Assembly (NCBI RefSeq): GCF_000828085.3
Contig: NZ_JXCA02000023.1
Span: forward strand, 543,233 to 607,232
Length of the DNA stretch: 64,000 bases
Direction of reading: 5' to 3'
Source of the DNA: Scytonema tolypothrichoides VB-61278
Lineage (GTDB): Bacteria > Cyanobacteriota > Cyanobacteriia > Cyanobacteriales > Nostocaceae
A program made the translations under genes and the position numbers. Shown here one piece after another: positions 1 to 64,000 of the stretch (position 1 is its first letter; every line of letters starts with the position of its first letter). The notes beneath the pieces were generated by a model. It saw nothing but the letters and a program-made list of their open reading frames with translations, made no database searches and was not told the DNA's origin.

Positions 1-648
1 TTCACAACCAACGAACTGCACTTTGAACCAGAATTTTTGGGACGGGTACACTTGGTGACAAGCATTGCTTCCCTTGTTGGTGTTTGGATTTTTCAACGTT
101 TTCTTAAAACCGTTCCATTTCGTGTCATTTTTGCTTGGACTACTGTCCTTTCAGCAGTATTAGGAATGACCATGCTGCTGTTGGTGACTCATACCAACCG
201 TGCTTTAGGCATAGATGATCACTGGTTTAGTCTCGGCGATAGCCTAATTCTTACTGTGATGGGGCGAATAGCTTTTATGCCAGTTTTGGTATTAGGGGCG
301 AGGCTTTCTCCCCCTGGAGTGGAAGCAACTTTATTTGCTCTGTTAATGTCAGTGAACAACTTCGGAGGACTAATTTCACACCAATTCGGGGCAGTGCTGA
401 TGTATTGGTTGGGAATTACCGAAACTAATTTTAATGCTTTGTGGGTGTTGGTTATCATTGCTAACCTCAGCAGACTCCTACCATTGCTATTCATTAACTG
501 GCTCCCTGCTGCTGACTCCCAAACTGAGACACCAACAACACCAACTTCGCAACCAGCTTTAACAAAGAGTGAAGAACAACGATTTTTACCTGAATTCATC
601 TCTGAGTTGATAGTACAACCACCAGAGTCTGAACAACCAGTTGAATAG
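1..648 (+). CDS. Folate/biopterin (FBT/BT1) family MFS transporter, 3' part only
   Basis: The reading frame is open from base 1, so the gene enters from the left edge and only about the last 215 residues are visible. A TTG at 37 is an internal codon, not a believable start. The visible part has at least four long hydrophobic segments in an MFS pattern. It also carries a run around SVNNFGGLISHQFGA that recalls the C-terminal half of cyanobacterial folate-biopterin transporters. The last 55 or so residues are hydrophilic, rich in Thr, Pro and Glu, and presumably cytoplasmic. The family moves folates or pterins across the inner membrane. Family assignment is by recognition and the substrate is inferred. 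The gene is followed by an AT-rich 116-bp spacer. Confidence 0.75.
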   Translation, partial: FTTNELHFEPEFLGRVHLVTSIASLVGVWIFQRFLKTVPFRVIFAWTTVLSAVLGMTMLLLVTHTNRALGIDDHWFSLGDSLILTVMGRIAFMPVLVLGARLSPPGVEATLFALLMSVNNFGGLISHQFGAVLMYWLGITETNFNALWVLVIIANLSRLLPLLFINWLPAADSQTETPTTPTSQPALTKSEEQRFLPEFISELIVQPPESEQPVE

Positions 649-764
649 CAAGAGAGTGGTTAGTCATTGGTAAAATCTACTAAAAAATAACAACTAACTG
701 CTCTCTATTCTTAATCAAAAATCCAAAATTTACAATTATTCAAAATTTAAAATCCAGAATTGAC

Positions 765-2285
765 ATGCAAACTTTTCAAGTTTACGAACAAGGATCTACA
801 GTTCCAGAAAAATCCTATAATCGTGGGGATTGGCAGAAAGGATATGAATCCCTAGAAAAAGAATTTGATTATTGGATTGATGATGTAGAAGGAGAAATTC
901 CGCAGGAACTGCAAGGTACGCTGTTTAGAAATGGTCCTGGTTTGTTAGATATCAAAGGGCAACGGATTCATCACCCATTTGATGGAGATGGCATGATTAG
1001 CCGTATCACCTTCTCCAATGGTCGTGCTCACTTCCGCAACCGTTTTGTCCGCACTCAAGAGTATTTGGAAGAGCAAAAAGCTGGCAAAATTCTCTATCGT
1101 GGTGTTTTTGGTACACAAAAACCAGGTGGTTGGTTGGCTAATGCTTTAGATTTCAAACTCAAAAATATTGCCAATACTAATGTGATTTATTGGGGCGGTA
1201 AACTGCTTGCACTGTGGGAAGCTGCTGAACCTTATCGTCTTGATCCCTACACTTTAGAAACTTTGGGCAAAGAATACTTTAACGGTGTGTTGTCAGACGG
1301 TGAAGCATTTTCTGCCCATCCCCGCGTTGACTTTAGTTGTGCTCAAGATAATGGTGCCTCAAGCCTTGTCAACTTTTCCATCAAGCCAGGATTATCCACC
1401 ACGATTACAATTTTCGAGCTAAACACTGACGGTAAGATTGTACGACAGCACGCCCATAGCGTTCCAGGTTTCGCCTTTATCCACGATTTCGCCATTACCC
1501 CCAATTACTGTATATTCTTTCAAAATCCCGTTAGTTTTAATCCCATACCTTTTGTATTAGGAATGCGTGGTGCTGGGGAGTGTATTAAGTTTCAGCCAGA
1601 ACAACCCACTCGCATTATCATCATTTCCCGTAATCCCAAACAAAAGAAAGTTCAAATTCTAGAAACACGAGCCGGTTTTGTCTTCCACCATGTTAATGCT
1701 TTTGAGATGGAAGATGAGATTGTTATTGACTCACTTTGCTACGAATCTCTTCCAGAAGTCCAACCGGAAAGCGATTTTCGACGAGTAGATTTTGATGCTC
1801 TCAAGCCAGGACAATTATGGCGTTTTCATCTTAATCTCAAGGATGAGACAGTGCACCGGGAGTTGCTGGTCAGTCGGTGTTGTGAATTTCCCACGTTACA
1901 TCCGCAAAACGTTGGTCGTCCATATCGTTATTTATACATGGGTGCAGCTCATGCAGAGTCTGGTAATGCTCCATTGCAAGCATTTTTGAAAGTGGATTTG
2001 GAGTCAGGAAAACAACAACTTTGGAGTGCTGCACCGCATGGATTTGCTAGTGAACCTATTTTTGTTCCACGCACCCCCCATATGCCTGCTTCTCAAGGGG
2101 GGACAAAGGGGGGTGAAGATGATGGCTGGGTACTGGCTTTGGTTTATGATTCCGAGTACCATCGCTCAGATGTGGTGATTTTAGATGCCAAAGATTTCCA
2201 CTTTGGACCGATCGCCAGATTGCATCTTAAGCACCATATTCCTTATGGATTGCATGGAAGTTTTACTTCTGAATGCTTTGTGTGA
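765..2285 (+). CDS. Carotenoid oxygenase (RPE65/apocarotenoid-15,15'-oxygenase family)
   Basis: This 506-residue protein has the length and full set of landmarks of the non-heme iron carotenoid cleavage oxygenases. The four iron-binding histidines are visible at about H185 (SAHPRVDF), H240 (FIHDFA), H308/H309 (FHHVNAFE) and H497 (YGLHGSF). The family oxidatively splits a double bond of carotenoids or apocarotenoids, and enzymes of this size in cyanobacteria usually make retinal-type products or cleave apocarotenals. Residues about 437-455 (from TPHMPAS to EDDG) look like an in-frame insertion. They are encoded by a G-run-rich stretch near 2076-2130 resembling a dispersed repeat, and lie between two strands of the propeller near the C-terminus. 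The exact substrate and cleavage position cannot be told from sequence. A strong hairpin follows the stop. Confidence 0.92.
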   Translation: MQTFQVYEQGSTVPEKSYNRGDWQKGYESLEKEFDYWIDDVEGEIPQELQGTLFRNGPGLLDIKGQRIHHPFDGDGMISRITFSNGRAHFRNRFVRTQEYLEEQKAGKILYRGVFGTQKPGGWLANALDFKLKNIANTNVIYWGGKLLALWEAAEPYRLDPYTLETLGKEYFNGVLSDGEAFSAHPRVDFSCAQDNGASSLVNFSIKPGLSTTITIFELNTDGKIVRQHAHSVPGFAFIHDFAITPNYCIFFQNPVSFNPIPFVLGMRGAGECIKFQPEQPTRIIIISRNPKQKKVQILETRAGFVFHHVNAFEMEDEIVIDSLCYESLPEVQPESDFRRVDFDALKPGQLWRFHLNLKDETVHRELLVSRCCEFPTLHPQNVGRPYRYLYMGAAHAESGNAPLQAFLKVDLESGKQQLWSAAPHGFASEPIFVPRTPHMPASQGGTKGGEDDGWVLALVYDSEYHRSDVVILDAKDFHFGPIARLHLKHHIPYGLHGSFTSECFV

Positions 2286-2312
2286 TTTTGTTGGTTAGCT
2301 GGTAAATCATTG

Positions 2313-2337
2313 AGATTGGGGTTTCCCCCCCCAATCT
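2313..2337. terminator. Stem-loop between convergent genes
   Basis: A perfect 9-bp stem (AGATTGGGG at 2313-2321 with CCCCAATCT at 2329-2337) encloses a 7-nt loop. It lies 28 bp after the carotenoid oxygenase stop and 25 bp before the stop of the convergent gene. There is no long T run on either side, so it is a plausible bidirectional transcription stop but not a textbook intrinsic terminator. Confidence 0.55.
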
Positions 2338-2361
2338 TATTGATAACTATTCAATACCTGC

Positions 2362-2799
2362 TCAATTCTTAGTATGGTTATCAATTATCTTAGCTAACCC
2401 CGGTACTGCCTCCTCCACATGCTTCTTGGCTGAGTTGCGGAGTTTGTCATATACACCCCGCAGGGTCTTATTCTTGCTATTCTCTATCTTTGCGTCGGTA
2501 ATGCTGAGTATTGCATCCGCTGTGCGAGAACTGTTCTGGATGAGGTGTTCGACGGGGTTGCCTGACTGTATGCCCTCATTCCAAATGGGATCAATTGCTG
2601 TCAATGATTGCGGCAGAAGCATCGCAATGGCTTCAGAGCAATAATTAGGCGCAAACCCCTTGATAGCAGTGTAGCCGGCTTTAAAGGCGAGACCAGAAAC
2701 CCCTTGCATTGAAGCGACTTGCTCATCCATCAACTTCGTGCAGTCAGCCACAACCATATTCTTTTTACTTGGGTTTAACAGATCGTCGCTAAGTTTCAT
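2362..2799 (-). CDS. DUF6918-like small soluble protein, function unknown
   Basis: A 145-residue protein with no signal peptide or membrane segment, predicted largely helical. Its pattern (MKLSDDLLNP start, VVADCTKLMDEQVAS, GLAFKAGYTAIKGFAPNY, then an amphipathic C-terminal half) resembles the DUF6918 family of small actinobacterial and cyanobacterial proteins of unknown function. The start is well supported: AAAGGAG lies just upstream of the ATG. It stands alone, convergent with the carotenoid oxygenase. No function can be proposed. Confidence 0.72.
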   Translation of the reverse strand: MKLSDDLLNPSKKNMVVADCTKLMDEQVASMQGVSGLAFKAGYTAIKGFAPNYCSEAIAMLLPQSLTAIDPIWNEGIQSGNPVEHLIQNSSRTADAILSITDAKIENSKNKTLRGVYDKLRNSAKKHVEEAVPGLAKIIDNHTKN

Positions 2800-3185
2800 T
2801 TCGATTCTCCTTTAACTAATAGCATTTAATTTTTCTTCAACGACTTGTCCCAGCCAGCAGGAAATTACAGTTGAAATACTCAAAAAGTTTTTAGGAGTAA
2901 CATATTTACACTCAAAATCCTTTTTGAGTATCTCAAGAAGATGTTATGAAATTTATACCAATTTTCTCTGGGGAATTGGTATAAGAGGATCTTCACAAAC
3001 TTTTTCATGTTATACCAATTCTCTGTAAATGTATACAAATTCTCTATGAAGATGTTTTTAATTTAGCCCTTCGACGCTTACGGTTCACTGAAAGTAAACT
3101 CCGAAGAGTTTTGTATGTCTTGCTGAAGTAGCGCATTGCCGTGATTGATACTGAGTGATATAATAACAATAGGGGAGTGTCAACT
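2800..3185. other. Gene-free spacer with TTATACCAATT-type repeats
   Basis: This 386-bp AT-rich spacer lies upstream of the DUF6918-like gene and downstream of the DUF2358 gene. It contains an 11-bp perfect inverted repeat (TTATACCAATT at 2953-2963, AATTGGTATAA at 2974-2984) and a related half-copy near 3010. No coding frame is convincing. Confidence 0.5.
2953..2984. repeat. Inverted repeat TTATACCAATT/AATTGGTATAA
   Basis: Two perfect 11-base arms with a 10-nt loop. The single arm recurs imperfectly about 45 bp further on (gttataccaattctctg). Short repeats built on this word are common in spacers of filamentous cyanobacteria. It could be a degenerate miniature element or a processed hairpin. 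Confidence 0.6.
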
Positions 3186-3638
3186 TCAGAGCTTTATGGA
3201 ACTTTTATCGCTTATATCTGCTCCCTTACGGAAGAACTGCTGCAAAATTTCTCCTGGTTTGCGATCCCAAGTATCGATATGCTCGTAAATGAAGCCTTCT
3301 TTATTGAGTTTGTAAGTTGAATAGCCGTTGAAAAACACTCCAGCTTTCCAAGGAACGCGCAAAACGCCCCTGACTGTCCACTTCGCCAAAATTATGTCTT
3401 CGGCTGACTGATAGACTTCGTGTAAGTCAAAGTAGATTTTCGTAAAAAATAATCGAGCGTGAAATCGCAAAGTCCAAAAGATAATGCGATAGTTAAATTT
3501 TCCTTTAAATTTATTGACTGGGTCTTGAAAGTAAATATCTCGTGTGTAGATGTCGTAGGAAATATCCTTTTGAAAAAGTGTTGGTAAATCGTTCTTAAGA
3601 GTTTCAATATTCTTTTCTACCTGTAATTGATATTCCAT
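3186..3638 (-). CDS. DUF2358 family protein (SnoaL/NTF2-like)
   Basis: A 150-residue protein matching the pattern of DUF2358, a cyanobacterial and plastid family with a cone-shaped NTF2-like fold. Visible marks are the N-terminal helix with LPTLFQKDISYDIYT, the YFQDPVNKFKG turn, and the C-terminal EHIDTWDRKP segment. It has no catalytic residues I can name with confidence. The start is supported by AGGAG a few bases upstream, inside a leader that carries a GCGATCGC octamer. The molecular role of the family is not established. Confidence 0.8.
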   Translation of the reverse strand: MEYQLQVEKNIETLKNDLPTLFQKDISYDIYTRDIYFQDPVNKFKGKFNYRIIFWTLRFHARLFFTKIYFDLHEVYQSAEDIILAKWTVRGVLRVPWKAGVFFNGYSTYKLNKEGFIYEHIDTWDRKPGEILQQFFRKGADISDKSSIKL

Positions 3639-3796
3639 GCGATCGCTCCTAAAAAATGAGTTTTGTTACTGTTCAAGTAATCTGTATGCCCGTATGGAAA
3701 AAACTTTCTCCCCCTGCAACGCCTGCTTTGGGAGCATTACAAGCGTGTCATTCGTTTCTAGGCACAAGGATGGATATGTCCATTGGCTATGGCGGT

Positions 3797-4684
3797 TTAG
3801 CGTGTACCTACAGGTTGAACCTCTCTGGCTAAACCAATATGTGCTAACGATAGTGAGATATCCTTATACTTTATCCCAGCGAAAGCCCACTGAAGCTCAA
3901 GTGTTCCTACCCAAAAGCGTGCTCGATCAATAACTTCCGATAACATTGGATAGTCACTTTCCATACGTCGCACAATTCCTTCACCGTAATTTCCGATTTG
4001 CACAGCAATATCGCAAGCTGGGTCACCTAAACCAGCAGTACCAAAATCGATAACACCGCTAATGCTTTCTGACACAGAATCAAACAGGATATGATACACA
4101 GCCATATCGCCATCAATAAGTACAGGCGTATAACTCAGATCAAGTTCGCCTGTAATTACGGGCGCAAACAATTCGTGTATCCAAGTTTGCTGATGACGCC
4201 ACAGGTGTGGAAAGAGAGTTTCCTGAACTTGCTCGTACAACTCCAACCAATCTTCACGGGAACGCGCAGCACCAGAGGAAGGCACCTCAGCATTAACTAA
4301 AACTTCATTTGGGATGCTGTGCAATTGTTGGTGAAATCTGGCTAGCTGAGAGATGATACGCGCTTGTGATGCTTCACTCAGCTTCAGCAGGGTGTTACGC
4401 GAAAGCGGTTCACCTTTAATAAATTTGTAGCTGACAAAGCCAACTTCTTGATGTTCAAAGTGTGGAACTCGCAAATCAACATAGTTTCGCACCACTTCCA
4501 ACACCATTACTTCATGGGAAAGAACCTCTTTTGCCCAATCATCTTTAGCAAAGCGACATACAAGGTCATGATTAACAACTACCAACACGTTAACCATGCC
4601 ATCTTGATTAAAGTCCAGATGCTCAAAAGAGATATTAGGGTAGACAGCACGAATTTTTTCGAGATACGAGGAAGGAATATTCAC
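3797..4684 (-). CDS. Aminoglycoside phosphotransferase (APH/choline kinase fold) family protein
   Basis: This is an APH-fold small-molecule kinase of about 295 residues. The N-lobe has VCRFAKDDWAKEVLSHEV (ATP lysine region) and the C-lobe has LIDGDMAVYHILFD and GVIDFGTAGLGDPACDIA, the latter holding the metal-binding Asp (about D213). The catalytic loop keeps its Asp (about D193), but the usual His of HxD is Asp (about D191) and the usual Asn is His (about H198). His at the latter place occurs in some APH(2'')-type enzymes. A longer frame begins at 4714. I chose GTG at 4684 because AGGAG sits exactly 5 nt upstream, whereas the earlier TTG and ATG have no such site. Substrate unknown; antibiotic resistance should not be assumed. 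Confidence 0.8.
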   Translation of the reverse strand: MNIPSSYLEKIRAVYPNISFEHLDFNQDGMVNVLVVVNHDLVCRFAKDDWAKEVLSHEVMVLEVVRNYVDLRVPHFEHQEVGFVSYKFIKGEPLSRNTLLKLSEASQARIISQLARFHQQLHSIPNEVLVNAEVPSSGAARSREDWLELYEQVQETLFPHLWRHQQTWIHELFAPVITGELDLSYTPVLIDGDMAVYHILFDSVSESISGVIDFGTAGLGDPACDIAVQIGNYGEGIVRRMESDYPMLSEVIDRARFWVGTLELQWAFAGIKYKDISLSLAHIGLAREVQPVGTR

Positions 4685-4876
4685 AGTAACTCCTAATGTC
4701 ATTACAACAAACAATCAGGATTAGTCGGACATTTAGCCCGATTGCAGCGACTTAACTAATTTGCGTGTTTGTTGTATCAACGTACCATTGTGATTTAACT
4801 CCCTAGAACATCGCTACAGATAAGTGTAGCACCATTTTACGGACGGCAAATATCAATACTGGCTGCTGCTTCGTGA

Positions 4877-6028
4877 TTAAAAAAGATTTTTTAAAAACCT
4901 CAGTAACCTCTGCCCAATAGAAAATGTTTTCTTGCTTACTCTACCTTGATTCAAATCTGACAGAGAAGGAAATGCAGCAGACTGGGCATAAGGACCTTTT
5001 CGCAACACCTCAGCTAAGGCGTTATTTTCTTCTCGCAAACCTTCATAGAAAAAGAAAACTTCTCCAGAAATGCCACAAGCACGGTTATACTCAATAGCGT
5101 GCAATAAGTCCTCTGAACTTATCCGGTAAGAACCAACTTTCATCAAAATTCCTGGTGCTAACTTCGATAGCGTAGTATCTGTAAATTGCTCGTTTACTAA
5201 TTTATCAATAATGTTTTTATAAGTGAAGAAATCACGGCGATAGATTTGGGGATGGATAATATCTACAAGCCCTCGTTGCAACCAAGTAGGCGAGTCTTGC
5301 AGGTATTCTTTATATGCCCAGTCATGAATATTCGGAGTTATTGAGATTAACTGGTTAGAATTAATCGCTTTGACTTCTTGATAAAGACGGGCAAGAAATT
5401 CAGTGAGAATATCAGCACGCCACTGCAACCATTTTCCATCCTTGAAGTTTTTTGGTGGATCTTCACCAAACTGCTGACGATAGCGTTCCACAGTTCCTGA
5501 GTCATAGCCACCTTCACTGGGCAATGCAGGCAAGCGGTCATCACCTTGAATACCATCTACATCGTAATTTCTTACAACTTCCAATATTATATTTAACATA
5601 AAATCTTGAACTTCTGGATCAAGAGCATTCAACCACTCAAAACCATTTTTTTTCAGCAAGTTCCCCTCACGATCACGGGCAGCCCATTCAGGTTTTTTTG
5701 CCAGCAATTTTCCACCATTTAAATTGTAGGAACTGGCGAATCCATATTCAAACCAAGGAATGATTTTTAATCCCACCCGTCGCGCTTCTGTAACAACTTC
5801 CGCCAAGGGATCCCGTCCTACAAACTGTGGGTTGATTTCTGTATCAAAGGTTTGACGCATCAATTGACTTGGATACATTGTCGCCCCCTGATTCCAGACA
5901 ACAGGGAAGACGACATTAAATCCTGTCTCGGCGAGGAAATCCATAGCTGACGCAATGTTTTCTCGGGAATGGAAAACTTTGCTATCTGTTGTGGTTAGCC
6001 AGACACCGCGTATTTCTACTTTTGCCAT
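4877..6028 (-). CDS. GHL10-type (DUF4015/YngK-like) family 10 glycosidase
   Basis: A 383-residue TIM-barrel protein of the glycosyl-hydrolase-like family 10. It starts with the characteristic EIRGVWLTTTDSKV, then has FNVVFPVVWNQGATMYPS, GLKIIPWFEYGF and the active-site region VDGIQGDDRLPALPSE. No signal peptide is visible, so it is probably cytoplasmic unless exported by another route. The last 40 residues are basic and may be an extra tail. It lies 7 bp downstream of the DUF1206 gene on the same strand, so the two are probably one transcript. Members of this family act on or near cell-wall polysaccharide, but the substrate here is unknown. Confidence 0.85.
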   Translation of the reverse strand: MAKVEIRGVWLTTTDSKVFHSRENIASAMDFLAETGFNVVFPVVWNQGATMYPSQLMRQTFDTEINPQFVGRDPLAEVVTEARRVGLKIIPWFEYGFASSYNLNGGKLLAKKPEWAARDREGNLLKKNGFEWLNALDPEVQDFMLNIILEVVRNYDVDGIQGDDRLPALPSEGGYDSGTVERYRQQFGEDPPKNFKDGKWLQWRADILTEFLARLYQEVKAINSNQLISITPNIHDWAYKEYLQDSPTWLQRGLVDIIHPQIYRRDFFTYKNIIDKLVNEQFTDTTLSKLAPGILMKVGSYRISSEDLLHAIEYNRACGISGEVFFFYEGLREENNALAEVLRKGPYAQSAAFPSLSDLNQGRVSKKTFSIGQRLLRFLKNLF

Positions 6029-6035
6029 GCACTTT

Positions 6036-6851
6036 TCAACGTGTGACTACCTGACGATAACGTGCCTGAATCACCATGTAAACACCATAAGCAATTAAAC
6101 CCAGTGCCACGATACCCAAAAGCCAAGGACCTAATGGTTGTTGTGCTAGCGTCTGTAACACCTTACCTAAACCTCCTGCTTGTCTAGCGTCAGACTGAGT
6201 TGCTGCTTGAATCAAAAACCAGCCAGTAATGCAGAAGACTATCCCTCGGGCTACTAAACCAAATCTAGAAATACCTATTACTAACTTGCGTTCTGAATCG
6301 TCCAATTCATTCAAATTTAAGTTTCTCAGAAACTTACTACTAAAGGCTTGATAGAACTGATAGAAACCCAAACCAATAACAAACGCTCCCACAGTACCAA
6401 CTAACCATTGACCAAATGGCTGAGAAAGTAATCTTGCTGTCCAATCTTGTCTGGAGTTACTGTTACCACTACTGTTAGAACCGAGGACTATCTGCACAGC
6501 ACTCAAAGCAATACCAGCATAGACCAAACCATTGATGACATAACCAACTCGCTGTATTAAGCCTTTAGCATCTGTGCCTTTATTTTCTGGGTCGTTTATT
6601 GCCTGTACAAAACGAAGAATAACGTATCCAATTAGTCCAATTGCTACTAAAGCTAATAGAAACTCTCCAAATGGCTGATTGACAATTTCCTGAAGAGCGC
6701 CTTCAGTATCAGTCATTTTACCACCACTGCCAAATGCTGCTTGCGCTGCCAATAGTCCAACGATCGCGTAAACTATTCCTTTAGATATATAACCAAATCT
6801 GGCTAGTCTTTCAATCCATAAAGAATGATGATGTGTTAGTTGCTGTGTCAT
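6036..6851 (-). CDS. DUF1206 integral membrane protein
   Basis: This 271-residue protein is made of three tandem copies of a two-helix membrane unit (about residues 15-85, 100-175 and 195-265), the arrangement of DUF1206. Each unit opens with a pattern like RFGYISKGIVYAIVG or RFGLVARGIVFCITG and ends with a second hydrophobic helix after QPFG/QPLG. It has no known activity. It is the first gene of a likely two-gene unit with the downstream glycosidase (7-bp gap). The 203-bp spacer upstream is shared with the divergent hydrolase gene and is AT-rich. Confidence 0.88.
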   Translation of the reverse strand: MTQQLTHHHSLWIERLARFGYISKGIVYAIVGLLAAQAAFGSGGKMTDTEGALQEIVNQPFGEFLLALVAIGLIGYVILRFVQAINDPENKGTDAKGLIQRVGYVINGLVYAGIALSAVQIVLGSNSSGNSNSRQDWTARLLSQPFGQWLVGTVGAFVIGLGFYQFYQAFSSKFLRNLNLNELDDSERKLVIGISRFGLVARGIVFCITGWFLIQAATQSDARQAGGLGKVLQTLAQQPLGPWLLGIVALGLIAYGVYMVIQARYRQVVTR

Positions 6852-7054
6852 AAGACTTTAATTTAATCATGGCTAATTATTTACCAGATTTTCTCTTAAA
6901 CATACATCTACCAAGAGAAGAATTATCAATCCCTGAATTAAGAATGCTTGAAAACTGATTTTCTTTTCAAGTTTTTATTTCATATGGATAATTTTCAGAT
7001 ATTAGTTATTATTAATACTTGTATTGAGAGTTGCGTTCTTGAAGAGTATAAATT

Positions 7055-7921
7055 ATGTCTGTACTAGAAGGTTCATGGGAGCACAAGTATATCACTGCAA
7101 ACGGCGTGAAATTGCATTACGTTACTCAAGGGAATGGTCCTTTAATGGTAATGTTGCATGGATTTCCTGAGTTTTGGTACTCGTGGCGGCATCAAATACC
7201 AGAATTTGCCCAAAACTTTAAAGTGGTTGCCCTTGACTTGCGTGGCTATAACGATAGCGAAAAGCCTAACAAGCAGTCAGTTTATGTGATGGATGAATTT
7301 GTCAGAGATGTTGAGGGTCTTATTAAGGGATTAGGATACGAAAAATGTATTTTGGTGGGACATGATTGGGGTGGTGCGATCGCCTGGAATTTCGCTTACT
7401 CTCATCCCCAAATGCTAGACCGTTTAATTGTACTTAATCTGCCTCATCCCGCTAAATTTGCTGAAGGCTTACGCACTCCTCAACAGTTGCTACGTAGCTG
7501 GTATATGTTCTTTTTTCAATTACCAGGAATACCGGAATTTCTCATACAATCCTTAGACTATCAACTCATTGAAACTGCTTTTCAAGGTATGGCCATCAAC
7601 AAAAGCGCTTTTACGCAAGCGGATATCAACGCTTACAAAGATGCTGCCGCAAAACGTGGTGCCCTGACAGCAATGTTGAACTATTATCGCAACATTTTTC
7701 AACAGAGAATAGTTAATCAAAATTGGGGCGTTTTGGAAGTACCAACGTTGATGATTTGGGGAGAAAATGATACTGCCCTTGGCAAGGAATTAACCTACGG
7801 CACTCAAGCTTATGTGAAAGATTTTCAAATCAAATATATTCCTAACTGTAGCCATTGGGTACAGCAAGAACAGCCTCAATTAGTCAATCAGTACATACGA
7901 GAGTTTTTGAGAGAACATTAG
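7055..7921 (+). CDS. Alpha/beta hydrolase, soluble epoxide hydrolase-like
   Basis: This 288-residue protein has the complete signature of epoxide-hydrolase-type alpha/beta hydrolases. HGFP at residues 35-38 forms the oxyanion hole. The nucleophile is Asp104 in GHDWGG, the acid is Asp239 in WGENDTALG, and the base is His267 in CSHWVQ. Lid tyrosines that activate the epoxide are plausible at Y150 (SWYMFF) and Y210/Y211. An Asp nucleophile fits epoxide hydrolases and also haloalkane or fluoroacetate dehalogenases, so the substrate is not certain. It is transcribed away from the DUF1206 gene and stands alone. Confidence 0.88.
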   Translation: MSVLEGSWEHKYITANGVKLHYVTQGNGPLMVMLHGFPEFWYSWRHQIPEFAQNFKVVALDLRGYNDSEKPNKQSVYVMDEFVRDVEGLIKGLGYEKCILVGHDWGGAIAWNFAYSHPQMLDRLIVLNLPHPAKFAEGLRTPQQLLRSWYMFFFQLPGIPEFLIQSLDYQLIETAFQGMAINKSAFTQADINAYKDAAAKRGALTAMLNYYRNIFQQRIVNQNWGVLEVPTLMIWGENDTALGKELTYGTQAYVKDFQIKYIPNCSHWVQQEQPQLVNQYIREFLREH

Positions 7922-8024
7922 TTAAAATGATGAAAATCAACTTTTTGAGATGAGATACCAGCACATACATTGTTCATCAGGTAGACGAAGAAATTAATGC
8001 TAGCCAGAAAGCTAGCAATTTTCC

Positions 8025-10214
8025 TCAAACTACCTGATAAACAAAACTAAGACTTGCCCAATGATTCACATCCAACACATAGGAATCAGTCGCTGTAATG
8101 TTCATGTCGTTAACTGCACTGGCATTATGCAAATCTTGTAGAACAGCTTGTGCGACTTCTAGGGGGTTTATCAAGGGCTGAATGCGGTGCTGTTCTGCTT
8201 TGGGATACTTAGCAGCTTCTAAAGCAGCAAGAGACAGGGTAAAAGGTGCAGTACTAAAAATAAGTTGGGTTTCACTTAAGGAAGTTGGTGCTTGCACAAC
8301 CCATTCAAAACCTGAAGTCGTTTGTGGTACTGCCAAAGTCTCCCCTGGAAAGACGACTATATCTTTGAGAAGTAGTTTGACTTGCGATGAGTCTGGTTGA
8401 GTATCCTTGTACCAGGGCAGCAGGGCGATCGGAGTTCTACTGCTATTTAATGCTAGCAGCATCAGATAAACAGGGCGCGAGCTCTTGTTTTCCACTCGAT
8501 ACTGTATCTTACTGCCAAGGCTGACAGTGGGAATATCACCAAGTTCAGGATTGAATGACTTATTATTTGATGTTTCAGTGCTTTGAGTTCGCACAGTTTC
8601 TCGTTGTATGAGGGAACGAGGTGTTAGAGGGCTGATTACCTCTAATGTTGCCCTAATCCCCAAGCGAGAAGATCCTGTATTTTCTGTTAGTCGCCATAAC
8701 TTTGCCGCCAGTAAAGTTCCTAATTTTGGTTTTAACCGCTGCGCAGCCACCTTCACTGCTTCTCTCGCTTCTCCAGTAGTGCTTGGAATTAACTCGCCAC
8801 CAACAGAAAATAAACCGTAAGGAGTGGGAGACACGGCTGTAGAGTTTGTCGCGGCTACATCTTTGTTGTTCGCTTCAGGTACTCTCCCAAACACATAATC
8901 TGCTGATTGTTCTCCGGTGACTACGCTTAATACATGGGTGGCGGTTGCAAAAGCACTTGTTGCATCTACTCGTTCAATTCTTTCGAGTCCATTCAAGGCG
9001 ATTGTTAAACCAACATTTCGGGGTATTACTCGTACAGTTTCCTGAACAAGTTGTCCGACTTGGGGAGAAGTTGTACCATCAGAACTAAAAATTTGTGCTT
9101 TGGCTGTCAACCCAGCGCGCGATCGCAACGCCAGATGTATATTCGATCCTTCTTTTGTAATAACTGTAAGTCGTGAATTGACTCCGTAGTATGCCAATAC
9201 TTGTAGAGGTAATCCTCCCAGCCACAGTAGGATTGTTTTCCCATCATCCTCCACTCCTGTAACCACTCCTTCTGCACACGTGCTGTCTGGGAGCAAAATA
9301 TCTCCAATCGGTGTACGAGAAAGCTGATTCTTGCTATCTAGCAATAAAGCTGGCTGCTGTTTGGTACTACCCAACTGCTGAATAGAACCTCCCACATGAG
9401 ACAAACAGACTCGAATTGTTGTTGTTGGTGTGGTTTCCCATAAGTACTGGGTTAAGGCATAGGTAAAGAATCCCGCACTAAAACCAGACAACTGTCCTTC
9501 CCTTGCCAATTCCTTGGGGGTAGAGGTTGCGCAAAGCACAATGACTGACTCTTCACTAGAAACTTTTTCTTGTAGCTGTTTTTGCAACTCAAGTTCTTCT
9601 GGTAAGAGGATAGCTTGTTCTGGTTTTGGGAGGGCGCGAATTCGTAGGTTTGTTGGTAAGGAGTTCGAGGGAGTATAGTAGCTTGTATCTAACACTGCTG
9701 CTACATGGTTTGTGGCAAGCGATCGCAACATGAGCAACAGTGTGTCTTCTAATAAATAGTTGACATTTTTACTTTCTTGTAAATCTGTCTCATTAAATAA
9801 AACAAGAGCGTTTTGCTCTGTTTCCTGCATTTCTAATTTGACACGACTGCCATAGCCACTATAGTGGAAGAAAACGACATCATCAGGTTTAGCTTGCTTA
9901 ACCAGATGCTCGAAAAAAGTCGTCTCAATGGCTTTTCTTGTCGCTTGTTCATTAGTTAACGAGATAATATCAGACGGATGGAAACCAAAGCGGTGAATCA
10001 AAAGTTCTCTTTGTAGTTCCACATCAGTTAGACAACCGCTCAAAGCTGGAGATTGTGGGTACTGATTGATACCAACTAATAAAGCCAACTTACGCGGTGC
10101 AGATTGTGCAAAAGCTTGATAGTAGCGGCTTCCTAATGTCAACCACCCAGTTTCAATCGCACTCAACACCGCGAATATAGAACCAAAACTTTGTAAAAAC
10201 GTTCGCCGCTTCAT
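8025..10214 (-). CDS. Tat-exported caspase-fold protein (pseudo-orthocaspase) with DUF4384-like C-terminus
   Basis: This 729-residue protein starts with a twin-arginine-like signal (MKRRTFLQSF, then a hydrophobic stretch), suggesting export. A caspase/metacaspase p20-like domain follows (about residues 41-260), with LALLVGINQYP, LSGCLTDV, FFHYSGYGS and AVLDTSYY. In active orthocaspases the last two motifs carry the His-Cys pair (SGHGS, DxC); here they are Tyr121 and Ser178, so normal Cys protease activity is not expected. Such Tyr/Ser variants are known in cyanobacteria. The C-terminal third has a DUF4384-like segment (about 570-660; YLMLLALNSSRTPIALLPW). It may act as a scaffold or sensor; that is inference. 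The gene is flanked on the left by a 100-bp spacer and on the right by sat. Confidence 0.85.
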   Translation of the reverse strand: MKRRTFLQSFGSIFAVLSAIETGWLTLGSRYYQAFAQSAPRKLALLVGINQYPQSPALSGCLTDVELQRELLIHRFGFHPSDIISLTNEQATRKAIETTFFEHLVKQAKPDDVVFFHYSGYGSRVKLEMQETEQNALVLFNETDLQESKNVNYLLEDTLLLMLRSLATNHVAAVLDTSYYTPSNSLPTNLRIRALPKPEQAILLPEELELQKQLQEKVSSEESVIVLCATSTPKELAREGQLSGFSAGFFTYALTQYLWETTPTTTIRVCLSHVGGSIQQLGSTKQQPALLLDSKNQLSRTPIGDILLPDSTCAEGVVTGVEDDGKTILLWLGGLPLQVLAYYGVNSRLTVITKEGSNIHLALRSRAGLTAKAQIFSSDGTTSPQVGQLVQETVRVIPRNVGLTIALNGLERIERVDATSAFATATHVLSVVTGEQSADYVFGRVPEANNKDVAATNSTAVSPTPYGLFSVGGELIPSTTGEAREAVKVAAQRLKPKLGTLLAAKLWRLTENTGSSRLGIRATLEVISPLTPRSLIQRETVRTQSTETSNNKSFNPELGDIPTVSLGSKIQYRVENKSSRPVYLMLLALNSSRTPIALLPWYKDTQPDSSQVKLLLKDIVVFPGETLAVPQTTSGFEWVVQAPTSLSETQLIFSTAPFTLSLAALEAAKYPKAEQHRIQPLINPLEVAQAVLQDLHNASAVNDMNITATDSYVLDVNHWASLSFVYQVV

Positions 10215-10319
10215 AAGTTAAGTGAATAATCAGCCCTCAGTCTATCAGCTATAGCTTAAAGGGCTGAGGTCTGAGTGTAAAGCAACCTTTTACACTTTAT
10301 TATCTACCTTTAGTGTGGT

Positions 10320-11507
10320 TTAAATATCGTAAGTATGAACTGGTACTCGAATTGCCCGTGCCAATTCTGCTGCCACTTCTGGACGAGAAAATTCTGGTGG
10401 AGGTAATTCACCCCGGCGCAGCATTTCCCGCACTTTGGTTCCCGAAAGATGAATGCGCTCTTCTGGAAGACTAGGACTTGTTTTATTTGTCGCCATTTGC
10501 TCGGTACGCGTGCAGTAAAAGGCGTGTTCAAACATCATCGGTACAATGCCCAGTTCTTCAGGCTTAAACTCATAAAAGATGTGCTGAGCATCATAAGTGC
10601 CGTAATAATTTCCTACGCCAGCATGATCCCGCCCGACGATAAAGTGAGTGCAACCGTAGTTCTTGCGAATCAAAGCATGGAAAATTGCCTCCCGAGGACC
10701 AGCATAACGCATAGCCGAGGGATTAATTGCTAAAAGGACGCGGTTATGTGGGTAGTATTTTTCCATCAAAATTTCGTAGCAGCGCATGCGCACATCTGCA
10801 GGAATATCATCTTCTTTCGTCGCTCCTACCAATGGGTGCAAAAATAGACCATCCACAATTTCTAAAGCGCACTTTTGGATATATTCATGAGCGCGGTGGA
10901 TGGGGTTGCGAGTTTGGAACCCAACAATAGTTTTCCAGCCCATTTCCTGAAACACCTGTCGAGACTCGACGGGATCAACTTGGTATTTTGGAAACAGAGG
11001 ATGAGGCTCGCGTTCTAATAACCACGCATCACCTGCTAAATTTACAGAACCTTGATTATAAACCACCTGTACACCAGGATGCTTTGAATCATTGGTTCGA
11101 TAAACATGAACCGCTTCACGGGTTTTGTCGTAGTGATATTTTTGTGTTAACTCTAATACACCGATATATTGACCAGCAGAATTATCCAAGCGGACTAAAT
11201 CACCTTCTTTTAAAGAGGCGGCGACTTGCTCACCAACCGAAAGTGTAACAGGAATTGACCAAACGGTACCGTTGGCGAGCCGCATTTGAGCAACAACGCC
11301 GTTATAATCCTCCTGGTTCATAAAACCAGTTAGTGGACTAAAACCACCAATTGCAATCATTTGCAAATCTGATACAGCTCGTTCATCAAGTTGAACTCGC
11401 GGTAGAAAGTCGGCTTTTGAGAGAAATACTTGTTTTTGCTCAGGTGTAGCGATGCGATTCACCAATTGCCCACCGTGAGGGGCTATGCCATCTAAATGAT
11501 AACTCAA
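10320..11507 (-). CDS. sat: Sulfate adenylyltransferase (ATP sulfurylase)
   Basis: A 395-residue ATP sulfurylase that makes adenosine 5'-phosphosulfate from ATP and sulfate, the first step of assimilatory sulfate reduction. Visible motifs are [10 protein letters not shown] (about 54-63), the nucleotide-binding [11 protein letters not shown] (Q198-E208), [12 protein letters not shown], and the C-terminal [27 protein letters not shown]. It has no fused APS-kinase domain. The start is a TTG with AAAGGA six bases upstream. It is transcribed in the same direction as the caspase-fold gene 105 bp downstream, but nothing ties the two functionally. Confidence 0.97.
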
Positions 11508-11992
11508 GGCTGTCCTTTCTTTCGATAACTACATTTTTTTTTAATCTATGTATTAACTTATCATTTTACGTTTGGCAGATTCTTAAAAAAGTTTCTGAAA
11601 AGGGAACGCTTAACTCTGAACAGGGAATAGGGAATAGAGAACAAAGGTGTACCTAGGTGATCAAAAATATTTGGAGGAGTCCTAAATGAGACTCAGAAGT
11701 AGCAAGGAAATCTTTATGAGCGATCTGCCGAACGCGAGTGCTGAGCGCTTTGTGCGCAAGGCTAGCGTTGCTATCGCTTCTCCCGACTCTGACTATAAGC
11801 ATAGTCAATACCCGTATCATTTTTTGAGAAAGCCCCGATGGTATGCAAAGTCGATTCGAGCAACTATATTATAATGAGCAAAGCAAAAATGTTTATTGCA
11901 GACAGAGAAATAATTTTCTGTCTTCACAAAATGGCACGCCCCAAAAAAGGGAAGTTTACAGATTAGATTGCACGTCAATAACTGTTTATCTG
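11508..11992. other. Gene-free spacer upstream of sat
   Basis: A 485-bp spacer between sat and the FHA gene. It holds an A/G-rich word repeat near 11618-11645 (gggaatagggaatagag). Around 11717-11790 there is a GC-rich stretch that resembles the dispersed repeats elsewhere in the window. A 62-codon frame at 11686-11874 runs through that repeat and has no family resemblance, so I do not call it a gene. The sat promoter must lie in the first part. Confidence 0.45.
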
Positions 11993-12775
11993 TTAATTCT
12001 TTCGCAAACTAAAGTTCAAAATTTTCCCAGTCGTAAATAGTTGACATCCAGCGACTAACAAAGCACAGGATCCGAGGATAGCTAAAAGAGATGCAGGCAC
12101 AAAGGCATTGCCATTAAAAAACATGATTGTAATTCCTAATGCCATCAAAGACCATGCTAAATGACGGAATGCATGACGACAGATAAGGACTACAACCCCT
12201 AGAGCACATGAAATGACACCTGGAATGCGTACAGAAACAGCAATCTGAGTATTCACTGCTAAAATAAAAATTCCTGCTATCATCAATACCAAGCCAATGA
12301 GCTTAGTAAAAAGCTCCATTCGAGATTGGCTTGTGTTCGCAACCAATTCAACCTGAATCACTGTGGGTGAATGATTCAGCATTGTATTATCAGAGTGAGT
12401 TGCTAATTCTTGTTCTTGTTTCACCAGAAAGATAAATGTGAGCTTACCCCCATGACCTAGGTCTATCTGATCTCCAAACTTAAGTGGATAGCGCTTTGTT
12501 GGCTCTAGCTTGATATTATTGAGATATGTACCATTGACGCTGCCAACATCAACGAGATAGTAAGTACTTTTTTCGACATGAATCTCTGCATGGAGTCGAG
12601 AAGCAAAATTGGCATTTGGTAAGCCTGCTACATTGATATCAGGCATAGTCTGATCTTTGGGCTTGCCAATGCGAATAACAGAAAAATTTTGCGGCAACTC
12701 AAGAGGAGTGTCGGTTTGAACATGAAAAAGTTCTAAACTCAGCCCTGTTGTCTGTGATCTGCCTGGGTTTTGCAT
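11993..12775 (-). CDS. FHA-domain membrane protein
   Basis: This 260-residue protein has an N-terminal forkhead-associated domain (about residues 30-115), which binds phosphothreonine. Conserved FHA points are visible: FSVIRIGK, a SRLHAEI run (usually SRxHA), and SVNGTYLN, the Asn-Gly-Thr turn. The C-terminal half has four hydrophobic helices (about 155-255), placing the FHA domain at the cytoplasmic face of the membrane. No kinase gene is adjacent. In cyanobacteria such proteins are expected to read out Ser/Thr kinase signalling, but the partner here is unknown. Confidence 0.9.
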   Translation of the reverse strand: MQNPGRSQTTGLSLELFHVQTDTPLELPQNFSVIRIGKPKDQTMPDINVAGLPNANFASRLHAEIHVEKSTYYLVDVGSVNGTYLNNIKLEPTKRYPLKFGDQIDLGHGGKLTFIFLVKQEQELATHSDNTMLNHSPTVIQVELVANTSQSRMELFTKLIGLVLMIAGIFILAVNTQIAVSVRIPGVISCALGVVVLICRHAFRHLAWSLMALGITIMFFNGNAFVPASLLAILGSCALLVAGCQLFTTGKILNFSLRKN

Positions 12776-13136
12776 GCCTTATCTTTAGGGAGCAATTTTT
12801 CAATCAATTACAATTACCTTGTTTGGTCGTTAAGATGCTTCAGGTGATAACTCTCGATTTTTTGTCTTAATTTTAATACTTATATGAACTGTACAATATT
12901 ATATTCGCTCAGGAACACTCTGCCGTCTTGTAGACGATAGATTCATAACAATTTATTAAGTAACCACTGTAGAAAACGGGAAAAATTTACACTTGCTTGC
13001 ACCACATTAAATAAATTTAATATGGCAAAAGTCCCTGGTTGAGGCGGGTGCAGTGTCAATTTTCCACTAGCACTCAAATAGTTGAGAACCAACTCTTTCG
13101 CCAAGTCATTCAGGGGAGATAAACGTTATTGTAGTC
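12776..13136. other. Gene-free spacer
   Basis: A 361-bp AT-rich spacer between the FHA gene and the PlsY/PEP-synthase-like fusion gene, both on the minus strand. No open frame, strong hairpin or repeat was recognised. It must hold the FHA gene promoter. Confidence 0.4.
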
Positions 13137-16106
13137 TTAAGTCTCGGATATTTCCACAATACCTCTATACCCATCAATCCACACTTTCTGGCCATCTTGC
13201 AATAATGACATAGCATTTGTCACATCCATGATCGCAGGAATACCATACTCGCGAGCAATGATTGCCCCGTGAGAAAGTCGTCCACCCGCTTCAGCAATCA
13301 ATCCTCCAGCCCTAACAAGTAGAGGTGCCCAACCGGAATCTGTATAAGGTACAACCAGGATGACGTCTCGGTCAATATCAGCAACACTTTGTAAATTCCG
13401 CAACACCTTAACCCGTCCTTCTGCTTGTCCAGGGCTGGCAGGAATGCCTTGTAAAACACGGTTAGGGGAAGGAATTGCAGTTTGCAAAGGAAATACGGGA
13501 GGATTATTGCCGTAAACTAAAAGGGGTACTGGATTTCGCTGATTATCTTGTGCAAATTGTGTGCGCCTCAGTTGTACTAAACCCTGCAACTGTTGGATAA
13601 AAGCAGGTTCCAAACTTTCAATAAGACGCCGTACTTCCTCAAACTCTAAGAAAAAGATATCTCCTGGTTGTTTGAGTAAACCCGACTTTAACCAAACTTG
13701 TTCCAACGCTACAAAACACCAGCGCAACTCAGCTAAAAGTCGAGAATATACCTCTGTGACTCGCCCTTTAAGATGCACACGCTTTTGGACAAACCCTCTC
13801 TTCTTTTTCCTTCGACACTTTTGGTGTTTAAGCGGTTCATTTGTGTGCATAAATTGTACAAACAACTGCTTAACCGCCTCTGATTCTTCTTTCCAGGTGG
13901 GAACGGCAATATCAGTTCCCACTTCGCTTAAATAACCGTAACACTCAAGCAATTTGTCGAACTTGTTTACAATTTCTTGCCCTTCGGGGGTTCGTCTTAG
14001 CTGCGCAAACACTTTATCTGGGTTAAACTCAGGTAATATCTGCCTAGCATTTATGGCTAAATCTTGAATTGCTCGCAACGCCGCTACCTCTGGCGTCCGA
14101 CTGTTATCAAGATCCCCATCCTTCACCCGAAATATCGCTTGTCGCAACGCCGCACTCAACGGAGCTAATATACTGTAGTATGTTGCACGGCGAAGTAACT
14201 CTAGAATAAAATTAATTCTTGCCAACAGCTTTGTTGGATCGAGGTTTTCTACGGGTTCTTGAGTTAACTGAGACAAACCCGGAACAAACCGCTTGCGATT
14301 ATCCCTGTTGAAATCCAGTGTGAGAGAAAACTCCCGCAACAGCAAACGCATTAAACCAGGAAAATTCCGCAAGGTGCTTTCTATAGGAGGCCGACTCATT
14401 TTTGCTCCCCTAGTTAAAAACTCCAAGCTTTCAGGGGGTAAACCCATGCGGCGGAAAATTTCTCCTATTAAGGTGGCGTTAAAGTAAGATCTCGAATAGT
14501 GCAATGTCGCTGTTTGGTTAAAATCTAGCCCCACAGAGCGTTCACCCAACACCAAAGCAAAAATTTCTCCCCAGACGCCACAAGTTAAAGGACGATTGAT
14601 CGACCAAGTTAATGGGCGAATCAGTCCAGGAATCACCTCCGCAGCAATTTTGCGCGTCCATATAGGTAGTAGGGTGGTTATGGGTCGAGTTTGCAATGTC
14701 CAAAGAGTTTGACCATCGTATGTCCACTCAATATCTTGAGGAATACCGTGGTAATGTTCTTCCAGATGTCGAGATAGATATGCGACTTGCTTGATTAATG
14801 TTGGTGGTACATTTCCCTCACCCTCTAATTGAATAGAAGTGAAATTATCTGTCTCAACCACATAAGCGCGGTACTGTTCAGGCGTGACTCGTCCAGAAAC
14901 GACACCCGTGGCGTTTCCTGGCAAAGCTTCAATGATGATCGCATCTCCTTGTTTGGTAATCGGATCACGAGTAAAAGCAACGCCGGAATAGACACCTTGC
15001 ACTTGTTGTTGAATCAACACCGCCATTGCATCAAAGGCGGCGCGTTCACCCGTATGTTGCCCAGAGTCGTTCTGGGACTTTGCTGCGTTACTCTGGAATG
15101 GAGAATCCTGTTTTGAAATAACAGGGTTGGCAACAGGGGCTGAGCGATGATCGCGTCGATACTGTATTGCCCTTTCACTATTGTATGAGGCTCGACACCG
15201 GGCGATCGCATCTCGCAACTCCTGTTTGCTCGTCACATTCAAAACCGTTTCATACTGTCCTGCTGCTGAAGCAAGTTCTGTATCTTCTCCAATTGCTGAG
15301 GAACGTACCACAAACGGTAATAAATCTGAAGGTTGAAGCATTTCTATCAACGGTTCAGGGTTCTGGTACGGACCAATGATCCATCCCTTTGGAACTGGAT
15401 AACCCCATCGTTTGACTTCGGCTAATCGAGCTGCCTTTTGTCCCACAAAAGCAGCATCCAATTCGTCATCTAAAGTGAGAATATTTTGATTTCCGCGAAA
15501 AAATTTAAACGCTGCTTGTGAGTCGCTTTGTGCGTCTTCAACAGGAAGATTCAAATCATCAGGAATTTGTTTGTAAATCCAGCCAAGTAACCCAGCAAGA
15601 GCAGCCGCAGCCACAATTCTTGCTGGGGCTTCAGGATGCAAGAGGGCTACAATTACAGGAAATAGAACTAAAATTCCAAATTTTGCCAATTGCCTAGACC
15701 GCACAACGGTAAAACTTGCGCTGGCAAGCAATAACACAAAAATTGCCGCAAGTGGATCATGTACGCTAAATCCCCACACAGCGTTAGTCGTGCCAGCTCC
15801 TTTACCCGCCAAGAATCTACCTAATACTAAGCCAATCAGAGCAATTAATTCCCAAGCTGAACCCTCTCCAAAGAAAATACGAGCCAGCAAGACAGCAGCA
15901 ATACCTTTGATCGCTTCTGAAAAAACAGCCAGAATTCCAACCAGTGTACCGCCGTGGTAAAAAGCAGATGAAACACTAATATTGCCTGTACCAATTTGTG
16001 CTAACTGCCGCCCTGTTGTAGCTTGAGTAAGCCAAGCTATGATTGGTAGCGCACCTAACACCGGGCAGACAATGAAAACGACTACAATACCCCAAAGTTC
16101 TAACAT
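13137..16106 (-). CDS. Fusion of PlsY-like membrane domain with PEP-synthase/phosphotransferase-like domains
   Basis: A 989-residue two-part protein. Residues about 1-185 form a polytopic membrane domain like the acyl-phosphate:glycerol-3-phosphate acyltransferase PlsY, with degenerate versions of its glycine motifs (GTGNISVSSAFYHGG; LGRFLAGKGAG). Residues about 215-500 are an ATP-grasp PEP/pyruvate-binding domain (FVVRSSAIGEDTELASAAGQYETVLNV; DIEWTYDGQTLWTLQTRPI). The C-terminal swivelling phospho-His domain (about 890-985) carries the likely catalytic His946 in GGRLSHGAIIARE. The TIM-barrel domain of true PEP synthase is absent, leaving the ATP-grasp/middle/His order seen in rifampicin phosphotransferase-type enzymes. 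A basic patch (KCRRKKKRGF) sits in the middle region. Whether either half is active is unknown; both keep most key residues. Confidence 0.82.
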   Translation of the reverse strand: MLELWGIVVVFIVCPVLGALPIIAWLTQATTGRQLAQIGTGNISVSSAFYHGGTLVGILAVFSEAIKGIAAVLLARIFFGEGSAWELIALIGLVLGRFLAGKGAGTTNAVWGFSVHDPLAAIFVLLLASASFTVVRSRQLAKFGILVLFPVIVALLHPEAPARIVAAAALAGLLGWIYKQIPDDLNLPVEDAQSDSQAAFKFFRGNQNILTLDDELDAAFVGQKAARLAEVKRWGYPVPKGWIIGPYQNPEPLIEMLQPSDLLPFVVRSSAIGEDTELASAAGQYETVLNVTSKQELRDAIARCRASYNSERAIQYRRDHRSAPVANPVISKQDSPFQSNAAKSQNDSGQHTGERAAFDAMAVLIQQQVQGVYSGVAFTRDPITKQGDAIIIEALPGNATGVVSGRVTPEQYRAYVVETDNFTSIQLEGEGNVPPTLIKQVAYLSRHLEEHYHGIPQDIEWTYDGQTLWTLQTRPITTLLPIWTRKIAAEVIPGLIRPLTWSINRPLTCGVWGEIFALVLGERSVGLDFNQTATLHYSRSYFNATLIGEIFRRMGLPPESLEFLTRGAKMSRPPIESTLRNFPGLMRLLLREFSLTLDFNRDNRKRFVPGLSQLTQEPVENLDPTKLLARINFILELLRRATYYSILAPLSAALRQAIFRVKDGDLDNSRTPEVAALRAIQDLAINARQILPEFNPDKVFAQLRRTPEGQEIVNKFDKLLECYGYLSEVGTDIAVPTWKEESEAVKQLFVQFMHTNEPLKHQKCRRKKKRGFVQKRVHLKGRVTEVYSRLLAELRWCFVALEQVWLKSGLLKQPGDIFFLEFEEVRRLIESLEPAFIQQLQGLVQLRRTQFAQDNQRNPVPLLVYGNNPPVFPLQTAIPSPNRVLQGIPASPGQAEGRVKVLRNLQSVADIDRDVILVVPYTDSGWAPLLVRAGGLIAEAGGRLSHGAIIAREYGIPAIMDVTNAMSLLQDGQKVWIDGYRGIVEISET

Positions 16107-16408
16107 TTTTGCTTTTGGATTTTAGATGTGTTTTCAATCTAAAATCTCAAACCTTAAATTTAATAATTATTTTTCTTCGTCATTACACCATAGTGGTACA
16201 CACTTGGCTGTGACGAAAATCGTCTTTGCCAATGTCTTTTACCACTTGCTCAATTAAACTTTTTCTGCTTTTGACTATTGAAAATGATTTATAGTTCCAG
16301 TCATACCTGAGCAGAGCATTTACGCTCATACATAAGCGAAAAATGATACTCAGGATGACTTGTGATGATACATCTAGCTCCCTGAAGTTGGGAGTCCCAT
16401 TATGCTAT

Positions 16409-16549
16409 TTAGTGAACTGCGTAGGCTGCTTGCAGTGCCCAAATGATCAGCGCCAAAATTGACCCTAGAAGCAGCACGGAAGAGATGGTGACTACTTTTG
16501 GGGAATCAGCGCCCTCAAACTTCATAATTCCTCGGTTTAAGTCGGACAT
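16409..16549 (-). CDS. 46-residue single-helix membrane protein, possibly photosystem-associated
   Basis: A short frame encodes a hydrophilic N-terminus (MSDLNRGIMKFEGADSPK), one strongly hydrophobic helix (about residues 19-43) and the C-terminus AAYAVH. A perfect AGGAGG lies 11 nt upstream of the ATG (16561-16566 on the plus strand), which strongly supports translation. The layout resembles small cyanobacterial thylakoid proteins, perhaps the Psb35-related group, but I cannot confirm that name. It lies alone in a long spacer, 302 bp downstream of the PlsY fusion gene start. Confidence 0.72.
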   Translation of the reverse strand: MSDLNRGIMKFEGADSPKVVTISSVLLLGSILALIIWALQAAYAVH

Positions 16550-16841
16550 AGCTTTGTAATCCTCCTTATGTTACAGTGCTAACGTGTCCGTTTCGATTCT
16601 AGTCCTTCGGAATGCATTTGATGCAAAGTTTCTATTACGATTTTGTTTAAGCTTCGCAATATTTTCATCGTTATAAATACTCATATTAATAGAGTCTTTG
16701 TCTTGTTTTAGACATTTTTATTACTGAATTGATCACAGAAAATTGAATAAGTTAGAACGTGACGATTGTCATAGACGATTCAAACAGTGAACACTAAACA
16801 CTGAACACTGAACAAGGGGTGGACGAGTCCGTTTCTGCCTG

Positions 16842-16924
16842 CTAACTGATAACTGATCACTGGTAACTGGTAACTGGTAACTGATAACTGGTAACTGATA
16901 ACTGATAACTGGTAACTGATAACA
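16842..16924. repeat. Heptamer tandem repeat (taactgg/taactga)
   Basis: About eleven head-to-tail copies of a 7-bp unit alternating between TAACTGG and TAACTGA, with one imperfect unit. A second heptamer family (acactga/acactaa) lies just upstream at about 16786-16812. Short tandemly repeated sequences of this period are typical of heterocystous cyanobacterial spacers. Confidence 0.85.
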
Positions 16925-17982
16925 TCAGAGCAAAAAGCCCATCTCCCTTTCAGGCAGCAAGGCTGATTCGTTCCATAACGGTAAGAATTTTGTCAATATC
17001 ATGCCCTCAGAAATGTACCATTCTGATGCCAAAATTGAGTCTGAGCGATTTTGCACCCATGATTTTCATCTCCTCAAAACTTAACGATGTAAGCCTTTCA
17101 GCGAATGAAACAGCCTTGCCGTGGATAGTACTATAGCTGACACGATACTTTTGTAAAAAATTTACATTTGAAGGAAAAGTTCACGTAATATTTACGGTTC
17201 TCTCTTGAAAATACTTGTTAACATCTAGTAAAGGGGCTAATTTAATACTAAAGCAAAGGTTTAGTATTCAGTAGAGTTATCTGTTGGTTATGCAGGCACT
17301 ACCTCAACCTTTCACGAATTTTTGTAAAAAAAGACATAAATAAGCAGATTAAATACTTGTCTTTTGCAAGTCAGTATAAATACTGAATGCAGAGGCACCA
17401 GAGGTGCAAGAGAGTAAATGCAAGTTTTGCACTTTATTAAATCCCACATTCCTTGCTAATGAACCCACTCGAAACTCCCAACATCGACAGAATTGCGTCA
17501 TGTTTGTATTTTGATAGCAACATTCTGACTGCGATAAGCCGGAGGCTTTAGCTTGTGCGTATCGCATATGTCTGCAGCACCTGAGTGCGAATGCTGCGCG
17601 CCGAGAGTGCCTGTGCACACGACTCACGGCTTATTGCTTTATACAGCAGCCATACAGCAGTCAGAAGTCAGAAGCCCATGAGGAGACTCCAAAGGATCGA
17701 GTCAGAAGTAAAAAGGCTTTATATCTCGCTTTTAGACGTTACTGTTTGTACTTCACGCACGAACAACGTGCTGTATTTGTACTCATCATTTGCTCTTGCT
17801 CTCAAAACTCAGTAAGCAGTTTATTTCTTATACTCTGCTTTAAATTTTTGTCGGCAAATTTTCTAATCCACAAAAGCTGTTTTTTAATGTAAAAAATGAT
17901 ACAGAAATACTCCAAAGATTTTTGCGAAGTTTCGTACACCTCAAAGAGCCTTCTTTCCTGTTAAGAGTTCCCTCCATACGCA
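16925..17982. other. Long gene-free spacer, one possible decayed frame
   Basis: About 1.06 kb without a convincing gene. On the minus strand between about 17200 and 16952 a frame reads through RVSYSTIHGKAVSFAERL, then KSLRLNFGIRMVHF, one stop, then GHDIDKILTVMERI. That looks protein-like and may be a decayed gene, but I cannot name a family. Frames at 17349-17627 (minus) and 17585-17815 (plus) overlap repeat-like GC-rich sequence near 17530-17640 and are not supported. Confidence 0.4.
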
Positions 17983-18120
17983 AGTCATTTCACCCTTTGG
18001 GTATGACCTCCGGTCACGCTGCGCTTTAGCCCTCTGGGCGTGCGCAAAGCGCATACGCCAGAGCAAGCGTGAGGGAAAGCCGTCATTCGCAGGTTGTCGT
18101 CACCAAATAAAACCGGATTC
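17983..18120 (-). repeat. Dispersed repeat, copy A (inverted relative to copy at 28860)
   Basis: Read on the minus strand, this roughly 138-bp segment runs from AATCCGGTTTTATTTGGTGA to AGGGTGAAATGACT. It aligns with the plus strand at 28860-28994, sharing 19 of 20 bases at one end and similar central words (TCTGGCGTATGC, GGGCTAAAGC, CATACCC.AAGGGTGAA). It includes inverted sub-repeats. It ends 35 bp before the glycosyltransferase start. Confidence 0.7.
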
Positions 18121-18154
18121 TTATAGCTACCTTTCAAAAACACCATAAACCAAA

Positions 18155-19555
18155 ATGAGCAGCTTTCAACCAGGCAAGATGAAAACACTTTTCTTTGTAT
18201 CTACTGTCTTTCCGCCCATGATCAATCCACTTGCCAATCGAGTCTCCAAACTGCTAGTGCAATTTCAAAAAAGTTGGCGAATTCTCGCATTGACTCGTGT
18301 AGAAAATGCTTATTTAAATGAAGAATCTAGCGTTCACTTTGTTAAACCTTGGTATCCAAAAAAATTAATTGACTTCATGAATAAACTGAAGCTTGAGAAG
18401 ATACTAAGGTTATTAATTTGGCCAGATCAGGATATTTTTTGGGTATTACCTGCATTCCTCAAAGGTTATCAGTTGATTAAGCAGCAGAAACCTGATGCTA
18501 TTTTTGTATTTATGATGCCGTATTCAGCTAGTTTAGTGGGAATTGGGTTGAAGTGGCTAACAGGTCTACCTTTAGTACTGAGCTTAGATGACTCGATCAG
18601 TTGTACTGATATGCATCCAGAGTCTTCAAGTTTGCTGCATTATCATTTAGAACGATGGCTAGAAAATTTTTATGTACGTCAGGCTGATGCGTTAGTTTAC
18701 GTTTCCCAATTCAATCTCGATCAGGTAAGAAAACGACAACCTTTATCTCAACAATCGAAATTTCACTTAATTCGTTGTGGTGCCGATCCCTTCGATTTTA
18801 GTACTCCCCTTCCTCCTTCAATAGACAAGAAACCTTTTGAGATAGTTTACATTGGTGGCATGAATGGCTGGTACGATTTCTACTATCCTCTTGAAAAACA
18901 ATCGCTATTTAAAATAGTTTACAAAGCTTGGATGAGATTAGGCATCTATGAACAGGTAAAAATCGATCATCGGAGTTCTAGTCCAGTTTTTGTTGGCAAA
19001 GCAATACAGCAAGTCATGGCCCAAAATCCTAACTGGGAGAAAAAAATTCAACTTGTCATTCATGGAAACCCAGTTCCTAAACATATAGTGCATAGAGTGT
19101 TGGAAAACCAAAAACAGACAGATGTTGTTTCAGTTTTTGGTTCTGTATCCCATCACCAAGCACTTCAACTTGCTAGAACTGGAGATCTTTTACTCATAAC
19201 TTTGCCTAACCGTCCGGATGGCTCTTCAGGTGGGCGGATTTCATGTAAAACCTACGAATACCTGATGACTGATCGCCCGATTTTGGCAGCAGTGCCTAAA
19301 GGTGAAAACTGGGATTATTTAAAGGATAAGCCTGGAGTTTGGTTAGTCGAACCAACAGATACAGAGGCTATGAGCCAAGTCATTTCCCAAGTGGTGTCAG
19401 CACACTTTTCTAATTCTCCCCTCAGGTTTGATCGAACTGCGATCCAACAGGAACTTAGCTATGTAAACTTAGCTGAAGATTACTTAAAAATATTGGATCA
19501 AGTTTGCTTCAATGACACCAAGGGAATTCAAGCCAAGCAATTCGTGACAAGTTAA
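18155..19555 (+). CDS. GT-B fold glycosyltransferase (GT4-like)
   Basis: This 466-residue protein has a two-lobe glycosyltransferase pattern. The N-terminal lobe carries a Rossmann start (KTLFFVSTVFPPMINPLANRVSKL), the middle has ADALVYVSQFNLDQV and FHLIRCGAD, and the C-terminal donor-binding region has SGGRISCKTYEYLMTDRPILAAVPKG, the usual K-x-YEYL-x-x-RPI motif. It would add a sugar from a nucleotide-sugar donor to an unknown acceptor, probably in exopolysaccharide or glycolipid synthesis. Two start codons are possible: ATG 18155 and ATG 18179 (MKTLFFVS...). The second gives the more typical N-terminus, with only a weak AGG upstream. An SGNH hydrolase follows 167 bp later. Confidence 0.85.
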   Translation: MSSFQPGKMKTLFFVSTVFPPMINPLANRVSKLLVQFQKSWRILALTRVENAYLNEESSVHFVKPWYPKKLIDFMNKLKLEKILRLLIWPDQDIFWVLPAFLKGYQLIKQQKPDAIFVFMMPYSASLVGIGLKWLTGLPLVLSLDDSISCTDMHPESSSLLHYHLERWLENFYVRQADALVYVSQFNLDQVRKRQPLSQQSKFHLIRCGADPFDFSTPLPPSIDKKPFEIVYIGGMNGWYDFYYPLEKQSLFKIVYKAWMRLGIYEQVKIDHRSSSPVFVGKAIQQVMAQNPNWEKKIQLVIHGNPVPKHIVHRVLENQKQTDVVSVFGSVSHHQALQLARTGDLLLITLPNRPDGSSGGRISCKTYEYLMTDRPILAAVPKGENWDYLKDKPGVWLVEPTDTEAMSQVISQVVSAHFSNSPLRFDRTAIQQELSYVNLAEDYLKILDQVCFNDTKGIQAKQFVTS

Positions 19556-19722
19556 GCCTTTTTAGGCTTTGTCAACAGCCAGTATCAGTGATGAAAAAAG
19601 CTGGGAAACTGTTGATGGTGCATCTTCCTGCTTCTAAGCAATCAGAATAAGTCTTTGTCTTCGCGAAATTATCAACGGAAGAGCGTAAAATATACGGAAC
19701 TTAGAACAAACGGACTTAACAA

Positions 19723-20682
19723 GTGAAAGTGGTGCTGGTTATCAGTTTAGTCGTTGTGATCGGATTGTTTGTGATCATAGAGTTGGGATTAAGATTGCTG
19801 TTCGGGTTTGGCAATCCTTTAACATACATTCGGGATGAACAGATTGGTTATCTGCTAAGTCCTAACCAACGCACCCGTCGCTTTGGTCATCGTATTACAA
19901 TTAATCAGTATTCGATGCGGAGTGAACCCATCGCCCAGACGCCTTCACCATCTACCCTGAGGGTGCTACTTTTAGGAGATTCTATTGCTAACGGTGGTTG
20001 GTGGACAGACCAAGATAATACAATTTCTAGTTTAATATCGCGCTTGTTAACTTCAGCAGTGAGTAGTAATTCTCAACAAGTCGAAGTGCTAAATGCTTCA
20101 GCCAACTCTTGGGGACCAAGAAATGAATTAGCCTATTTGGAAAAGTTTGGCAGTTTTGATGCTCAAGCACTTGTGCTACTCATTAACACCGATGATTTGT
20201 TTGCTACCGCCCCCACCTCTTTACCCGTAGGATGCGATCGCAATTACCCCGACAAGAAACCACCTTTAGCATTAGCAGAAGTCTTCCAACGTTATATATT
20301 CAAGCCAACGCCAATACCAGGAATAGAAGCAGTGCAAAATGAAGCGGGCGATAGAGTTGGTTTTAATCTAGAGGCGATTGGCAAAATCCAAGCACTTGCG
20401 CTTCAAACCAATACTCAATTTCTTCTCGTCATGACTCCCTTACTCCGAGAAATTGGTGAACCTGGACCTCGCGACTACGAAGTTATAGCACGAAAGCGCT
20501 TGAGTGAATTTTGTCAAGCCCAAAAAATCACTTATTTAGATTTTCTTCCAATATTTAACTCAAACCAAGACCCCAAAGCCTTGTATCAAGACCACATCCA
20601 CCTTAACTTGCAGGGGAATCAGTTGGTGAGTGAGGTGATTTCGCGATCTGTGCGGAGCGTAAGCGAAGCTATCGCTACTTGA
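19723..20682 (+). CDS. Membrane-anchored SGNH/GDSL hydrolase-like protein
   Basis: A 319-residue protein beginning at GTG with one N-terminal membrane helix (about residues 3-28), so the enzyme domain is outside the membrane. The SGNH pattern is visible: catalytic Ser87 in LLGDSIANGG, Asn105-region residues before NASANSWGPRNE, and the DxxH pair D290/H293 in QDHIHLN. Such proteins act as esterases or O-acetyl-modifying enzymes on polysaccharides, which fits the glycosyltransferase just upstream. The last ten residues (SVRSVSEAIAT) are encoded by a dispersed repeat fragment that supplied the stop codon, so the natural C-terminus may have been altered. Confidence 0.83.
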   Translation: MKVVLVISLVVVIGLFVIIELGLRLLFGFGNPLTYIRDEQIGYLLSPNQRTRRFGHRITINQYSMRSEPIAQTPSPSTLRVLLLGDSIANGGWWTDQDNTISSLISRLLTSAVSSNSQQVEVLNASANSWGPRNELAYLEKFGSFDAQALVLLINTDDLFATAPTSLPVGCDRNYPDKKPPLALAEVFQRYIFKPTPIPGIEAVQNEAGDRVGFNLEAIGKIQALALQTNTQFLLVMTPLLREIGEPGPRDYEVIARKRLSEFCQAQKITYLDFLPIFNSNQDPKALYQDHIHLNLQGNQLVSEVISRSVRSVSEAIAT

Positions 20683-20823
20683 GTTACTGGGGCAAAAATA
20701 ACTAATACTTTACAATTTACAATTTTTTGTAAAGAAATAAAAATAACGAAAGATAGATATGACGCCAGGTAAATATCTCGTAAAGTCAAGGAGGAGTGTA
20801 TCTACGTCGGTCAAAGTTGCCCA

Positions 20824-21519
20824 ATGGTTAAAGAATCTTTCCAAGAACTTCTAAACTTGAGCCAGCGCGTTGACGAAGCACAAACTCATAACTTCTCTTC
20901 TGAAAACTTTGCAGGAGAAGACCTTAGAGAGGCAAACCTTAGCGGTACCAACCTATTCAATACTAACCTTAGTGGGGCAAATCTCAATAATGCCAAGCTT
21001 GACACTACCAATCTTAGTACTGCCAACCTTGCTAGTTCTGACCTAAGTGGTGCAAATCTGTGTGGCGCAAATCTCAACTTTGCCAACCTCAGTGATGCAA
21101 ACCTAAGTGGTGCAAATCTCAGTGGTGCAAACCTCAGTGGTGCAAACCTCAGTGGTGCAAACCTCAGTAAAGCTGACCTGAATGGTGCAGATCTCAGTGG
21201 TGCGAACCTCAGAGGTGCAGATCTCAAAGGTAGCGATCTCAAAAACGTGAACTTGAGCCTAGCCAATCTCGACAGTGCCAACCTCAAAGGTGCTAATCTC
21301 AATGATGCCTATCTTGGTGGTATTCGGCTCAGTGGTGCGGATCTCAGCGGTGCAAACCTCAGTGGTGCGAACCTCAACGTTTCTGACCTCCATGGTGCAA
21401 ACCTCAGTAATGCCGACCTCCGCAGTGCCAATCTCACTAACGCTTATTTGAATAGTGCTAACCTCTATGGTGCCAAAATTAACGATTCAACGAAATTTGA
21501 TGATCAGAGTTTAGATTAG
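20824..21519 (+). CDS. Pentapeptide-repeat protein
   Basis: A 231-residue protein that is almost entirely A(N/D)LSG-type pentapeptide repeats from about residue 30 to 225, about 38 units, predicted to fold as a right-handed quadrilateral beta-helix. There is no signal peptide. A strong AAGGAGG lies about 30 nt upstream of the ATG, too far for this start, and no in-frame start is closer. The start or an upstream leader may be misread. The regular DNA also leaves a long Arg/Pro/Leu-rich open frame on the opposite strand that is only a shadow. Function unknown. Confidence 0.92.
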   Translation: MVKESFQELLNLSQRVDEAQTHNFSSENFAGEDLREANLSGTNLFNTNLSGANLNNAKLDTTNLSTANLASSDLSGANLCGANLNFANLSDANLSGANLSGANLSGANLSGANLSKADLNGADLSGANLRGADLKGSDLKNVNLSLANLDSANLKGANLNDAYLGGIRLSGADLSGANLSGANLNVSDLHGANLSNADLRSANLTNAYLNSANLYGAKINDSTKFDDQSLD

Positions 21520-21522
21520 ACC

Positions 21523-21600
21523 TCTTGCAAAAGTGAGATTTTACGAGGTTCTGTTAAGCGTTCGGGTGTTAAGAGTTAAGAGTTCCCGACTTTTGCAAGA
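21523..21600. repeat. 12-bp inverted repeat with 54-nt loop, after pentapeptide gene
   Basis: TCTTGCAAAAGT (21523-21534) and its exact complement ACTTTTGCAAGA (21589-21600) flank a loop containing the word gttaagagttaagagtt. It begins 4 bp after the pentapeptide gene stop. It could fold in the 3' UTR, or be a small mobile repeat; there is no T run after it. The remainder of the spacer to 21961 has no recognised feature. Confidence 0.5.
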
Positions 21601-21961
21601 AGTTGATTGATACTCTCCGGGAAGCTACGGAGGTTATTAAGATATCGGTTGATCGTTAAGGTTAAGGAACTCACCACGTTGCCCGGCGTGGTGATGTATC
21701 ATTAGCTTGTTTCGGGCGTTAAAACTCATTGTCAAGAAAGAATTACTAGAATAAAATCATACAAAATATTGCGATAACTGAAAAATACAGAAGTCGCAAT
21801 TATTACTCATGTTTAACACTTGTTAGCTGTAGTGCTGGCGTCCAGTCATTCAAAAAGTACTCATGAGGGTACCGATTCATTTCTGGAATGACAAAAGCTT
21901 AGATTGTTGACTTTATCTAGAAAATCAAATCTTACAAAATTGAGGGTCAAGCAGAAAATTT

Positions 21962-23545
21962 ATGCCTGAGGTCAAAGTTCCTACCATAACTAGCACGTAT
22001 GACATTATTTGCTTTGGAGACGAAGTTCCTGGTATTCTCGCTCTAGTTTGTGCAGGACGGGAATATTACCGTCAAACGAATCAATATCCACGGATTTTGT
22101 TACTGTTAAAAGGAAATTCTAAATTAGGAATTGGGGGTCATTTAGTACGCGGTGGATTGTCTTATCTTGACCGGTCTACAGTTCCCCCAGCTATTCGTCA
22201 ATCACGTAATTTAGACACTTTTGGTGATCCAGCCGCTATCTACAAGGAATTTCTCAAACGAGCTGGAGTTGCGCTAATTGCTCTTGATCCGGTTAAGGCA
22301 GATAGCGCTTTGCGAGCGATGTTGAAAGAGGTGCGTGCAGATATTATTAGCGATATTGAAATTAAGTCCGTTATCAAAGAAGGACAGAAAATCACTGCTA
22401 TTGAACTGACTAAAGGTGAAACCTATGCGGGCAAACAGTTTATTGACTGCACTGTGAATGCAGAGTTGGCGCAAGCGGCTGGAGTGAAAAAACTTAAGGG
22501 GTTTGAAACCTTTGGCTTACCTGACTCAGAACTAGCAGTGACTTTAGTCTTTGAAACTCAGGGGCTGAGTATTGAAAGACTCAAAAATGTAGAGTATCAA
22601 TATCTCAAACGCTTCACCAATAAAGCAGATACTGAAGCTCAAAAATGGTTAAATGTTGCAGCAGGAGGAGATTCAGCAAGAGCAGATGAACTCAGAAAAA
22701 ACCTGGTTGATTCCGCAGGCAAGCTGAAAACGATGTACGCAGGTCAAGATTACATCGACGTTCGCTCTAAAGCTCTCTCCATAGCCTACCATGCTTTCCG
22801 GGGTACTCCTGTGTCCTTAGCATCTAGTGGTACCATGCTTGACAACGGTAATATAGCTGTTTTGTCTCAGGGGAGGTTGTTTTGGAATGCACTGTTGTAT
22901 AAAGTCAATGCTGATCAAGCAGAAGCTTTAACACGCGCCAAATCCAAGCCAACATCAGACATGCTGCGTGAGATGGTATTTGTGAGAAAGTGGTTTGAAA
23001 GCATTGGCGCAAGTCAGGTGAAGTCTGCAGAAGAACTCTATATTCGTCATGCTGGTAATATTACAGGGGCAGTTGATCCCTTAAGTGGTTCTGAGATGCT
23101 TGCAGGTGGTGTACCACAAAGTGAAGCTTTAGGAACTTTTGGCTACCATTTTGATATTCGTGGCGGTATCAACGGCTTAGATGAAAGGGCTGCTGGTAAA
23201 GGTTTTAACGATTTTGCATTTCTGAACCCGCCGTTGTTCAACATTGGTATTCGGCACGCCCTAGTTAAAAATGTACCCAACTTGGCTGTTATTAGTCCCG
23301 GTTCTGGATTTGTTGGCTATGCCTCTTCTGCTGGGAGAATTGTGGAATTCAACTGTGGTGTTGGGCAGGGAGTCGGGATTGCAGCAGGAATTGCGATCGC
23401 TCAAGCGCGTAACCTCGCTGACATTTCTAACACAGATGTGCGAACCATCTTAGCACAAACAGGACGGCTATCTCAAGTCTATGGTACGGACAATCCACTA
23501 CTAGCAAGTAAGCTAGGCAGTTTTGAGAATCAGATGATTGCTTAA
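21962..23545 (+). CDS. FAD-dependent oxidoreductase
   Basis: A 527-residue protein of the FAD-dependent oxidoreductase superfamily. The N-terminal nucleotide-binding segment (YDIICFGDEVPGILALVCAGREY) has a loosened glycine motif. KQFIDCTVNAELAQAAG is the usual second FAD-contact strand, and the C-terminal block NLAVISPGSGFVGYASSAGRIVEFN is typical of the FAD domain closing on itself. The region resembles enzymes annotated FAD_oxidored in cyanobacteria. No signal peptide is seen. The substrate is unknown. The lactonase-like gene 67 bp downstream on the same strand could be co-transcribed, suggesting metabolism of a sugar or sugar acid, but this is inference. Confidence 0.8.
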   Translation: MPEVKVPTITSTYDIICFGDEVPGILALVCAGREYYRQTNQYPRILLLLKGNSKLGIGGHLVRGGLSYLDRSTVPPAIRQSRNLDTFGDPAAIYKEFLKRAGVALIALDPVKADSALRAMLKEVRADIISDIEIKSVIKEGQKITAIELTKGETYAGKQFIDCTVNAELAQAAGVKKLKGFETFGLPDSELAVTLVFETQGLSIERLKNVEYQYLKRFTNKADTEAQKWLNVAAGGDSARADELRKNLVDSAGKLKTMYAGQDYIDVRSKALSIAYHAFRGTPVSLASSGTMLDNGNIAVLSQGRLFWNALLYKVNADQAEALTRAKSKPTSDMLREMVFVRKWFESIGASQVKSAEELYIRHAGNITGAVDPLSGSEMLAGGVPQSEALGTFGYHFDIRGGINGLDERAAGKGFNDFAFLNPPLFNIGIRHALVKNVPNLAVISPGSGFVGYASSAGRIVEFNCGVGQGVGIAAGIAIAQARNLADISNTDVRTILAQTGRLSQVYGTDNPLLASKLGSFENQMIA

Positions 23546-23612
23546 GCAAGCTTAAGCAATAGCATATAGTCATCAATTGAAAAGCACTGTAACTCAAAGA
23601 GTATTTTTGACA

Positions 23613-24488
23613 ATGAGTCATACACAAGAAACTGGAATTCCAGGTGTGTTGGCGACAAACACCAAAATCACTAAACTTGCCGATGGAATGTCATTCTGCG
23701 AAGGTCCAGTTTGGGATAAAAAACATCATCGGCTGATTTTTAGTGACACTGTTGCAGATGAACATAGATGCTGGAGTGATGCCCAAGGATTACAGACTTT
23801 TCGGAAGCCTAGCTATCAGCCAAACGGAAATGTTTTTGATTTGCAAGGCAGGCTTTGGACTTGCGAACACGAATCGAGGGCAATTAGCATGACCAACATA
23901 GATGGTCAGCGAACAATAGTGGTGGATAATTATGCAGGCAAGCACTTCAATTCACCAAATGACTTGGAAGTAAAATCTGATGAGACAATTTGGTTTAGCG
24001 ATCCAACCTACGGTCTTGGTAACAGAACCAAGGAGATGGATTTTCAGGGCGTTTTCCGCTTCGATCCCAAAGCAAATAAGCTGACATTAATTGCTGATGA
24101 TTTGAGTATGCCAAATGGCATCGCTTTTTCTGTGGATGAAAAGAAGCTTTATGTTGGAGATTCGGCAGAGGATAAGCGACAAATACGCGCATTCACAGTG
24201 AACCCAGACGGAACGGTTTCTGGTGGCGAAGTGCTATGCACGACTCAGAACCCAGTTTGGGGTCCAGACGGGGTTGATGTTGATGCAAATGGAAATATCT
24301 ACACAGGTTGTGGTGATGGCGTAAATATTTTTTCTCCAACGGGTTTGCTGCTAGGCAAGATATTAACTGAAACTCCAATCTCAAACTTTGCCTTTGGCGG
24401 AAATGATGGCAAAATACTGTTTATGACTAGTGAACACGCTTTATATCGAGTCAATTTGCTAGTAGCAGGTGCGGTCAAACGATGGTGA
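23613..24488 (+). CDS. SMP-30/gluconolactonase/LRE-like protein
   Basis: A six-bladed beta-propeller lactonase of about 291 residues. Metal-binding positions fit the family: Glu in SFCEGPVWD, Asn in NSPNDLEV followed by FSDPTYGLG, Asn in MPNGIAFS, and Asp in WGPDGVDVDANGN. The family hydrolyses sugar lactones such as gluconolactone. A longer frame begins at TTG 23577, but ATG 23613 (MSHTQETG) gives the better N-terminus. It probably forms a unit with the oxidoreductase upstream and converges on the ABC permease gene, ending 31 bp from it. Confidence 0.87.
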   Translation: MSHTQETGIPGVLATNTKITKLADGMSFCEGPVWDKKHHRLIFSDTVADEHRCWSDAQGLQTFRKPSYQPNGNVFDLQGRLWTCEHESRAISMTNIDGQRTIVVDNYAGKHFNSPNDLEVKSDETIWFSDPTYGLGNRTKEMDFQGVFRFDPKANKLTLIADDLSMPNGIAFSVDEKKLYVGDSAEDKRQIRAFTVNPDGTVSGGEVLCTTQNPVWGPDGVDVDANGNIYTGCGDGVNIFSPTGLLLGKILTETPISNFAFGGNDGKILFMTSEHALYRVNLLVAGAVKRW

Positions 24489-24519
24489 TTTTATAGAAAG
24501 TAAGGAAATTTATCTTAAT

Positions 24520-25281
24520 TTAGCGCTGTCGCCAATCTAACTTGCTTCCAACCAACCAAAAGGTCAACAGGGAAAATCCTACCAAAGCAGTCAAATCAAC
24601 TACCAGTTGCCCAGTCATCGTTCCAAATAAAGTTTGTCGAAGAGCAGATGCAGCGTAGGTTGCAGGACTCAACCGTCCTATGTATATTACGATATCGGGT
24701 AAACGGCTTTCTGGGATGATGACTGGACCAATAAATAGCATCAGCATCGTTACAAGTAAACTGATGGATCCGCTTTCTTCTGGTGTGCGAGCATTTGTCC
24801 CGATAAATGCACCTAGTCCAGCAAGAGGTAGCACACACAACGGAATAATCAGTATAATTACTGGGTTTAGACTAACTGAAAGCTTGAGGAACAAGATACC
24901 AAACCCTAGGATGCCTAACAGTGCTGGTAAGGAAAGTAGAAAAAATGATAGGACTGATGCAATAATTAAAGCTTCTCGGCGAATGGGTAAAGTGGCATAG
25001 TATTCTAATGTGCCAGAAAACCGCATATAAGCAAACCGAGATGCCATTTTATCTAAGTTACCGAACATCAGCGTCATCACAAGATTACCAGTCAAAATGT
25101 ATCCCAGTGTTTCCTGTCCAGTTCCTTGAGCAAAGCTACCAAGGGCGATGATACTTAGCATTGGAGCAACTAAACTTGTAAGAATTATTGCTTGCCATGA
25201 CCAACGCCAGTTTGTCAACTCCATGAAAAACAAGTCCACGAGTTGGACAACAAAAGACGGTGGATTACGGTTGTTGTGCAT
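24520..25281 (-). CDS. ABC-2 type transporter permease
   Basis: A 253-residue membrane protein with six hydrophobic segments, typical of ABC-2 exporters. It begins MHNNRNPPSFVVQLVDLFFMELTNWRWSW and has the ABC-2 coupling region GTLEYYATLPIRREALI. It overlaps the end of the ATPase gene by 17 bp, so the two are translated together. The transported substrate is unknown. The architecture matches drug/lipid exporters of the DrrB/NodJ group. Confidence 0.87.
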   Translation of the reverse strand: MHNNRNPPSFVVQLVDLFFMELTNWRWSWQAIILTSLVAPMLSIIALGSFAQGTGQETLGYILTGNLVMTLMFGNLDKMASRFAYMRFSGTLEYYATLPIRREALIIASVLSFFLLSLPALLGILGFGILFLKLSVSLNPVIILIIPLCVLPLAGLGAFIGTNARTPEESGSISLLVTMLMLFIGPVIIPESRLPDIVIYIGRLSPATYAASALRQTLFGTMTGQLVVDLTALVGFSLLTFWLVGSKLDWRQR

Positions 25282-26173
25282 AATGCAGATACAAATCTTC
25301 TAGGGTTGCTGAGTAGAGGCGAAAGTCATCCACCTTGTCCAAATTTAGAGAATTGAGAGTAGAAGTGACTTGGTTCCATTCCAATAACACCTGCCAGTGA
25401 CCTGCTTGCAAGGAGATGAAGGTTAGATGAGATGGTAAGATGGGTTGGTTTTCTGGTGAAAAAAAGAGTTCTAAGCGTAGCATACGGTCAACTTGCTGCT
25501 TGAGTTCACTAGGACGACCGACTGCAACTAATTCTCCAGAACGCAAAATACCCACTCGCTGGATTGCTTTTTCTGCTTCAATCGCATCATGGGTAATGAG
25601 AATAATAGTGGTGCCCTGTTCCTGATTGATACGGCGCAAATTATCCCAAACCAACTTGCGACGTTGGGGATCAAGGTCATTTGTGGGTTCATCTAGTATT
25701 AGCACAGGTGGTGAACCTGCCATTGCTACAGCTAACCTGAGTAATCGCCTTTGTCCACCAGATAGCCGAGAACTCGGTTTGTGACGTAGTTCTTGAATTT
25801 GCCAGAAATTTAGTAAAGCATCACACTCTTTACGAGCATTGTTGCGGCTCATCCCGCGCAAATGAGCAGTAAAATAAAGTGACTCACCCACTGTCAAATT
25901 GTTGAGTGCGCCGCTTTCTTGGGGCATATAACCGATATTCATTTGCACGAGATGGGGGGCTTTGATGATATTTTGTCCGAAGAAAGCGATCGCTCCACAA
26001 TCAATAGACAACAAGTTCACCATCTGGCGTATCAACGTACTTTTGCCTGCCCCGTTATCGCCCAAAATACCAAAGATTTCACCCTGATAAATTTGGAGTG
26101 TAATGTTCTTGTTGGCAGGTTCGGTTTGTCCTGGATAAGTTTTGACTAAATTTTGAATATCGTAGACAATCAA
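25265..26173 (-). CDS. ABC transporter ATP-binding protein
   Basis: A roughly 302-residue ATPase with Walker A GDNGAGKST, Q-loop YMPQESG, signature LSGGQRRLL, Walker B LILDEPTNDLDP and the switch His in ITHD. It pairs with the permease that overlaps its 3' end. The open frame begins at ATG 26188, but GGAGG overlaps that ATG and lies 8 nt upstream of TTG 26173. The TTG start gives a typical N-terminus (M-IVYDIQNLVKTYPG). That TTG also overlaps the stop codon of the small Pnkp-like relic (TTGA), an arrangement suited to translational coupling. Confidence 0.9.
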   Translation of the reverse strand: MIVYDIQNLVKTYPGQTEPANKNITLQIYQGEIFGILGDNGAGKSTLIRQMVNLLSIDCGAIAFFGQNIIKAPHLVQMNIGYMPQESGALNNLTVGESLYFTAHLRGMSRNNARKECDALLNFWQIQELRHKPSSRLSGGQRRLLRLAVAMAGSPPVLILDEPTNDLDPQRRKLVWDNLRRINQEQGTTIILITHDAIEAEKAIQRVGILRSGELVAVGRPSELKQQVDRMLRLELFFSPENQPILPSHLTFISLQAGHWQVLLEWNQVTSTLNSLNLDKVDDFRLYSATLEDLYLHYAQQP

Positions 26174-26298
26174 GAATAATTCCTCCATACAAAACTGATA
26201 TTTCCTTTGTGCTTCTTTCTTTGGGCGAAGATTGATTTACCAAAACCCGAAGCACCTGTGAGGACAATCAGGGAAAGTTCAGGAATTGTCAGCTTCAT
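26170..26298 (-). pseudogene. pnkp: Relic of polynucleotide kinase-phosphatase (Pnkp), P-loop N-terminus only
   Basis: A 42-codon frame reads MKLTIPELSLIVLTGASGFG then KSIFAQRKK before losing similarity. From memory of the family, this matches the start of bacterial Pnkp, the RNA end-healing kinase/phosphatase, including an intact P-loop (GASGFGKS; usually GASGSGKST). The other 800 or so residues expected of Pnkp are missing. It starts 15 bp after the LRR gene stop, and its TGA overlaps the TTG start of the ABC ATPase. It may be only a relic, or it may still be translated as a coupling leader. The identification should be checked by protein search. Confidence 0.65.
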
Positions 26299-26313
26299 CT
26301 CACTTGTAGAAAC

Positions 26314-27912
26314 TTATAGAACGTAACCAACATGCGCATTTAGGGCATATTTTTTCAATTCAGGACAAATCTGTGGATTTCGGGCAAGAAAGTTGTCAAT
26401 AATAGCAGTTATCTTCTCTGGATAGTACATTTGCCAATGTCCTAAGCCATGTAGAGCACTTTCTTGACAAGCAGTGGAATCAAGTAATAGAGTTTTTTGC
26501 ATGACATCGATAAATTCCTCGTCCATCTCTTGATACATCGGCTCATCTGGATGACCGTACCAAGGGAAGATATCCCACCACATATAACAAACGCTATTAA
26601 GAGGATTTGCATTGGGTTCGTCAAGATGCGATAGGTGAGGTGAGCATCTTTGAGCAATGCACTTTTCAAATAAGGTGAAAATCGAGCGAATACACCGTTG
26701 CCTATCTGACCAAGGCACGCCATTGTCCAGCTGTAGCAGTGAGAATATATGATCCGAGCAGGAATTGTTAATCAAATAGTACAAGCCTTGATTTAATTGG
26801 GCGTCAGAAAAAGGTTGGAAGACTTCCTGAGGGTTTTCAAAAACTTTGGTCATGTATGCAACGGTCACTTCTGGTTGAACATCCCAAAGCCAATCTTCGC
26901 TGTCCTGCCAATACCATGCAGGTTCGGTAACTGGATGGTCAAAGAGATATTTGACCCAATTCTCAAAGCTGATGTCAATTGGTTGTTCGTCTGAAATTTT
27001 TATCGTTGTGTTCTTCAGAGATTGCAGCGGACTTTCCTCAACAACAGGATTTTTGCTTAGATCGAGGAAAGTCAAGTTTGTGAGAAATTGTAATGGAGTG
27101 ACATCAACAATTTGATTTTCATTGAGGTAGAGAATAGAAAGATTGGTGAGGAACTGTAATGGGCTGCAATCAAAAATTTGATTGGCGCTGAGGTTAAGAC
27201 AAGTGAGTTTCTTGAGGTTTTGCAGTGGAGTGAGATCGGAAATTTGATTTTGTGATAAGTCAACTTTGGTCAGGTTAGTTAAAGATTGTAACGGACTCAA
27301 ATCAGAAACTTTTTTGCCGTAAAGATTGAACAGATGCAGTTGAGTTAGGTTGATGAGAGACGATAGAGGACTGAAGTCAGAAATTTGATTATTTACAAGT
27401 TTTAATTCTGTCAGATGTGTCAGAGATACTAGCGGACGTAGGTCAGAAACTTGAGTGTTACAAAGTTCTATCTTAGTTAAGTTAGGCAAAGATGCTAGCG
27501 GACTCAAGTCAGAAATTTGCTTTCCAACAAGTGAAATAGTGGTGAGATTTGTCAAAGATTGCAACGGACTCAAGTCAGAGATGCTAATGCCACTAATATC
27601 TAGTTCAGTGAGATTCTTTAGCGATCGCAGCGGACTCAAGTCAGAAATTTGACTTTCGCCGGTTATACTAAGGCTAGTTAACTGGGTGAGACACTGTAAT
27701 GGACTCAGATCAGAAATTTGCTCATTATAAATGTTAACTTTGGTAAGACCTGCAAGCCCCTCTTGGGCTTCCTGGCAATCAGAGGTGTAAGCGACCTCCT
27801 CTAACAGCACCTCTACTGTGTGCCTCGCCTCTGGAGAAAGGCTGTCTTTATGTAAACACCAGTCAGCAAAGCTGCTGAAATCGGTGGTTTGGTTTGCTTT
27901 TATCTCGGACAT
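26314..27912 (-). CDS. Leucine-rich-repeat protein with unassigned C-terminal domain
   Basis: A roughly 532-residue protein with about eleven 22-residue internalin-type LRR units (about residues 55-300), each built on NLTxLxLxxNQISDLSPLQSL. The regular curved solenoid suggests protein binding. The remaining 220 residues are Trp/Tyr-rich and helical, with WYWQDSEDWLWDV, CYMWWDIFPWYGHPDEP and ALHGLGHWQMYYPEK; I do not recognise the fold. No signal peptide is seen. ATG 27912 is chosen because AAGGA lies about 9 nt upstream; a longer frame from 27948 lacks such a site. The gene sits between a Hen1 relic upstream and a Pnkp relic downstream, all on the same strand. Confidence 0.85.
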   Translation of the reverse strand: MSEIKANQTTDFSSFADWCLHKDSLSPEARHTVEVLLEEVAYTSDCQEAQEGLAGLTKVNIYNEQISDLSPLQCLTQLTSLSITGESQISDLSPLRSLKNLTELDISGISISDLSPLQSLTNLTTISLVGKQISDLSPLASLPNLTKIELCNTQVSDLRPLVSLTHLTELKLVNNQISDFSPLSSLINLTQLHLFNLYGKKVSDLSPLQSLTNLTKVDLSQNQISDLTPLQNLKKLTCLNLSANQIFDCSPLQFLTNLSILYLNENQIVDVTPLQFLTNLTFLDLSKNPVVEESPLQSLKNTTIKISDEQPIDISFENWVKYLFDHPVTEPAWYWQDSEDWLWDVQPEVTVAYMTKVFENPQEVFQPFSDAQLNQGLYYLINNSCSDHIFSLLQLDNGVPWSDRQRCIRSIFTLFEKCIAQRCSPHLSHLDEPNANPLNSVCYMWWDIFPWYGHPDEPMYQEMDEEFIDVMQKTLLLDSTACQESALHGLGHWQMYYPEKITAIIDNFLARNPQICPELKKYALNAHVGYVL

Positions 27913-28083
27913 AACAATATTTCCTTCTGAAATAACCACGAAGGTCAACTAATAGTAAAAATCCCTATCTGCCCAGAAGAACTAACTTCTGCATCTTCCA
28001 CTCATATCGCTTGAAACTGCACTGTGTAGCCGAAGCGTTCTCCAACTGGCTTTGCGCAAATTTGGAATTCTTAGTGCGTCGAT

Positions 28084-28326
28084 TCAAAGCAGCAACGGGC
28101 GATCGCTCACGTATTGTTCCAGATTTGTACCGCATCCACACACCAACTTCACTAGATCAACATCCAAAAGTAGCGTCACAGTGCATCGTTGCTCATTTGC
28201 TTCTGGATAGAAAACGTGCGCTTGTCCAAACGAAAGAGGAAAAGACTGACAACGATCTGGGTGTTTATGCAGTAAGTACCCTAAATCTGTAGCTGGATAA
28301 TATGTGGTTGTAATTGACAGTAGCAT
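28084..28326 (-). pseudogene. hen1: Relic of bacterial Hen1 (3'-terminal RNA ribose 2'-O-methyltransferase), N-terminus only
   Basis: An 80-codon frame reads MLLSITTTYYPATDLGYLLH, then KHPDRCQSFPLSFGQAHVFY, PEANEQRC, LLLDVDLVKLV and LEQYVSDRP before a stop. From memory, this is the start of the bacterial Hen1 N-terminal domain (Hen1_L), which usually reads like ATDLGYLLHKHP, SFGKAHVFYPE and QYVNDRPY. Full Hen1 is around 460 residues with a C-terminal methyltransferase; that part is absent. Hen1 and Pnkp normally form one RNA-repair operon, and a Pnkp relic lies 1.8 kb further on the same strand. A small frame on the other strand (28011-28292) is a shadow. Confidence 0.72.
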
Positions 28327-28681
28327 TCACAATAAACAGAGGTTCACTCTCGGTAGACTAATCATGACTACTGCTTAATAGCTCGTGATTACGGAAAAGA
28401 TTTATTTAATGCTGCCATAGCACTTCCTACTTAATATTTCTTAACAGATTCTTTTGAAAATAAAAATATTTTGTTTGGCTGAATATTTGTGATACGCTAG
28501 CTTATTTTCCTGTTTGTCTTTCTATAACTTGTATATAGAATTAAACACTCTAGATCATTAGGGAGCATCTTGTGAATATCGACACTGATCGCGGTAGCGG
28601 CAGGTTTTTCCTGTAAGATTTCTGTTAATCTTGAACCTACATACCAAACTTTTTGTTAAAACTGGCAGTGAGGAGTGAACT

Positions 28682-28757
28682 GTGTAGTTGTAGTGGGGAT
28701 TATGGTACTTTCTCTACACCCGCATGAGGCTTATCTATTGTACCTCTAATCCTACAC
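28682..28757 (+). ncRNA. Candidate structured RNA ahead of a terminator
   Basis: Three nested helices can be drawn: GTGTA (28682-28686) with TACAC (28753-28757), GGATTA (28697-28702) with TAATCC (28747-28752), and GGTAC (28704-28708) with GTACC (28740-28744). A terminator-like hairpin follows 59 bp later on the same strand. The direction is taken from that hairpin. It matches no RNA family I can name, and no promoter was identified. The surrounding spacer 28327-28859 holds no gene. Confidence 0.3.
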
Positions 28758-28815
28758 TTTAGATTCTTGAAAGACCTTAATTTTTGTTTCATTGTGTAAA
28801 TCCCGTTCATCAATA

Positions 28816-28842
28816 CCCCACCTACACAGCAATTAGGTGGGG
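28816..28842 (+). terminator. Perfect 9-bp terminator-like hairpin
   Basis: CCCCACCTA (28816-28824) pairs fully with TAGGTGGGG (28834-28842) around a 9-nt loop, followed by a T-rich ATTATTGTTTAT on the plus strand. No plus-strand gene lies upstream, which supports a non-coding transcript ending here. It could also serve as a stand-alone repeat. Confidence 0.5.
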
Positions 28843-28859
28843 ATTATTGTTTATATAGG

Positions 28860-28994
28860 AATCCGGTTTGATTTGGTGAGACCAGTGCGCATGAGGAGGG
28901 TTTCCCGACAGAGGCATCTGGCGTATGCCTACGGCACGCCCTCTGGGCTAAAGCCGTCAGGCGAAAGCAGGCATACCCGAAGGGTGAATTGACT
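28860..28994 (+). repeat. Dispersed repeat, copy B
   Basis: This 135-bp segment is the opposite-strand partner of 17983-18120, starting AATCCGGTTTGATTTGGTGA and ending AGGGTGAATTGACT. It is GC-rich compared with the surrounding spacer and contains the words GGTTTCCCGACAG and TCTGGCGTATGC found in other spacers here (about 36110 and 63690-63850). It carries no credible gene. The stretch up to 29119 is otherwise unremarkable. Confidence 0.7.
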
Positions 28995-29119
28995 CGTAAA
29001 GGTAGCGAACAGGGAACCTGACTTTCCACATCCCGTGAAAAGTCAGGGCACACAAGAGTGCCTCAACCACGCTAGTGCGGTGGTGGACTTGCACTGATGC
29101 TGGTCATCACGTGTAAAGT

Positions 29120-29275
29120 TTAGTCTTGTTCCAAAAAATCTGCAAATAAAGCTTTAATGTCCGTAACTGGAATCAAAGCTATAAAATCATTCAAGTCGTC
29201 TTGCAACGTACCACCAACAACTTTCTTTAATTCGTTTTCGGAAAGTTCTTCCAAGTCTTCAGTAATTTGAAACAT
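29120..29275 (-). CDS. Double-glycine leader peptide 2 (bacteriocin/pheromone-type precursor)
   Basis: A 51-residue product with a 22-residue leader MFQITEDLEELSENELKKVV-GG in the classical double-glycine pattern (LSxxEL..VxGG), cut after Gly-Gly by C39 peptidase ABC exporters. The mature part would be about 29 residues, acidic and amphipathic, ending DIKALFADFLEQD. ATG 29275 fits the leader better than a start at 29305. It follows a similar gene by 38 bp. No C39-type exporter or modifying enzyme is present in the window, so maturation would depend on genes elsewhere. Confidence 0.75.
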   Translation of the reverse strand: MFQITEDLEELSENELKKVVGGTLQDDLNDFIALIPVTDIKALFADFLEQD

Positions 29276-29313
29276 GTTCTTTTGTTTTTTAAGTAAAAGG
29301 TACAAGCAAAAAA

Positions 29314-29535
29314 CTAACTATTGCCAAATAAATCTCTCACAAATTGCTCTATTGCTTCAACGTCAATACCCAAGTCTTTTAGTCTTTGACGTAGATTGTC
29401 TATCTCAGACGAACCACCCACAACCTGCTGTAATTCTTCGTTCGACAATTCGTCAATTTGGTTGTCTGACTGTAATTCAGTGATTTTGATGTTATCCACA
29501 AGACCTTTAAAGTTTGTAAAGTTCATTTTTTCCAT
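29314..29535 (-). CDS. Double-glycine leader peptide 1 (bacteriocin/pheromone-type precursor)
   Basis: A 73-residue product with a long leader ending IDELSNEELQQVVGG and a mature part of 32 residues (SSEIDNLRQRLKDLGIDVEA to VRDLFGNS), acidic and helical. It shares the leader rule and an aromatic amphipathic tail with the next gene but little else. Met4 (29526) may be the real start because GGAAAAA precedes it. It is 160 bp downstream of the MFS exporter on the same strand. Whether that exporter, which has no peptidase domain, plays any part is unknown. Confidence 0.75.
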   Translation of the reverse strand: MEKMNFTNFKGLVDNIKITELQSDNQIDELSNEELQQVVGGSSEIDNLRQRLKDLGIDVEAIEQFVRDLFGNS

Positions 29536-29662
29536 TGCGTTTCAACCAGGGCAAGCGTATCTTCAATGCATTGACATGATATCATGTTTGACAATACCAA
29601 TTTGAAAAAAGAATGCGACAGATACACATTCCCAAACCCAAGTTTCGTCTCGGCTTTCTTTA

Positions 29663-29690
29663 TTTTGAATTTTGAATTTTGAATTTTGAA
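29663..29690. repeat. Heptamer tandem repeat TTTTGAA x4
   Basis: Four perfect tandem copies of TTTTGAA lie between the peptide genes and the MFS exporter stop. Related words (ttcaaaattcaaaattc) occur near 45226-45258. Confidence 0.85.
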
Positions 29691-29694
29691 TTGC

Positions 29695-31305
29695 CTAACA
29701 TGGACGCCTATTTGGGTCTGAATAAATCATCTGCAAAACCTTAGGTGGTTCATCACCAATGTGAAAGGCACGGACTTGTTCCTCAATCACTCTATCTGCA
29801 TTCGTCACCCGCGCAAATTGCCTTTTGTGTTCTGCCCAAGACTCCACAAGGGCTGTTTCTACAAAACGACTAGGATCAGACAAATCTTGATACAAACCCC
29901 ATTGAAGTGCACCATCACGCCGACGAATTTGGCTAAGTGCTTGCATCACTTTAGTAAATTCTTCGGCGTTTGCTGGGTCAATACGATACTCTAAAGTAAT
30001 CAAAACAGGACCATCATTTGGGCAAGGTTCAAAAGCAATGCGTGGCTGATCCCAATGCAGCGACGCTTGCAAGTCCAATTTTTCAGCACAGCGAAGACGA
30101 AAACGCCTTGTCAGCAGGACACACACAATTAATCCTACAGCAGCAGTGGCAAGGGCAGTTGAGAGACTTGTATGTTGAGCCAAGGTACCCCACAAAAGAC
30201 TGCCTAACACCATACTTCCTTGGAACACAAGCAATTGTACAGATAACGCTCTAGCACGCACCCAGGTGGGAACAGCTGTTTGTGCTGCAACATTGAGACT
30301 AACCATAACGCTGAGGGACGAAATGCCCACCAGTAGCATCACTCCCCACACAAGTGGTACAATGCGGAAAAATGCTAACGCCAGCATCATCACGCCCATC
30401 AGTAAGGATGCGATCGCCACCACCCTGTCACTAGAAAACTGCTGTCGTGCTTTGGGTAAAATAAACGCTCCTGCTAAGCCACCAATGCCCCAAAAGCCAA
30501 GAACGACACCATATCCCAAGGCATCCAGCCCCAATTCTTTACGCCCCAACAGTGGTAGTAGGGCAAACAAGGCGCTAGCAAAAAAAATGTAGGCTATTGT
30601 CCTAATTAGTACAGATTGGAAGACTGGGGCGTAGCGGATGTAACGTATCCCTGCTTGCATAGCCCCCACAAACCGTTCTGTAGGTAAGGCACTCTTTTCA
30701 TGCGTACGTTTCCAACGAGAAATCACGAATATCACGCTCACAAATGAGGCAGCGTTTAGCAAGAAAACAACACCCGTTCCTGCTGTGGCGATGACAATCC
30801 CTGCTACAGCTGGACCAATTGAGCGAGATAAATTAACAACAATACCACTGAGAGTGACAGCTTGCGGGAGTTCTTCTCTCGGCACGAGTTCGGGGGTGAC
30901 AGCTTGCCAAACAGGCATATTCATCGAACTACCGATACTCAGAGCAAAGGTTAGTCCTAAAAGTATCCACGGGGTTGTAATGTTAGCTATTGTCAGCACA
31001 CCCAACAAAGCAGCTACGACTAACATCCAACCCTGTGTCCACAGCAGCATCTTGCGACGATCTACAACGTCGGCGATCGCTCCTGCTGGTAAAGCCAGCA
31101 AGAAAAATGGTAAGCTAGACGCCGCCTGCATCAGCGCCACTAATAACGGTGAATTGGGCGCAAGAGTTGTCATTAACCATGATGCGCCGACATCGTGCAT
31201 CCAAGTCCCTATGCTTGACACTGCTGATGCTACCCACAAAGCACGAAACACTGGCTGACGCAGGGGAGTCCACATGGAATGAGCAACTGCTGATGGTGAT
31301 GTCAT
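29695..31305 (-). CDS. MFS exporter (EntS/MFS_3 type) fused to ABM-like domain
   Basis: A 536-residue protein. Residues about 15-410 form a 12-helix MFS transporter of the enterobactin-exporter-like group (FRALWVASAVSSIGTWMHDVGASWLM; DVVDRRKMLLWTQ; GSSMNMPVWQAVTPELVPR). Residues about 430-530 form a soluble alpha/beta domain like antibiotic biosynthesis monooxygenases (LITLEYRIDPANAEEFTKVM; GALQWGLYQDLSDPSRFVETAL). This composite is a recurrent cyanobacterial/proteobacterial architecture. It would export a small molecule from the inner membrane with the ABM-like domain in the cytoplasm. The HicA-like gene ends 18 bp upstream of its start. Confidence 0.88.
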   Translation of the reverse strand: MTSPSAVAHSMWTPLRQPVFRALWVASAVSSIGTWMHDVGASWLMTTLAPNSPLLVALMQAASSLPFFLLALPAGAIADVVDRRKMLLWTQGWMLVVAALLGVLTIANITTPWILLGLTFALSIGSSMNMPVWQAVTPELVPREELPQAVTLSGIVVNLSRSIGPAVAGIVIATAGTGVVFLLNAASFVSVIFVISRWKRTHEKSALPTERFVGAMQAGIRYIRYAPVFQSVLIRTIAYIFFASALFALLPLLGRKELGLDALGYGVVLGFWGIGGLAGAFILPKARQQFSSDRVVAIASLLMGVMMLALAFFRIVPLVWGVMLLVGISSLSVMVSLNVAAQTAVPTWVRARALSVQLLVFQGSMVLGSLLWGTLAQHTSLSTALATAAVGLIVCVLLTRRFRLRCAEKLDLQASLHWDQPRIAFEPCPNDGPVLITLEYRIDPANAEEFTKVMQALSQIRRRDGALQWGLYQDLSDPSRFVETALVESWAEHKRQFARVTNADRVIEEQVRAFHIGDEPPKVLQMIYSDPNRRPC

Positions 31306-31323
31306 ATAGGAAGTATTGACTCG

Positions 31324-31521
31324 TTAAAAGGCTTTAGACAGCCCAGCTTGTTTCAAAACAGCGTTGGCTGTATGGCGTGACTTGATAGAACTATCTACCA
31401 CAAATCGATAATCTGTAATTGGACTGTACCAGATTTCATGGTCTCCTTTACCTTGTCGTTCAAAGTAACAACCAGCTTTAGAAAGAATCTTTTTCAACTC
31501 AGGAGTAAATGACGCACTCAT
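31324..31521 (-). CDS. hicA: HicA-family toxin (mRNA interferase-like)
   Basis: A 65-residue protein with the HicA double-stranded-RNA-binding-like fold pattern: ELKKILSKAGCYFERQGKGDHEIWY, where the His of GDHEIW is the likely catalytic residue, then a C-terminal helix HTANAVLKQAGLSKAF. HicA toxins cleave mRNA. Its ATG follows directly on the stop codon of the upstream HicB-like gene (TAA-ATG, no gap), the usual antitoxin-first arrangement. Confidence 0.85.
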   Translation of the reverse strand: MSASFTPELKKILSKAGCYFERQGKGDHEIWYSPITDYRFVVDSSIKSRHTANAVLKQAGLSKAF

Positions 31522-31767
31522 TTAGTTAGTTACCGAAATTAACTCTTGCCGATGACTGATTAACTCAAAAGTGATAGAACCCGCATAGTTAGAAGGTACA
31601 ATTCTGTTTAGAACGATGAGTTCTGGAATCATTTCTCGAAGCTTTTGCGTAAGAACCTCAATTGTAGAAGCTTCAGTGACTAATCCTGGCACGTCTTCAC
31701 TCGTTGCAACCCAGACTTGTGCATCTTTATCCCAAAAAGCTTGAACCTTAAATGTGATTTGTGTCAT
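31522..31767 (-). CDS. hicB: HicB-like/DUF1902 antitoxin
   Basis: An 81-residue protein with the partial RNase-H-like fold of HicB/DUF1902: ITFKVQAFWDKDAQVWVATSEDVPGLVTEA, then helix EVLTQKLREMIPELI. It lacks the C-terminal ribbon-helix-helix or HTH DNA-binding part of classical HicB, so self-regulation would need another factor. It is the first gene of the pair and should neutralise the adjacent toxin. Confidence 0.8.
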   Translation of the reverse strand: MTQITFKVQAFWDKDAQVWVATSEDVPGLVTEASTIEVLTQKLREMIPELIVLNRIVPSNYAGSITFELISHRQELISVTN

Positions 31768-31829
31768 TATCTAGTACTCTGTCGAATTGACGACGTAATT
31801 TGAGTTTAAAACAAAATCAAATATCTACC

Positions 31830-32534
31830 TTACTTAAACAAAAAACTTGCTAAATCTTCTAAGATACGTAATCCCCTCAGAGAACCAGAAACAAGGCGAG
31901 TTGCAGCAATTGGTTGTTTGATGAGTCCCATTGCTAAAGGAAATGCCTGCAAAGAACCATCAGAGTGAAATGCATTGGTGAGGTTAGGAATATTGTGATG
32001 TGCATCATCGCTGATGACTCGCAGCATTCCTACAGCTACGCCTAACCCACTCAAAAATTCTAATGCTGCAAATCCCTCCATGTCTACAACGTCAGCATGA
32101 TATGTTTGACCTAATTGAAGTTTTTCACTGGCAGAATGAATCAGGCGATCGCTGGTCAAACCAACACCCGTAAAAACTCTATCTTGTAATTTGTTTTGCA
32201 CTATCTGCGTTAACTCGCGATCGCACAAAAGTTCAGCAGCATTTTTCTTTTCTTCTGCACCAGTAGAAACACAACTTCGATACACAACAGCTTTACCAAC
32301 ACTATATTTAGTTGACAAACTTCCACATAACCCCATCAACAAAACTCTCGGTTGCGGATGATGAGAAAGATGTCCTGCTTCTAACCATTGTTCTAAATGT
32401 TTGGTTAATACTGAAGAACCCATAGGAATGGGAAAAACAGGCGGTGTCGCAACTGCAAGCCGATTTAATCCTTTGCAAACAGCTTTGTACTCTGATCCAG
32501 TAACAACTAAAATGGCATCAACAAGCATTCTCAT
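31830..32534 (-). CDS. Nucleoside phosphorylase superfamily protein (MTAN/HpnG-like)
   Basis: A 234-residue protein of the purine nucleoside phosphorylase/MTA-SAH nucleosidase superfamily. It has VLLMGLCGSLS (phosphate/base loop), VGLTSDRLIHSASEK, and ADVVDMEGFAALEFL, the Met-Glu pair that holds the ribose. It ends with VISDDAHHNIPNL. The family cleaves N-glycosidic bonds of nucleosides. A hopanoid-associated phosphorylase role (HpnG, adenosylhopane to ribosylhopane) is possible given hpnJ/hpnK elsewhere in the window, but they are 20 kb away and the assignment is not firm. It is 30 bp downstream of pdxA. Confidence 0.78.
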   Translation of the reverse strand: MRMLVDAILVVTGSEYKAVCKGLNRLAVATPPVFPIPMGSSVLTKHLEQWLEAGHLSHHPQPRVLLMGLCGSLSTKYSVGKAVVYRSCVSTGAEEKKNAAELLCDRELTQIVQNKLQDRVFTGVGLTSDRLIHSASEKLQLGQTYHADVVDMEGFAALEFLSGLGVAVGMLRVISDDAHHNIPNLTNAFHSDGSLQAFPLAMGLIKQPIAATRLVSGSLRGLRILEDLASFLFK

Positions 32535-32564
32535 AATTTTTTGGCGCTATTGCGTATACTGCTA

Positions 32565-33656
32565 TTACAGCCTTGCTTTTCGCCTCTGGGATACTAACTG
32601 GGCTGCCAACAGAATTGCTGCTTTCATACTCGTAGCATCAGCAATTCCCTTACCCGCAATATCAAACGCCGTCCCGTGATCCGGTGAGGTACGAACAAAA
32701 GGAAGACCAATAGAAGTATTAACTGCTCTATCAAATGCCATCAACTTTACAGGTATCAAACCTTGGTCATGATACAGTGCAATGTAAGCATCTGCTGCTT
32801 GTGATGGATCAATACCACCATACCAAGCTTGACCTGGCTTAACCCACATTGTATCTGGTGGAACCGGACCGTCTAGTTGTAAATTTGGGCGGTTTTTGCG
32901 TTCTTGCTCAATCCACGGAATTAACCAATCTTGTTCTTCGTGTCCAAGTTGCCCTTGTTCGCCGCTGTGGGGATTTAAACCAGCGATCGCAATCCTCGCT
33001 CTTTCTAAACCAAAATCTTTCTCCAAACACTCCACCAGCAAGTCAAGTTTTTCTGTCATCAACTGTGGTGTTAATACTTTTGGTACTTGACTTAATGGCA
33101 CATGTGTGCAAGCAAGCAGAGTACAAAGTGTCCAGTTAGTGTGGGGCGAACGCGCGACAAATAACATTCCCACACGTTTTGCGCCTGACTTTTGGGCCAA
33201 AAGTTCTGTTTGACCTGGATAATTATACCCCGCCGCCTTCCATGCTGATTTAGCAATTGGACCTGTGACGATACCATCAAATTGATTGGCGAGTGTTTGG
33301 GCTATGGCTGTTTCCATATAAGCAAAGCTAGCCGCACCACTTGCTGCATTACCCGTCCCGATGATAATTTCGTCCTGTGTGTGCTTGTCTAAGGGCACAT
33401 CAAGAATTGATAGTTCTTCTGGATTTGCTAAAGGCTGAGAATTTTCGACTAATTTTAGTTTCGTAAAAATTTCTACTAATAAATCTCGGCTACCCACGAT
33501 TGTCACATCACAACTTTTGCTAATTTCCGAGTCTGCTAAAGCTTTTAAAATAACTTCTGGTCCAATTCCTGCTGGATCTCCGAGTGTCAATGCTAAGCGT
33601 GGGCGGCTTGGCACTGATGTTATATCTTTTTCATCTAATTTGTACATTATCGACAT
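32565..33656 (-). CDS. pdxA: 4-hydroxythreonine-4-phosphate dehydrogenase
   Basis: A roughly 363-residue PdxA, which oxidises 4-phosphohydroxy-L-threonine in the DXP-dependent route to pyridoxal phosphate. Motifs present are [17 protein letters not shown], the Zn-site regions [10 protein letters not shown] and [16 protein letters not shown], and [17 protein letters not shown] longer frame starts at 33710. ATG 33656 is preferred because AAGGA is 5 nt upstream and it lies 1 bp after the stop of the ABM gene. The order SDR, ABM protein, pdxA, phosphorylase on one strand with tiny gaps suggests one transcript. Confidence 0.95.
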
Positions 33657-33657
33657 A

Positions 33658-33963
33658 TTATTCCTTCTCAAGATGCACTTCAACTTCGTACAGAGCAGGA
33701 ATTTGCTCAAAAGAGACTTGTTTCGTCAGTTCTTGAAGCTGTAGCTTATCGAATGCTGTTTTCCAAGCCTCCTGATTCTCCCAATGAGCAACGTTGACAA
33801 ATTGAAACTGGGCATTTAGATCAAGACTTCGATGCAGTTTTGCGTCAATGAAACCTGGCTCATTTTTGATCAATTCAAGCGCCTCAGTCCACATACTGGC
33901 AAATTCATTTTCCTTGCCTTGAGGAACCGAGAAGACATTAATTAGCACAATCGGAGACTTCAT
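33658..33963 (-). CDS. Antibiotic biosynthesis monooxygenase (ABM) domain protein
   Basis: About 101 residues from ATG 33963 (GAGG upstream), forming one dimeric alpha/beta barrel ABM unit: [59 protein letters not shown]. Members include quinol monooxygenases and heme-degrading proteins as well as many of unknown role. It lies between an SDR gene (25 bp) and pdxA (1 bp). Confidence 0.85.
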
Positions 33964-33988
33964 TTCCAACCTCGAATTATTTCTTAAC

Positions 33989-34732
33989 CTAAGCCAACCC
34001 ACCTGTGGCGTGAAGTGTATGTCCAGTTACATAAGCCGCCTCATCACTAACTAGGAATGCAACCGCGTTAGCAACATCCTCGGGTTCTGCCAATCGTCCC
34101 AGTGGTGCAATTTGTTTCAACTGGGCTTGTTCTTCGGCTGAAACCATCTCACCAAAAGATTCAGTGGTAGTTGGTCCCGGCATAATAGCGTTGACGGTAA
34201 TTCCTCGATTGCCTAATTCTAAAGCTAACGCAAAAGTAAACGCTTCGATCGCAGCTTTGCTACCTGCAATCACAGATAAGTTAGGTTGAGGCTGTACTGT
34301 ATACGGAGTTGAAAAAGTGACAATGCGCCCACCGTCAGCCATGTGTTTAGCGGCTTCCTGTAGGGCAAAGAAGTTACCCTTGGCATTAAACGTGAAAACA
34401 GAATCAAATTCCTCTTCGGTGGTTTCTACGAGTGGTTTTGTGAGTCTGGGCGCTCCTCCACTGATGACGAGGATGTTGAGTTTACCAAAGTGGGTCATCG
34501 TCTTTTGGAATAAAGCTCGAATGTCGTCCAGTTTGGAAAGATCTGTTTGGAGAGCGATCGCATCTGAACCATTTGCTTTAATAGTTGAGACAACTTCTTC
34601 TGCTTTGTCTCGATTTCCAGCATAAGTGACAACTACGTTTGTGCGATCGCGTCCGAGTCGTTCGGCGATTGCCCGTCCAATACCACGCGATGAACCAGTC
34701 ACGATTGCGACTTTCCCTGAAACAGATGCCAT
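33989..34732 (-). CDS. Short-chain dehydrogenase/reductase lacking the catalytic Tyr
   Basis: A 247-residue classical SDR with the nucleotide motif TGSSRGIGRAIAE, the helix aC Asn region FTFNAKGNFFALQE, and the C-terminal GHTLHATGGLA. Two conserved positions are altered. The YxxxK motif reads I155-AGS-K159 (codon ATT in place of a Tyr codon), and the NNAG motif reads SGGA. The catalytic Ser (S141) is still at about the right distance. Ordinary hydride transfer by the Tyr-Lys pair is therefore unlikely unless another residue substitutes. It heads the cluster with the ABM gene and pdxA. Confidence 0.88.
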   Translation of the reverse strand: MASVSGKVAIVTGSSRGIGRAIAERLGRDRTNVVVTYAGNRDKAEEVVSTIKANGSDAIALQTDLSKLDDIRALFQKTMTHFGKLNILVISGGAPRLTKPLVETTEEEFDSVFTFNAKGNFFALQEAAKHMADGGRIVTFSTPYTVQPQPNLSVIAGSKAAIEAFTFALALELGNRGITVNAIMPGPTTTESFGEMVSAEEQAQLKQIAPLGRLAEPEDVANAVAFLVSDEAAYVTGHTLHATGGLA

Positions 34733-34887
34733 AATTTACCTGTTTGACTTCTAGAACACCTGTAAAACTGTATCAGCATCCATCTCAAGTTGACTTGGCA
34801 GATCTTGCGAAACTGTTCTAAATTTGCAAAATCTTTTGTCAGCAAAAGGGGTGTAGGGAAATCCCATCAATAAATTGACTTGAACTT

Positions 34888-35790
34888 TCAAAGTGAATTG
34901 CGGTAAGTTCTAGGAGACATTTCTGTCAACTTCCGAAACAGTTTTGAGAAATGGCTGTGGTTTTTGCAGCCAACTTGGAATGCAATTTCCATGATTGGTA
35001 GCTGGGTTGTTCGCAAGAGTTGCTTGGCTCTTTCTATTCGACGTTGGAGAATGTATTGGTGAGGCGTGCATCCAACGGATTGTTTGAATAATCGCTCGAA
35101 GTAATATGGACTCATACCAAGCATCGCCGCGAGAACATTCAACGAGAGATCGGTAGCGAGGTTATCGTGAATGTACTCAATCGTGCGTCTCAATTGGTGA
35201 GGTGATAAACCACCGCAGTAGTGTTGAATTTTTGGCTCTTTGACTGAATATTGCTTGAGTAGTCTCACGGCTAAAGCATTCGTCAGAGATTCCCAAAAGT
35301 ATCGCCCGTTAGGATTTCCCTCTTTGAATTCAGCTTCTAAGGCTAACCCAAGATGCCAAATTTGCGAGTCAAGTCTGCCAGTACAACGGACGAGTTCAGT
35401 TTGATTGGTATCATGTAATTGAGCTGCACACTTTGCGATGACAGCAGGTTTAAGCGTCAAAATCAAAATCTCAACATCGCGATTCCATCTACCGCGAAAC
35501 CTGAACCCAGCCGGGGCTAGTGTGACACTCCCGACTCCTTTATGAATCTGTTTGAGTTGTCCCTCTTCCCAAGTTTCAAATAAATGCTGTGGACTCAGTT
35601 GCAGTGTCAGCAGATGTTCGCGAACAATCACTTCAGGCGTTTCACAGGCTGACATATAGAGGCGATCGATGTTTAATTCATTTAAAAACGGAAACGAGGT
35701 TGTAGGTAGCAATGAAGTTCCTGGAGTGACAGGTAAGGGCACAGCTTTGTTGCTTACAGGATCAATGACTTTGATCTTTCCCTGAATCAT
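34888..35790 (-). CDS. AraC-family transcriptional regulator
   Basis: A 300-residue regulator with an N-terminal cupin-like ligand-binding domain (about 30-190) and a C-terminal pair of helix-turn-helix motifs (about 200-298). The first HTH is LSLNVLAAMLGMSPYYFERLFKQ and the second LPIMEIAFQVGCKNHSHFSKLFRK, ending with PRTYR. It lies 155 bp upstream of the SDR/ABM/pdxA group on the same strand and may regulate it. The ligand is unknown. Confidence 0.92.
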   Translation of the reverse strand: MIQGKIKVIDPVSNKAVPLPVTPGTSLLPTTSFPFLNELNIDRLYMSACETPEVIVREHLLTLQLSPQHLFETWEEGQLKQIHKGVGSVTLAPAGFRFRGRWNRDVEILILTLKPAVIAKCAAQLHDTNQTELVRCTGRLDSQIWHLGLALEAEFKEGNPNGRYFWESLTNALAVRLLKQYSVKEPKIQHYCGGLSPHQLRRTIEYIHDNLATDLSLNVLAAMLGMSPYYFERLFKQSVGCTPHQYILQRRIERAKQLLRTTQLPIMEIAFQVGCKNHSHFSKLFRKLTEMSPRTYRNSL

Positions 35791-36356
35791 GTTTAGAAGC
35801 GCCTGAATGAGAAACCAAAATTTCTGATTTTAAGAATACCAGGATCTAAAGGTTCTACGCGCAGTTCTGGAAGTCATAAGGACGCGCTTGGGCGATAAGC
35901 CGGAGGCTTGACGCTACGCGTATCGCGCAAAGCAACAGACGCCGTCCATGCGTATCGCCAGACCCCACTCAAGGACTTGCAAATAAAAAAATATTCATAG
36001 GATTTACGCGGGAACTCTCTAAAACTCTTATTTCTTTGCGTCCTTTGCACGCCAGGTGCACCGTCCTTGGGAACCCCCCGCAGTCGCCACAACGGGAGCC
36101 AGCGCTGCAGGAGGGTTTCCCGACCTAGGCGTCTGGCGTTGGGGAACCCCCGCAAGGCGCTGCTCTCCGCAACGCACTGGCTCGTCTTTGCGGTTCGTTT
36201 TTTCATAATTTTGCCTAAGTCCTGATTCAATCGGAGGGAGACAAGGAAGACAAGAAGGACGACTTGGGGTGTCGGCAACTTTACAATGTTTTACACTAGT
36301 CTAATACTAATGCAGCTTTTTCAGGCTCTGGTAAACTTAACTTAATACAAGGAAAG
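35791..36356. repeat. Spacer with GC-rich dispersed repeats
   Basis: A roughly 570-bp spacer upstream of the AraC gene. Between about 35880 and 36190 it is a patchwork of GC-rich words found in other spacers here: GCGATAAGCCGGAGGCTT (also near 17531), CACCGTCCTTGGGAACCCCC (also near 63587), GAGGGTTTCCCGAC (also near 28896) and CCGCAACGCACTGGCTC (also near 63663). A 134-codon minus-strand frame through it has biased Arg/Pro composition and no family look; I reject it as a gene. Confidence 0.65.
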
Positions 36357-36378
36357 ACCCCGTCCTTAAGGACGGGGT
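36357..36378. repeat. 22-bp perfect palindrome ACCCCGTCCTT/AAGGACGGGGT
   Basis: An 11-bp arm and its exact complement with no loop, 39 bp before petM. Its layout (C-run, short word, complementary word, G-run) is like the end hairpin of the IS200/IS605 element at 47846-47866. It may be a solo IS end, or a hairpin in the petM leader. Confidence 0.6.
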
Positions 36379-36417
36379 TTAACCTCATTAAACAATTTGC
36401 AAAGGAGAATTGCAGCG

Positions 36418-36531
36418 ATGAGCGGCGAAATGTTAAATGCAGCTTTGTTGTCCTTCGGTTTAATCTTTGTAGGCTGGGCTTTAGGCACTTTGTTGCTGAA
36501 AATTCAGGGTGGAGAAGAAGAATCGCTTTAA
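36418..36531 (+). CDS. petM: Cytochrome b6f complex subunit PetM
   Basis: A 37-residue single-helix protein, [20 protein letters not shown] then [17 protein letters not shown], which is recognisably PetM (subunit VII of the thylakoid cytochrome b6f complex). AAAGGAG lies 11 nt upstream. It sits 138 bp before ycf39, a pairing that I recall as common in cyanobacteria. Confidence 0.93.
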
Positions 36532-36543
36532 ATGCGCACTCAT

Positions 36544-36576
36544 CGAGACAAGAGGCTATAAAGTCTCTCTGTCTCG
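36544..36576 (+). terminator. Stem-loop after petM
   Basis: CGAGACA (36544-36550) pairs with TGTCTCG (36570-36576), extended by AGAG/CTCT with one bulged base around a 10-nt loop. It begins 13 bp after the petM stop. There is no T tract, so it may stabilise the short petM mRNA or weaken read-through into ycf39. Confidence 0.5.
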
Positions 36577-36669
36577 TACACCCGCTTGAGAAACGTGTAA
36601 ATTTTTGTTTGCATAGTCAAGTCTGATAAGATTTTATTCATAAAAGTTTAAATTTTGTAAAAAACTCTC

Positions 36670-37659
36670 ATGACATTATTAATAGTGGGTGCCACTGGCA
36701 CCTTAGGGAGACAAGTGGCTCGTCGTGCGATCGATGAGGGTTATAAAGTCCGGTGTCTTGTTCGGAGTGCAAAAAAAGCCACGTTTCTAAAAGAGTGGGG
36801 GGCTCAAGTCGTACCAGGAGATTTATGCTACCCTCATACATTGACAGCAGCACTTGAAGGTGTGACAGCAGTTATTGATGCGTCAACATCTCGTCCTGCC
36901 GATTCTCTTAGTATTAGACAAGTAGATTGGGAAGGCAAAGTCTCTTTGATTCAACAGTCTGTTGCTGCGGGTGTAGAACGTTTTATCTTTTTCTCCATAC
37001 TGGATGCTGAAAAATATCCAGACGTACCGCTGATGGAGATTAAACGATGTACAGAACTGTTTTTGGCTGAATCTGGTTTAAATTACACCGTATTGCGAGT
37101 GGCTGGCTTCATGCAAGGCTTAATTGGTCAATATGGAATTCCCATATTGGAAGGACAGCCTGTTTGGGTTACAGGAGAGTCGTCTCCCATCGCCTACATG
37201 GACACTCAGGATATTGCTAAATTTGCCATTCGCGCTTTGAAGGTACCAGAAACCGAAAAGCAAACTTTTCCAGTAGTGGGAACTCGTGCTTGGAGTGCGG
37301 AGGAAATTATCGCCTTGTGCGAACGCTTATCTGGAAAGGAAGCGCGGATTACACGGATGCCAATTAATTTACTACGTACCGTGCGTCGAGTCATGCGCTT
37401 CTTTCAATGGGGATGGAACGTAGCAGACAGACTTGCTTTTACAGAAGTAATCGCCAGTGGAAAACCGCTAAATGCTCCAATGGAGGAAGTTTATCAGGTT
37501 TTTGGGTTAGATGCAAATGAAACCGCAACCGTAGAAAGCTACCTGCAAGAGTACTTCAGCCGAATTTTGAAGAAGCTCAAAGAGTTAGACTACCAAAAGA
37601 TTCAGCCCAAAAAGCAAAAACCAAAAAGATCTCCGTTTAAGAAAACCAACACTCAGTAG
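36670..37659 (+). CDS. ycf39: Ycf39/HCF244-like NAD(P)-binding photosystem II assembly factor
   Basis: A 329-residue atypical short-chain dehydrogenase (NmrA-like) with N-terminal LLIVGATGTLGRQVARRA (dinucleotide motif GATGTLG), VERFIFFSILDAEKYPDVPLMEIKR, and SPIAYMDTQDIAKFAIRAL. This matches Ycf39, which with high-light-inducible proteins helps insert chlorophyll into newly made D1 during photosystem II assembly. The last 25 residues are strongly basic (KKQKPKRSPFKK). The adjacency to petM supports the name. Confidence 0.9.
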   Translation: MTLLIVGATGTLGRQVARRAIDEGYKVRCLVRSAKKATFLKEWGAQVVPGDLCYPHTLTAALEGVTAVIDASTSRPADSLSIRQVDWEGKVSLIQQSVAAGVERFIFFSILDAEKYPDVPLMEIKRCTELFLAESGLNYTVLRVAGFMQGLIGQYGIPILEGQPVWVTGESSPIAYMDTQDIAKFAIRALKVPETEKQTFPVVGTRAWSAEEIIALCERLSGKEARITRMPINLLRTVRRVMRFFQWGWNVADRLAFTEVIASGKPLNAPMEEVYQVFGLDANETATVESYLQEYFSRILKKLKELDYQKIQPKKQKPKRSPFKKTNTQ

Positions 37660-37782
37660 CAATCAGTCATAAGTCATGAGTCAATAGTCATAACACAAAG
37701 ACAAAAGACTAATGACTAAATAGCCCAAAATGTGCAACGATTAACATAATAAAGTGCGTCACCAATAATTGGATATTTCAGT

Positions 37783-38700
37783 GTGCCCAAAGCAGGCATT
37801 ATCTACAATGACGTTAAGCCGGTAGCAAGTCGAATCGCTATCGAACTGAAAGAGAGGTTCACCGCTGCAGGTTGGGATATCTGTATCACATCAGCTGTTG
37901 GCGGAATATTGGGTTATTCTACTCCGGAAAGTCCCGTATGCCACACTCCAATAGAGGGACTAACACCTCCCGGATTTGATTCAGAGATGAAATTTGCGGT
38001 GGTGTTAGGGGGAGACGGTACAGTTCTAGCCGCTTCTCGTTTGGTCGCTCCTTGTGGTATCCCGATTTTAACGGTCAACACCGGTCACATGGGGTTTTTA
38101 ACGGAAACTTATCTCAATCAATTACCCCAAGCAATAGAAAAGTTGCTTCTGGGTGATTATGAAATTGAGGAAAGAGCGATGCTCACTATCAGAGTTTTTC
38201 GGGAAGATTTTGTCCTGTGGGAAGCTCTGTGCTTAAATGAGATGGTGCTGCATCGAGAACCATTGACCTCTATGTGTCATTTTGAAATAGTAATTGGTCA
38301 ACATGCAGCAGTAGACATTGCAGCGGACGGTGTGATAATATCTACGCCGACAGGTTCTACAGCATATTCGTTGAGTGCTGGTGGTCCAGTCGTGACTCCG
38401 GGTGTACCCGTACTGCAGCTTGTACCCATTTGTCCTCATTCTCTGGCTTCTAGAGCTTTGGTATTTCCAAATAGTGAACCAGTGAATATCTACCCAGTGA
38501 ATACTCCTCGACTGGTGATGATTGTGGATGGTAACGGGGGGTGCTATGTTCTGCCAGACGATAGAGTTTATGTAGAGAAGTCACGCTATTGCGCCCGGTT
38601 TGTTCGGCTTCAACCGCCAGAATTTTTCCGGATTTTACGAGAAAAACTGGGTTGGGGTTTACCACATATTGCTAAGCCTACTTCTGTAGAATTACCCTAG
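37783..38700 (+). CDS. nadK: NAD(+) kinase
   Basis: A 305-residue NAD kinase that phosphorylates NAD to NADP. Marks are the GTG start [19 protein letters not shown], the catalytic loop [27 protein letters not shown] and the NAD-binding [16 protein letters not shown]. Cyanobacteria usually carry two NAD kinase paralogs; this is one of them. It is 123 bp downstream of ycf39 on the same strand. Confidence 0.94.
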
Positions 38701-38968
38701 GGGAATTTGGGATTTTGGATGAGTGAGTAGGTTGATTGTCTAAAAGGATAATCCATCAGTCTGCTCACAAGCAACGCCAGCTAGATTTTAAATTAGTGAT
38801 TAAAATGACTGTATCTGTCGATTTGTATGGCCGATACTTGTATGTGCTAAAACATGGTCGGTAGAACGCGTGTCAAGTCAAGATGAATTGATCACCCAAA
38901 ATCCGTCAACTGCACTTCTACCAACGAAATCAACATCCTAAATCTAAAATCGAACATCCAAAATCAAT

Positions 38969-39655
38969 ATGACGCTTGCTCATAACCCTTGTGTATTACT
39001 AATTGAAAGCGATGAAAACCTTGCAAATCAGCTTGCTTTCGATTTAAAAGAAGCTGGTTATGATCCCATCGTGGCTCATGATGGGATAAATGGTATACAA
39101 TGTAGTCGCGATCGCGAACCCGCTTTAGTTGTCATTGACCGAATGCTCGCAGGAGAATCAGGACTCTCGCTGTGTAAAAATTTTAGAACGACTGGAATGC
39201 GATCGCCTGTGCTAGTGCTAATGGCACGCGATACAGTAGATGATCGCGTAGCTTGCTTAGATGCTGGTGCTGATGATTACTTTCTCAAGCCTTACCGGGG
39301 TGAGGACTTTTTGAACCTGGTTCGCTTATACTTAAAACCTGAAGTCGATACTTCCGAGCAGTTACGTTTTGGTGATCTCATTTTAGACATAGCAACCCGC
39401 CGCGCCATACTTAATGAACGGGCGATTGACTTAACAATGAAGGAATTCGACCTCCTTAAGTATCTGATGGAACATCCCCGTGAGGTATTAACCCGCGAAC
39501 AAATACTGGAAAATGTTTGGGGTTACGACTTTATGGGTGAGTCGAATGTGATTGAAGTCTATATTCGCTACTTGCGACTGAAAATAGAAGACGAAGGTCA
39601 AAAGCGACTCATTCAAACAGTGCGAGGTGTAGGCTATGTATTGAGAGAGACTTGA
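38969..39655 (+). CDS. nblR: OmpR-family response regulator, NblR-like
   Basis: A 228-residue regulator with a receiver domain (about 8-120) and a C-terminal winged-helix DNA-binding domain (about 130-226; TMKEFDLLKYLMEHPREVLTREQILENVWGYDF). The phosphoacceptor Asp is in LVVIDRMLAG (D57 region) and the Lys in YFLKPY. The acidic pair at the start reads ESDE rather than the standard DD. The overall pattern resembles NblR, the regulator of phycobilisome breakdown under starvation and high light, but paralogs are close and the name is not certain. Confidence 0.72.
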   Translation: MTLAHNPCVLLIESDENLANQLAFDLKEAGYDPIVAHDGINGIQCSRDREPALVVIDRMLAGESGLSLCKNFRTTGMRSPVLVLMARDTVDDRVACLDAGADDYFLKPYRGEDFLNLVRLYLKPEVDTSEQLRFGDLILDIATRRAILNERAIDLTMKEFDLLKYLMEHPREVLTREQILENVWGYDFMGESNVIEVYIRYLRLKIEDEGQKRLIQTVRGVGYVLRET

Positions 39656-39736
39656 ACACAAGCGAGGAGAGTCGAGAAAGTCAGGGCACCCGCCCTTTAA
39701 TTTTTTGGTGGGGGTGAATCACAAAACAAATAGCTA

Positions 39737-40306
39737 ATGACTAAAATTTCTATGATTAATTGGCTAAGTTTGCTATCAATAGTTTTGAGCATTTTGCTAG
39801 CGGGTTGTTCTGTTCCGACACCAGCAGTTCCTCCCACTGCTACGCCTAATTCTCAATCCCAAGCACCAATGTCTTCAGAACAAAAACCATCTAGTAAGAA
39901 TGCAGGTCAACAACTGCCAATTTCAGCTGTGGCGGTTGTTCCCGATGGTACAAAAATTGAGTTAGAAGTCGCACAAACACCCCAACAGCAAGCGATGGGG
40001 TTAATGTATCGCCCAACTTTGCCCGACAACCGTGGTATGCTGTTTGAGTTTCCATCACCATTCCAAGCCAGTTTCTGGATGAAGAATGTACCAGTACCAC
40101 TGGATATGGTTTTTATGTTGGATGGGAAGGTGCAGTACATTGCGACTTCAGCACCTCCTTGCAATGCCATTCCATGTCCTACTTATGGTCCTCAGACACC
40201 AATTAATCAAGTCATTGAACTGCGTTCGGGGCGAGCAGCACAATTGGGTTTGAAGGTTGGCTCTTATGTCAAAATTGAGCCTTTTAAATCAGGGAATATA
40301 CGGTAA
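39737..40306 (+). CDS. DUF192 lipoprotein
   Basis: A 189-residue protein with a lipoprotein signal (hydrophobic stretch to LLAGC, Cys24), a Pro/Ser/Gln-rich linker (about 26-60), and a DUF192 domain (about 65-185) with the family hallmark AQTPQQQAMGLMYRPTLPDN and FWMKNVPVPLDMVFM. It is expected to be membrane-anchored on the periplasmic side. Function of the domain is unknown. It follows the NblR-like gene by 81 bp. Confidence 0.88.
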   Translation: MTKISMINWLSLLSIVLSILLAGCSVPTPAVPPTATPNSQSQAPMSSEQKPSSKNAGQQLPISAVAVVPDGTKIELEVAQTPQQQAMGLMYRPTLPDNRGMLFEFPSPFQASFWMKNVPVPLDMVFMLDGKVQYIATSAPPCNAIPCPTYGPQTPINQVIELRSGRAAQLGLKVGSYVKIEPFKSGNIR

Positions 40307-41021
40307 TGCCGGATTGAGATCTTTCTTACGGGGTCTTACACTTAGTATTTCTTTTGTCATATTTCTGTAAAGATTAATTACATTTTTGGAAAAAAAGAAA
40401 TTTAAGAGATTCTTTAACAAGAAAGAATAGAAGCGTCAGTCGCCAGAATATGTCCGCAGGACATACCCGATAGCCGTAAAGCGTGGCCGTTGCCACTAGG
40501 GCGGATGAATAAATGGATTTAAGTCGCCTACCAAATTATCAAATTGGTGGTCTACAGTGAGTCGCGCCTTTGAGTTCTCCACTAAGTCCATTGCGACTTC
40601 CGACTTCTGTGTTAACTCAATACACATTCACAAAAGCCTTGTTGTTCCAAGACTAGATAACTAATTTTATTCTAGACTACAAAAAATATTCCTTTTGACG
40701 TACGTGTAAAGAGTAGTCAATAAGGGAATATTAGGCTAAGGAATCTTCCTTACTACAGTTGTAGCTAACTAGAGCACTGAAGTAAAAAAGAGAAAGTCAT
40801 AAATTCATTTAAATATTGTGTTGCTTAAGACTAAATCAGATACGTAGTATTACTGTCTATTTTTTAATAAAAAAACTTCTTTGAGCAACACCAGAAAAAC
40901 TTTCCTGAGTTATCTATTAACCAAAGGCACAGTGAAAGGAGAATTATTGGCTACTTACAACTAGTGAGAAATGGTGAATTGAAACATAAAACACACACCA
41001 TGTGAGGAGGTCCAATAGAAA
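40307..41021. other. Gene-free spacer
   Basis: 715 bp, mostly AT-rich, with one GC-rich dispersed-repeat patch at about 40436-40510 (words ATGTCCGCAGGACAT, a self-complementary 15-mer, and GATAGCC). The final 100 bp before 41022 must carry the DUF2949 gene promoter and a strong GAGGAGG ribosome site. No other frame or RNA was recognised. Confidence 0.45.
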
Positions 41022-41213
41022 ATGTCACCATCAACTTATTCTAGATTTATTAGCTTCTTACAGGAAGATTTGGCAATTTCCACAGCTTCCATTGCAATTG
41101 CTTTGCGTCGTCGTGAGCAAGATCCAGGTCCTTTACCAATGATTCTTTGGCAATATGGGTTAATTACCATAGAACAGTTAGAAAAAATATATGATTGGCT
41201 GGAGACAGTATAA
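41022..41213 (+). CDS. DUF2949 family small protein
   Basis: A 63-residue cytoplasmic protein matching DUF2949, a cyanobacterial family: FISFLQEDLAISTASIAIALRRREQDPGPLPMILWQYGLITIEQLEKIYDWLE. GAGGAGG lies just upstream of the ATG and a clear terminator follows, so this is an isolated single-gene transcript. Function unknown. Confidence 0.88.
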   Translation: MSPSTYSRFISFLQEDLAISTASIAIALRRREQDPGPLPMILWQYGLITIEQLEKIYDWLETV

Positions 41214-41284
41214 AAAGTAATGACCTCGTGTAGGAATGTGGAACTGTGCTTAGATATAGACCAAGCTTTTTACTTGTCAAGCAT

Positions 41285-41313
41285 AGCGAGTTTATAATTC
41301 AACTCGCTTTTTT
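41285..41313 (+). terminator. Intrinsic terminator after the DUF2949 gene
   Basis: An 8-bp perfect stem (AGCGAGTT 41285-41292, AACTCGCT 41301-41308) with an 8-nt loop, followed by six T. This is the clearest Rho-independent terminator in this part of the window. Confidence 0.85.
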
Positions 41314-41353
41314 GATTATAGAGTTCTGAGTTCTTCTTTTAACTCACATCTGT

Positions 41354-41980
41354 TTAAGATTGCGGAGTCGCTGTAGCTACCATCAGCCCCCACACGATAT
41401 CGAAACGAACTCTAGTTGCACGGCGAATCGTAAAATTTGTAGCTGCAAGAAAGTGATGAAACTCGTCTTGGGTATAACATTGTTTATAAGCTGGGTCAAA
41501 TAACTTTAATACAATGTCGCCGATTTTCCAAAAAAAATAATCTTTGCACCAATCCAGAATGACAACTTTGCCGTCAGGTTTTAAGACACGTTTCATTTCT
41601 CCTAATGCAGCCAATGGATCGTCAAAGTAATGGAACGAATTGGCAGATATAACAACATCAAAACTGTTACTAGTAAATGGTAACGCTAACGCACTCGCGG
41701 TTTGAAACGAGACTTGAGAATAAATGCTGCATTTATGTTTGGCAATCTCTAGCATCTTCTCTGAAATGTCTACTCCAACAATCTCTTGCGTTGGATATTC
41801 ACTCACTAGCAGTCGTTCAAACTCACCGGTGCCACAAGCAACATCAAGTACAGTATCCAGTGGTGAGATTTGCGCCCAGTCTTTAAGAAAGGATAGTGTC
41901 TTGGATATATAGCTTTTCCAACGTTGATCATACACAGATGACATCTGATCATATTGCTGACGAACTCTTGTTTCTGTCAT
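41354..41980 (-). CDS. Class I SAM-dependent methyltransferase
   Basis: A 208-residue methyltransferase (Methyltransf_11/25 type). Motif I is VLDVACGTGEFERLL, followed by EIVGVDISEKMLEIAK, the acidic-loop region FDVVISANSFHYFDDPLAALGEMKRVLKPDGKVVILDW. It has no membrane helix. The substrate is unknown. It starts about 245 bp from the DUF5340 gene and is not obviously in an operon. Confidence 0.9.
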   Translation of the reverse strand: MTETRVRQQYDQMSSVYDQRWKSYISKTLSFLKDWAQISPLDTVLDVACGTGEFERLLVSEYPTQEIVGVDISEKMLEIAKHKCSIYSQVSFQTASALALPFTSNSFDVVISANSFHYFDDPLAALGEMKRVLKPDGKVVILDWCKDYFFWKIGDIVLKLFDPAYKQCYTQDEFHHFLAATNFTIRRATRVRFDIVWGLMVATATPQS

Positions 41981-42224
41981 CTTGTGCTTCCTGTGATTAT
42001 GACTTATAACTATTGCCCAAACACACCAGTTGCTGCTACCACAGATGAAAAATCTAGGTTTTAAGAGTTAAGTAAAAGGTAAAGCGAGTGTCGGGAGTTG
42101 GGATTTCAGAAAATACTGACCAAATCTCGACTCGCGACTCAACATTTCCTACTTTTGATAGTTGCCTTCATAACTGATAAAGTCACAAGGTTCGTCAAAG
42201 CGCGAAAGTAAATCCCTTGCTTGA

Positions 42225-42473
42225 TTATTCAGAAGCAGCAATATGCTGAGTTTTGAGATGATTCAGCGACCAACGGTGGTCAATCTCAAAAGACGATTGG
42301 CAAACTTCTTCCAAATGCTTTTGTTGTACAGCCGCTTTACGCAGGGTAATAATGAGCTGATTTACCTGATGCCGCAAATTCGGATTATTGCTAACCGCTA
42401 CCATAGTTTGTCTTTCTAACAGTTGCAGTATAAGTTCGTAGTGAACAGGTGAAGGCAGAGGAATTTGCTCCAT
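42225..42473 (-). CDS. DUF5340 family small protein
   Basis: About 82 residues from Met8 of the longer frame. The start MEQIPLPSPVHYELILQLLERQT and the helical QLIITLRKAAVQQKHLEEVC match the cyanobacterial DUF5340 family of unknown role. A frame from 42494 adds seven residues with no better start signal. It is 109 bp downstream of trpC on the same strand. Confidence 0.8.
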   Translation of the reverse strand: MEQIPLPSPVHYELILQLLERQTMVAVSNNPNLRHQVNQLIITLRKAAVQQKHLEEVCQSSFEIDHRWSLNHLKTQHIAASE

Positions 42474-42582
42474 GAAATTAATATTTGATTTCAAATTTTG
42501 GACAACTCAGAAGTTGCTTGTCATTAAATGAATTGTTACACAAGCATCAACGAATTGCCTAAAGCTAGACCATTAGCTAGAA

Positions 42583-43482
42583 TTATTCATGAGCTAAAAG
42601 TTTACCAAAGAGGTTGGCGATCGCTTCTTCTGGATCTGGATGTTTGACTAAAGACTCTCCAATCAGAACAGCTGATGCTCCTGCTTGTTCTACTAAAGTC
42701 AGATCATCGCAGTTATGTAATCCTGACTCACTCACAACCACAATATTTCTTTGCTGTAATTCCTTGCCCCTTGCTGCTAAGAGTTGGCAAGTCGTTTGTA
42801 TATCAACAGAGAAATCTTCCAAGTTGCGATTATTTATACCTACCAGTGAGACACCATCTATGGTTAACACGCGATCAAGTTCCGCTAAACTATGAACTTC
42901 AATCAATGCCGCCATTTTGAGCGCTTTGGCAATTTTAACGAAGTACTGTAAATCTTGATCGCTGAGTACAGCCGCAATTAATAATACCGCGTCTGCACCT
43001 CGAACACGCGCCATGTACATTTGGTAAGGATATATGACAAAATCTTTGCATAATAAGGGCAAATCTACTTGAGCGCGGATTTTAGCTAAATTTTCAAAGC
43101 TGCCAGAGAAAAACTTTTCATCTGTAAGTACCGATATACAGCTAGCACCTGCTTTTTGATACTTTAAGGCAATCTCCACCGGATGAAAATCTTCTCGTAA
43201 AATTCCTTTACTAGGAGACGCTTTTTTTACTTCAGCGATTAATGCTGGCTTTGTTTTGCCTTGCTGCAACGCTGCTACAAAATCACGGGGTTGAGGTGCT
43301 TCCAGTACCTGACGCTGCAACTCCTGCAAAGAAAGCTTTTCCCGCATTCGGTCAACTTCTTCTTCTTTATGCCAAACAATTTCTTCTAAAATGTTGTTTG
43401 GCTGGGCATCAGGCGTAGCGACTTGATAGCGTACTGTGGATACAGCAATAGGTGGACTAGGTCTACAGCGACGGATTTGCAT
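42583..43482 (-). CDS. trpC: Indole-3-glycerol-phosphate synthase
   Basis: A 299-residue TrpC, which closes the indole ring in tryptophan synthesis. Motifs are [40 protein letters not shown] (catalytic Lys), [55 protein letters not shown] and VVSESGLHN, ending [17 protein letters not shown]. The first 30 residues are a cyanobacterial N-terminal extension. It is not linked to other trp genes here. Confidence 0.96.
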
Positions 43483-43500
43483 AATTAGTCATCAATTAGG

Positions 43501-43534
43501 GGTGTAAGGGTGTAAGGGTGTAAGGGTGTAGGGG
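43501..43534. repeat. Octamer tandem repeat GGTGTAAG x4
   Basis: Four tandem copies of GGTGTAAG (last one GGTGTAGG) lie between trpC and lpdA. The same G-rich word recurs at about 57300-57330 and, inverted, at 57403-57418. Confidence 0.8.
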
Positions 43535-43695
43535 ATCTCATCAATAAATTGAGGTGCTACAGCCGGGGGTAGTCGCCGAGATCTTGGGTAGCCACCCCTA
43601 CACCCCCTCTCGTTGCGGGCTTGGTTATTAATTACTAGTCATTAATGACTTGTCATTTGTCAAGTACAAAGGACAAATGACATAAGATAAAATGA

Positions 43696-45126
43696 TTAAC
43701 TGGCAATTGCTCGTTTGTAAGCTTCGTCCAGCACTTCCGAAAGTGTTGGATGGGCGTGAACCAAATGAGCAAGGGTGTGGACAGATTGGCGGTTGGCGAT
43801 CGCTGCGGATGCTTCATGAATTAAATCAGAAGCATGTATCCCAAAGATGTGAACGCCCAAAACAACGCCAGTGTCTTTGCGATAAATAACTTTTGCCATA
43901 CCATCAGCTTCACCTTCTGCCAAAGCTTTGGAATTCCCTTTGAAGTAACTTTTCGCCGTCCCGACTTCAAAGCCCTCAGCACTACCTTTTTCCTTAGCTG
44001 CAGTTTCAGTCATCCCCACATAGCTGATTTCTGGATGAGTAAACGCTGCTGCGGGGATACTTTGATAATCTACTTCCTTGTGCCGCCCACAGATATTTTC
44101 TACTGCGATGATACCTTGAGCAGAAGCAGCGTGTGCTAACATCATCTTGCCGTTAGCGTCACCAATCGCCCAGAGATGAGGGACGACTTCACCTGCTGAT
44201 AGCACAGCCATGCTGTCGTTAACTGGGATAAAGTTTCGACGATCAAGTTCTACACCAATAGACTCTAAACCCAGGTTCTGCGTTGCTGGAATACGTCCTG
44301 TTGCAACCAGACATGCATCGACTTCCAGCACGTCTACGTCTTCTTTGGTTTTGAAGTTGGCTAGTTCAATGACGACGGGTGAACCAGGAGTGATTTTTTT
44401 GGCGTATATGCCCACATGAGTTTCAATATCACGCCCAGTGATGAGAACCCGTTCAGCTAGTTTAGCAATATCACGGTCAAATCCTGGCATCAACTGGTCT
44501 AGGGCTTCTATCATCGTGATTTCACTGCCCAAAGCTGAGTAAACATCGGAAAATTCTAAGCCGATGTAACCACTGCCAACAATTGCTACCCAATCTGGTA
44601 GTGATTCTAGTTTCACCCCTTGGTCACTAGTAAACACAGTTTTGCCATCAACTTCAATTCCTGGAGGAACGAAGGGTACAGAACCAGGTGAAAGAATAAT
44701 ATCTTTTGCCGTAATGGTTTTTTCGCCCGTGTCTGTGGTTACAGAGACTTTTTGTGTTCCTGCGATTTTACCCCAACCTCGAATGATATCGACTCCCAAG
44801 CGTTTGAGGCTGTTGGTCAAGTCGCCTTGTATTTTGGCGACGAGATTGTTTGCATGGTTGGCGATCGCCTCTCGGTCGAACTCCACACTTCCCAGTTGAA
44901 TTCCCAGCGACTTGAGATGATGAGCATTTCTTAACTCTCGCACACGTCCAGATGCCGCCAGCAGTGCTTTAGATGGAATGCAGCCTCGGTTAACACAAGT
45001 TCCTCCCATATCAGCTGCTTCGATAATGGCTGTTTTCAAACCACAGCTAACGGCGTGTAAGGCAGCCCCGTGTCCGCCTACTCCAGCGCCTACAATGACT
45101 AAATCGTAATCAAATTCATGACTCAC
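43696..45126 (-). CDS. lpdA: Dihydrolipoyl dehydrogenase
   Basis: A 476-residue flavoprotein disulfide reductase. FAD motif [16 protein letters not shown], redox pair C44/C49 in [16 protein letters not shown] motif [13 protein letters not shown], and the C-terminal His-Glu pair in [13 protein letters not shown]. It is the E3 component re-oxidising lipoamide in pyruvate dehydrogenase and glycine cleavage. It is 209 bp from the FHA-type exoprotein gene and not in an operon with other pdh genes. Confidence 0.96.
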
Positions 45127-45334
45127 CTTAGTTTCCCCGTCTGCTTCCGCCTATTTATTCTGAGATTGACCAAGCAATCAGTGCAAGTTTCTTAATTTTA
45201 GGCTGTTGTCACTCGCTTCGCTCAAATTCAAAATTCAAAATTCAAAGTTCAAAATTAAGAACCACCAAAATAAATGGAGTGTAAACCGCCTGACAGTCAT
45301 GTTATTCAGTAGCGTTAAGATGGTCTTTGTGCTT

Positions 45335-47704
45335 TCATTTGCAAGATGTAGAATTCAACCAAGAACCATGAGGTGTCGTAGTAGGTGCTTGGGCAACCAA
45401 AATCACATCGCCATTGCTATCTACCACCCACCCCTGCGCTTCTACAATCTCATCCGCTGGAGGATTGACATTTTTATTCTTTTTTGCGTCTTCTCTATTT
45501 CTCCGCCTTGATGTCTCTCTACTTGAAGTACCAGAAAGAGAATTTGCATCCTCTCCCAAAGATACCCAATCTACCTGTACATTATTGCTTCTAAGAATTT
45601 CCCTAGGGTTAGATGGTATGCCACCGCGTCCCGTGATGATGAATTCGCTTTGATTTTGCGCGACACCTGCATCACATCCTTGTACCAATCTTGGTTCCTC
45701 TGGTTCCACAGGCAAGTTGATTAATCCACGGTTGACATCAATATCTGGTGTATTTATTTTTACGACCCCGTTTAAAGTCGGGTTCGTTTGAGAAATTGCC
45801 GTGATATCGTTTGTGAGTAGGTTTTGTGGGTTTAGTTTCGTTGGGTCGTTGGTTCCCAATTGTCTTGCCAAGTCTTCTCGACTACGCGCTGCTATGCCAA
45901 AAAGACCAGTAGCATTGATTTGGACTCTGCCACCAGAACTAGTGAAAGCATTGGCAGTGATGTCACTGTTTTCTTTTGGTTTGGCGACGATGAAGCCATT
46001 AGGGGCGTTAATAGTGATATTACCGCCATCGCCAATAGCCTGTACCTTGCCTGCGTTAGTGGAAATTTGACTGTTGCGGCGTAGTAGTAATAAGTCCCGT
46101 ACTTGTAGGTTAATATCTCCGCCTTGACCAGTGTCAGTTTCAGATGTCAGTTTTCCTTGATTATCCAGAAGTATGGAGCGAGCGCTAATATTGAGTTCGC
46201 CTGCTTTCCCTAAATTGCGTGGATTCCCGAGGTAGATGACATCTTTTGGGACTTCACTGCTGACAGTTACTGTAGCCCTGTCCTGAACAATCAATTGTCC
46301 TGTGGTGATTGTCACTTTTCCAGCATCTCCGGATCCGTTAGTCGAAGCAAACAAGCTGCTGGGAGAACCAGTGACTGACCTTCCAATCACTTCTACAGAC
46401 TCAGAGGCATTTACATTCAAATTCCCTCCTTTTCCTGTACCTGGTGTTAATAGCGTAAAAGTGGACTGCCTCTCTCTAAATCCACCAGCATTTACTGATA
46501 CCTTTGCTCCATCTTGAATACGCAAATTCCTAGTGTTGATTGTTATGTCACCTGCTTTCCCCGCAGCAAAAGTTGTACTAAACAATGCACTAAAACGATT
46601 ATTAGGCGTGGTAAAGCTACCAATCAGTTCGACAGACTCAGAAGCGTTCACGGTCAAATTTCCCCCGCGTCCTTCGCCTACTGTAGCAGTTGATACTTGG
46701 GCTCCATCACGAACAATTAATTTTCTAGCAGTGATTGTTATGTCTTGGCCATCTGTAACTCCTCCATTCTGAGTTATCACAAGCACAAGACCGCCAATGA
46801 GTTCCACTGACTTGCCCTGCACCTGGATACTACCACTACCATCTTGGCTACTGGTATTTACGAGAGTTCTGATATTAGAACCGTCAACAGTTCGTTGGAT
46901 AAGTTGAATGTTTTGGAAATTCTGAACACCTTCATATCCCAAAACCCAACCTTGGTTTGTTGGGTTCAAACTAACCAGACTGTTACTAGCAACACTTCCT
47001 AGCTCAATTCGTCCCCCTGGTGCCGTTAAACTTCCACCCTGCTGCACAATATCGCCGCCCACAAGTGCCAAGGTTTTGCCTGGTTGAACCTTAAGACCGA
47101 TGGGATTTGAGATACTTGCACCATCTAGAACTTGAGATTGATTGCGGATAGATGCCGCAGTTGCCCCAAATTGTAAGCCAATGGGAACACTAACTGTCAG
47201 CAGGGGTGTGGTTTGCGGTTCTGTGCCGCTAAACTTGATACCATCGGCAAAGTTAAGACTACTTGCCGTACTTGCTACGAATGAACCGCCAATATTCAAA
47301 GAAGCATTGGGGCCAAAAATAATTCCATTGGAATTAATCAGAAACAGGTTGGCTGTGCCGTTGGCTCGAAGTGTGCCATCAATATTAGAGATAGACTTAC
47401 CTGTTACCCGGCTAATGATGTTCTGAATATCAAGAGCATTTTGAAAGTAAGCTGTAGTCCCAGTAGGTACAGAAAATTGCTCAAAACTGTGGAATAGATT
47501 GCTTCCTGCTTGAGTTCCACCTTGAATAATTCTGATGTTGTTCTGCGTTGTCACGCGAGAATTATTAGGTAGAGTAGTATCCGGGGTGATTTGGGCGATA
47601 GCTTGGCTGCTGCACAAAGTACAGAATGCACAATTTGCAGAAAAAGCTATTGCACTACCTATTGCGACTCCTAGCCCTTTAGACCACCCTAAAAGAGTAT
47701 TCAT
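45335..47704 (-). CDS. TpsA-type filamentous hemagglutinin/S-layer-like exoprotein
   Basis: A roughly 789-residue secreted beta-helix protein. A signal peptide with the AIAQIT cut region (about residue 38) is followed by the TPS secretion domain (about 40-290): NIRIIQGGTQAGSNLFHSFEQFSVPTG and NLFLINSNGIIFGPNASLNIGGSFVAS, typical of the hemagglutination activity domain. After that come degenerate beta-helix repeats (GNLTVNASESVELIG repeated with variants) and a Lys/Arg/Asn-rich tail. ATG 47704 is preferred to the TTG at 47725. No TpsB outer-membrane partner is adjacent. Role: surface adhesin or matrix protein, inferred. Confidence 0.88.
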   Translation of the reverse strand: MNTLLGWSKGLGVAIGSAIAFSANCAFCTLCSSQAIAQITPDTTLPNNSRVTTQNNIRIIQGGTQAGSNLFHSFEQFSVPTGTTAYFQNALDIQNIISRVTGKSISNIDGTLRANGTANLFLINSNGIIFGPNASLNIGGSFVASTASSLNFADGIKFSGTEPQTTPLLTVSVPIGLQFGATAASIRNQSQVLDGASISNPIGLKVQPGKTLALVGGDIVQQGGSLTAPGGRIELGSVASNSLVSLNPTNQGWVLGYEGVQNFQNIQLIQRTVDGSNIRTLVNTSSQDGSGSIQVQGKSVELIGGLVLVITQNGGVTDGQDITITARKLIVRDGAQVSTATVGEGRGGNLTVNASESVELIGSFTTPNNRFSALFSTTFAAGKAGDITINTRNLRIQDGAKVSVNAGGFRERQSTFTLLTPGTGKGGNLNVNASESVEVIGRSVTGSPSSLFASTNGSGDAGKVTITTGQLIVQDRATVTVSSEVPKDVIYLGNPRNLGKAGELNISARSILLDNQGKLTSETDTGQGGDINLQVRDLLLLRRNSQISTNAGKVQAIGDGGNITINAPNGFIVAKPKENSDITANAFTSSGGRVQINATGLFGIAARSREDLARQLGTNDPTKLNPQNLLTNDITAISQTNPTLNGVVKINTPDIDVNRGLINLPVEPEEPRLVQGCDAGVAQNQSEFIITGRGGIPSNPREILRSNNVQVDWVSLGEDANSLSGTSSRETSRRRNREDAKKNKNVNPPADEIVEAQGWVVDSNGDVILVAQAPTTTPHGSWLNSTSCK

Positions 47705-47845
47705 CCCAGAAATTACATCCTCCAAGCGAAGTAGCTATTGCTGAACAACGGTGACGCTGCACCTATATTCAGTAGACTACATCGACTTTGGTAGTATGCG
47801 TTTCGCTTTTTACCAAAGCTTAACTAGGAGTGGCATTTTGACACT

Positions 47846-47866
47846 CCCCATGCCTGAAGGCAGGGG
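47846..47866 (-). repeat. IS end hairpin downstream of tnpB (possible omega-RNA 3' part)
   Basis: CCCC-A-TGCCT (47846-47855) pairs with AGGCA-GGGG (47858-47866) around two bases, with one bulged A. It lies 9 bp beyond the tnpB stop in the position of the subterminal hairpin recognised by TnpA, and of the guide (omega) RNA scaffold used by TnpB. Confidence 0.7.
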
Positions 47867-47875
47867 ATTCTAGTT

Positions 47876-49054
47876 TCACGTTTGCTGCTTACTTTTGCAG
47901 GTCTTGCGACCAACAAAAGTAGAGGCTGCAACTCCACTAGCGTTACTTTGGGGATGCCCTCCCCTAGCGTTTGCACGACTTAAAATTACTTTGGCTGCAT
48001 TCACATCTCGTTGTTCAACGTGTCCGCAGTGTGGACAAGAATGAGTACGAGTACTGAGAGATTTTTGTACTCTAGCACCACAATTACTACATTCCTGACT
48101 GGTAAAGTGTGGAGGTACTGCAATGATTTGTCTTCCAAACTTAACTCCAAAGTATTCGAGCCATTGGCGGAAGTTATACCAAGATGCATCACTGATGCTT
48201 TTGGCTAGCTTATGGTTTCTCACCAGTCCGCTTACATTCAAGTCTTCCAAGACTACCTTAGTGTTAGCAAGGCATAAGTTACGCGCCAGTCTCTTGGCGT
48301 GTTCATTCCTCTGTCTTGTTACTTTTAAATGCTTACGGGCATAAACACCACAAGCTTTCTTCCTACCAGATGACCCCTTCTTTTTCTTGTAAATATTGCG
48401 CTGTACTCGTTTGATATCTTTCTCAGCTTTACGAAGATACCGTGGGTTTTCTTCATGATTGCCGTTGCTATCAGAGTAAAAGTACTCTAGCCCTACATCA
48501 ATCCCAATTTCAGATGTGGTTATTGGCGCGTCTTGTTGGCTGTCTACGTTAACGCAAAATTGAACGTAGTAACCATCGGCGCGACGCACAATCCTAACCC
48601 GTTTAATTGATTCAACCGGGTAGGTGTGAATATCCCACTTTCCTAGTAGCTTGAGTTCACCAATACCTTTTTTATCGGAGAAAGTAATACGTCGTTTTGA
48701 TGAATGCAACTTCCATCCTGACACTTTGTATTCAACCGAACGGCTATGTTTTTTAAAGCGTGGATAGCCTTTCTTGCCTGGTTTTTTGCCTTTGCAATTA
48801 TCAAAAAACCTCTTAATAGCGCGTTCTACGTTTTCTACAGATCCTTGGCAAGCATGGCTGTTTAAATCTTTAACAAACTCGTATTCTGCACGCAACTGAG
48901 TGTTGTACTGGTACAGTTCTTTCTTTCCAACGCCACGGTTATCCATCCAATATCTCAATACTTTGTTTCGCACAAATTGACTTGTCCGAATAGCTTCGTC
49001 TATGGCTTTTGATTGATTGGGCTTTACCACGGCTTTGTACTCTAGTACCAACAC
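47876..49054 (-). CDS. tnpB: TnpB, IS200/IS605 RNA-guided nuclease
   Basis: A 392-residue TnpB with a complete RuvC triad visible: D186 (IGIDVGLEYF), E270 (VVLEDLNVSGL) and D350 (QRDVNAAKVIL). The zinc ribbon is C322, C325, C340 and C343. The N-terminal oligonucleotide-binding part contains the long basic stretch VERAIKRFFDNCKGKKPGKK. TnpB proteins cut DNA guided by an RNA made from the element's end, helping keep the element in place. All key residues are intact, so it is probably functional. Confidence 0.95.
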   Translation of the reverse strand: MLVLEYKAVVKPNQSKAIDEAIRTSQFVRNKVLRYWMDNRGVGKKELYQYNTQLRAEYEFVKDLNSHACQGSVENVERAIKRFFDNCKGKKPGKKGYPRFKKHSRSVEYKVSGWKLHSSKRRITFSDKKGIGELKLLGKWDIHTYPVESIKRVRIVRRADGYYVQFCVNVDSQQDAPITTSEIGIDVGLEYFYSDSNGNHEENPRYLRKAEKDIKRVQRNIYKKKKGSSGRKKACGVYARKHLKVTRQRNEHAKRLARNLCLANTKVVLEDLNVSGLVRNHKLAKSISDASWYNFRQWLEYFGVKFGRQIIAVPPHFTSQECSNCGARVQKSLSTRTHSCPHCGHVEQRDVNAAKVILSRANARGGHPQSNASGVAASTFVGRKTCKSKQQT

Positions 49055-49121
49055 TCTTAAGTCACCTCCTTGTTAGATAGCTTTACTACAGCTATAGACT
49101 ATCTAATATCAAGAAGGTTCC

Positions 49122-49517
49122 ATGAAAAAGTTTAAATCTAACAACAATGTGGTTTATTCATGCAAGTATCATGTAGTCTGGACACCCAAGTACAGACGCA
49201 ACGTGCTTAAAGATGGGGTAGACGTGCGATTAAAAGAACTCTTGGAACAGATTGCTAAGGACATTAAAGTGGAAATCATTGAGATGGAAATAATGCCAGA
49301 CCATGTGCATCTATTAATTGAAGTAGACCCTCAATTTGGTGTCCACAAAGCGATTAAACGATTTAAAGGTGCAACTTCTCGATATTTACGTCTTGAGTTT
49401 CCCTTACTAAAAAGCAAGCTCCCCACTTTGTGGACTAATTCTTATTTCGTGTCCACTGTTGGAGGAGCGCCGCTAGAGGTAATTAAGCAGTATATTCAGT
49501 TGCAAAAAGAGGTCTGA
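49122..49517 (+). CDS. tnpA: TnpA, IS200-type HUH (Y1) transposase
   Basis: A 131-residue single-strand transposase with the HUH motif H61-V-H63 in MPDHVHLLIEV and the catalytic Tyr124 in VIKQYIQLQKE. The N-terminus SCKYHVVWTPKYRRNVL is typical. It diverges from tnpB. Length and motifs are intact, so the element may still move. Confidence 0.95.
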   Translation: MKKFKSNNNVVYSCKYHVVWTPKYRRNVLKDGVDVRLKELLEQIAKDIKVEIIEMEIMPDHVHLLIEVDPQFGVHKAIKRFKGATSRYLRLEFPLLKSKLPTLWTNSYFVSTVGGAPLEVIKQYIQLQKEV

Positions 49518-49746
49518 CGGGGAATAAATTCCCCTACGGGCTTATCCTCATAAATAGAATTTAGGGGCTTGCGCCCTCCGACCTTCGGTCAACTTAACTG
49601 CTTAAAAGCTGGTCTCTTAAGAATGATAACAAAATATCAGGTAATTGTTAACCGGAAAATCGGCTGTCTAGAGAAACTTTGTTAATTATATTCCCAATAA
49701 CTTAATACCATACCGATTAAGTTGACAATACCGTTACCGCTTATGG

Positions 49747-50025
49747 TTAACAACAATTACATAGTGGAGGATAGTTACAACAATCGCAATTCACTGTCAC
49801 AAGGTTCTGATCTACAATTGCTTGTAAACTAGCCTTTAGTTCTGGGTCTCCAACAGTATCACTATATTGAGCGTTAGTTAGGTTAAGTATGCATTGAAAT
49901 TTGACGAATCTGTTTCCTCCTAAGCCATTTTTTTCAAAAAGTTCGCCTAATTTAGAGTTATTCACAGCATTCATCAGTTCCTGTTGAATCTCTTTTTGGA
50001 ACTGCTGTAACTTTTCAGAAGCCAT
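49747..50025 (-). CDS. Small protein with Cys-rich C-terminus, RiPP- or metal-binding-like
   Basis: A 92-residue protein with AAGGAAAAAA upstream. The N-terminal 75 residues are helical and leader-like (KLQQFQKEIQQELMNAVNNSKLGELFEKNGLGGNRFVKF). The last 15 are CDCCNYPPLCNCC-type, with six Cys. Such a conserved-leader plus Cys-rich tail layout is seen in peptide precursors, but a small metal-binding protein is equally possible. No modifying enzyme is adjacent. I do not recognise the family. Confidence 0.6.
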   Translation of the reverse strand: MASEKLQQFQKEIQQELMNAVNNSKLGELFEKNGLGGNRFVKFQCILNLTNAQYSDTVGDPELKASLQAIVDQNLVTVNCDCCNYPPLCNCC

Positions 50026-51347
50026 ATTTTTTTCCTTACAAATTGCTAGATATGTAGACTAAGGTTGCACTAATGACAGTGCGTTGTACTATCCGTTAAC
50101 GGAGAACTAACAGGAAAATAGTTAACGCTAAAAGCTTTTGTCCTTTAGCTTTACCGCCTTCCTTCTACTCCTTAATAGGAGCAAGTGAAATTAACTTATG
50201 CACTTGGGAAAGAGAAATTTGAAACGACTTTTTCCTTTCAGGTCTCAACAGTAGTCGTCATGAAACACAAAATACTTATTTTTCAGCAAAGAACTGGCAG
50301 CAGATCCATCCCAATATTACGTTTATCTTTCCTTGTTGTGCTGCGATTGCGCAAAGCAAGAGACGCAAGGGGCGCGTATCGCCATATTCCTCTTCCTTAA
50401 GAAGCCACAGTCGGCTGTAATACCGTTTCACTTTAAGATTGATACAAATAGGCAGCGCTTGGGTGCAGAGGAGCAGGGGAGCTTCAGGTGCAGAGGAGAA
50501 AGAATTAGAGACCAATCATTTGTATCAAGTATTTCGTAAAGTGGTATAAAAGATGACTTATAAGGTACAAAACTGCTATATCTTGTGAAGTCCTGAACTT
50601 CTATCTGGCTATGCCTTGCTTTGGATGCAGTAACGACAAGACCGGTAAAAGCGATCTGCAGCAAAGCAGCAGCGCTAGCCCCGAAGGGGGCGCTACGCAA
50701 ACGCTATCACCATCTCCAAAAAACTCAACCCTTCTGGCGTCTGAGTCGTAAGCAGGTGTGTACTGGGAACTTTCACCTATCACTATCGTCAATTGACACC
50801 AATGCAGGTCTATAGCATTTTGCGATATCGCACACAGAGGAGAGGAGCTTGCACAAGATTCACCGTACAGTTTTAATGTTCATTGACGCGGTAATTCATA
50901 AACTCAGGAGTCAGAGCCAAGAAGCATATATGATCCATAACTAACAAGTCCGGCAGGTGGAAACTGATGTCATTCTTGGCGAACATTTCTTATTTTCCTT
51001 TGAAAAAAATAGATATTCAGAATGTTTATTTTGAGTCAGAAGTTGGTAACTCTTGGATTGGATTGAGTTTGGCAGCCGAGTGTGGATTCATGTATTCGTC
51101 CGTATACATCCAGGGATGGTCTGTACTGCTGGGCTTACGGCTTGCTTTGCTTGCCCGAAGCGCTTTGGGCTTGGGGGGTAGGACGTGAGTCGCGATCAAT
51201 GCGCCCAAAAAGAACGGCCCAAAGGGCGATCGCAGTTGAGTAGACACAGACAACAATTTCCGCAATTCCAACTTTTTGATTTGAGTGGTGACTTTTTCGC
51301 CAACAATATTAGGCAAAATGAGTAATACCCAATGGAGCTGCAATCTT
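50026..51347. other. Long spacer with dispersed repeats
   Basis: About 1.3 kb without a supported gene. GC-rich repeat patches occur near 50338-50395 (gcgcaaagcaagagacgc, gcgtatcgcc), 50640-50710 (agcgctagccccgaagggggcgctacg) and 51140-51240 (cccgaagcgctttgggc, aaagggcgatcgc). Several 60-90 codon frames cross these patches in all directions and look like chance. The promoter of the squalene/phytoene-synthase-like gene must lie near the right end. Confidence 0.45.
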
Positions 51348-52169
51348 ATGGACTTGTATGGAGATGCCTTAAACATCCTCAAGGAAACGAGTCGGACTTT
51401 CTACATTCCAATCACCAAGTTACCACTAGGCTTGCAAGAAGCAGTCGCATCAGCGTACTTGTGTTTGCGAGCCATTGATGAAATTGAGGATCATCCAGAA
51501 CTAGAGAACTTCACTAAAGCAAAGCTATTACGAACAATTAGCTTGACATTACAGGCAGGAGGTGATGGCTTTGCCATCGATGCTTTCTACAAAGGATTTC
51601 ACTCACATGAACATCTCCTACCAGAGGTTTCCCTCCGAGTTCGAGAATGGGCAATTCTTGCACCTGCAACCATTGCTCCTCGGATTTGGGATGCAACTGC
51701 GGCAATGGCAGATAGAATGGCTTACTGGGCCCAAAATGATTGGAAAATTCGTACCGAGTCCGATTTGGATCGTTACACGTTTGGAGTTGCAGGTGCTGTT
51801 GGCTTGATGCTCTCAGATTTATGGGCTTGGTATGATGGGACACAGACAAACCGTATTCATGCAATTGGGTTTGGTCGTGGTTTACAGGCTGTGAATATCA
51901 TCCGGAACCACACAGAAGACTTGGTGCGTGGAGTGGACTTCTTTCCAGAGGGGTGGAGTGCAGAAGATTTGCATCATTATGCCCGTCGCAATTTGACACT
52001 GGCAGATGCATACATTAGCGCCCTTGCTCCTGGTCCCGCTTTGGACTTTTGTCAAATTCCCTTAACCTTAGCTTATGGCACCCTAGATGCTCTTGCCAAC
52101 GGCAAAAGTAAACTCAGCCGCAGTGATGTTCTTGCACTGCTTGACCAATTGACTAACACAAGCAAATAA
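51348..52169 (+). CDS. Squalene/phytoene synthase family protein
   Basis: About 273 residues of the head-to-head prenyl synthase family. The start region SRTFYIPITKLP is typical. The first Asp-rich motif is AIDEIEDH; the second is NIIRNHTEDLVRGVDFFPEGW, where the usual first Asp is Asn. The rest (FGRGLQAVNII, YARRNLTLADAYI) is well kept. Starts at 51285 (GTG), 51318 (ATG) and 51348 (ATG, with GGAG 11 nt upstream) are all possible; I chose the last. With hpnJ and hpnK downstream it may belong to hopanoid synthesis as a squalene-forming (HpnC/HpnD-type) enzyme, but a carotenoid role is not excluded. Confidence 0.82.
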   Translation: MDLYGDALNILKETSRTFYIPITKLPLGLQEAVASAYLCLRAIDEIEDHPELENFTKAKLLRTISLTLQAGGDGFAIDAFYKGFHSHEHLLPEVSLRVREWAILAPATIAPRIWDATAAMADRMAYWAQNDWKIRTESDLDRYTFGVAGAVGLMLSDLWAWYDGTQTNRIHAIGFGRGLQAVNIIRNHTEDLVRGVDFFPEGWSAEDLHHYARRNLTLADAYISALAPGPALDFCQIPLTLAYGTLDALANGKSKLSRSDVLALLDQLTNTSK

Positions 52170-52595
52170 AATACCTGTTGTCAAGCTTTTCCCTTATGGG
52201 AAAGTCCCACGGGTGTTCACATTCACCCATACCTCAATAAACTATCAACTATGTTTATTTAGGTCTGACTAAGCGTCCACAGGTTTTACTCAACACTGCT
52301 CCTCGCACTTACTCACACACCTTAAGCCGCATTGCGCATCTGTATCTTTACAGAAAGCTGTGCAGCATCTACAACAAGCGAACAACTGTTCTTAATAGGA
52401 CTAGAAATACCAAACTTTGCAAAATTATTTTTTCTTATAGACCTCTGGATGATATTCAAGGATATACTCAGCCAATGTTTTTGCATTCATTGCATGATTG
52501 AGTATTCAGTTTTTCTGATAATTTCGACTGCTACAGACTATATAAAATTTTGCAATTGACTCTATTGCCTTACTTAAAAAAAGGAGAAATCTTTC
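52170..52595. other. Spacer before hpnJ
   Basis: 426 bp, AT-rich. It holds imperfect hairpins just after the synthase gene (TTTCCC/GGGAAA at 52188-52203 and GGGTG/CACCC at about 52212-52229), and otherwise no frame or repeat. A promoter for hpnJ is likely here, so the synthase may not be co-transcribed. Confidence 0.4.
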
Positions 52596-54050
52596 GTGAA
52601 AAAAACCCTTTTTCTTAGTCCTCCTTCCTTTGATGGATTTGACGGTGGTGCAGGTTCCCGATACCAAGCCAAGCGCGAAATTACCTCCTTCTGGTACCCC
52701 ACATGGCTAGCGCAGCCCGCCGCACTCGTCCCTGGAAGTAAGCTTGTAGATGCTCCTCCACATGGTCAAACTGTGGAAGATGTGCTGAAAATCGCCAAAG
52801 ATTACGAACTGATTATCATGCACACCAGCACACCCTCGCTTGCAAATGATGTCACGTGTGCTCTTGCAATGAAAGAACAAAACTCTCATGTACAAATTGG
52901 TTTTGTTGGGGCGCACGTCGCTGTCTTACCAGAGGAAACACTGCGCGAGAACTCAGTGATAGACTTTGTGTGTCGCAACGAATTTGACTACACCTGTCAG
53001 GAATTAGCACAAGGCAAACCTTGGGATCAAATAAAAGGACTCAGCTACCGAGACAAAAATGGTCAACTACATCACAACGCTGAACGTGATTTAATCCACG
53101 ATTGGGATGCCATGCCCAGCGTACTACCAGTTTACGGGCGTGATTTAGATATTACGAAATATTTCATAGGATATTTACTGCATCCCTATGTTTCATTTTA
53201 CACTGGTCGTGGTTGTCCAGCCAAATGCAGCTTCTGCCTTTGGCCTCAAACAATTGGGGGTCACCAGTATCGTACCAAAAGCCCAGAAGCAGTTGGGCGA
53301 GAAATGGAAGAAGCCAAAGCCATCTTTGGTGACAAGGTGCAGGAGTATATGTTTGATGATGACACCTTTACAATAGATAAGCAGCGGGCGATCGCCATCA
53401 GCCAACACATGAAACGCCTCAAGCTGACTTGGAGCTGTAACGCCCGAGCCAACTTAGACTACGATACTCTCAAGCAACTGCGTGACAACGGCTTACGCCT
53501 ATTGCTGGTAGGATTTGAATCAGGTAACCAGCAAGTTTTGGACGGGATCAAGAAAGGGATTAAGTTAGAAGTGGCGCGGAAGTTTATGGAGAATTGCCAC
53601 AAACTCGGGATTACCGTACACGGCACATTTATCATCGGCTTGCCAAACGAAACCGAACAGACAATTGAAGAAACAATTCGTTTTGCTTGCGATGTGAGTC
53701 CCCATACCATCCAAGTTTCCATCGCCGCCCCTTATCCTGGGACGGAACTTTATCAACAAGCTCAGACTAACGGTTGGTTTAGCGATAATTCTCTAGTTGC
53801 TTCATCTGGCATTCAAATGTCTACACTTCAATATCCAAACCTCTCTAGTGCCCAAATTGAGGATGCAGTCGAGCAGATGTATCGTCGCTTCTACTTTCGA
53901 CCCAAAGCCATTATCCCAATTGTCGGTGAAATGCTAACCAATCCCCAAATGCTAGTTCGTCGCCTGCGTGAGGGACGCGAGTTTTTCTCTTACCTGAAAG
54001 AGCGTCATACACAAGCGGCTGCTAAAGAGCAATCAGTTGTGGGTGGTTAG
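52596..54050 (+). CDS. hpnJ: Hopanoid biosynthesis radical SAM protein HpnJ
   Basis: A 484-residue B12-binding-domain radical SAM enzyme. It has an N-terminal cobalamin-type domain, the 4Fe-4S motif C207-x3-C211-x2-C214 (GRGCPAKCSFC), and SAM/substrate regions EYMFDDDTFTIDK, LLLVGFESGNQQVLDGI and GTFIIGLPNETEQTIEETI. It matches HpnJ, which contracts the amino-sugar ring of glucosaminyl-bacteriohopanetetrol to the cyclitol ether head group. GTG start with AAGGAGAA upstream. It precedes the ferritin-like gene and hpnK on the same strand. Confidence 0.92.
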   Translation: MKKTLFLSPPSFDGFDGGAGSRYQAKREITSFWYPTWLAQPAALVPGSKLVDAPPHGQTVEDVLKIAKDYELIIMHTSTPSLANDVTCALAMKEQNSHVQIGFVGAHVAVLPEETLRENSVIDFVCRNEFDYTCQELAQGKPWDQIKGLSYRDKNGQLHHNAERDLIHDWDAMPSVLPVYGRDLDITKYFIGYLLHPYVSFYTGRGCPAKCSFCLWPQTIGGHQYRTKSPEAVGREMEEAKAIFGDKVQEYMFDDDTFTIDKQRAIAISQHMKRLKLTWSCNARANLDYDTLKQLRDNGLRLLLVGFESGNQQVLDGIKKGIKLEVARKFMENCHKLGITVHGTFIIGLPNETEQTIEETIRFACDVSPHTIQVSIAAPYPGTELYQQAQTNGWFSDNSLVASSGIQMSTLQYPNLSSAQIEDAVEQMYRRFYFRPKAIIPIVGEMLTNPQMLVRRLREGREFFSYLKERHTQAAAKEQSVVGG

Positions 54051-54191
54051 TTAGGTTATAGAATAATTAGCATACTGCCTTTTTATCCTTAAGAGTGGAC
54101 TGCCTCACCACGGCATTGTCCTCTCAAATGTGCTGGCTTGGGTACACGAGCCTGGACGAACTATGACAACGAACAAATAAATTGTTGCCAT

Positions 54192-55052
54192 ATGAAACTT
54201 GGAAGCGAAGAACACAAAGAGCTTTTTTGCCGCAGCTTTATTGAGAGCCACCTGGAGTTTGAGCCAGAAAAACTGCCTTGGCCTGTTCTCGATAGCGTAG
54301 CTCTAGAACGCATACGGAGCATTCCCTTTTGGAGAGAAGCCCTCAGTACAGAGCGACAGGCTGGGGCTATGGTGAGTACTTTTGCAGCGACAATTAGTGA
54401 TCCCCTGTTGCGAGAGGCGATCGCCCTTCAAGCTTTGGAGGAAACCCGCCACTCCCGACTCATTGAGTATTTGATCAATCATTACAACATCCAAATCTCA
54501 CAACCTCCTGAGCCTGTCCTCCCTAGCAATATCAAAACTGCCTTCATTGACTTTGGCTTTGGGGAATGCCTCGATTCTTTCTTAGCCTTTGGATTGTTTG
54601 GAATTGCCCGCCAATCTGGGTATATGCCTGAAGCAATATTCGACATCTTCGACCCAATTCTCAACGAAGAAGCGCGTCATATCATGTTCTTTGTGAATTG
54701 GGTCACTTACTTACAAATTCATGAGGGTAATAAAGCCAATTGGTTGCGTGGGTTTCATGCTCTTTGGCATTACTGGAGAGCGTTGCAAGATAAAATCAAA
54801 GCCTTTGGTGGCTCAGATGAAGAAAAACAGGAGGCTTTCACTGCCACTGGGGCTACGAACTTCATGGATAACTTAACTCCGGAACTTTTTTTATCGACTT
54901 GCCTTCAAGAAAACGCCAAACGGATCAGCGTCTTTGATCAACAGCTCCTTCAGCCCCAACTGTTGCCTACACTTGCCAAAATCGCGCTACGCATTATCAG
55001 GCTGATGCCTCAGCGACAGTCCAACCCAACCGCCCAGTTCTCCGAACAATAA
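54192..55052 (+). CDS. Ferritin-like di-iron protein in hopanoid cluster
   Basis: About 286 residues, all helical. Two metal motifs are visible: E83/E84..H87 (EETRHSRL) and E159/E160..H163 (NEEARHIMFF), with a Glu between them near E125 (GFGECLDSFLAFG). This is the four-helix di-iron pattern (E, ExxH, E, ExxH). ATG 54192 is preferred over the TTG frame start at 54138. It lies between hpnJ and hpnK, 10 bp before hpnK, and is likely in the same transcript. An oxidation step on hopanoid or a related lipid is a reasonable guess; nothing in the sequence proves it. Confidence 0.78.
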   Translation: MKLGSEEHKELFCRSFIESHLEFEPEKLPWPVLDSVALERIRSIPFWREALSTERQAGAMVSTFAATISDPLLREAIALQALEETRHSRLIEYLINHYNIQISQPPEPVLPSNIKTAFIDFGFGECLDSFLAFGLFGIARQSGYMPEAIFDIFDPILNEEARHIMFFVNWVTYLQIHEGNKANWLRGFHALWHYWRALQDKIKAFGGSDEEKQEAFTATGATNFMDNLTPELFLSTCLQENAKRISVFDQQLLQPQLLPTLAKIALRIIRLMPQRQSNPTAQFSEQ

Positions 55053-55062
55053 ACCAGAACTT

Positions 55063-55941
55063 ATGCAGGCTCAGAAATTCGCCATTATCAACGGTGATGA
55101 CTTCGGCTTTTCACATGGCGTCAATCAAGCAATTATCAAAGCGCACAAAGAAGGAGTACTGACGAGTACCAGCTTAATGGTTACAGGTGAGGCATTTGAT
55201 GAAGCGGTTGATTTAGCACACGCTCACCCCACCCTAGCAGTTGGTTTGCATTTGGTTCTGGTGTGTGGTCGAGCTGCGCTACCACCCTCGCAAATTCCTC
55301 ACTTGGTTGACTCGATAGGTAACTTTCCATACAGTGCGCCGATAAGTGGGTTGCGCTACCAGTTCATTCAGGCAACTCATGAGGAATTGCGGCAGGAAAT
55401 CCGCGCTCAACTGGAAAAATTTCGCTCCTCTGGGTTGCGCCTTTCCCATGTAGATGGGCATTTGCATATGCACGTCCATCCGGTGGTTCTGCGTATCCTA
55501 GTTGACCTAGCCGATGAATTCGGCATTCGAGTTATCCGTCTTCCTTGTGAGGAACTGGGGATGAGCCTGCGGCTTGACCGTCGGAACTTACTGACTAAAC
55601 TGGTTTGGGCGGGTGTATTTGGTGGACTGCGCCGCTACGGTGAGGGGTTGCTGAAATCAAAGGGGATTGGCTTTGCTGAGCGCGTTTACGGGTTGCTTCA
55701 AACTGGTTCTGTGACTGAGGAATACTTGCTTGGTCTCATACCCCAAATTGAGGCAAACCGAGTGGAAATTTATTGTCATCCAGCGGTCGCTATAGCTGGC
55801 GAACCGCTGAATGGTCCATTAGGGGCAGGTGAAGCTGAACTCGCGGCTACCTTGAGTGAGCAAGTGAGTGAAATGCTGGCTGCTAAGGGATTTGAATTGA
55901 CGAATTTTGAGCAACAAAGAACTCAACCCCTGACGTACTAG
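55063..55941 (+). CDS. hpnK: Hopanoid deacetylase HpnK (YdjC-like)
   Basis: A 292-residue protein of the YdjC/ChbG carbohydrate deacetylase fold with INGDDFGFSHG (D12/D13), VGLHL (H63) and LSHVDGHLHMHVHP (H129/H133) as likely metal and acid/base residues. It matches HpnK, which removes the N-acetyl group from GlcNAc-bacteriohopanetetrol before HpnJ acts. It begins 10 bp after the ferritin-like gene. Its stop overlaps by 4 bp the stop of the convergent transferase. Confidence 0.9.
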   Translation: MQAQKFAIINGDDFGFSHGVNQAIIKAHKEGVLTSTSLMVTGEAFDEAVDLAHAHPTLAVGLHLVLVCGRAALPPSQIPHLVDSIGNFPYSAPISGLRYQFIQATHEELRQEIRAQLEKFRSSGLRLSHVDGHLHMHVHPVVLRILVDLADEFGIRVIRLPCEELGMSLRLDRRNLLTKLVWAGVFGGLRRYGEGLLKSKGIGFAERVYGLLQTGSVTEEYLLGLIPQIEANRVEIYCHPAVAIAGEPLNGPLGAGEAELAATLSEQVSEMLAAKGFELTNFEQQRTQPLTY

Positions 55942-57017
55942 GTTGTTCGTATCCTTTGCAAGACAATGAAGCTTAAAAAGAGAATGATCCCAATGGTCGT
56001 CATAAGTATTTGTACCAAGGTCATATTTTGTAGTCTCATTGCCAACACGTTGCAAATCAAAGCAATTGACCAAAGAGTCAGCGCGGCATGGCGTTGAGAC
56101 AAGCCCCAAGCTAACAAGCGGTGGTGCAAGTGGTCTTTCCCAGGTGTGCTAAGAGGGTTTTTCCCCGCCATCAAGCGTCGGATAAACACTTGAGTGGTAT
56201 CGAGTACTGGCAACAGCAAAAACAGAACTGGTGCTACCAGAGAGACAGCCGTAGGTGCTTGGAGATTACCTAAAATACTAGTAGCAGCTAGCACATAACC
56301 GAAAAAGTAGGCTCCGGCATCACCCATAATAATGCGCGAAGGGTGGAAGTTGTGGCGCAAGAAGCCCAACGCCGCACCTGCCAATGCTGCTAGAACTAAC
56401 GTCGCTGCCGCACGGTTGGGAACCTGAGCTGAAACAGCTAATAAACTTATAGCGGTGATAAAGCTTACTCCTCCCGCCAAACCGTCCATGCCATCCATTA
56501 AGTTGATGGCATTCGTGATTCCGACTACCCACAGTACAGTGAGTATTACTGATAATGTAGAGTCGATGGGAGTTCCAAAAGAGAATTCAATGGTAATACG
56601 ATTAGCAACCAGCAATAGAGCCGTGAGTATCTGAATTAACAATCGAACCAGAGGGGGTAAGCCAAATTGGTCATCAATAAAGCCCACAAGAACCAGTATC
56701 GAGCCCCCTAGAAGAATCGTCTGTACCTCAGCCAGTACTCTTTCGAGTTCAATAGGTCGTAAGAGACTGGCTAATACCACGGCAGCAATCACTCCTGCAT
56801 AAATAGCTAGACCTCCTGCATTAGGCAAAGGTTCTCGGTTCAGTCGTCGCGCATTGGGTTGATCCGCCCAACCTACTCGCAGGGCAAACTTGCGGACTCC
56901 TGGAATCAAACGCCAAGTGACAGTACCAGCTAAAAGAAATGTAAATACTACCGCTAACCAGCCGGAACCGCTAGGGTCAGCAATACCGAGGGAACGAAGG
57001 GAGCTGTATATGTTCAT
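55938..57017 (-). CDS. Polyprenyl-phosphate GlcNAc-1-phosphate transferase (WecA/TagO-like)
   Basis: A 359-residue polytopic membrane enzyme with roughly ten helices. Motifs of the MraY/WecA family are seen: PNARRLNREPLPNAGGLAIY, VGFIDDQFGLPPLVRL, TNAINLMDGMDGLAGGVSF, MGDAGAYFFGYVLA and GKDHLHHRLL. It would transfer a sugar-1-phosphate to undecaprenyl phosphate to start a cell-envelope polysaccharide. It converges on hpnK with a 4-bp stop overlap. The exact donor is not known. Confidence 0.9.
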   Translation of the reverse strand: MNIYSSLRSLGIADPSGSGWLAVVFTFLLAGTVTWRLIPGVRKFALRVGWADQPNARRLNREPLPNAGGLAIYAGVIAAVVLASLLRPIELERVLAEVQTILLGGSILVLVGFIDDQFGLPPLVRLLIQILTALLLVANRITIEFSFGTPIDSTLSVILTVLWVVGITNAINLMDGMDGLAGGVSFITAISLLAVSAQVPNRAAATLVLAALAGAALGFLRHNFHPSRIIMGDAGAYFFGYVLAATSILGNLQAPTAVSLVAPVLFLLLPVLDTTQVFIRRLMAGKNPLSTPGKDHLHHRLLAWGLSQRHAALTLWSIALICNVLAMRLQNMTLVQILMTTIGIILFLSFIVLQRIRTT

Positions 57018-57488
57018 CTCCCGATTTAACCATTAGTGTTAGTGTCGATAAGCATCAACTGTATGTTAGTGAATTTTTTCCTAACTATCTGTAACTTCAT
57101 AAGAAGTTGCTTCTAATATAGAGTCATTCTGTGAGGATAAAGTGTCGGAGTAAGGGCATAACACCTTACGTCTTTTGGGTAGAGTGGGGTGTGGAGTAGA
57201 AAGATTATTTTTTATTTTGTCTTTTGAAATTAAAATTGTCACTGGTCTGACACCCTGAACTTCAACGACATTCGATGCGACAAGATGACCAAAACGCGCG
57301 GGTGTAGGGGTGTGAGGGTGTAAGGGGAAATATTGAACGATATTTTTGTACAAGAAAGCCCCGGAACCAATAAGGGTACCTGGACCCACTTAATTTATTC
57401 CCTACACCCCTACACCCGTGACCCCCCTTCTTCTTGACGATTTTTGGGTAGTTTTGTCTAAATTGTTATGATTGGTGACTTGAAGTGA
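57018..57488. other. Spacer between wecA-like gene and groEL
   Basis: 471 bp with G-rich octamer-like words at 57300-57330 (gggtgtaggggtgtgagggtg) and their inverted counterpart at 57403-57418, which can pair. A 102-codon minus-strand frame crosses this and lacks family resemblance. Confidence 0.45.
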
Positions 57489-57515
57489 TTAGCACTCTTG
57501 ACCAGTGAGTGCTAA
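57489..57515. promoter_or_regulatory. CIRCE operator (HrcA binding site)
   Basis: A perfect CIRCE: TTAGCACTC (57489-57497), 9-nt spacer, GAGTGCTAA (57507-57515), 33 bp before groEL. It is the binding site of the heat-shock repressor HrcA. Confidence 0.97.
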
Positions 57516-57536
57516 ATTGTCTATTGGAAGCGCTAG

Positions 57537-59222
<1,686 letters not shown>

Positions 59223-59247
59223 TCCTACTGACCAGATATCATCCGCC

Positions 59248-59280
59248 AAGGTGGGCAGCAGTGCCCACCTTACTTTTTTT
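59248..59280 (+). terminator. Intrinsic terminator after groEL
   Basis: A 10-bp perfect stem (AAGGTGGGCA 59248-59257, TGCCCACCTT 59262-59271) with a GCAG loop and a seven-T run. Confidence 0.92.
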
Positions 59281-59495
59281 AACACTAACTTGGCACAGGC
59301 TCGAAGTCCAAAGCTCATCCACCTATCTGCCAGTCTTAAAAGACAATCTACCTTTATTTAGTACGACAGTACAGTAGCTATTGCTAATAATAACTATTGC
59401 TAAATATAAACATTTATAACTAAATATAATCTTTTTTCAATGAAATCTAAAAATTTGTCAATATATGGGCAAGAGTGTACATCAATTAACTGGTT

Positions 59496-59942
59496 ATGAG
59501 TGAAGACCCAATCACCCGAGATCTGGAAACAACGCCTTTAGAAGTGACCACTTTGCAACTAAGTCTGTATCAAGTCATACAAAAATCTTTTCAGATTTTA
59601 GAGGCAGTACAAAAAGCTTTAGATATTGAACCAGCAAGCCATCATAATCAAGTTAATAAGTTAGAACCTAGGAACGAGTTAATTGAGTTAGAATCTGAGC
59701 CGGAAATTATTTCACCTCAAACAGGTCATCAACTCTATTGTGAAAAATATAAAACTTACACTGTTGAAGAACTAGCTCAAGAAAAGAGCTATTTAGCAAA
59801 TTTTCAGGCGGAAAATTTTAAGAAGAGGGCTGAAAATTACAACAAATTTCTTGAGGCTCAATCTAAGTTTGCGAAGAGTAAAGCTATATTTGAAACAAAT
59901 CAAACTAAATTTAGCTCTATAAGGCAATATAAGAGTTTTTGA
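59496..59942 (+). CDS. Hypothetical coiled-coil-like protein
   Basis: A 148-residue hydrophilic protein, not recognised. The N-terminal half has LQLSLYQVIQKSFQILEAVQKAL, an amphipathic helix. The C-terminal half (SYLANFQAENFKKRAENYNK, FLEAQSKFAKSKAIFETNQTK) is Lys/Glu/Phe-rich helix. AT-rich codon use and no close neighbours. It is long enough and even enough in composition to be a real gene, but no function can be suggested. Confidence 0.55.
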   Translation: MSEDPITRDLETTPLEVTTLQLSLYQVIQKSFQILEAVQKALDIEPASHHNQVNKLEPRNELIELESEPEIISPQTGHQLYCEKYKTYTVEELAQEKSYLANFQAENFKKRAENYNKFLEAQSKFAKSKAIFETNQTKFSSIRQYKSF

Positions 59943-60754
59943 CATTCTTTTTAGGTAAAAACAACCAAGTCTTGCGCGTTAGCTTAACTTTTAGTTCATC
60001 ATAGTAGTTATGTTTACAAAAAAACTTAATATTCTGTCTGTCTACAGGTAGTAAACAATCGTAGCAATTTCATTAAAACTAAAAACAGGAATACATCAAC
60101 CATTTAAATTGTCTCCTGCTGTCTTATGCTTCTAATTCGCAGGGGACTATTTTGTTTTGAGTATGAACTATTTGAAATCCATTGCATAGGCAACGTCTAG
60201 GGATAAGTCATACCAAATCCTGTGCCAGGGTTAAAATGGGGTTACAAAGGCGGATTCAGTATAAAGATTTCAACAAACATGAAACGTAAAATGTCCGTAG
60301 CATTCGCTCGTAGCGTGCCGCAGGCATACTCAACCCTGTGAGATCAGTGTTGCTTTGAGGATCATCGCAAAGGCTAGGCAACTGGCGTTCTTTCAAGCGT
60401 GTCCAGAGGAGATACCTAAAGAAGGCTCTATTTTACGTTTCTCAATGTTGACCTACTTATCAATACAATGTTTCGATACTGCGAGCAAGGATAAAGTATT
60501 TTTGGTGACATACTTTTTTTTTAGTAAACTTAATGACAAAATAAATGCTTGCACACGCAACTCTCTTGGTGATTTAATAGCCATGTCCAAAGCTAGTTCA
60601 TCGCTAATTTCATGTTATTTTCTCCAGAGTCTTGCCTAGTTCCGCAACTTGTGATAATAACATTACACATTCTGGATATTAGACTGAAGATAAGACATGG
60701 TATTAGTGCTATGTCCTTACGGCTAATTCCGCCAAATGCTAAATAGGAGAATAC
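59943..60754. other. Spacer, no supported gene
   Basis: 812 bp. It includes a short repeat-like patch near 60290-60340 (catactcaaccctgtgag region, with gtagcgtgccgcaggcata). A 94-codon plus-strand frame at 60355-60639 has no ribosome site or family resemblance and I leave it out. The SPFH gene promoter should lie near 60650-60750. Confidence 0.4.
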
Positions 60755-61594
60755 ATGGAACCAATTATTGCCATAGTCTTAGTCCTTATAGGGTATGCAT
60801 TAGGATCCGCAAAACTTATTAATCAGGGAAATGAAGCTTTGGTTGAACGTTTGGGGCAGTATCATCGCAAACTGAAACCAGGACTCAACTTTATTGTTCC
60901 CTTGCTCGATCAAATTGTCATGGAGGACACGACTCGAGAGCAAGTTTTAGACATCAAGCCTCAGAATGTCATTACCAGAGATAATATCTACTTGGAAGTG
61001 GATGGGGTTGTTTACTGGCGCGTCAGAGATATAGAGAAAAGCTTTTACGAAATTGACGACTTGCAGCAGGCACTAACAAACTTGACTACAACTACGCTTA
61101 GGGAAATCATTGCCCAGAATACTTTGGAAGAAACCAACGCCGCCAGAGCAAGCATGAACAGTGCCTTGCTAGACCAGTTGAATCAGACAACGGCGCAGTG
61201 GGGAGTTGAAATTACCCGGGTAGATATTCAGAGTATTACACCACCTGAAAGCGTGCGGAAATCAATGGAAGAGCAGCGAGCAGCGGAAATTAATAGCCGC
61301 GCTGCGATTTTAGAAGCAGAAGGGCAACGGGAAGCCGCAATTAAGAAAGCACAAGGAACGAAAACCTCAATGGAAATCATTTCTAATGCTTTACGTTCTA
61401 ATCCTGAAAGTAAGGAAATTCTGCGGTATCTTGTGGCTCAAGATTACATCAATGCCAGCTACAGACTGGGTGAAAGCCAAAACGCCAAAGTTGTGTTTGT
61501 AGATCCAGGCAAAGGTGGTGAGATGATGGATTTGATTTCCGAGATGACATATCAAGAAGGTCATAGCAACAATGGTGAAAAAGCTTCAAACTAG
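60755..61594 (+). CDS. SPFH/Band 7 (stomatin/paraslipin-like) protein
   Basis: A 279-residue SPFH-domain protein with an N-terminal membrane helix (about 3-20), the SPFH domain (about 25-190; GLNFIVPLLDQIV, REQVLDIKPQNVITRDNIYLEVDGVVYWRV) and a C-terminal coiled coil (RAAEINSRAAILEAEGQREAAIKKAQG). It would form membrane-associated oligomers, and may act with quality-control proteases. It overlaps folP, on the opposite strand, by 4 bp at their stops. A clear GGAG site lies just upstream of the ATG. Confidence 0.92.
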   Translation: MEPIIAIVLVLIGYALGSAKLINQGNEALVERLGQYHRKLKPGLNFIVPLLDQIVMEDTTREQVLDIKPQNVITRDNIYLEVDGVVYWRVRDIEKSFYEIDDLQQALTNLTTTTLREIIAQNTLEETNAARASMNSALLDQLNQTTAQWGVEITRVDIQSITPPESVRKSMEEQRAAEINSRAAILEAEGQREAAIKKAQGTKTSMEIISNALRSNPESKEILRYLVAQDYINASYRLGESQNAKVVFVDPGKGGEMMDLISEMTYQEGHSNNGEKASN

Positions 61595-62457
61595 TCTGAC
61601 GGCAGGACTTGCGAAGATTGTCGGAAAATTGCATCAGCAACCAAGGATACATCGCGCATTTCTTTGACATCGTGAACTCGGAGGATATCAGCGCCATTGA
61701 AGATAGCAGCACAACATGCCGCTGCCGTTCCCCAGACTCGTGCTTTCGGGTCTGGCTGATTTAAAATACGACCAATGAAACTTTTACGAGATGCTCCTAC
61801 TAAAATAGGACACTTAAGTTGACGCAATTGGGGTAAGCGGCGCAAAATTTCTAAATTTTGCTCATAGTTCTTGGCAAAGCCAATCCCTGGATCGATGATA
61901 ATTTTTCTTTCGTCAATACCTACAGCAGTAGCTGCAGCGATTTGCTTTGCCAAAAAACTATAAATCTCTCCCATCAAATCCTGATAATCAGTGAATTGTT
62001 GCATTGTTTGCGGGTTTCCCCGGATGTGCATTAATATAATAGGCACATTCATTCTTGCTACTGTCGGCAACATTTCTGGGTCTAAGCTAGCCCCGGAAAT
62101 GTCATTAACTATATCTGCTCCTGCTTCTACAGCAGCTTTGGCAACAGCTGCTGTAGTTGTGTCTACAGAAATTGGCACTGGTATCTCTTTTCGGAGTACG
62201 TGTAATACTGGCAAAACTCGGTCAAGTTCTTCTGCAAGAGTGATTTGCTCTGCCCCTGGTCGAGTTGATTGACCACCGACATCGATAATATCTGCACCAG
62301 CTGCTACCATTGCTTGTGCTTGTGCTAAAGCAGCAGTGACTGTATTGAATTCGCCACCATCACTAAAACTGTCAGGTGTGACATTGAGAATCCCCATGAG
62401 GTATGTTCGCTGTCCCCACTCAAAACAGCGTTCTCGAATGATTAAATTGGCTGTCAT
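61591..62457 (-). CDS. folP: Dihydropteroate synthase
   Basis: About 288 residues of DHPS, joining p-aminobenzoate to 6-hydroxymethyl-dihydropterin diphosphate in folate synthesis. Motifs: GILNVTPDSFSDGG, DVGGQSTRPGAEQI, DIVNDISGA, IIDPGIGFAKNYEQNLEILRRL, VGASRKSFIG and the end RVHDVKEMRDVS. ATG 62457 is preferred, with GGAGG 11 nt upstream; the longer frame starts at 62475. It converges on the SPFH gene with a 4-bp overlap. Confidence 0.96.
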   Translation of the reverse strand: MTANLIIRERCFEWGQRTYLMGILNVTPDSFSDGGEFNTVTAALAQAQAMVAAGADIIDVGGQSTRPGAEQITLAEELDRVLPVLHVLRKEIPVPISVDTTTAAVAKAAVEAGADIVNDISGASLDPEMLPTVARMNVPIILMHIRGNPQTMQQFTDYQDLMGEIYSFLAKQIAAATAVGIDERKIIIDPGIGFAKNYEQNLEILRRLPQLRQLKCPILVGASRKSFIGRILNQPDPKARVWGTAAACCAAIFNGADILRVHDVKEMRDVSLVADAIFRQSSQVLPSD

Positions 62458-62476
62458 AAGATTTACGTCCTCCACT

Positions 62477-62599
62477 CGTTCCCTGGCTCAGCCTGGGAAC
62501 GCTCTACTAGAGGCTCCGCCTCCAGATTTCAAAATGACTTTTGCGATTTCTACGTGAGACAGAGTCTCACTGTATGCATTCCCAGGCTCAGCCTGGGAA
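62477..62599. repeat. Cluster of four hairpin repeats between tpiA and folP
   Basis: Four small inverted repeats follow each other: CGTTCCCTGGC-tca-GCCTGGGAACG (one mismatch, 62477-62501), AGGC-tcc-GCCT (62511-62521), GTGAGAC-aga-GTCTCAC (about 62554-62570) and TTCCCAGGC-tca-GCCTGGGAA (62579-62599). Three have a trinucleotide loop. It looks like a mosaic mobile repeat that would fold in the mRNA if tpiA and folP are co-transcribed. Confidence 0.75.
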
Positions 62600-62635
62600 G
62601 GAGAGAACGAGGGAACGAGAGAAAATATACATCAA

Positions 62636-63361
62636 TCACTGATAATTCACGAGTCTGGCGAAACTTGCGGCTTCCAAACTTGCTCCTCCCACCAGAACAC
62701 CGTCAATTTCGCTTTGAGCCATGATTTCGTCTATATTATTCGGCTTTACCGAACCACCGTATTGAATTGGCACATCAGGATTGCTTAATTGGCTGCGAAT
62801 TAAACCGATGACACGATTGGCTTCCTTGGTTTCACAAGTGTCGCCAGTACCGATCGCCCAAATAGGTTCGTAAGCAATGACCAAATTCTCCTGATCAATA
62901 CCCACCAAATCTTTTTCGAGTTGGCTGATAATCAGTGATTCTGTCTCAAGCGCATCTCGTTGTTGCTTCGTTTCACCTACACATAGAATAGGAGTCAGAC
63001 CAAACCTTTGAGCCGCTTTGAGGCGCAGGTTGACGGTATAGTCCGTTTCACCAAAATATTGCCGGCGTTCGCTATGACCGACAATAACATAACGCATGCC
63101 AATTTCCTGCAACATTGGTCCGGAAATTTCACCAGTATACGCCCCACTCTCTTCCCAATGGATATTTTGCGCCCCCAATTGTACACGGGTTCCATGCAAA
63201 CTCTTGGACAAAACGTTTAAGTCAGTGAAGGGGACGCATAATACCACTTCTCGGTCTTGAGGGGTTTCGTCCAAGCTGGGCAGAAATCCTTTTAAAAACT
63301 CCAGAGATTCTGCCTGGGTTTTGAACATTTTCCAGTTACCGGCAATAACTATTTTTCGCAC
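62636..63361 (-). CDS. tpiA: Triosephosphate isomerase
   Basis: A roughly 241-residue TIM interconverting glyceraldehyde-3-phosphate and dihydroxyacetone phosphate. Catalytic N9/K11 (AGNWKMFK), H96 (VGHSERR) and E165 ([11 protein letters not shown]) are present, and GGSVKPNN closes the phosphate site. The GTG at 63361 gives the standard start [12 protein letters not shown]; the upstream TTG at 63376 would add five residues. It is 178 bp upstream of folP on the same strand. Confidence 0.97.
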
Positions 63362-63946
63362 AGGTGATTTCGTCAAGAACTATAACGCTACTAGATGCAT
63401 TTTTCAGTTTATGACTTTAAGGGGTCAATTTTTCCTTCTCATTAGGTATTTATTATGAGTCATTAGTCATTCCCTCGTGAGTGTGGGGCTTGCATCCTTG
63501 CTTTTTTTGAATTTTGAATTTTGCGAAAAGTTGAGCCAGTCGCGTGGTGAGGCAGTCCGCAGAACAGGGGGTTTCCACGCCAGGTGGCACCGTCCTTGGG
63601 AACCCCCCTCCGGGTTCGCCAGATGCAGCCCGGTGGGAGACCCTCCTGCAGCACTGGTCTCACCGCAACGCACTGGCTCCCCATGAGGAACTGCCGAAAG
63701 GGTTTCCCGACTTGAGCGAACTGGCGTGCCAGGAGGAGCCAGAACAAGCGTGAGGGAAACCCTCACGCTTGTTCTGGTGAGTAAGCGCGCGAATGACGGC
63801 TTTCAAGGACAGAGGCGACCCGCGTTCCCGAAGGGCCTTGGTTTCCCGACAGAGCAAACTTTTCAAGACGAATTTTGAATTTGGGGGAAGCGAGGGTCAT
63901 GATAGTAAACGAGATATACATACAAAATTTCAAATCTAAAATTGAT
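63362..63946. repeat. Repeat-rich spacer with an 18-bp perfect hairpin
   Basis: The spacer is a mosaic of GC-rich words (CACCGTCCTTGGGAACCCCC at about 63587, CCGCAACGCACTGGCTC at about 63663, GGTTTCCCGAC near 63690 and 63850) shared with 36050-36180 and 28890-28930. An 18-bp perfect inverted repeat with a 3-nt loop lies at 63739-63756/63760-63777. Several open frames cross it in both directions; their Arg/Pro/Gly bias and overlap with repeats make them chance frames. Confidence 0.7.
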
Positions 63947-64000
63947 ATGACTTCGACATTACCCGATCCACATCCTAATGATTCGCCCAGCACTGACGAA
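63947..64000 (+). CDS. N-terminus of an unidentified gene cut by the window end
   Basis: An ATG opens a frame of 18 codons (MTSTLPDPHPNDSPSTDE) to the end of the window, Asp/Pro/Ser-rich and so probably a disordered N-terminus. The preceding 80 bp are AT-rich with the common ctaaaattgatATG context. Too little to name. Confidence 0.35.
   Translation, partial: MTSTLPDPHPNDSPSTDE

Follow-up and report, generated by a model that had tools for sequence, protein, structure and literature searches.

The window analyzed here is a 64,000-nt stretch of the Scytonema tolypothrichoides VB-61278 genome in which a complete leucine-rich repeat (LRR) gene lies between remnants of the RNA-repair genes hen1 and pnkp, all on the minus strand with hen1 upstream of pnkp. 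A first-pass annotation had placed three minus-strand frames in this order (28084-28326, the LRR gene at 27912-26314, and 26170-26298) and called the system decayed; frames, order and strand were confirmed, and both enzymes are indeed gutted. Relatives are denoted by genome handles, with G004 containing, letter for letter on one contig, the Brasilonema sp. CT11 stretch L127. The features are as follows.

28087..28326, minus strand: hen1 remnant, codons 1-80; stop of the open frame at 28084-28086 (PF12623, E 2.8e-32; blastn to G004)
28099..28106, no strand: HIP1 site GCGATCGC, 11-18 nt from the hen1 breakpoint
27945..28088, minus strand: hen1 remnant, codons ~415-461 and natural stop (tblastn, 66% over 47 aa; blastn to G004 from 5302; translation)
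26314..27912, minus strand: complete LRR gene, 532 aa, probable native operon member (PF12799 LRR_4, E 5.5e-38; possible upstream start TTG at 27948)
26317..26988, minus strand: C-terminal helical domain of the LRR protein, ~220 residues (no Pfam/NCBIfam model; 40 loci; AlphaFold2 pLDDT 94.7)
26223..26298, minus strand: pnkp remnant, the first 26 codons, reaching into the start of the P-loop (TIGR04075, tblastn, blastn)
26173..26222, minus strand: junction stretch with no reported match to the seven relatives compared; the G005 match resumes at 26172
25265..26188, minus strand: ABC transporter ATPase gene, next after the lost part of pnkp (PF00005, E 1.1e-29)

The 80-codon frame at 28084-28326, previously read as the N-terminus of Hen1, was matched by positions 1-82 of 242 in the Pfam model Hen1_L (PF12623; E 2.8e-32), by NCBIfam TIGR04074 (E 2.7e-31) and by the solved Hen1 fragment 4dqz (E 4.2e-23). 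By blastn, this stump is 90% identical to the intact hen1 of G004 up to 28087, where the match stops; its final three codons, at the breakpoint, have no match in relatives. The 42-codon frame at 26170-26298, proposed as the start of Pnkp, was matched by positions 1-30 of 851 in TIGR04075 (bacter_Pnkp, NCBIfam; E 1.9e-6), and its P-loop matches in Pfam were weak (best E 0.016). Alignments with the undamaged genes at the corresponding position in relatives settle its identity (tblastn, 81% over codons 1-26; blastn to G004, stopping at 26223). The statement that only N-termini remain was slightly wrong, because the Hen1 C-terminus also persists, as a 47-codon tail that lies in a different frame from codons 1-80 and whose translation is interrupted by two in-frame stops. 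At the window locus, Hen1 lacks complete Hen1_L and methyltransferase domains, with codons 1-80 and ~415-461 left, and Pnkp lacks its kinase, phosphatase and ligase domains, with 26 codons left. Across the strain's own genome, Hen1_L matched once, at the window stump; TIGR04074 matched seven places, with one other place among the matches listed, covered only by the methyltransferase half (221-402). A TIGR04075 profile search found no near-complete pnkp elsewhere in that genome, yielding the stump and two partial matches far under the cut-off (E 1.5e-14, 9-151; E 1.2e-8, 184-324).

Two deletions evidently account for the locus, one of Hen1 codons ~81-415 and one running from Pnkp codon ~26 up to the ABC-transporter gene that follows. 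One more gene, DUF1624-like by eye, stands between pnkp and the ABC transporter ATPase gene in G005. HIP1 was considered as a cause of the hen1 breakpoints and not adopted, the counts amounting to no more than a hint. Of 15 edges, 3 have a full HIP1 site within 30 nt (1.35 on average at random, P 0.14); the HIP1 core CGATCG occurred near 7 of 20 edges (2.5 at random, P 0.008) and GATC near 11 of 21 (6.0 at random, P 0.014).

Comparison of the locus in related cyanobacteria revealed an intact hen1-LRR-pnkp operon with matching flanks in G004. The window's LRR gene is 88-90% identical to the gene between intact hen1 and pnkp there, and the window locus is the same hen1-LRR-pnkp variant as in Brasilonema sp. 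CT11, with an orthologous LRR-helical-domain gene between the two. Depending on the start chosen, the CT11 LRR gene overlaps hen1 by 4 nt or begins 26 nt after it, and it ends 15 nt before pnkp. The hen1 and pnkp genes of G001 and G005 are intact and 90-95% identical to those of G004, and the LRR gene is absent from both genomes. A scar persists in G005, where the last 14 LRR codons lie between intact hen1 and pnkp, directly upstream of pnkp (38 of 46 nt match, reached by 0 of 20000 shuffles). G017, from a second genus, likewise has a scar directly upstream of pnkp, left by the gene's 3' end. Both scars rest on DNA matches because a family profile did not report the G017 scar and gave only E 1.3 for that of G005. 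A third candidate, in G025 (E 0.43), was dropped when the family profile gave no support.

Of the 7 genomes in the genus, 2 carry such an LRR gene, and there is one scar besides. Four states are found: repair genes with LRR (one strain), repair genes only, LRR only (the window) and neither. These relatives amount to a natural experiment on repair/LRR combinations, and the four combinations show that the modules are separable. Given that the scar comes from a relative that kept both hen1 and pnkp intact but has no LRR gene, loss of repair and loss of the LRR gene were separate events at this locus within the genus. Because Brasilonema sp. CT11, of the same genus, carries the intact operon, the comparison supports an LRR gene that was native to the operon, not a late insertion, and that can outlast the repair genes. 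The first-pass suggestion of a native LRR gene as surviving member is supported by one intact relative and two scars upstream of pnkp. We conclude that the window very probably holds the remains of an RNA-repair operon of three genes, hen1 - LRR - pnkp, of which the middle one is complete.

The LRR reading frame is open and, taken as a whole, under constraint. Between the window and G004, dN/dS is 0.20 over 331 shared codons (0.17 for the adjacent transporter gene), a value that spans all of the time since the split from G004, partly with the operon still intact. Selection on the gene after repair was lost is only weakly supported. Changes in the hen1 stump fall 9:3 on the window side with the last three breakpoint codons and 6:3 without them; excluding these codons, stump dN/dS is 0.15, below the LRR gene's 0.20, and the contrast between gene and stump is weak. 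Two stops in the 47-codon hen1 tail versus none in 532 LRR codons are no more than suggestive.

A fold of the whole 532-residue protein, predicted with no alignment, reached pLDDT 66 with only the LRR part visible, and no signal sequence was seen by eye. The C-terminal domain belongs to a widespread family for which neither the Pfam nor the NCBIfam copy searched has a model; relatives were found at 40 loci in the genome contigs collection, and the domain occurs alone in many phyla. Its AlphaFold2 model is all helical. The best Foldseek matches are mostly ARM/HEAT and weak (none with E < 0.014, TM about 0.3), with no Pfam HEAT/ARM match. Window and G004 copies depart from the family about equally (13:12, 2 ties). 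Six plasmid records carry relatives, five annotated as hypothetical protein and one unannotated. Identification as a known defence protein was dropped, with no PADLOC match for the four proteins scanned, as was a phage origin, with no relative in the viral contigs or phages searched. At the 38 of 40 loci reported on, the stretch contains no hen1, pnkp or LRR match. The 129 close neighbours at 34 loci include, among the matches listed, one RHS protein and one RtcB. Once, in L148, the family adjoins rtcB, in a Saprospiraceae operon of the form rtcB - domain - domain - DUF2828/DUF7788. The domain could conceivably, though this is a long shot, be a new RNA-damage-response component recruited separately to hen1-pnkp (in cyanobacteria, fused to LRRs) and to an rtcB operon (in Saprospiraceae), with the LRR fusion selectable in the window after enzyme loss.

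Elsewhere, of 83 near-complete hen1 loci, 69 are followed by pnkp inside the stretch taken. The gap exceeds 150 nt in 49 of the 69 pairs, and in 38 of the 69 one or more frames of no less than 75 residues were picked. An LRR is rare there (one LRR_4 match among 63 open frames picked). Gap genes include MazE/MazF, Thg1, polynucleotide-kinase-like AAA_33, RlaP and HEAT proteins, as well as Uma2, TraX, ion-channel, RTX and TPR types; the commonest families are of RNA-repair or RNase toxin-antitoxin type. Thg1, the small polynucleotide-kinase-like protein, RlaP, MazEF and the repeat proteins point to concrete candidate partners in RNA damage and its control.

As to function, we suggest, with low confidence, a cytosolic binding protein acting beside RNA repair, most simply of immunity type. 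A horseshoe of ~10 LRR repeats would recognize the target, the helical and perhaps HEAT/ARM-like domain would bind a partner, and the protein would block an RNA-cutting toxin whose damage Hen1-Pnkp mends. By blocking the toxin itself, such a protein could stay worth keeping after repair was lost. HEAT and LRR proteins are among the immunity-protein types listed in part of PMC3482391. No toxin partner was found; the immediate neighbours in the window and CT11 are hen1 and pnkp or their parts.

A serious competitor, to which we give somewhat less than an even chance, is that the LRR gene is an unrelated passenger in the hen1-pnkp gap, kept or not yet lost for reasons apart from RNA. The readiness of the gap to take other genes (Uma2, TraX and the like) agrees with this, as do the 38 helical-domain loci lacking hen1, pnkp and LRR matches, the LRR half being closest to LRR-DUF6745 proteins elsewhere in the order, whose neighbours look ordinary by eye, and the less than firm selection after repair loss. 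Against it stand the tight packing in CT11, the recurrence of the gene or its scar at this position in two genera, and the RNA-repair and RNase toxin-antitoxin character of the commonest gap families. That the LRR protein serves the Hen1-Pnkp complex itself as an accessory subunit or targeting factor seems improbable. Known Hen1-Pnkp complexes function without an LRR protein, the window keeps the LRR gene with neither enzyme working, G005 and G001 have both enzymes intact without it, and only one of the 63 gap frames is an LRR match; the independent losses disfavour an obligate subunit in particular. What speaks for such a role is the position between hen1 and pnkp with operon-like spacing in CT11, and the fact that the two enzymes work as a complex (a Pnkp-Hen1 heterotetramer is described in part of PMC4411300). 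Entry of the gene after decay, or an assembly artefact, is hardly credible, with nothing in its favor beyond the rarity of the LRR gene: the intact operon with matching flanks in G004 contradicts insertion after decay and leaves unsupported the earlier idea of an LRR protein that took the place of a decaying operon or was inserted there, and the window sits inside a 636-kb contig of a 31-contig, 99.97% complete genome.

Hen1-Pnkp is usually seen as a self-contained two-gene system. Our literature search, whose scope excluded what is reportedly the main survey of RNA-repair systems (Burroughs and Aravind 2016), found no paper combining Hen1, Pnkp and leucine-rich repeat, and none combining Hen1, RNA repair, Thg1 and bacteria. 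The locus and its LRR protein can be set beside several known systems. Internalin-type LRR models (NF033186, NF033188-NF033190) give repeat scores with E down to 5e-51, but the protein falls far below their curated cut-offs, has the repeat alone in common with them and carries no signal sequence by eye. The Imm-LRR and Imm-HEAT immunity proteins of polymorphic toxin systems, as treated in part of PMC3482391, resemble it in repeat type and in being stand-alone binders, a role that is putative here; no recognized toxin gene adjoins the LRR gene in the window or in CT11. The cyanobacterial cytosolic LRR-DUF6745 proteins (L039, L040, L041, L048) have the N-terminal cap and LRRs in common with it (50% identity over 311 residues to L041), whereas they end in DUF6745 and the window protein in a 220-residue helical domain with no similarity to the DUF6745 protein compared. 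The Hen1-Pnkp operon of the Anabaena variabilis type (PF12623/TIGR04074 and TIGR04075) has the same order, direction and sequence as the window stumps; the window differs in having both enzyme genes gutted, with an LRR gene separating them in a gap that elsewhere is empty or holds other genes.

The locus in the window is a real, decayed hen1-LRR-pnkp operon whose middle gene survives. The three frames of the first-pass annotation were present at the coordinates it gave, and its Hen1 and Pnkp identities held in profile searches.

28084-28326, minus strand: hen1 stump, start of Hen1
26314-27912, minus strand: LRR gene, 532-codon frame
26317-26988, minus strand: helical domain at the C-terminus of the LRR protein
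26170-26298, minus strand: pnkp stump, start of bacterial Pnkp

The hen1 stump covers the first third of Hen1_L (PF12623, E 2.8e-32; TIGR04074, E 2.7e-31; PDB 4dqz, E 4.2e-23). The pnkp stump matched TIGR04075 (E 1.9e-6), with weak P-loop matches when Pfam alone was used. In a search of the window's own genome, the hen1 stump was the one Hen1_L match, and TIGR04075 found only the pnkp stump plus two partial matches elsewhere, far below cut-off. An RtcB gene is present in this genome. Two small minus-strand frames upstream of the hen1 stump (29120-29305 and 29314-29535) contain, by eye, stretches resembling double-glycine leaders (ELSENELKKVVGG, ELSNEELQQVVGG) and may encode exported peptides.

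Relative to intact relatives, the window carries two deletions. The first joins hen1 codon ~80 (28087) out of frame to codon ~415 (28088). The second removed pnkp from codon ~26 (26223) to just before an ABC-transporter ATPase gene (26172); in G005, of the same genus, the matching interval holds the remainder of pnkp and one further gene. Approximately 50 nt at the pnkp/ABC junction had no match reported against seven relatives. The earlier claim that only N-termini remain is correct for pnkp (to codon ~26) but not for hen1, whose final 47 codons persist with two in-frame stops. Within the genus the outer flanks keep their gene order (gene names assigned by eye), with an MFS transporter upstream in G001 and G003-G006; downstream lie the ABC genes in G005, and one SMP30-type plus one FAD-type gene in G002 and G003. 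The history of the locus is well supported, and the seven genomes of the genus were scored as follows.

G004: repair genes and LRR gene kept
G001, G005: both repair genes kept, LRR gene absent
G002 (locus L072): hen1 intact, pnkp with two large internal deletions, LRR gene absent
G000 (the window): LRR gene alone kept
G003, G006: fragments of repair genes only

Different deletions broke the hen1-pnkp pair at this locus in 4/7 genomes, and losses of the LRR gene occurred separately from these. L072 is another decaying hen1-pnkp system in the genus.

The first-pass alternative, that an LRR gene sits natively between hen1 and pnkp and is the surviving member, is supported by the intact, tightly packed operon of G004 (hen1, 4060-5445; LRR gene, 5442-6656; pnkp, 6672-9245), whose contig contains the Brasilonema sp. 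CT11 locus L127 letter for letter. The LRR genes of the window and G004 are 88-90% identical across shared parts, with fewer repeats in G004 (404 vs 544 aa, counted from the same upstream start). G005 has hen1 and pnkp intact and no LRR gene, and its short gap retains the last 14 LRR codons and stop (38/46 nt; best of 20000 shuffles, 28). G017, which belongs to a different genus of the family, has the order hen1, AAA_33, Thg1, pnkp, and there the same LRR tail directly precedes pnkp (93.5% over 31 nt; in a second comparison, 75% across positions 5-86 of 87, E 2.7e-8). A 75-nt tail query against 1.82 Mb of fetched DNA (E up to 0.1) returned only the window and G004 gene copies, G005 and G017, plus short matches in G001 and G002 that cover 16-17 nt of the spacer preceding pnkp. 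When 59 genomes were searched, seven matched. The tail was covered in G000, G004, G005 and G017; the matches in G001, G002 and G011 were confined to the spacer or the first part of pnkp. A tree built from the adjacent transporter gene (midpoint root separating the genus from two outgroup sequences; G002 absent, its stretch being without the gene) puts the window, G004 and G005 on different branches, and presence of the LRR gene in the genus ancestor is therefore the best reading.

The LRR gene has been under constraint since its split from G004. Its frame has zero stops, and over 331 shared codons dN was 0.056 and dS 0.277 (ratio 0.20), a comparison of two LRR genes only; the MFS neighbour gave a ratio of 0.17. 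The window copy of the helical domain is not evolving faster, because its 27 differences from G004 split 13:12 (2 ties) by which copy was nearer to 30 family members. Over its 80 codons, the hen1 stump showed a dN to G004 of 0.081, against 0.022 for the intact G004-G001 pair, and changes split 9:3 versus 38 intact sequences, three of the nine being breakpoint codons. Over the first 77 codons the stump values were dN 0.053, dN/dS 0.15 and a 6:3 split (G004-G001, dN 0.023, dN/dS 0.09), and the contrast between LRR gene and stump is weaker than the 80-codon values suggest. The hen1 tail has a dN/dS of 0.62 over 42 codons along with its two stops. The data only hint that constraint on the LRR gene persisted beyond the loss of the repair genes.

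The hen1-pnkp gap was surveyed in 83 near-complete hen1 loci (>1000 nt aligned; some frameshifted; one genome twice), 69 of which had pnkp downstream within the stretch. The gap was <=150 nt in 20/69 and longer in 49/69, and 38/69 held at least one picked frame of at least 75 residues. Among the best 25 of 54 families (E 1e-5), the 63 gap frames included AAA_33 (13), Thg1 (11), MazE (10), PemK/MazF (4), RlaP (2), TraX (2), HEAT (2) and LRR (1); a third HEAT-like gene, seen by eye in G041, overlaps hen1 outside the picked frames. RlaP and Thg1 are described as enzymes restoring RNA ends (PMC7824862). The scanned AAA_33 protein also scores to polynucleotide kinase models. In many Nostocales the gap holds both an AAA_33 kinase of 149 residues and a 3'-5' polymerase of the Thg1 type (L075, L077, L083, L088, L091, L101, L102, L103, L224). 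In one genus of the order the gap holds MazE/MazF-type toxin-antitoxin genes (both frames in L220, L222, L229 and L234; a MazE-like frame in L093 and others; L093 and L220 checked singly), which puts a toxin that cuts RNA within an operon for RNA repair.

Residues ~53-301 of the LRR protein are LRRs, and its N-terminal cap and repeats share 50% identity over 311 residues with a cyanobacterial protein in which DUF6745 follows. L039, L040, L041 and L048 carry LRR proteins that combine this cap with a DUF6745 tail, and in G277 (L248) a DUF6745 gene occupies the gap on the opposite strand. The last 224 residues form a distinct domain for which no Pfam or NCBIfam model was found. AlphaFold2 predicted it to be all helical (pLDDT 94.7), and its best Foldseek matches in the PDB were mostly ARM/HEAT proteins (none at E <0.014, TM about 0.3). 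The LRR protein would act in the cytosol as a binding protein, through two interaction modules.

The LRR gene may be an unrelated passenger of the operon, a reading with somewhat under an even chance. The helical domain was found in 8/388 genomes of the order (the window's counted) and in 40 genome_contigs loci, which by their titles span many phyla; for 38 of the 40 the stretch was reported free of LRR, hen1 and pnkp matches, the others being L127 and L159. An immunity-type role is possible though doubtful; LRR and HEAT proteins are listed among immunity proteins in one paper (PMC3482391), and the gene lies in a slot where genes for RNA repair and RNase-type toxin-antitoxin pairs are plentiful and is still complete now that repair is lost. 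No toxin partner was found among the neighbour families listed (129 close neighbours in 34 helical-domain loci, scanned in two batches; best 25 of 52 and 25 of 80 families), which included one RHS protein and one RtcB. The RHS-repeat protein (L160:2438-4903, Rhizobacter), directly upstream of the helical-domain gene, is the one toxin-like neighbour seen. That the LRR protein is a subunit of a repair complex is improbable. A second RNA-repair setting for the helical-domain family is L148:5-4212 (Saprospiraceae MAG), an operon of rtcB, two tandem domain genes and a DUF2828/DUF7788 protein (gaps 185, 26 and 28 nt). Two RtcB queries matched none of the 40 stretches besides L148; RtcB is present somewhere in 27/36 genomes with helical-domain loci.

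Disruptions of hen1 cluster: nt 196-271, or 10.5% of the first 242 codons, contain 9/17 of the edges in those codons; this range was picked after the fact, and two edges come from one genome. The places concerned are 28087-28106 in the window and hen1 codons 66-88 of relatives. At the decayed locus L070 (G133; 7075-7677, minus strand), a 200-aa chimeric frame joins hen1 codons 1-~88 to pnkp from codon ~77 onward, with the reading frame preserved. HIP1, a short DNA site, was originally encountered at a deletion within a gene of Synechococcus. Across 68 intact hen1 genes, 49/87 HIP1 sites lie in the decile holding the cluster. Site-specific recombination is mentioned for HIP1 in one account (PMC4390886).

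Fourteen near-complete hen1 loci were without pnkp in the stretch, some at contig ends, and pnkp was elsewhere in the genome in 8/8 genomes tested. In G040, G009, G175 and G010 the two genes share a contig at distances of 0.18 to 3.5 Mb; in G141, G199 and G233 they are on different contigs, with at least 8.8 kb after hen1 free of pnkp; in G057 the hen1 contig ends 3.8 kb after hen1. One passage in the literature states that the Pnkp and Hen1 genes always share one operon (PMC4411300). Contrary to that statement, hen1 is unlinked from a full-length pnkp in G040, G009, G010, G175, G141, G199 and G233.
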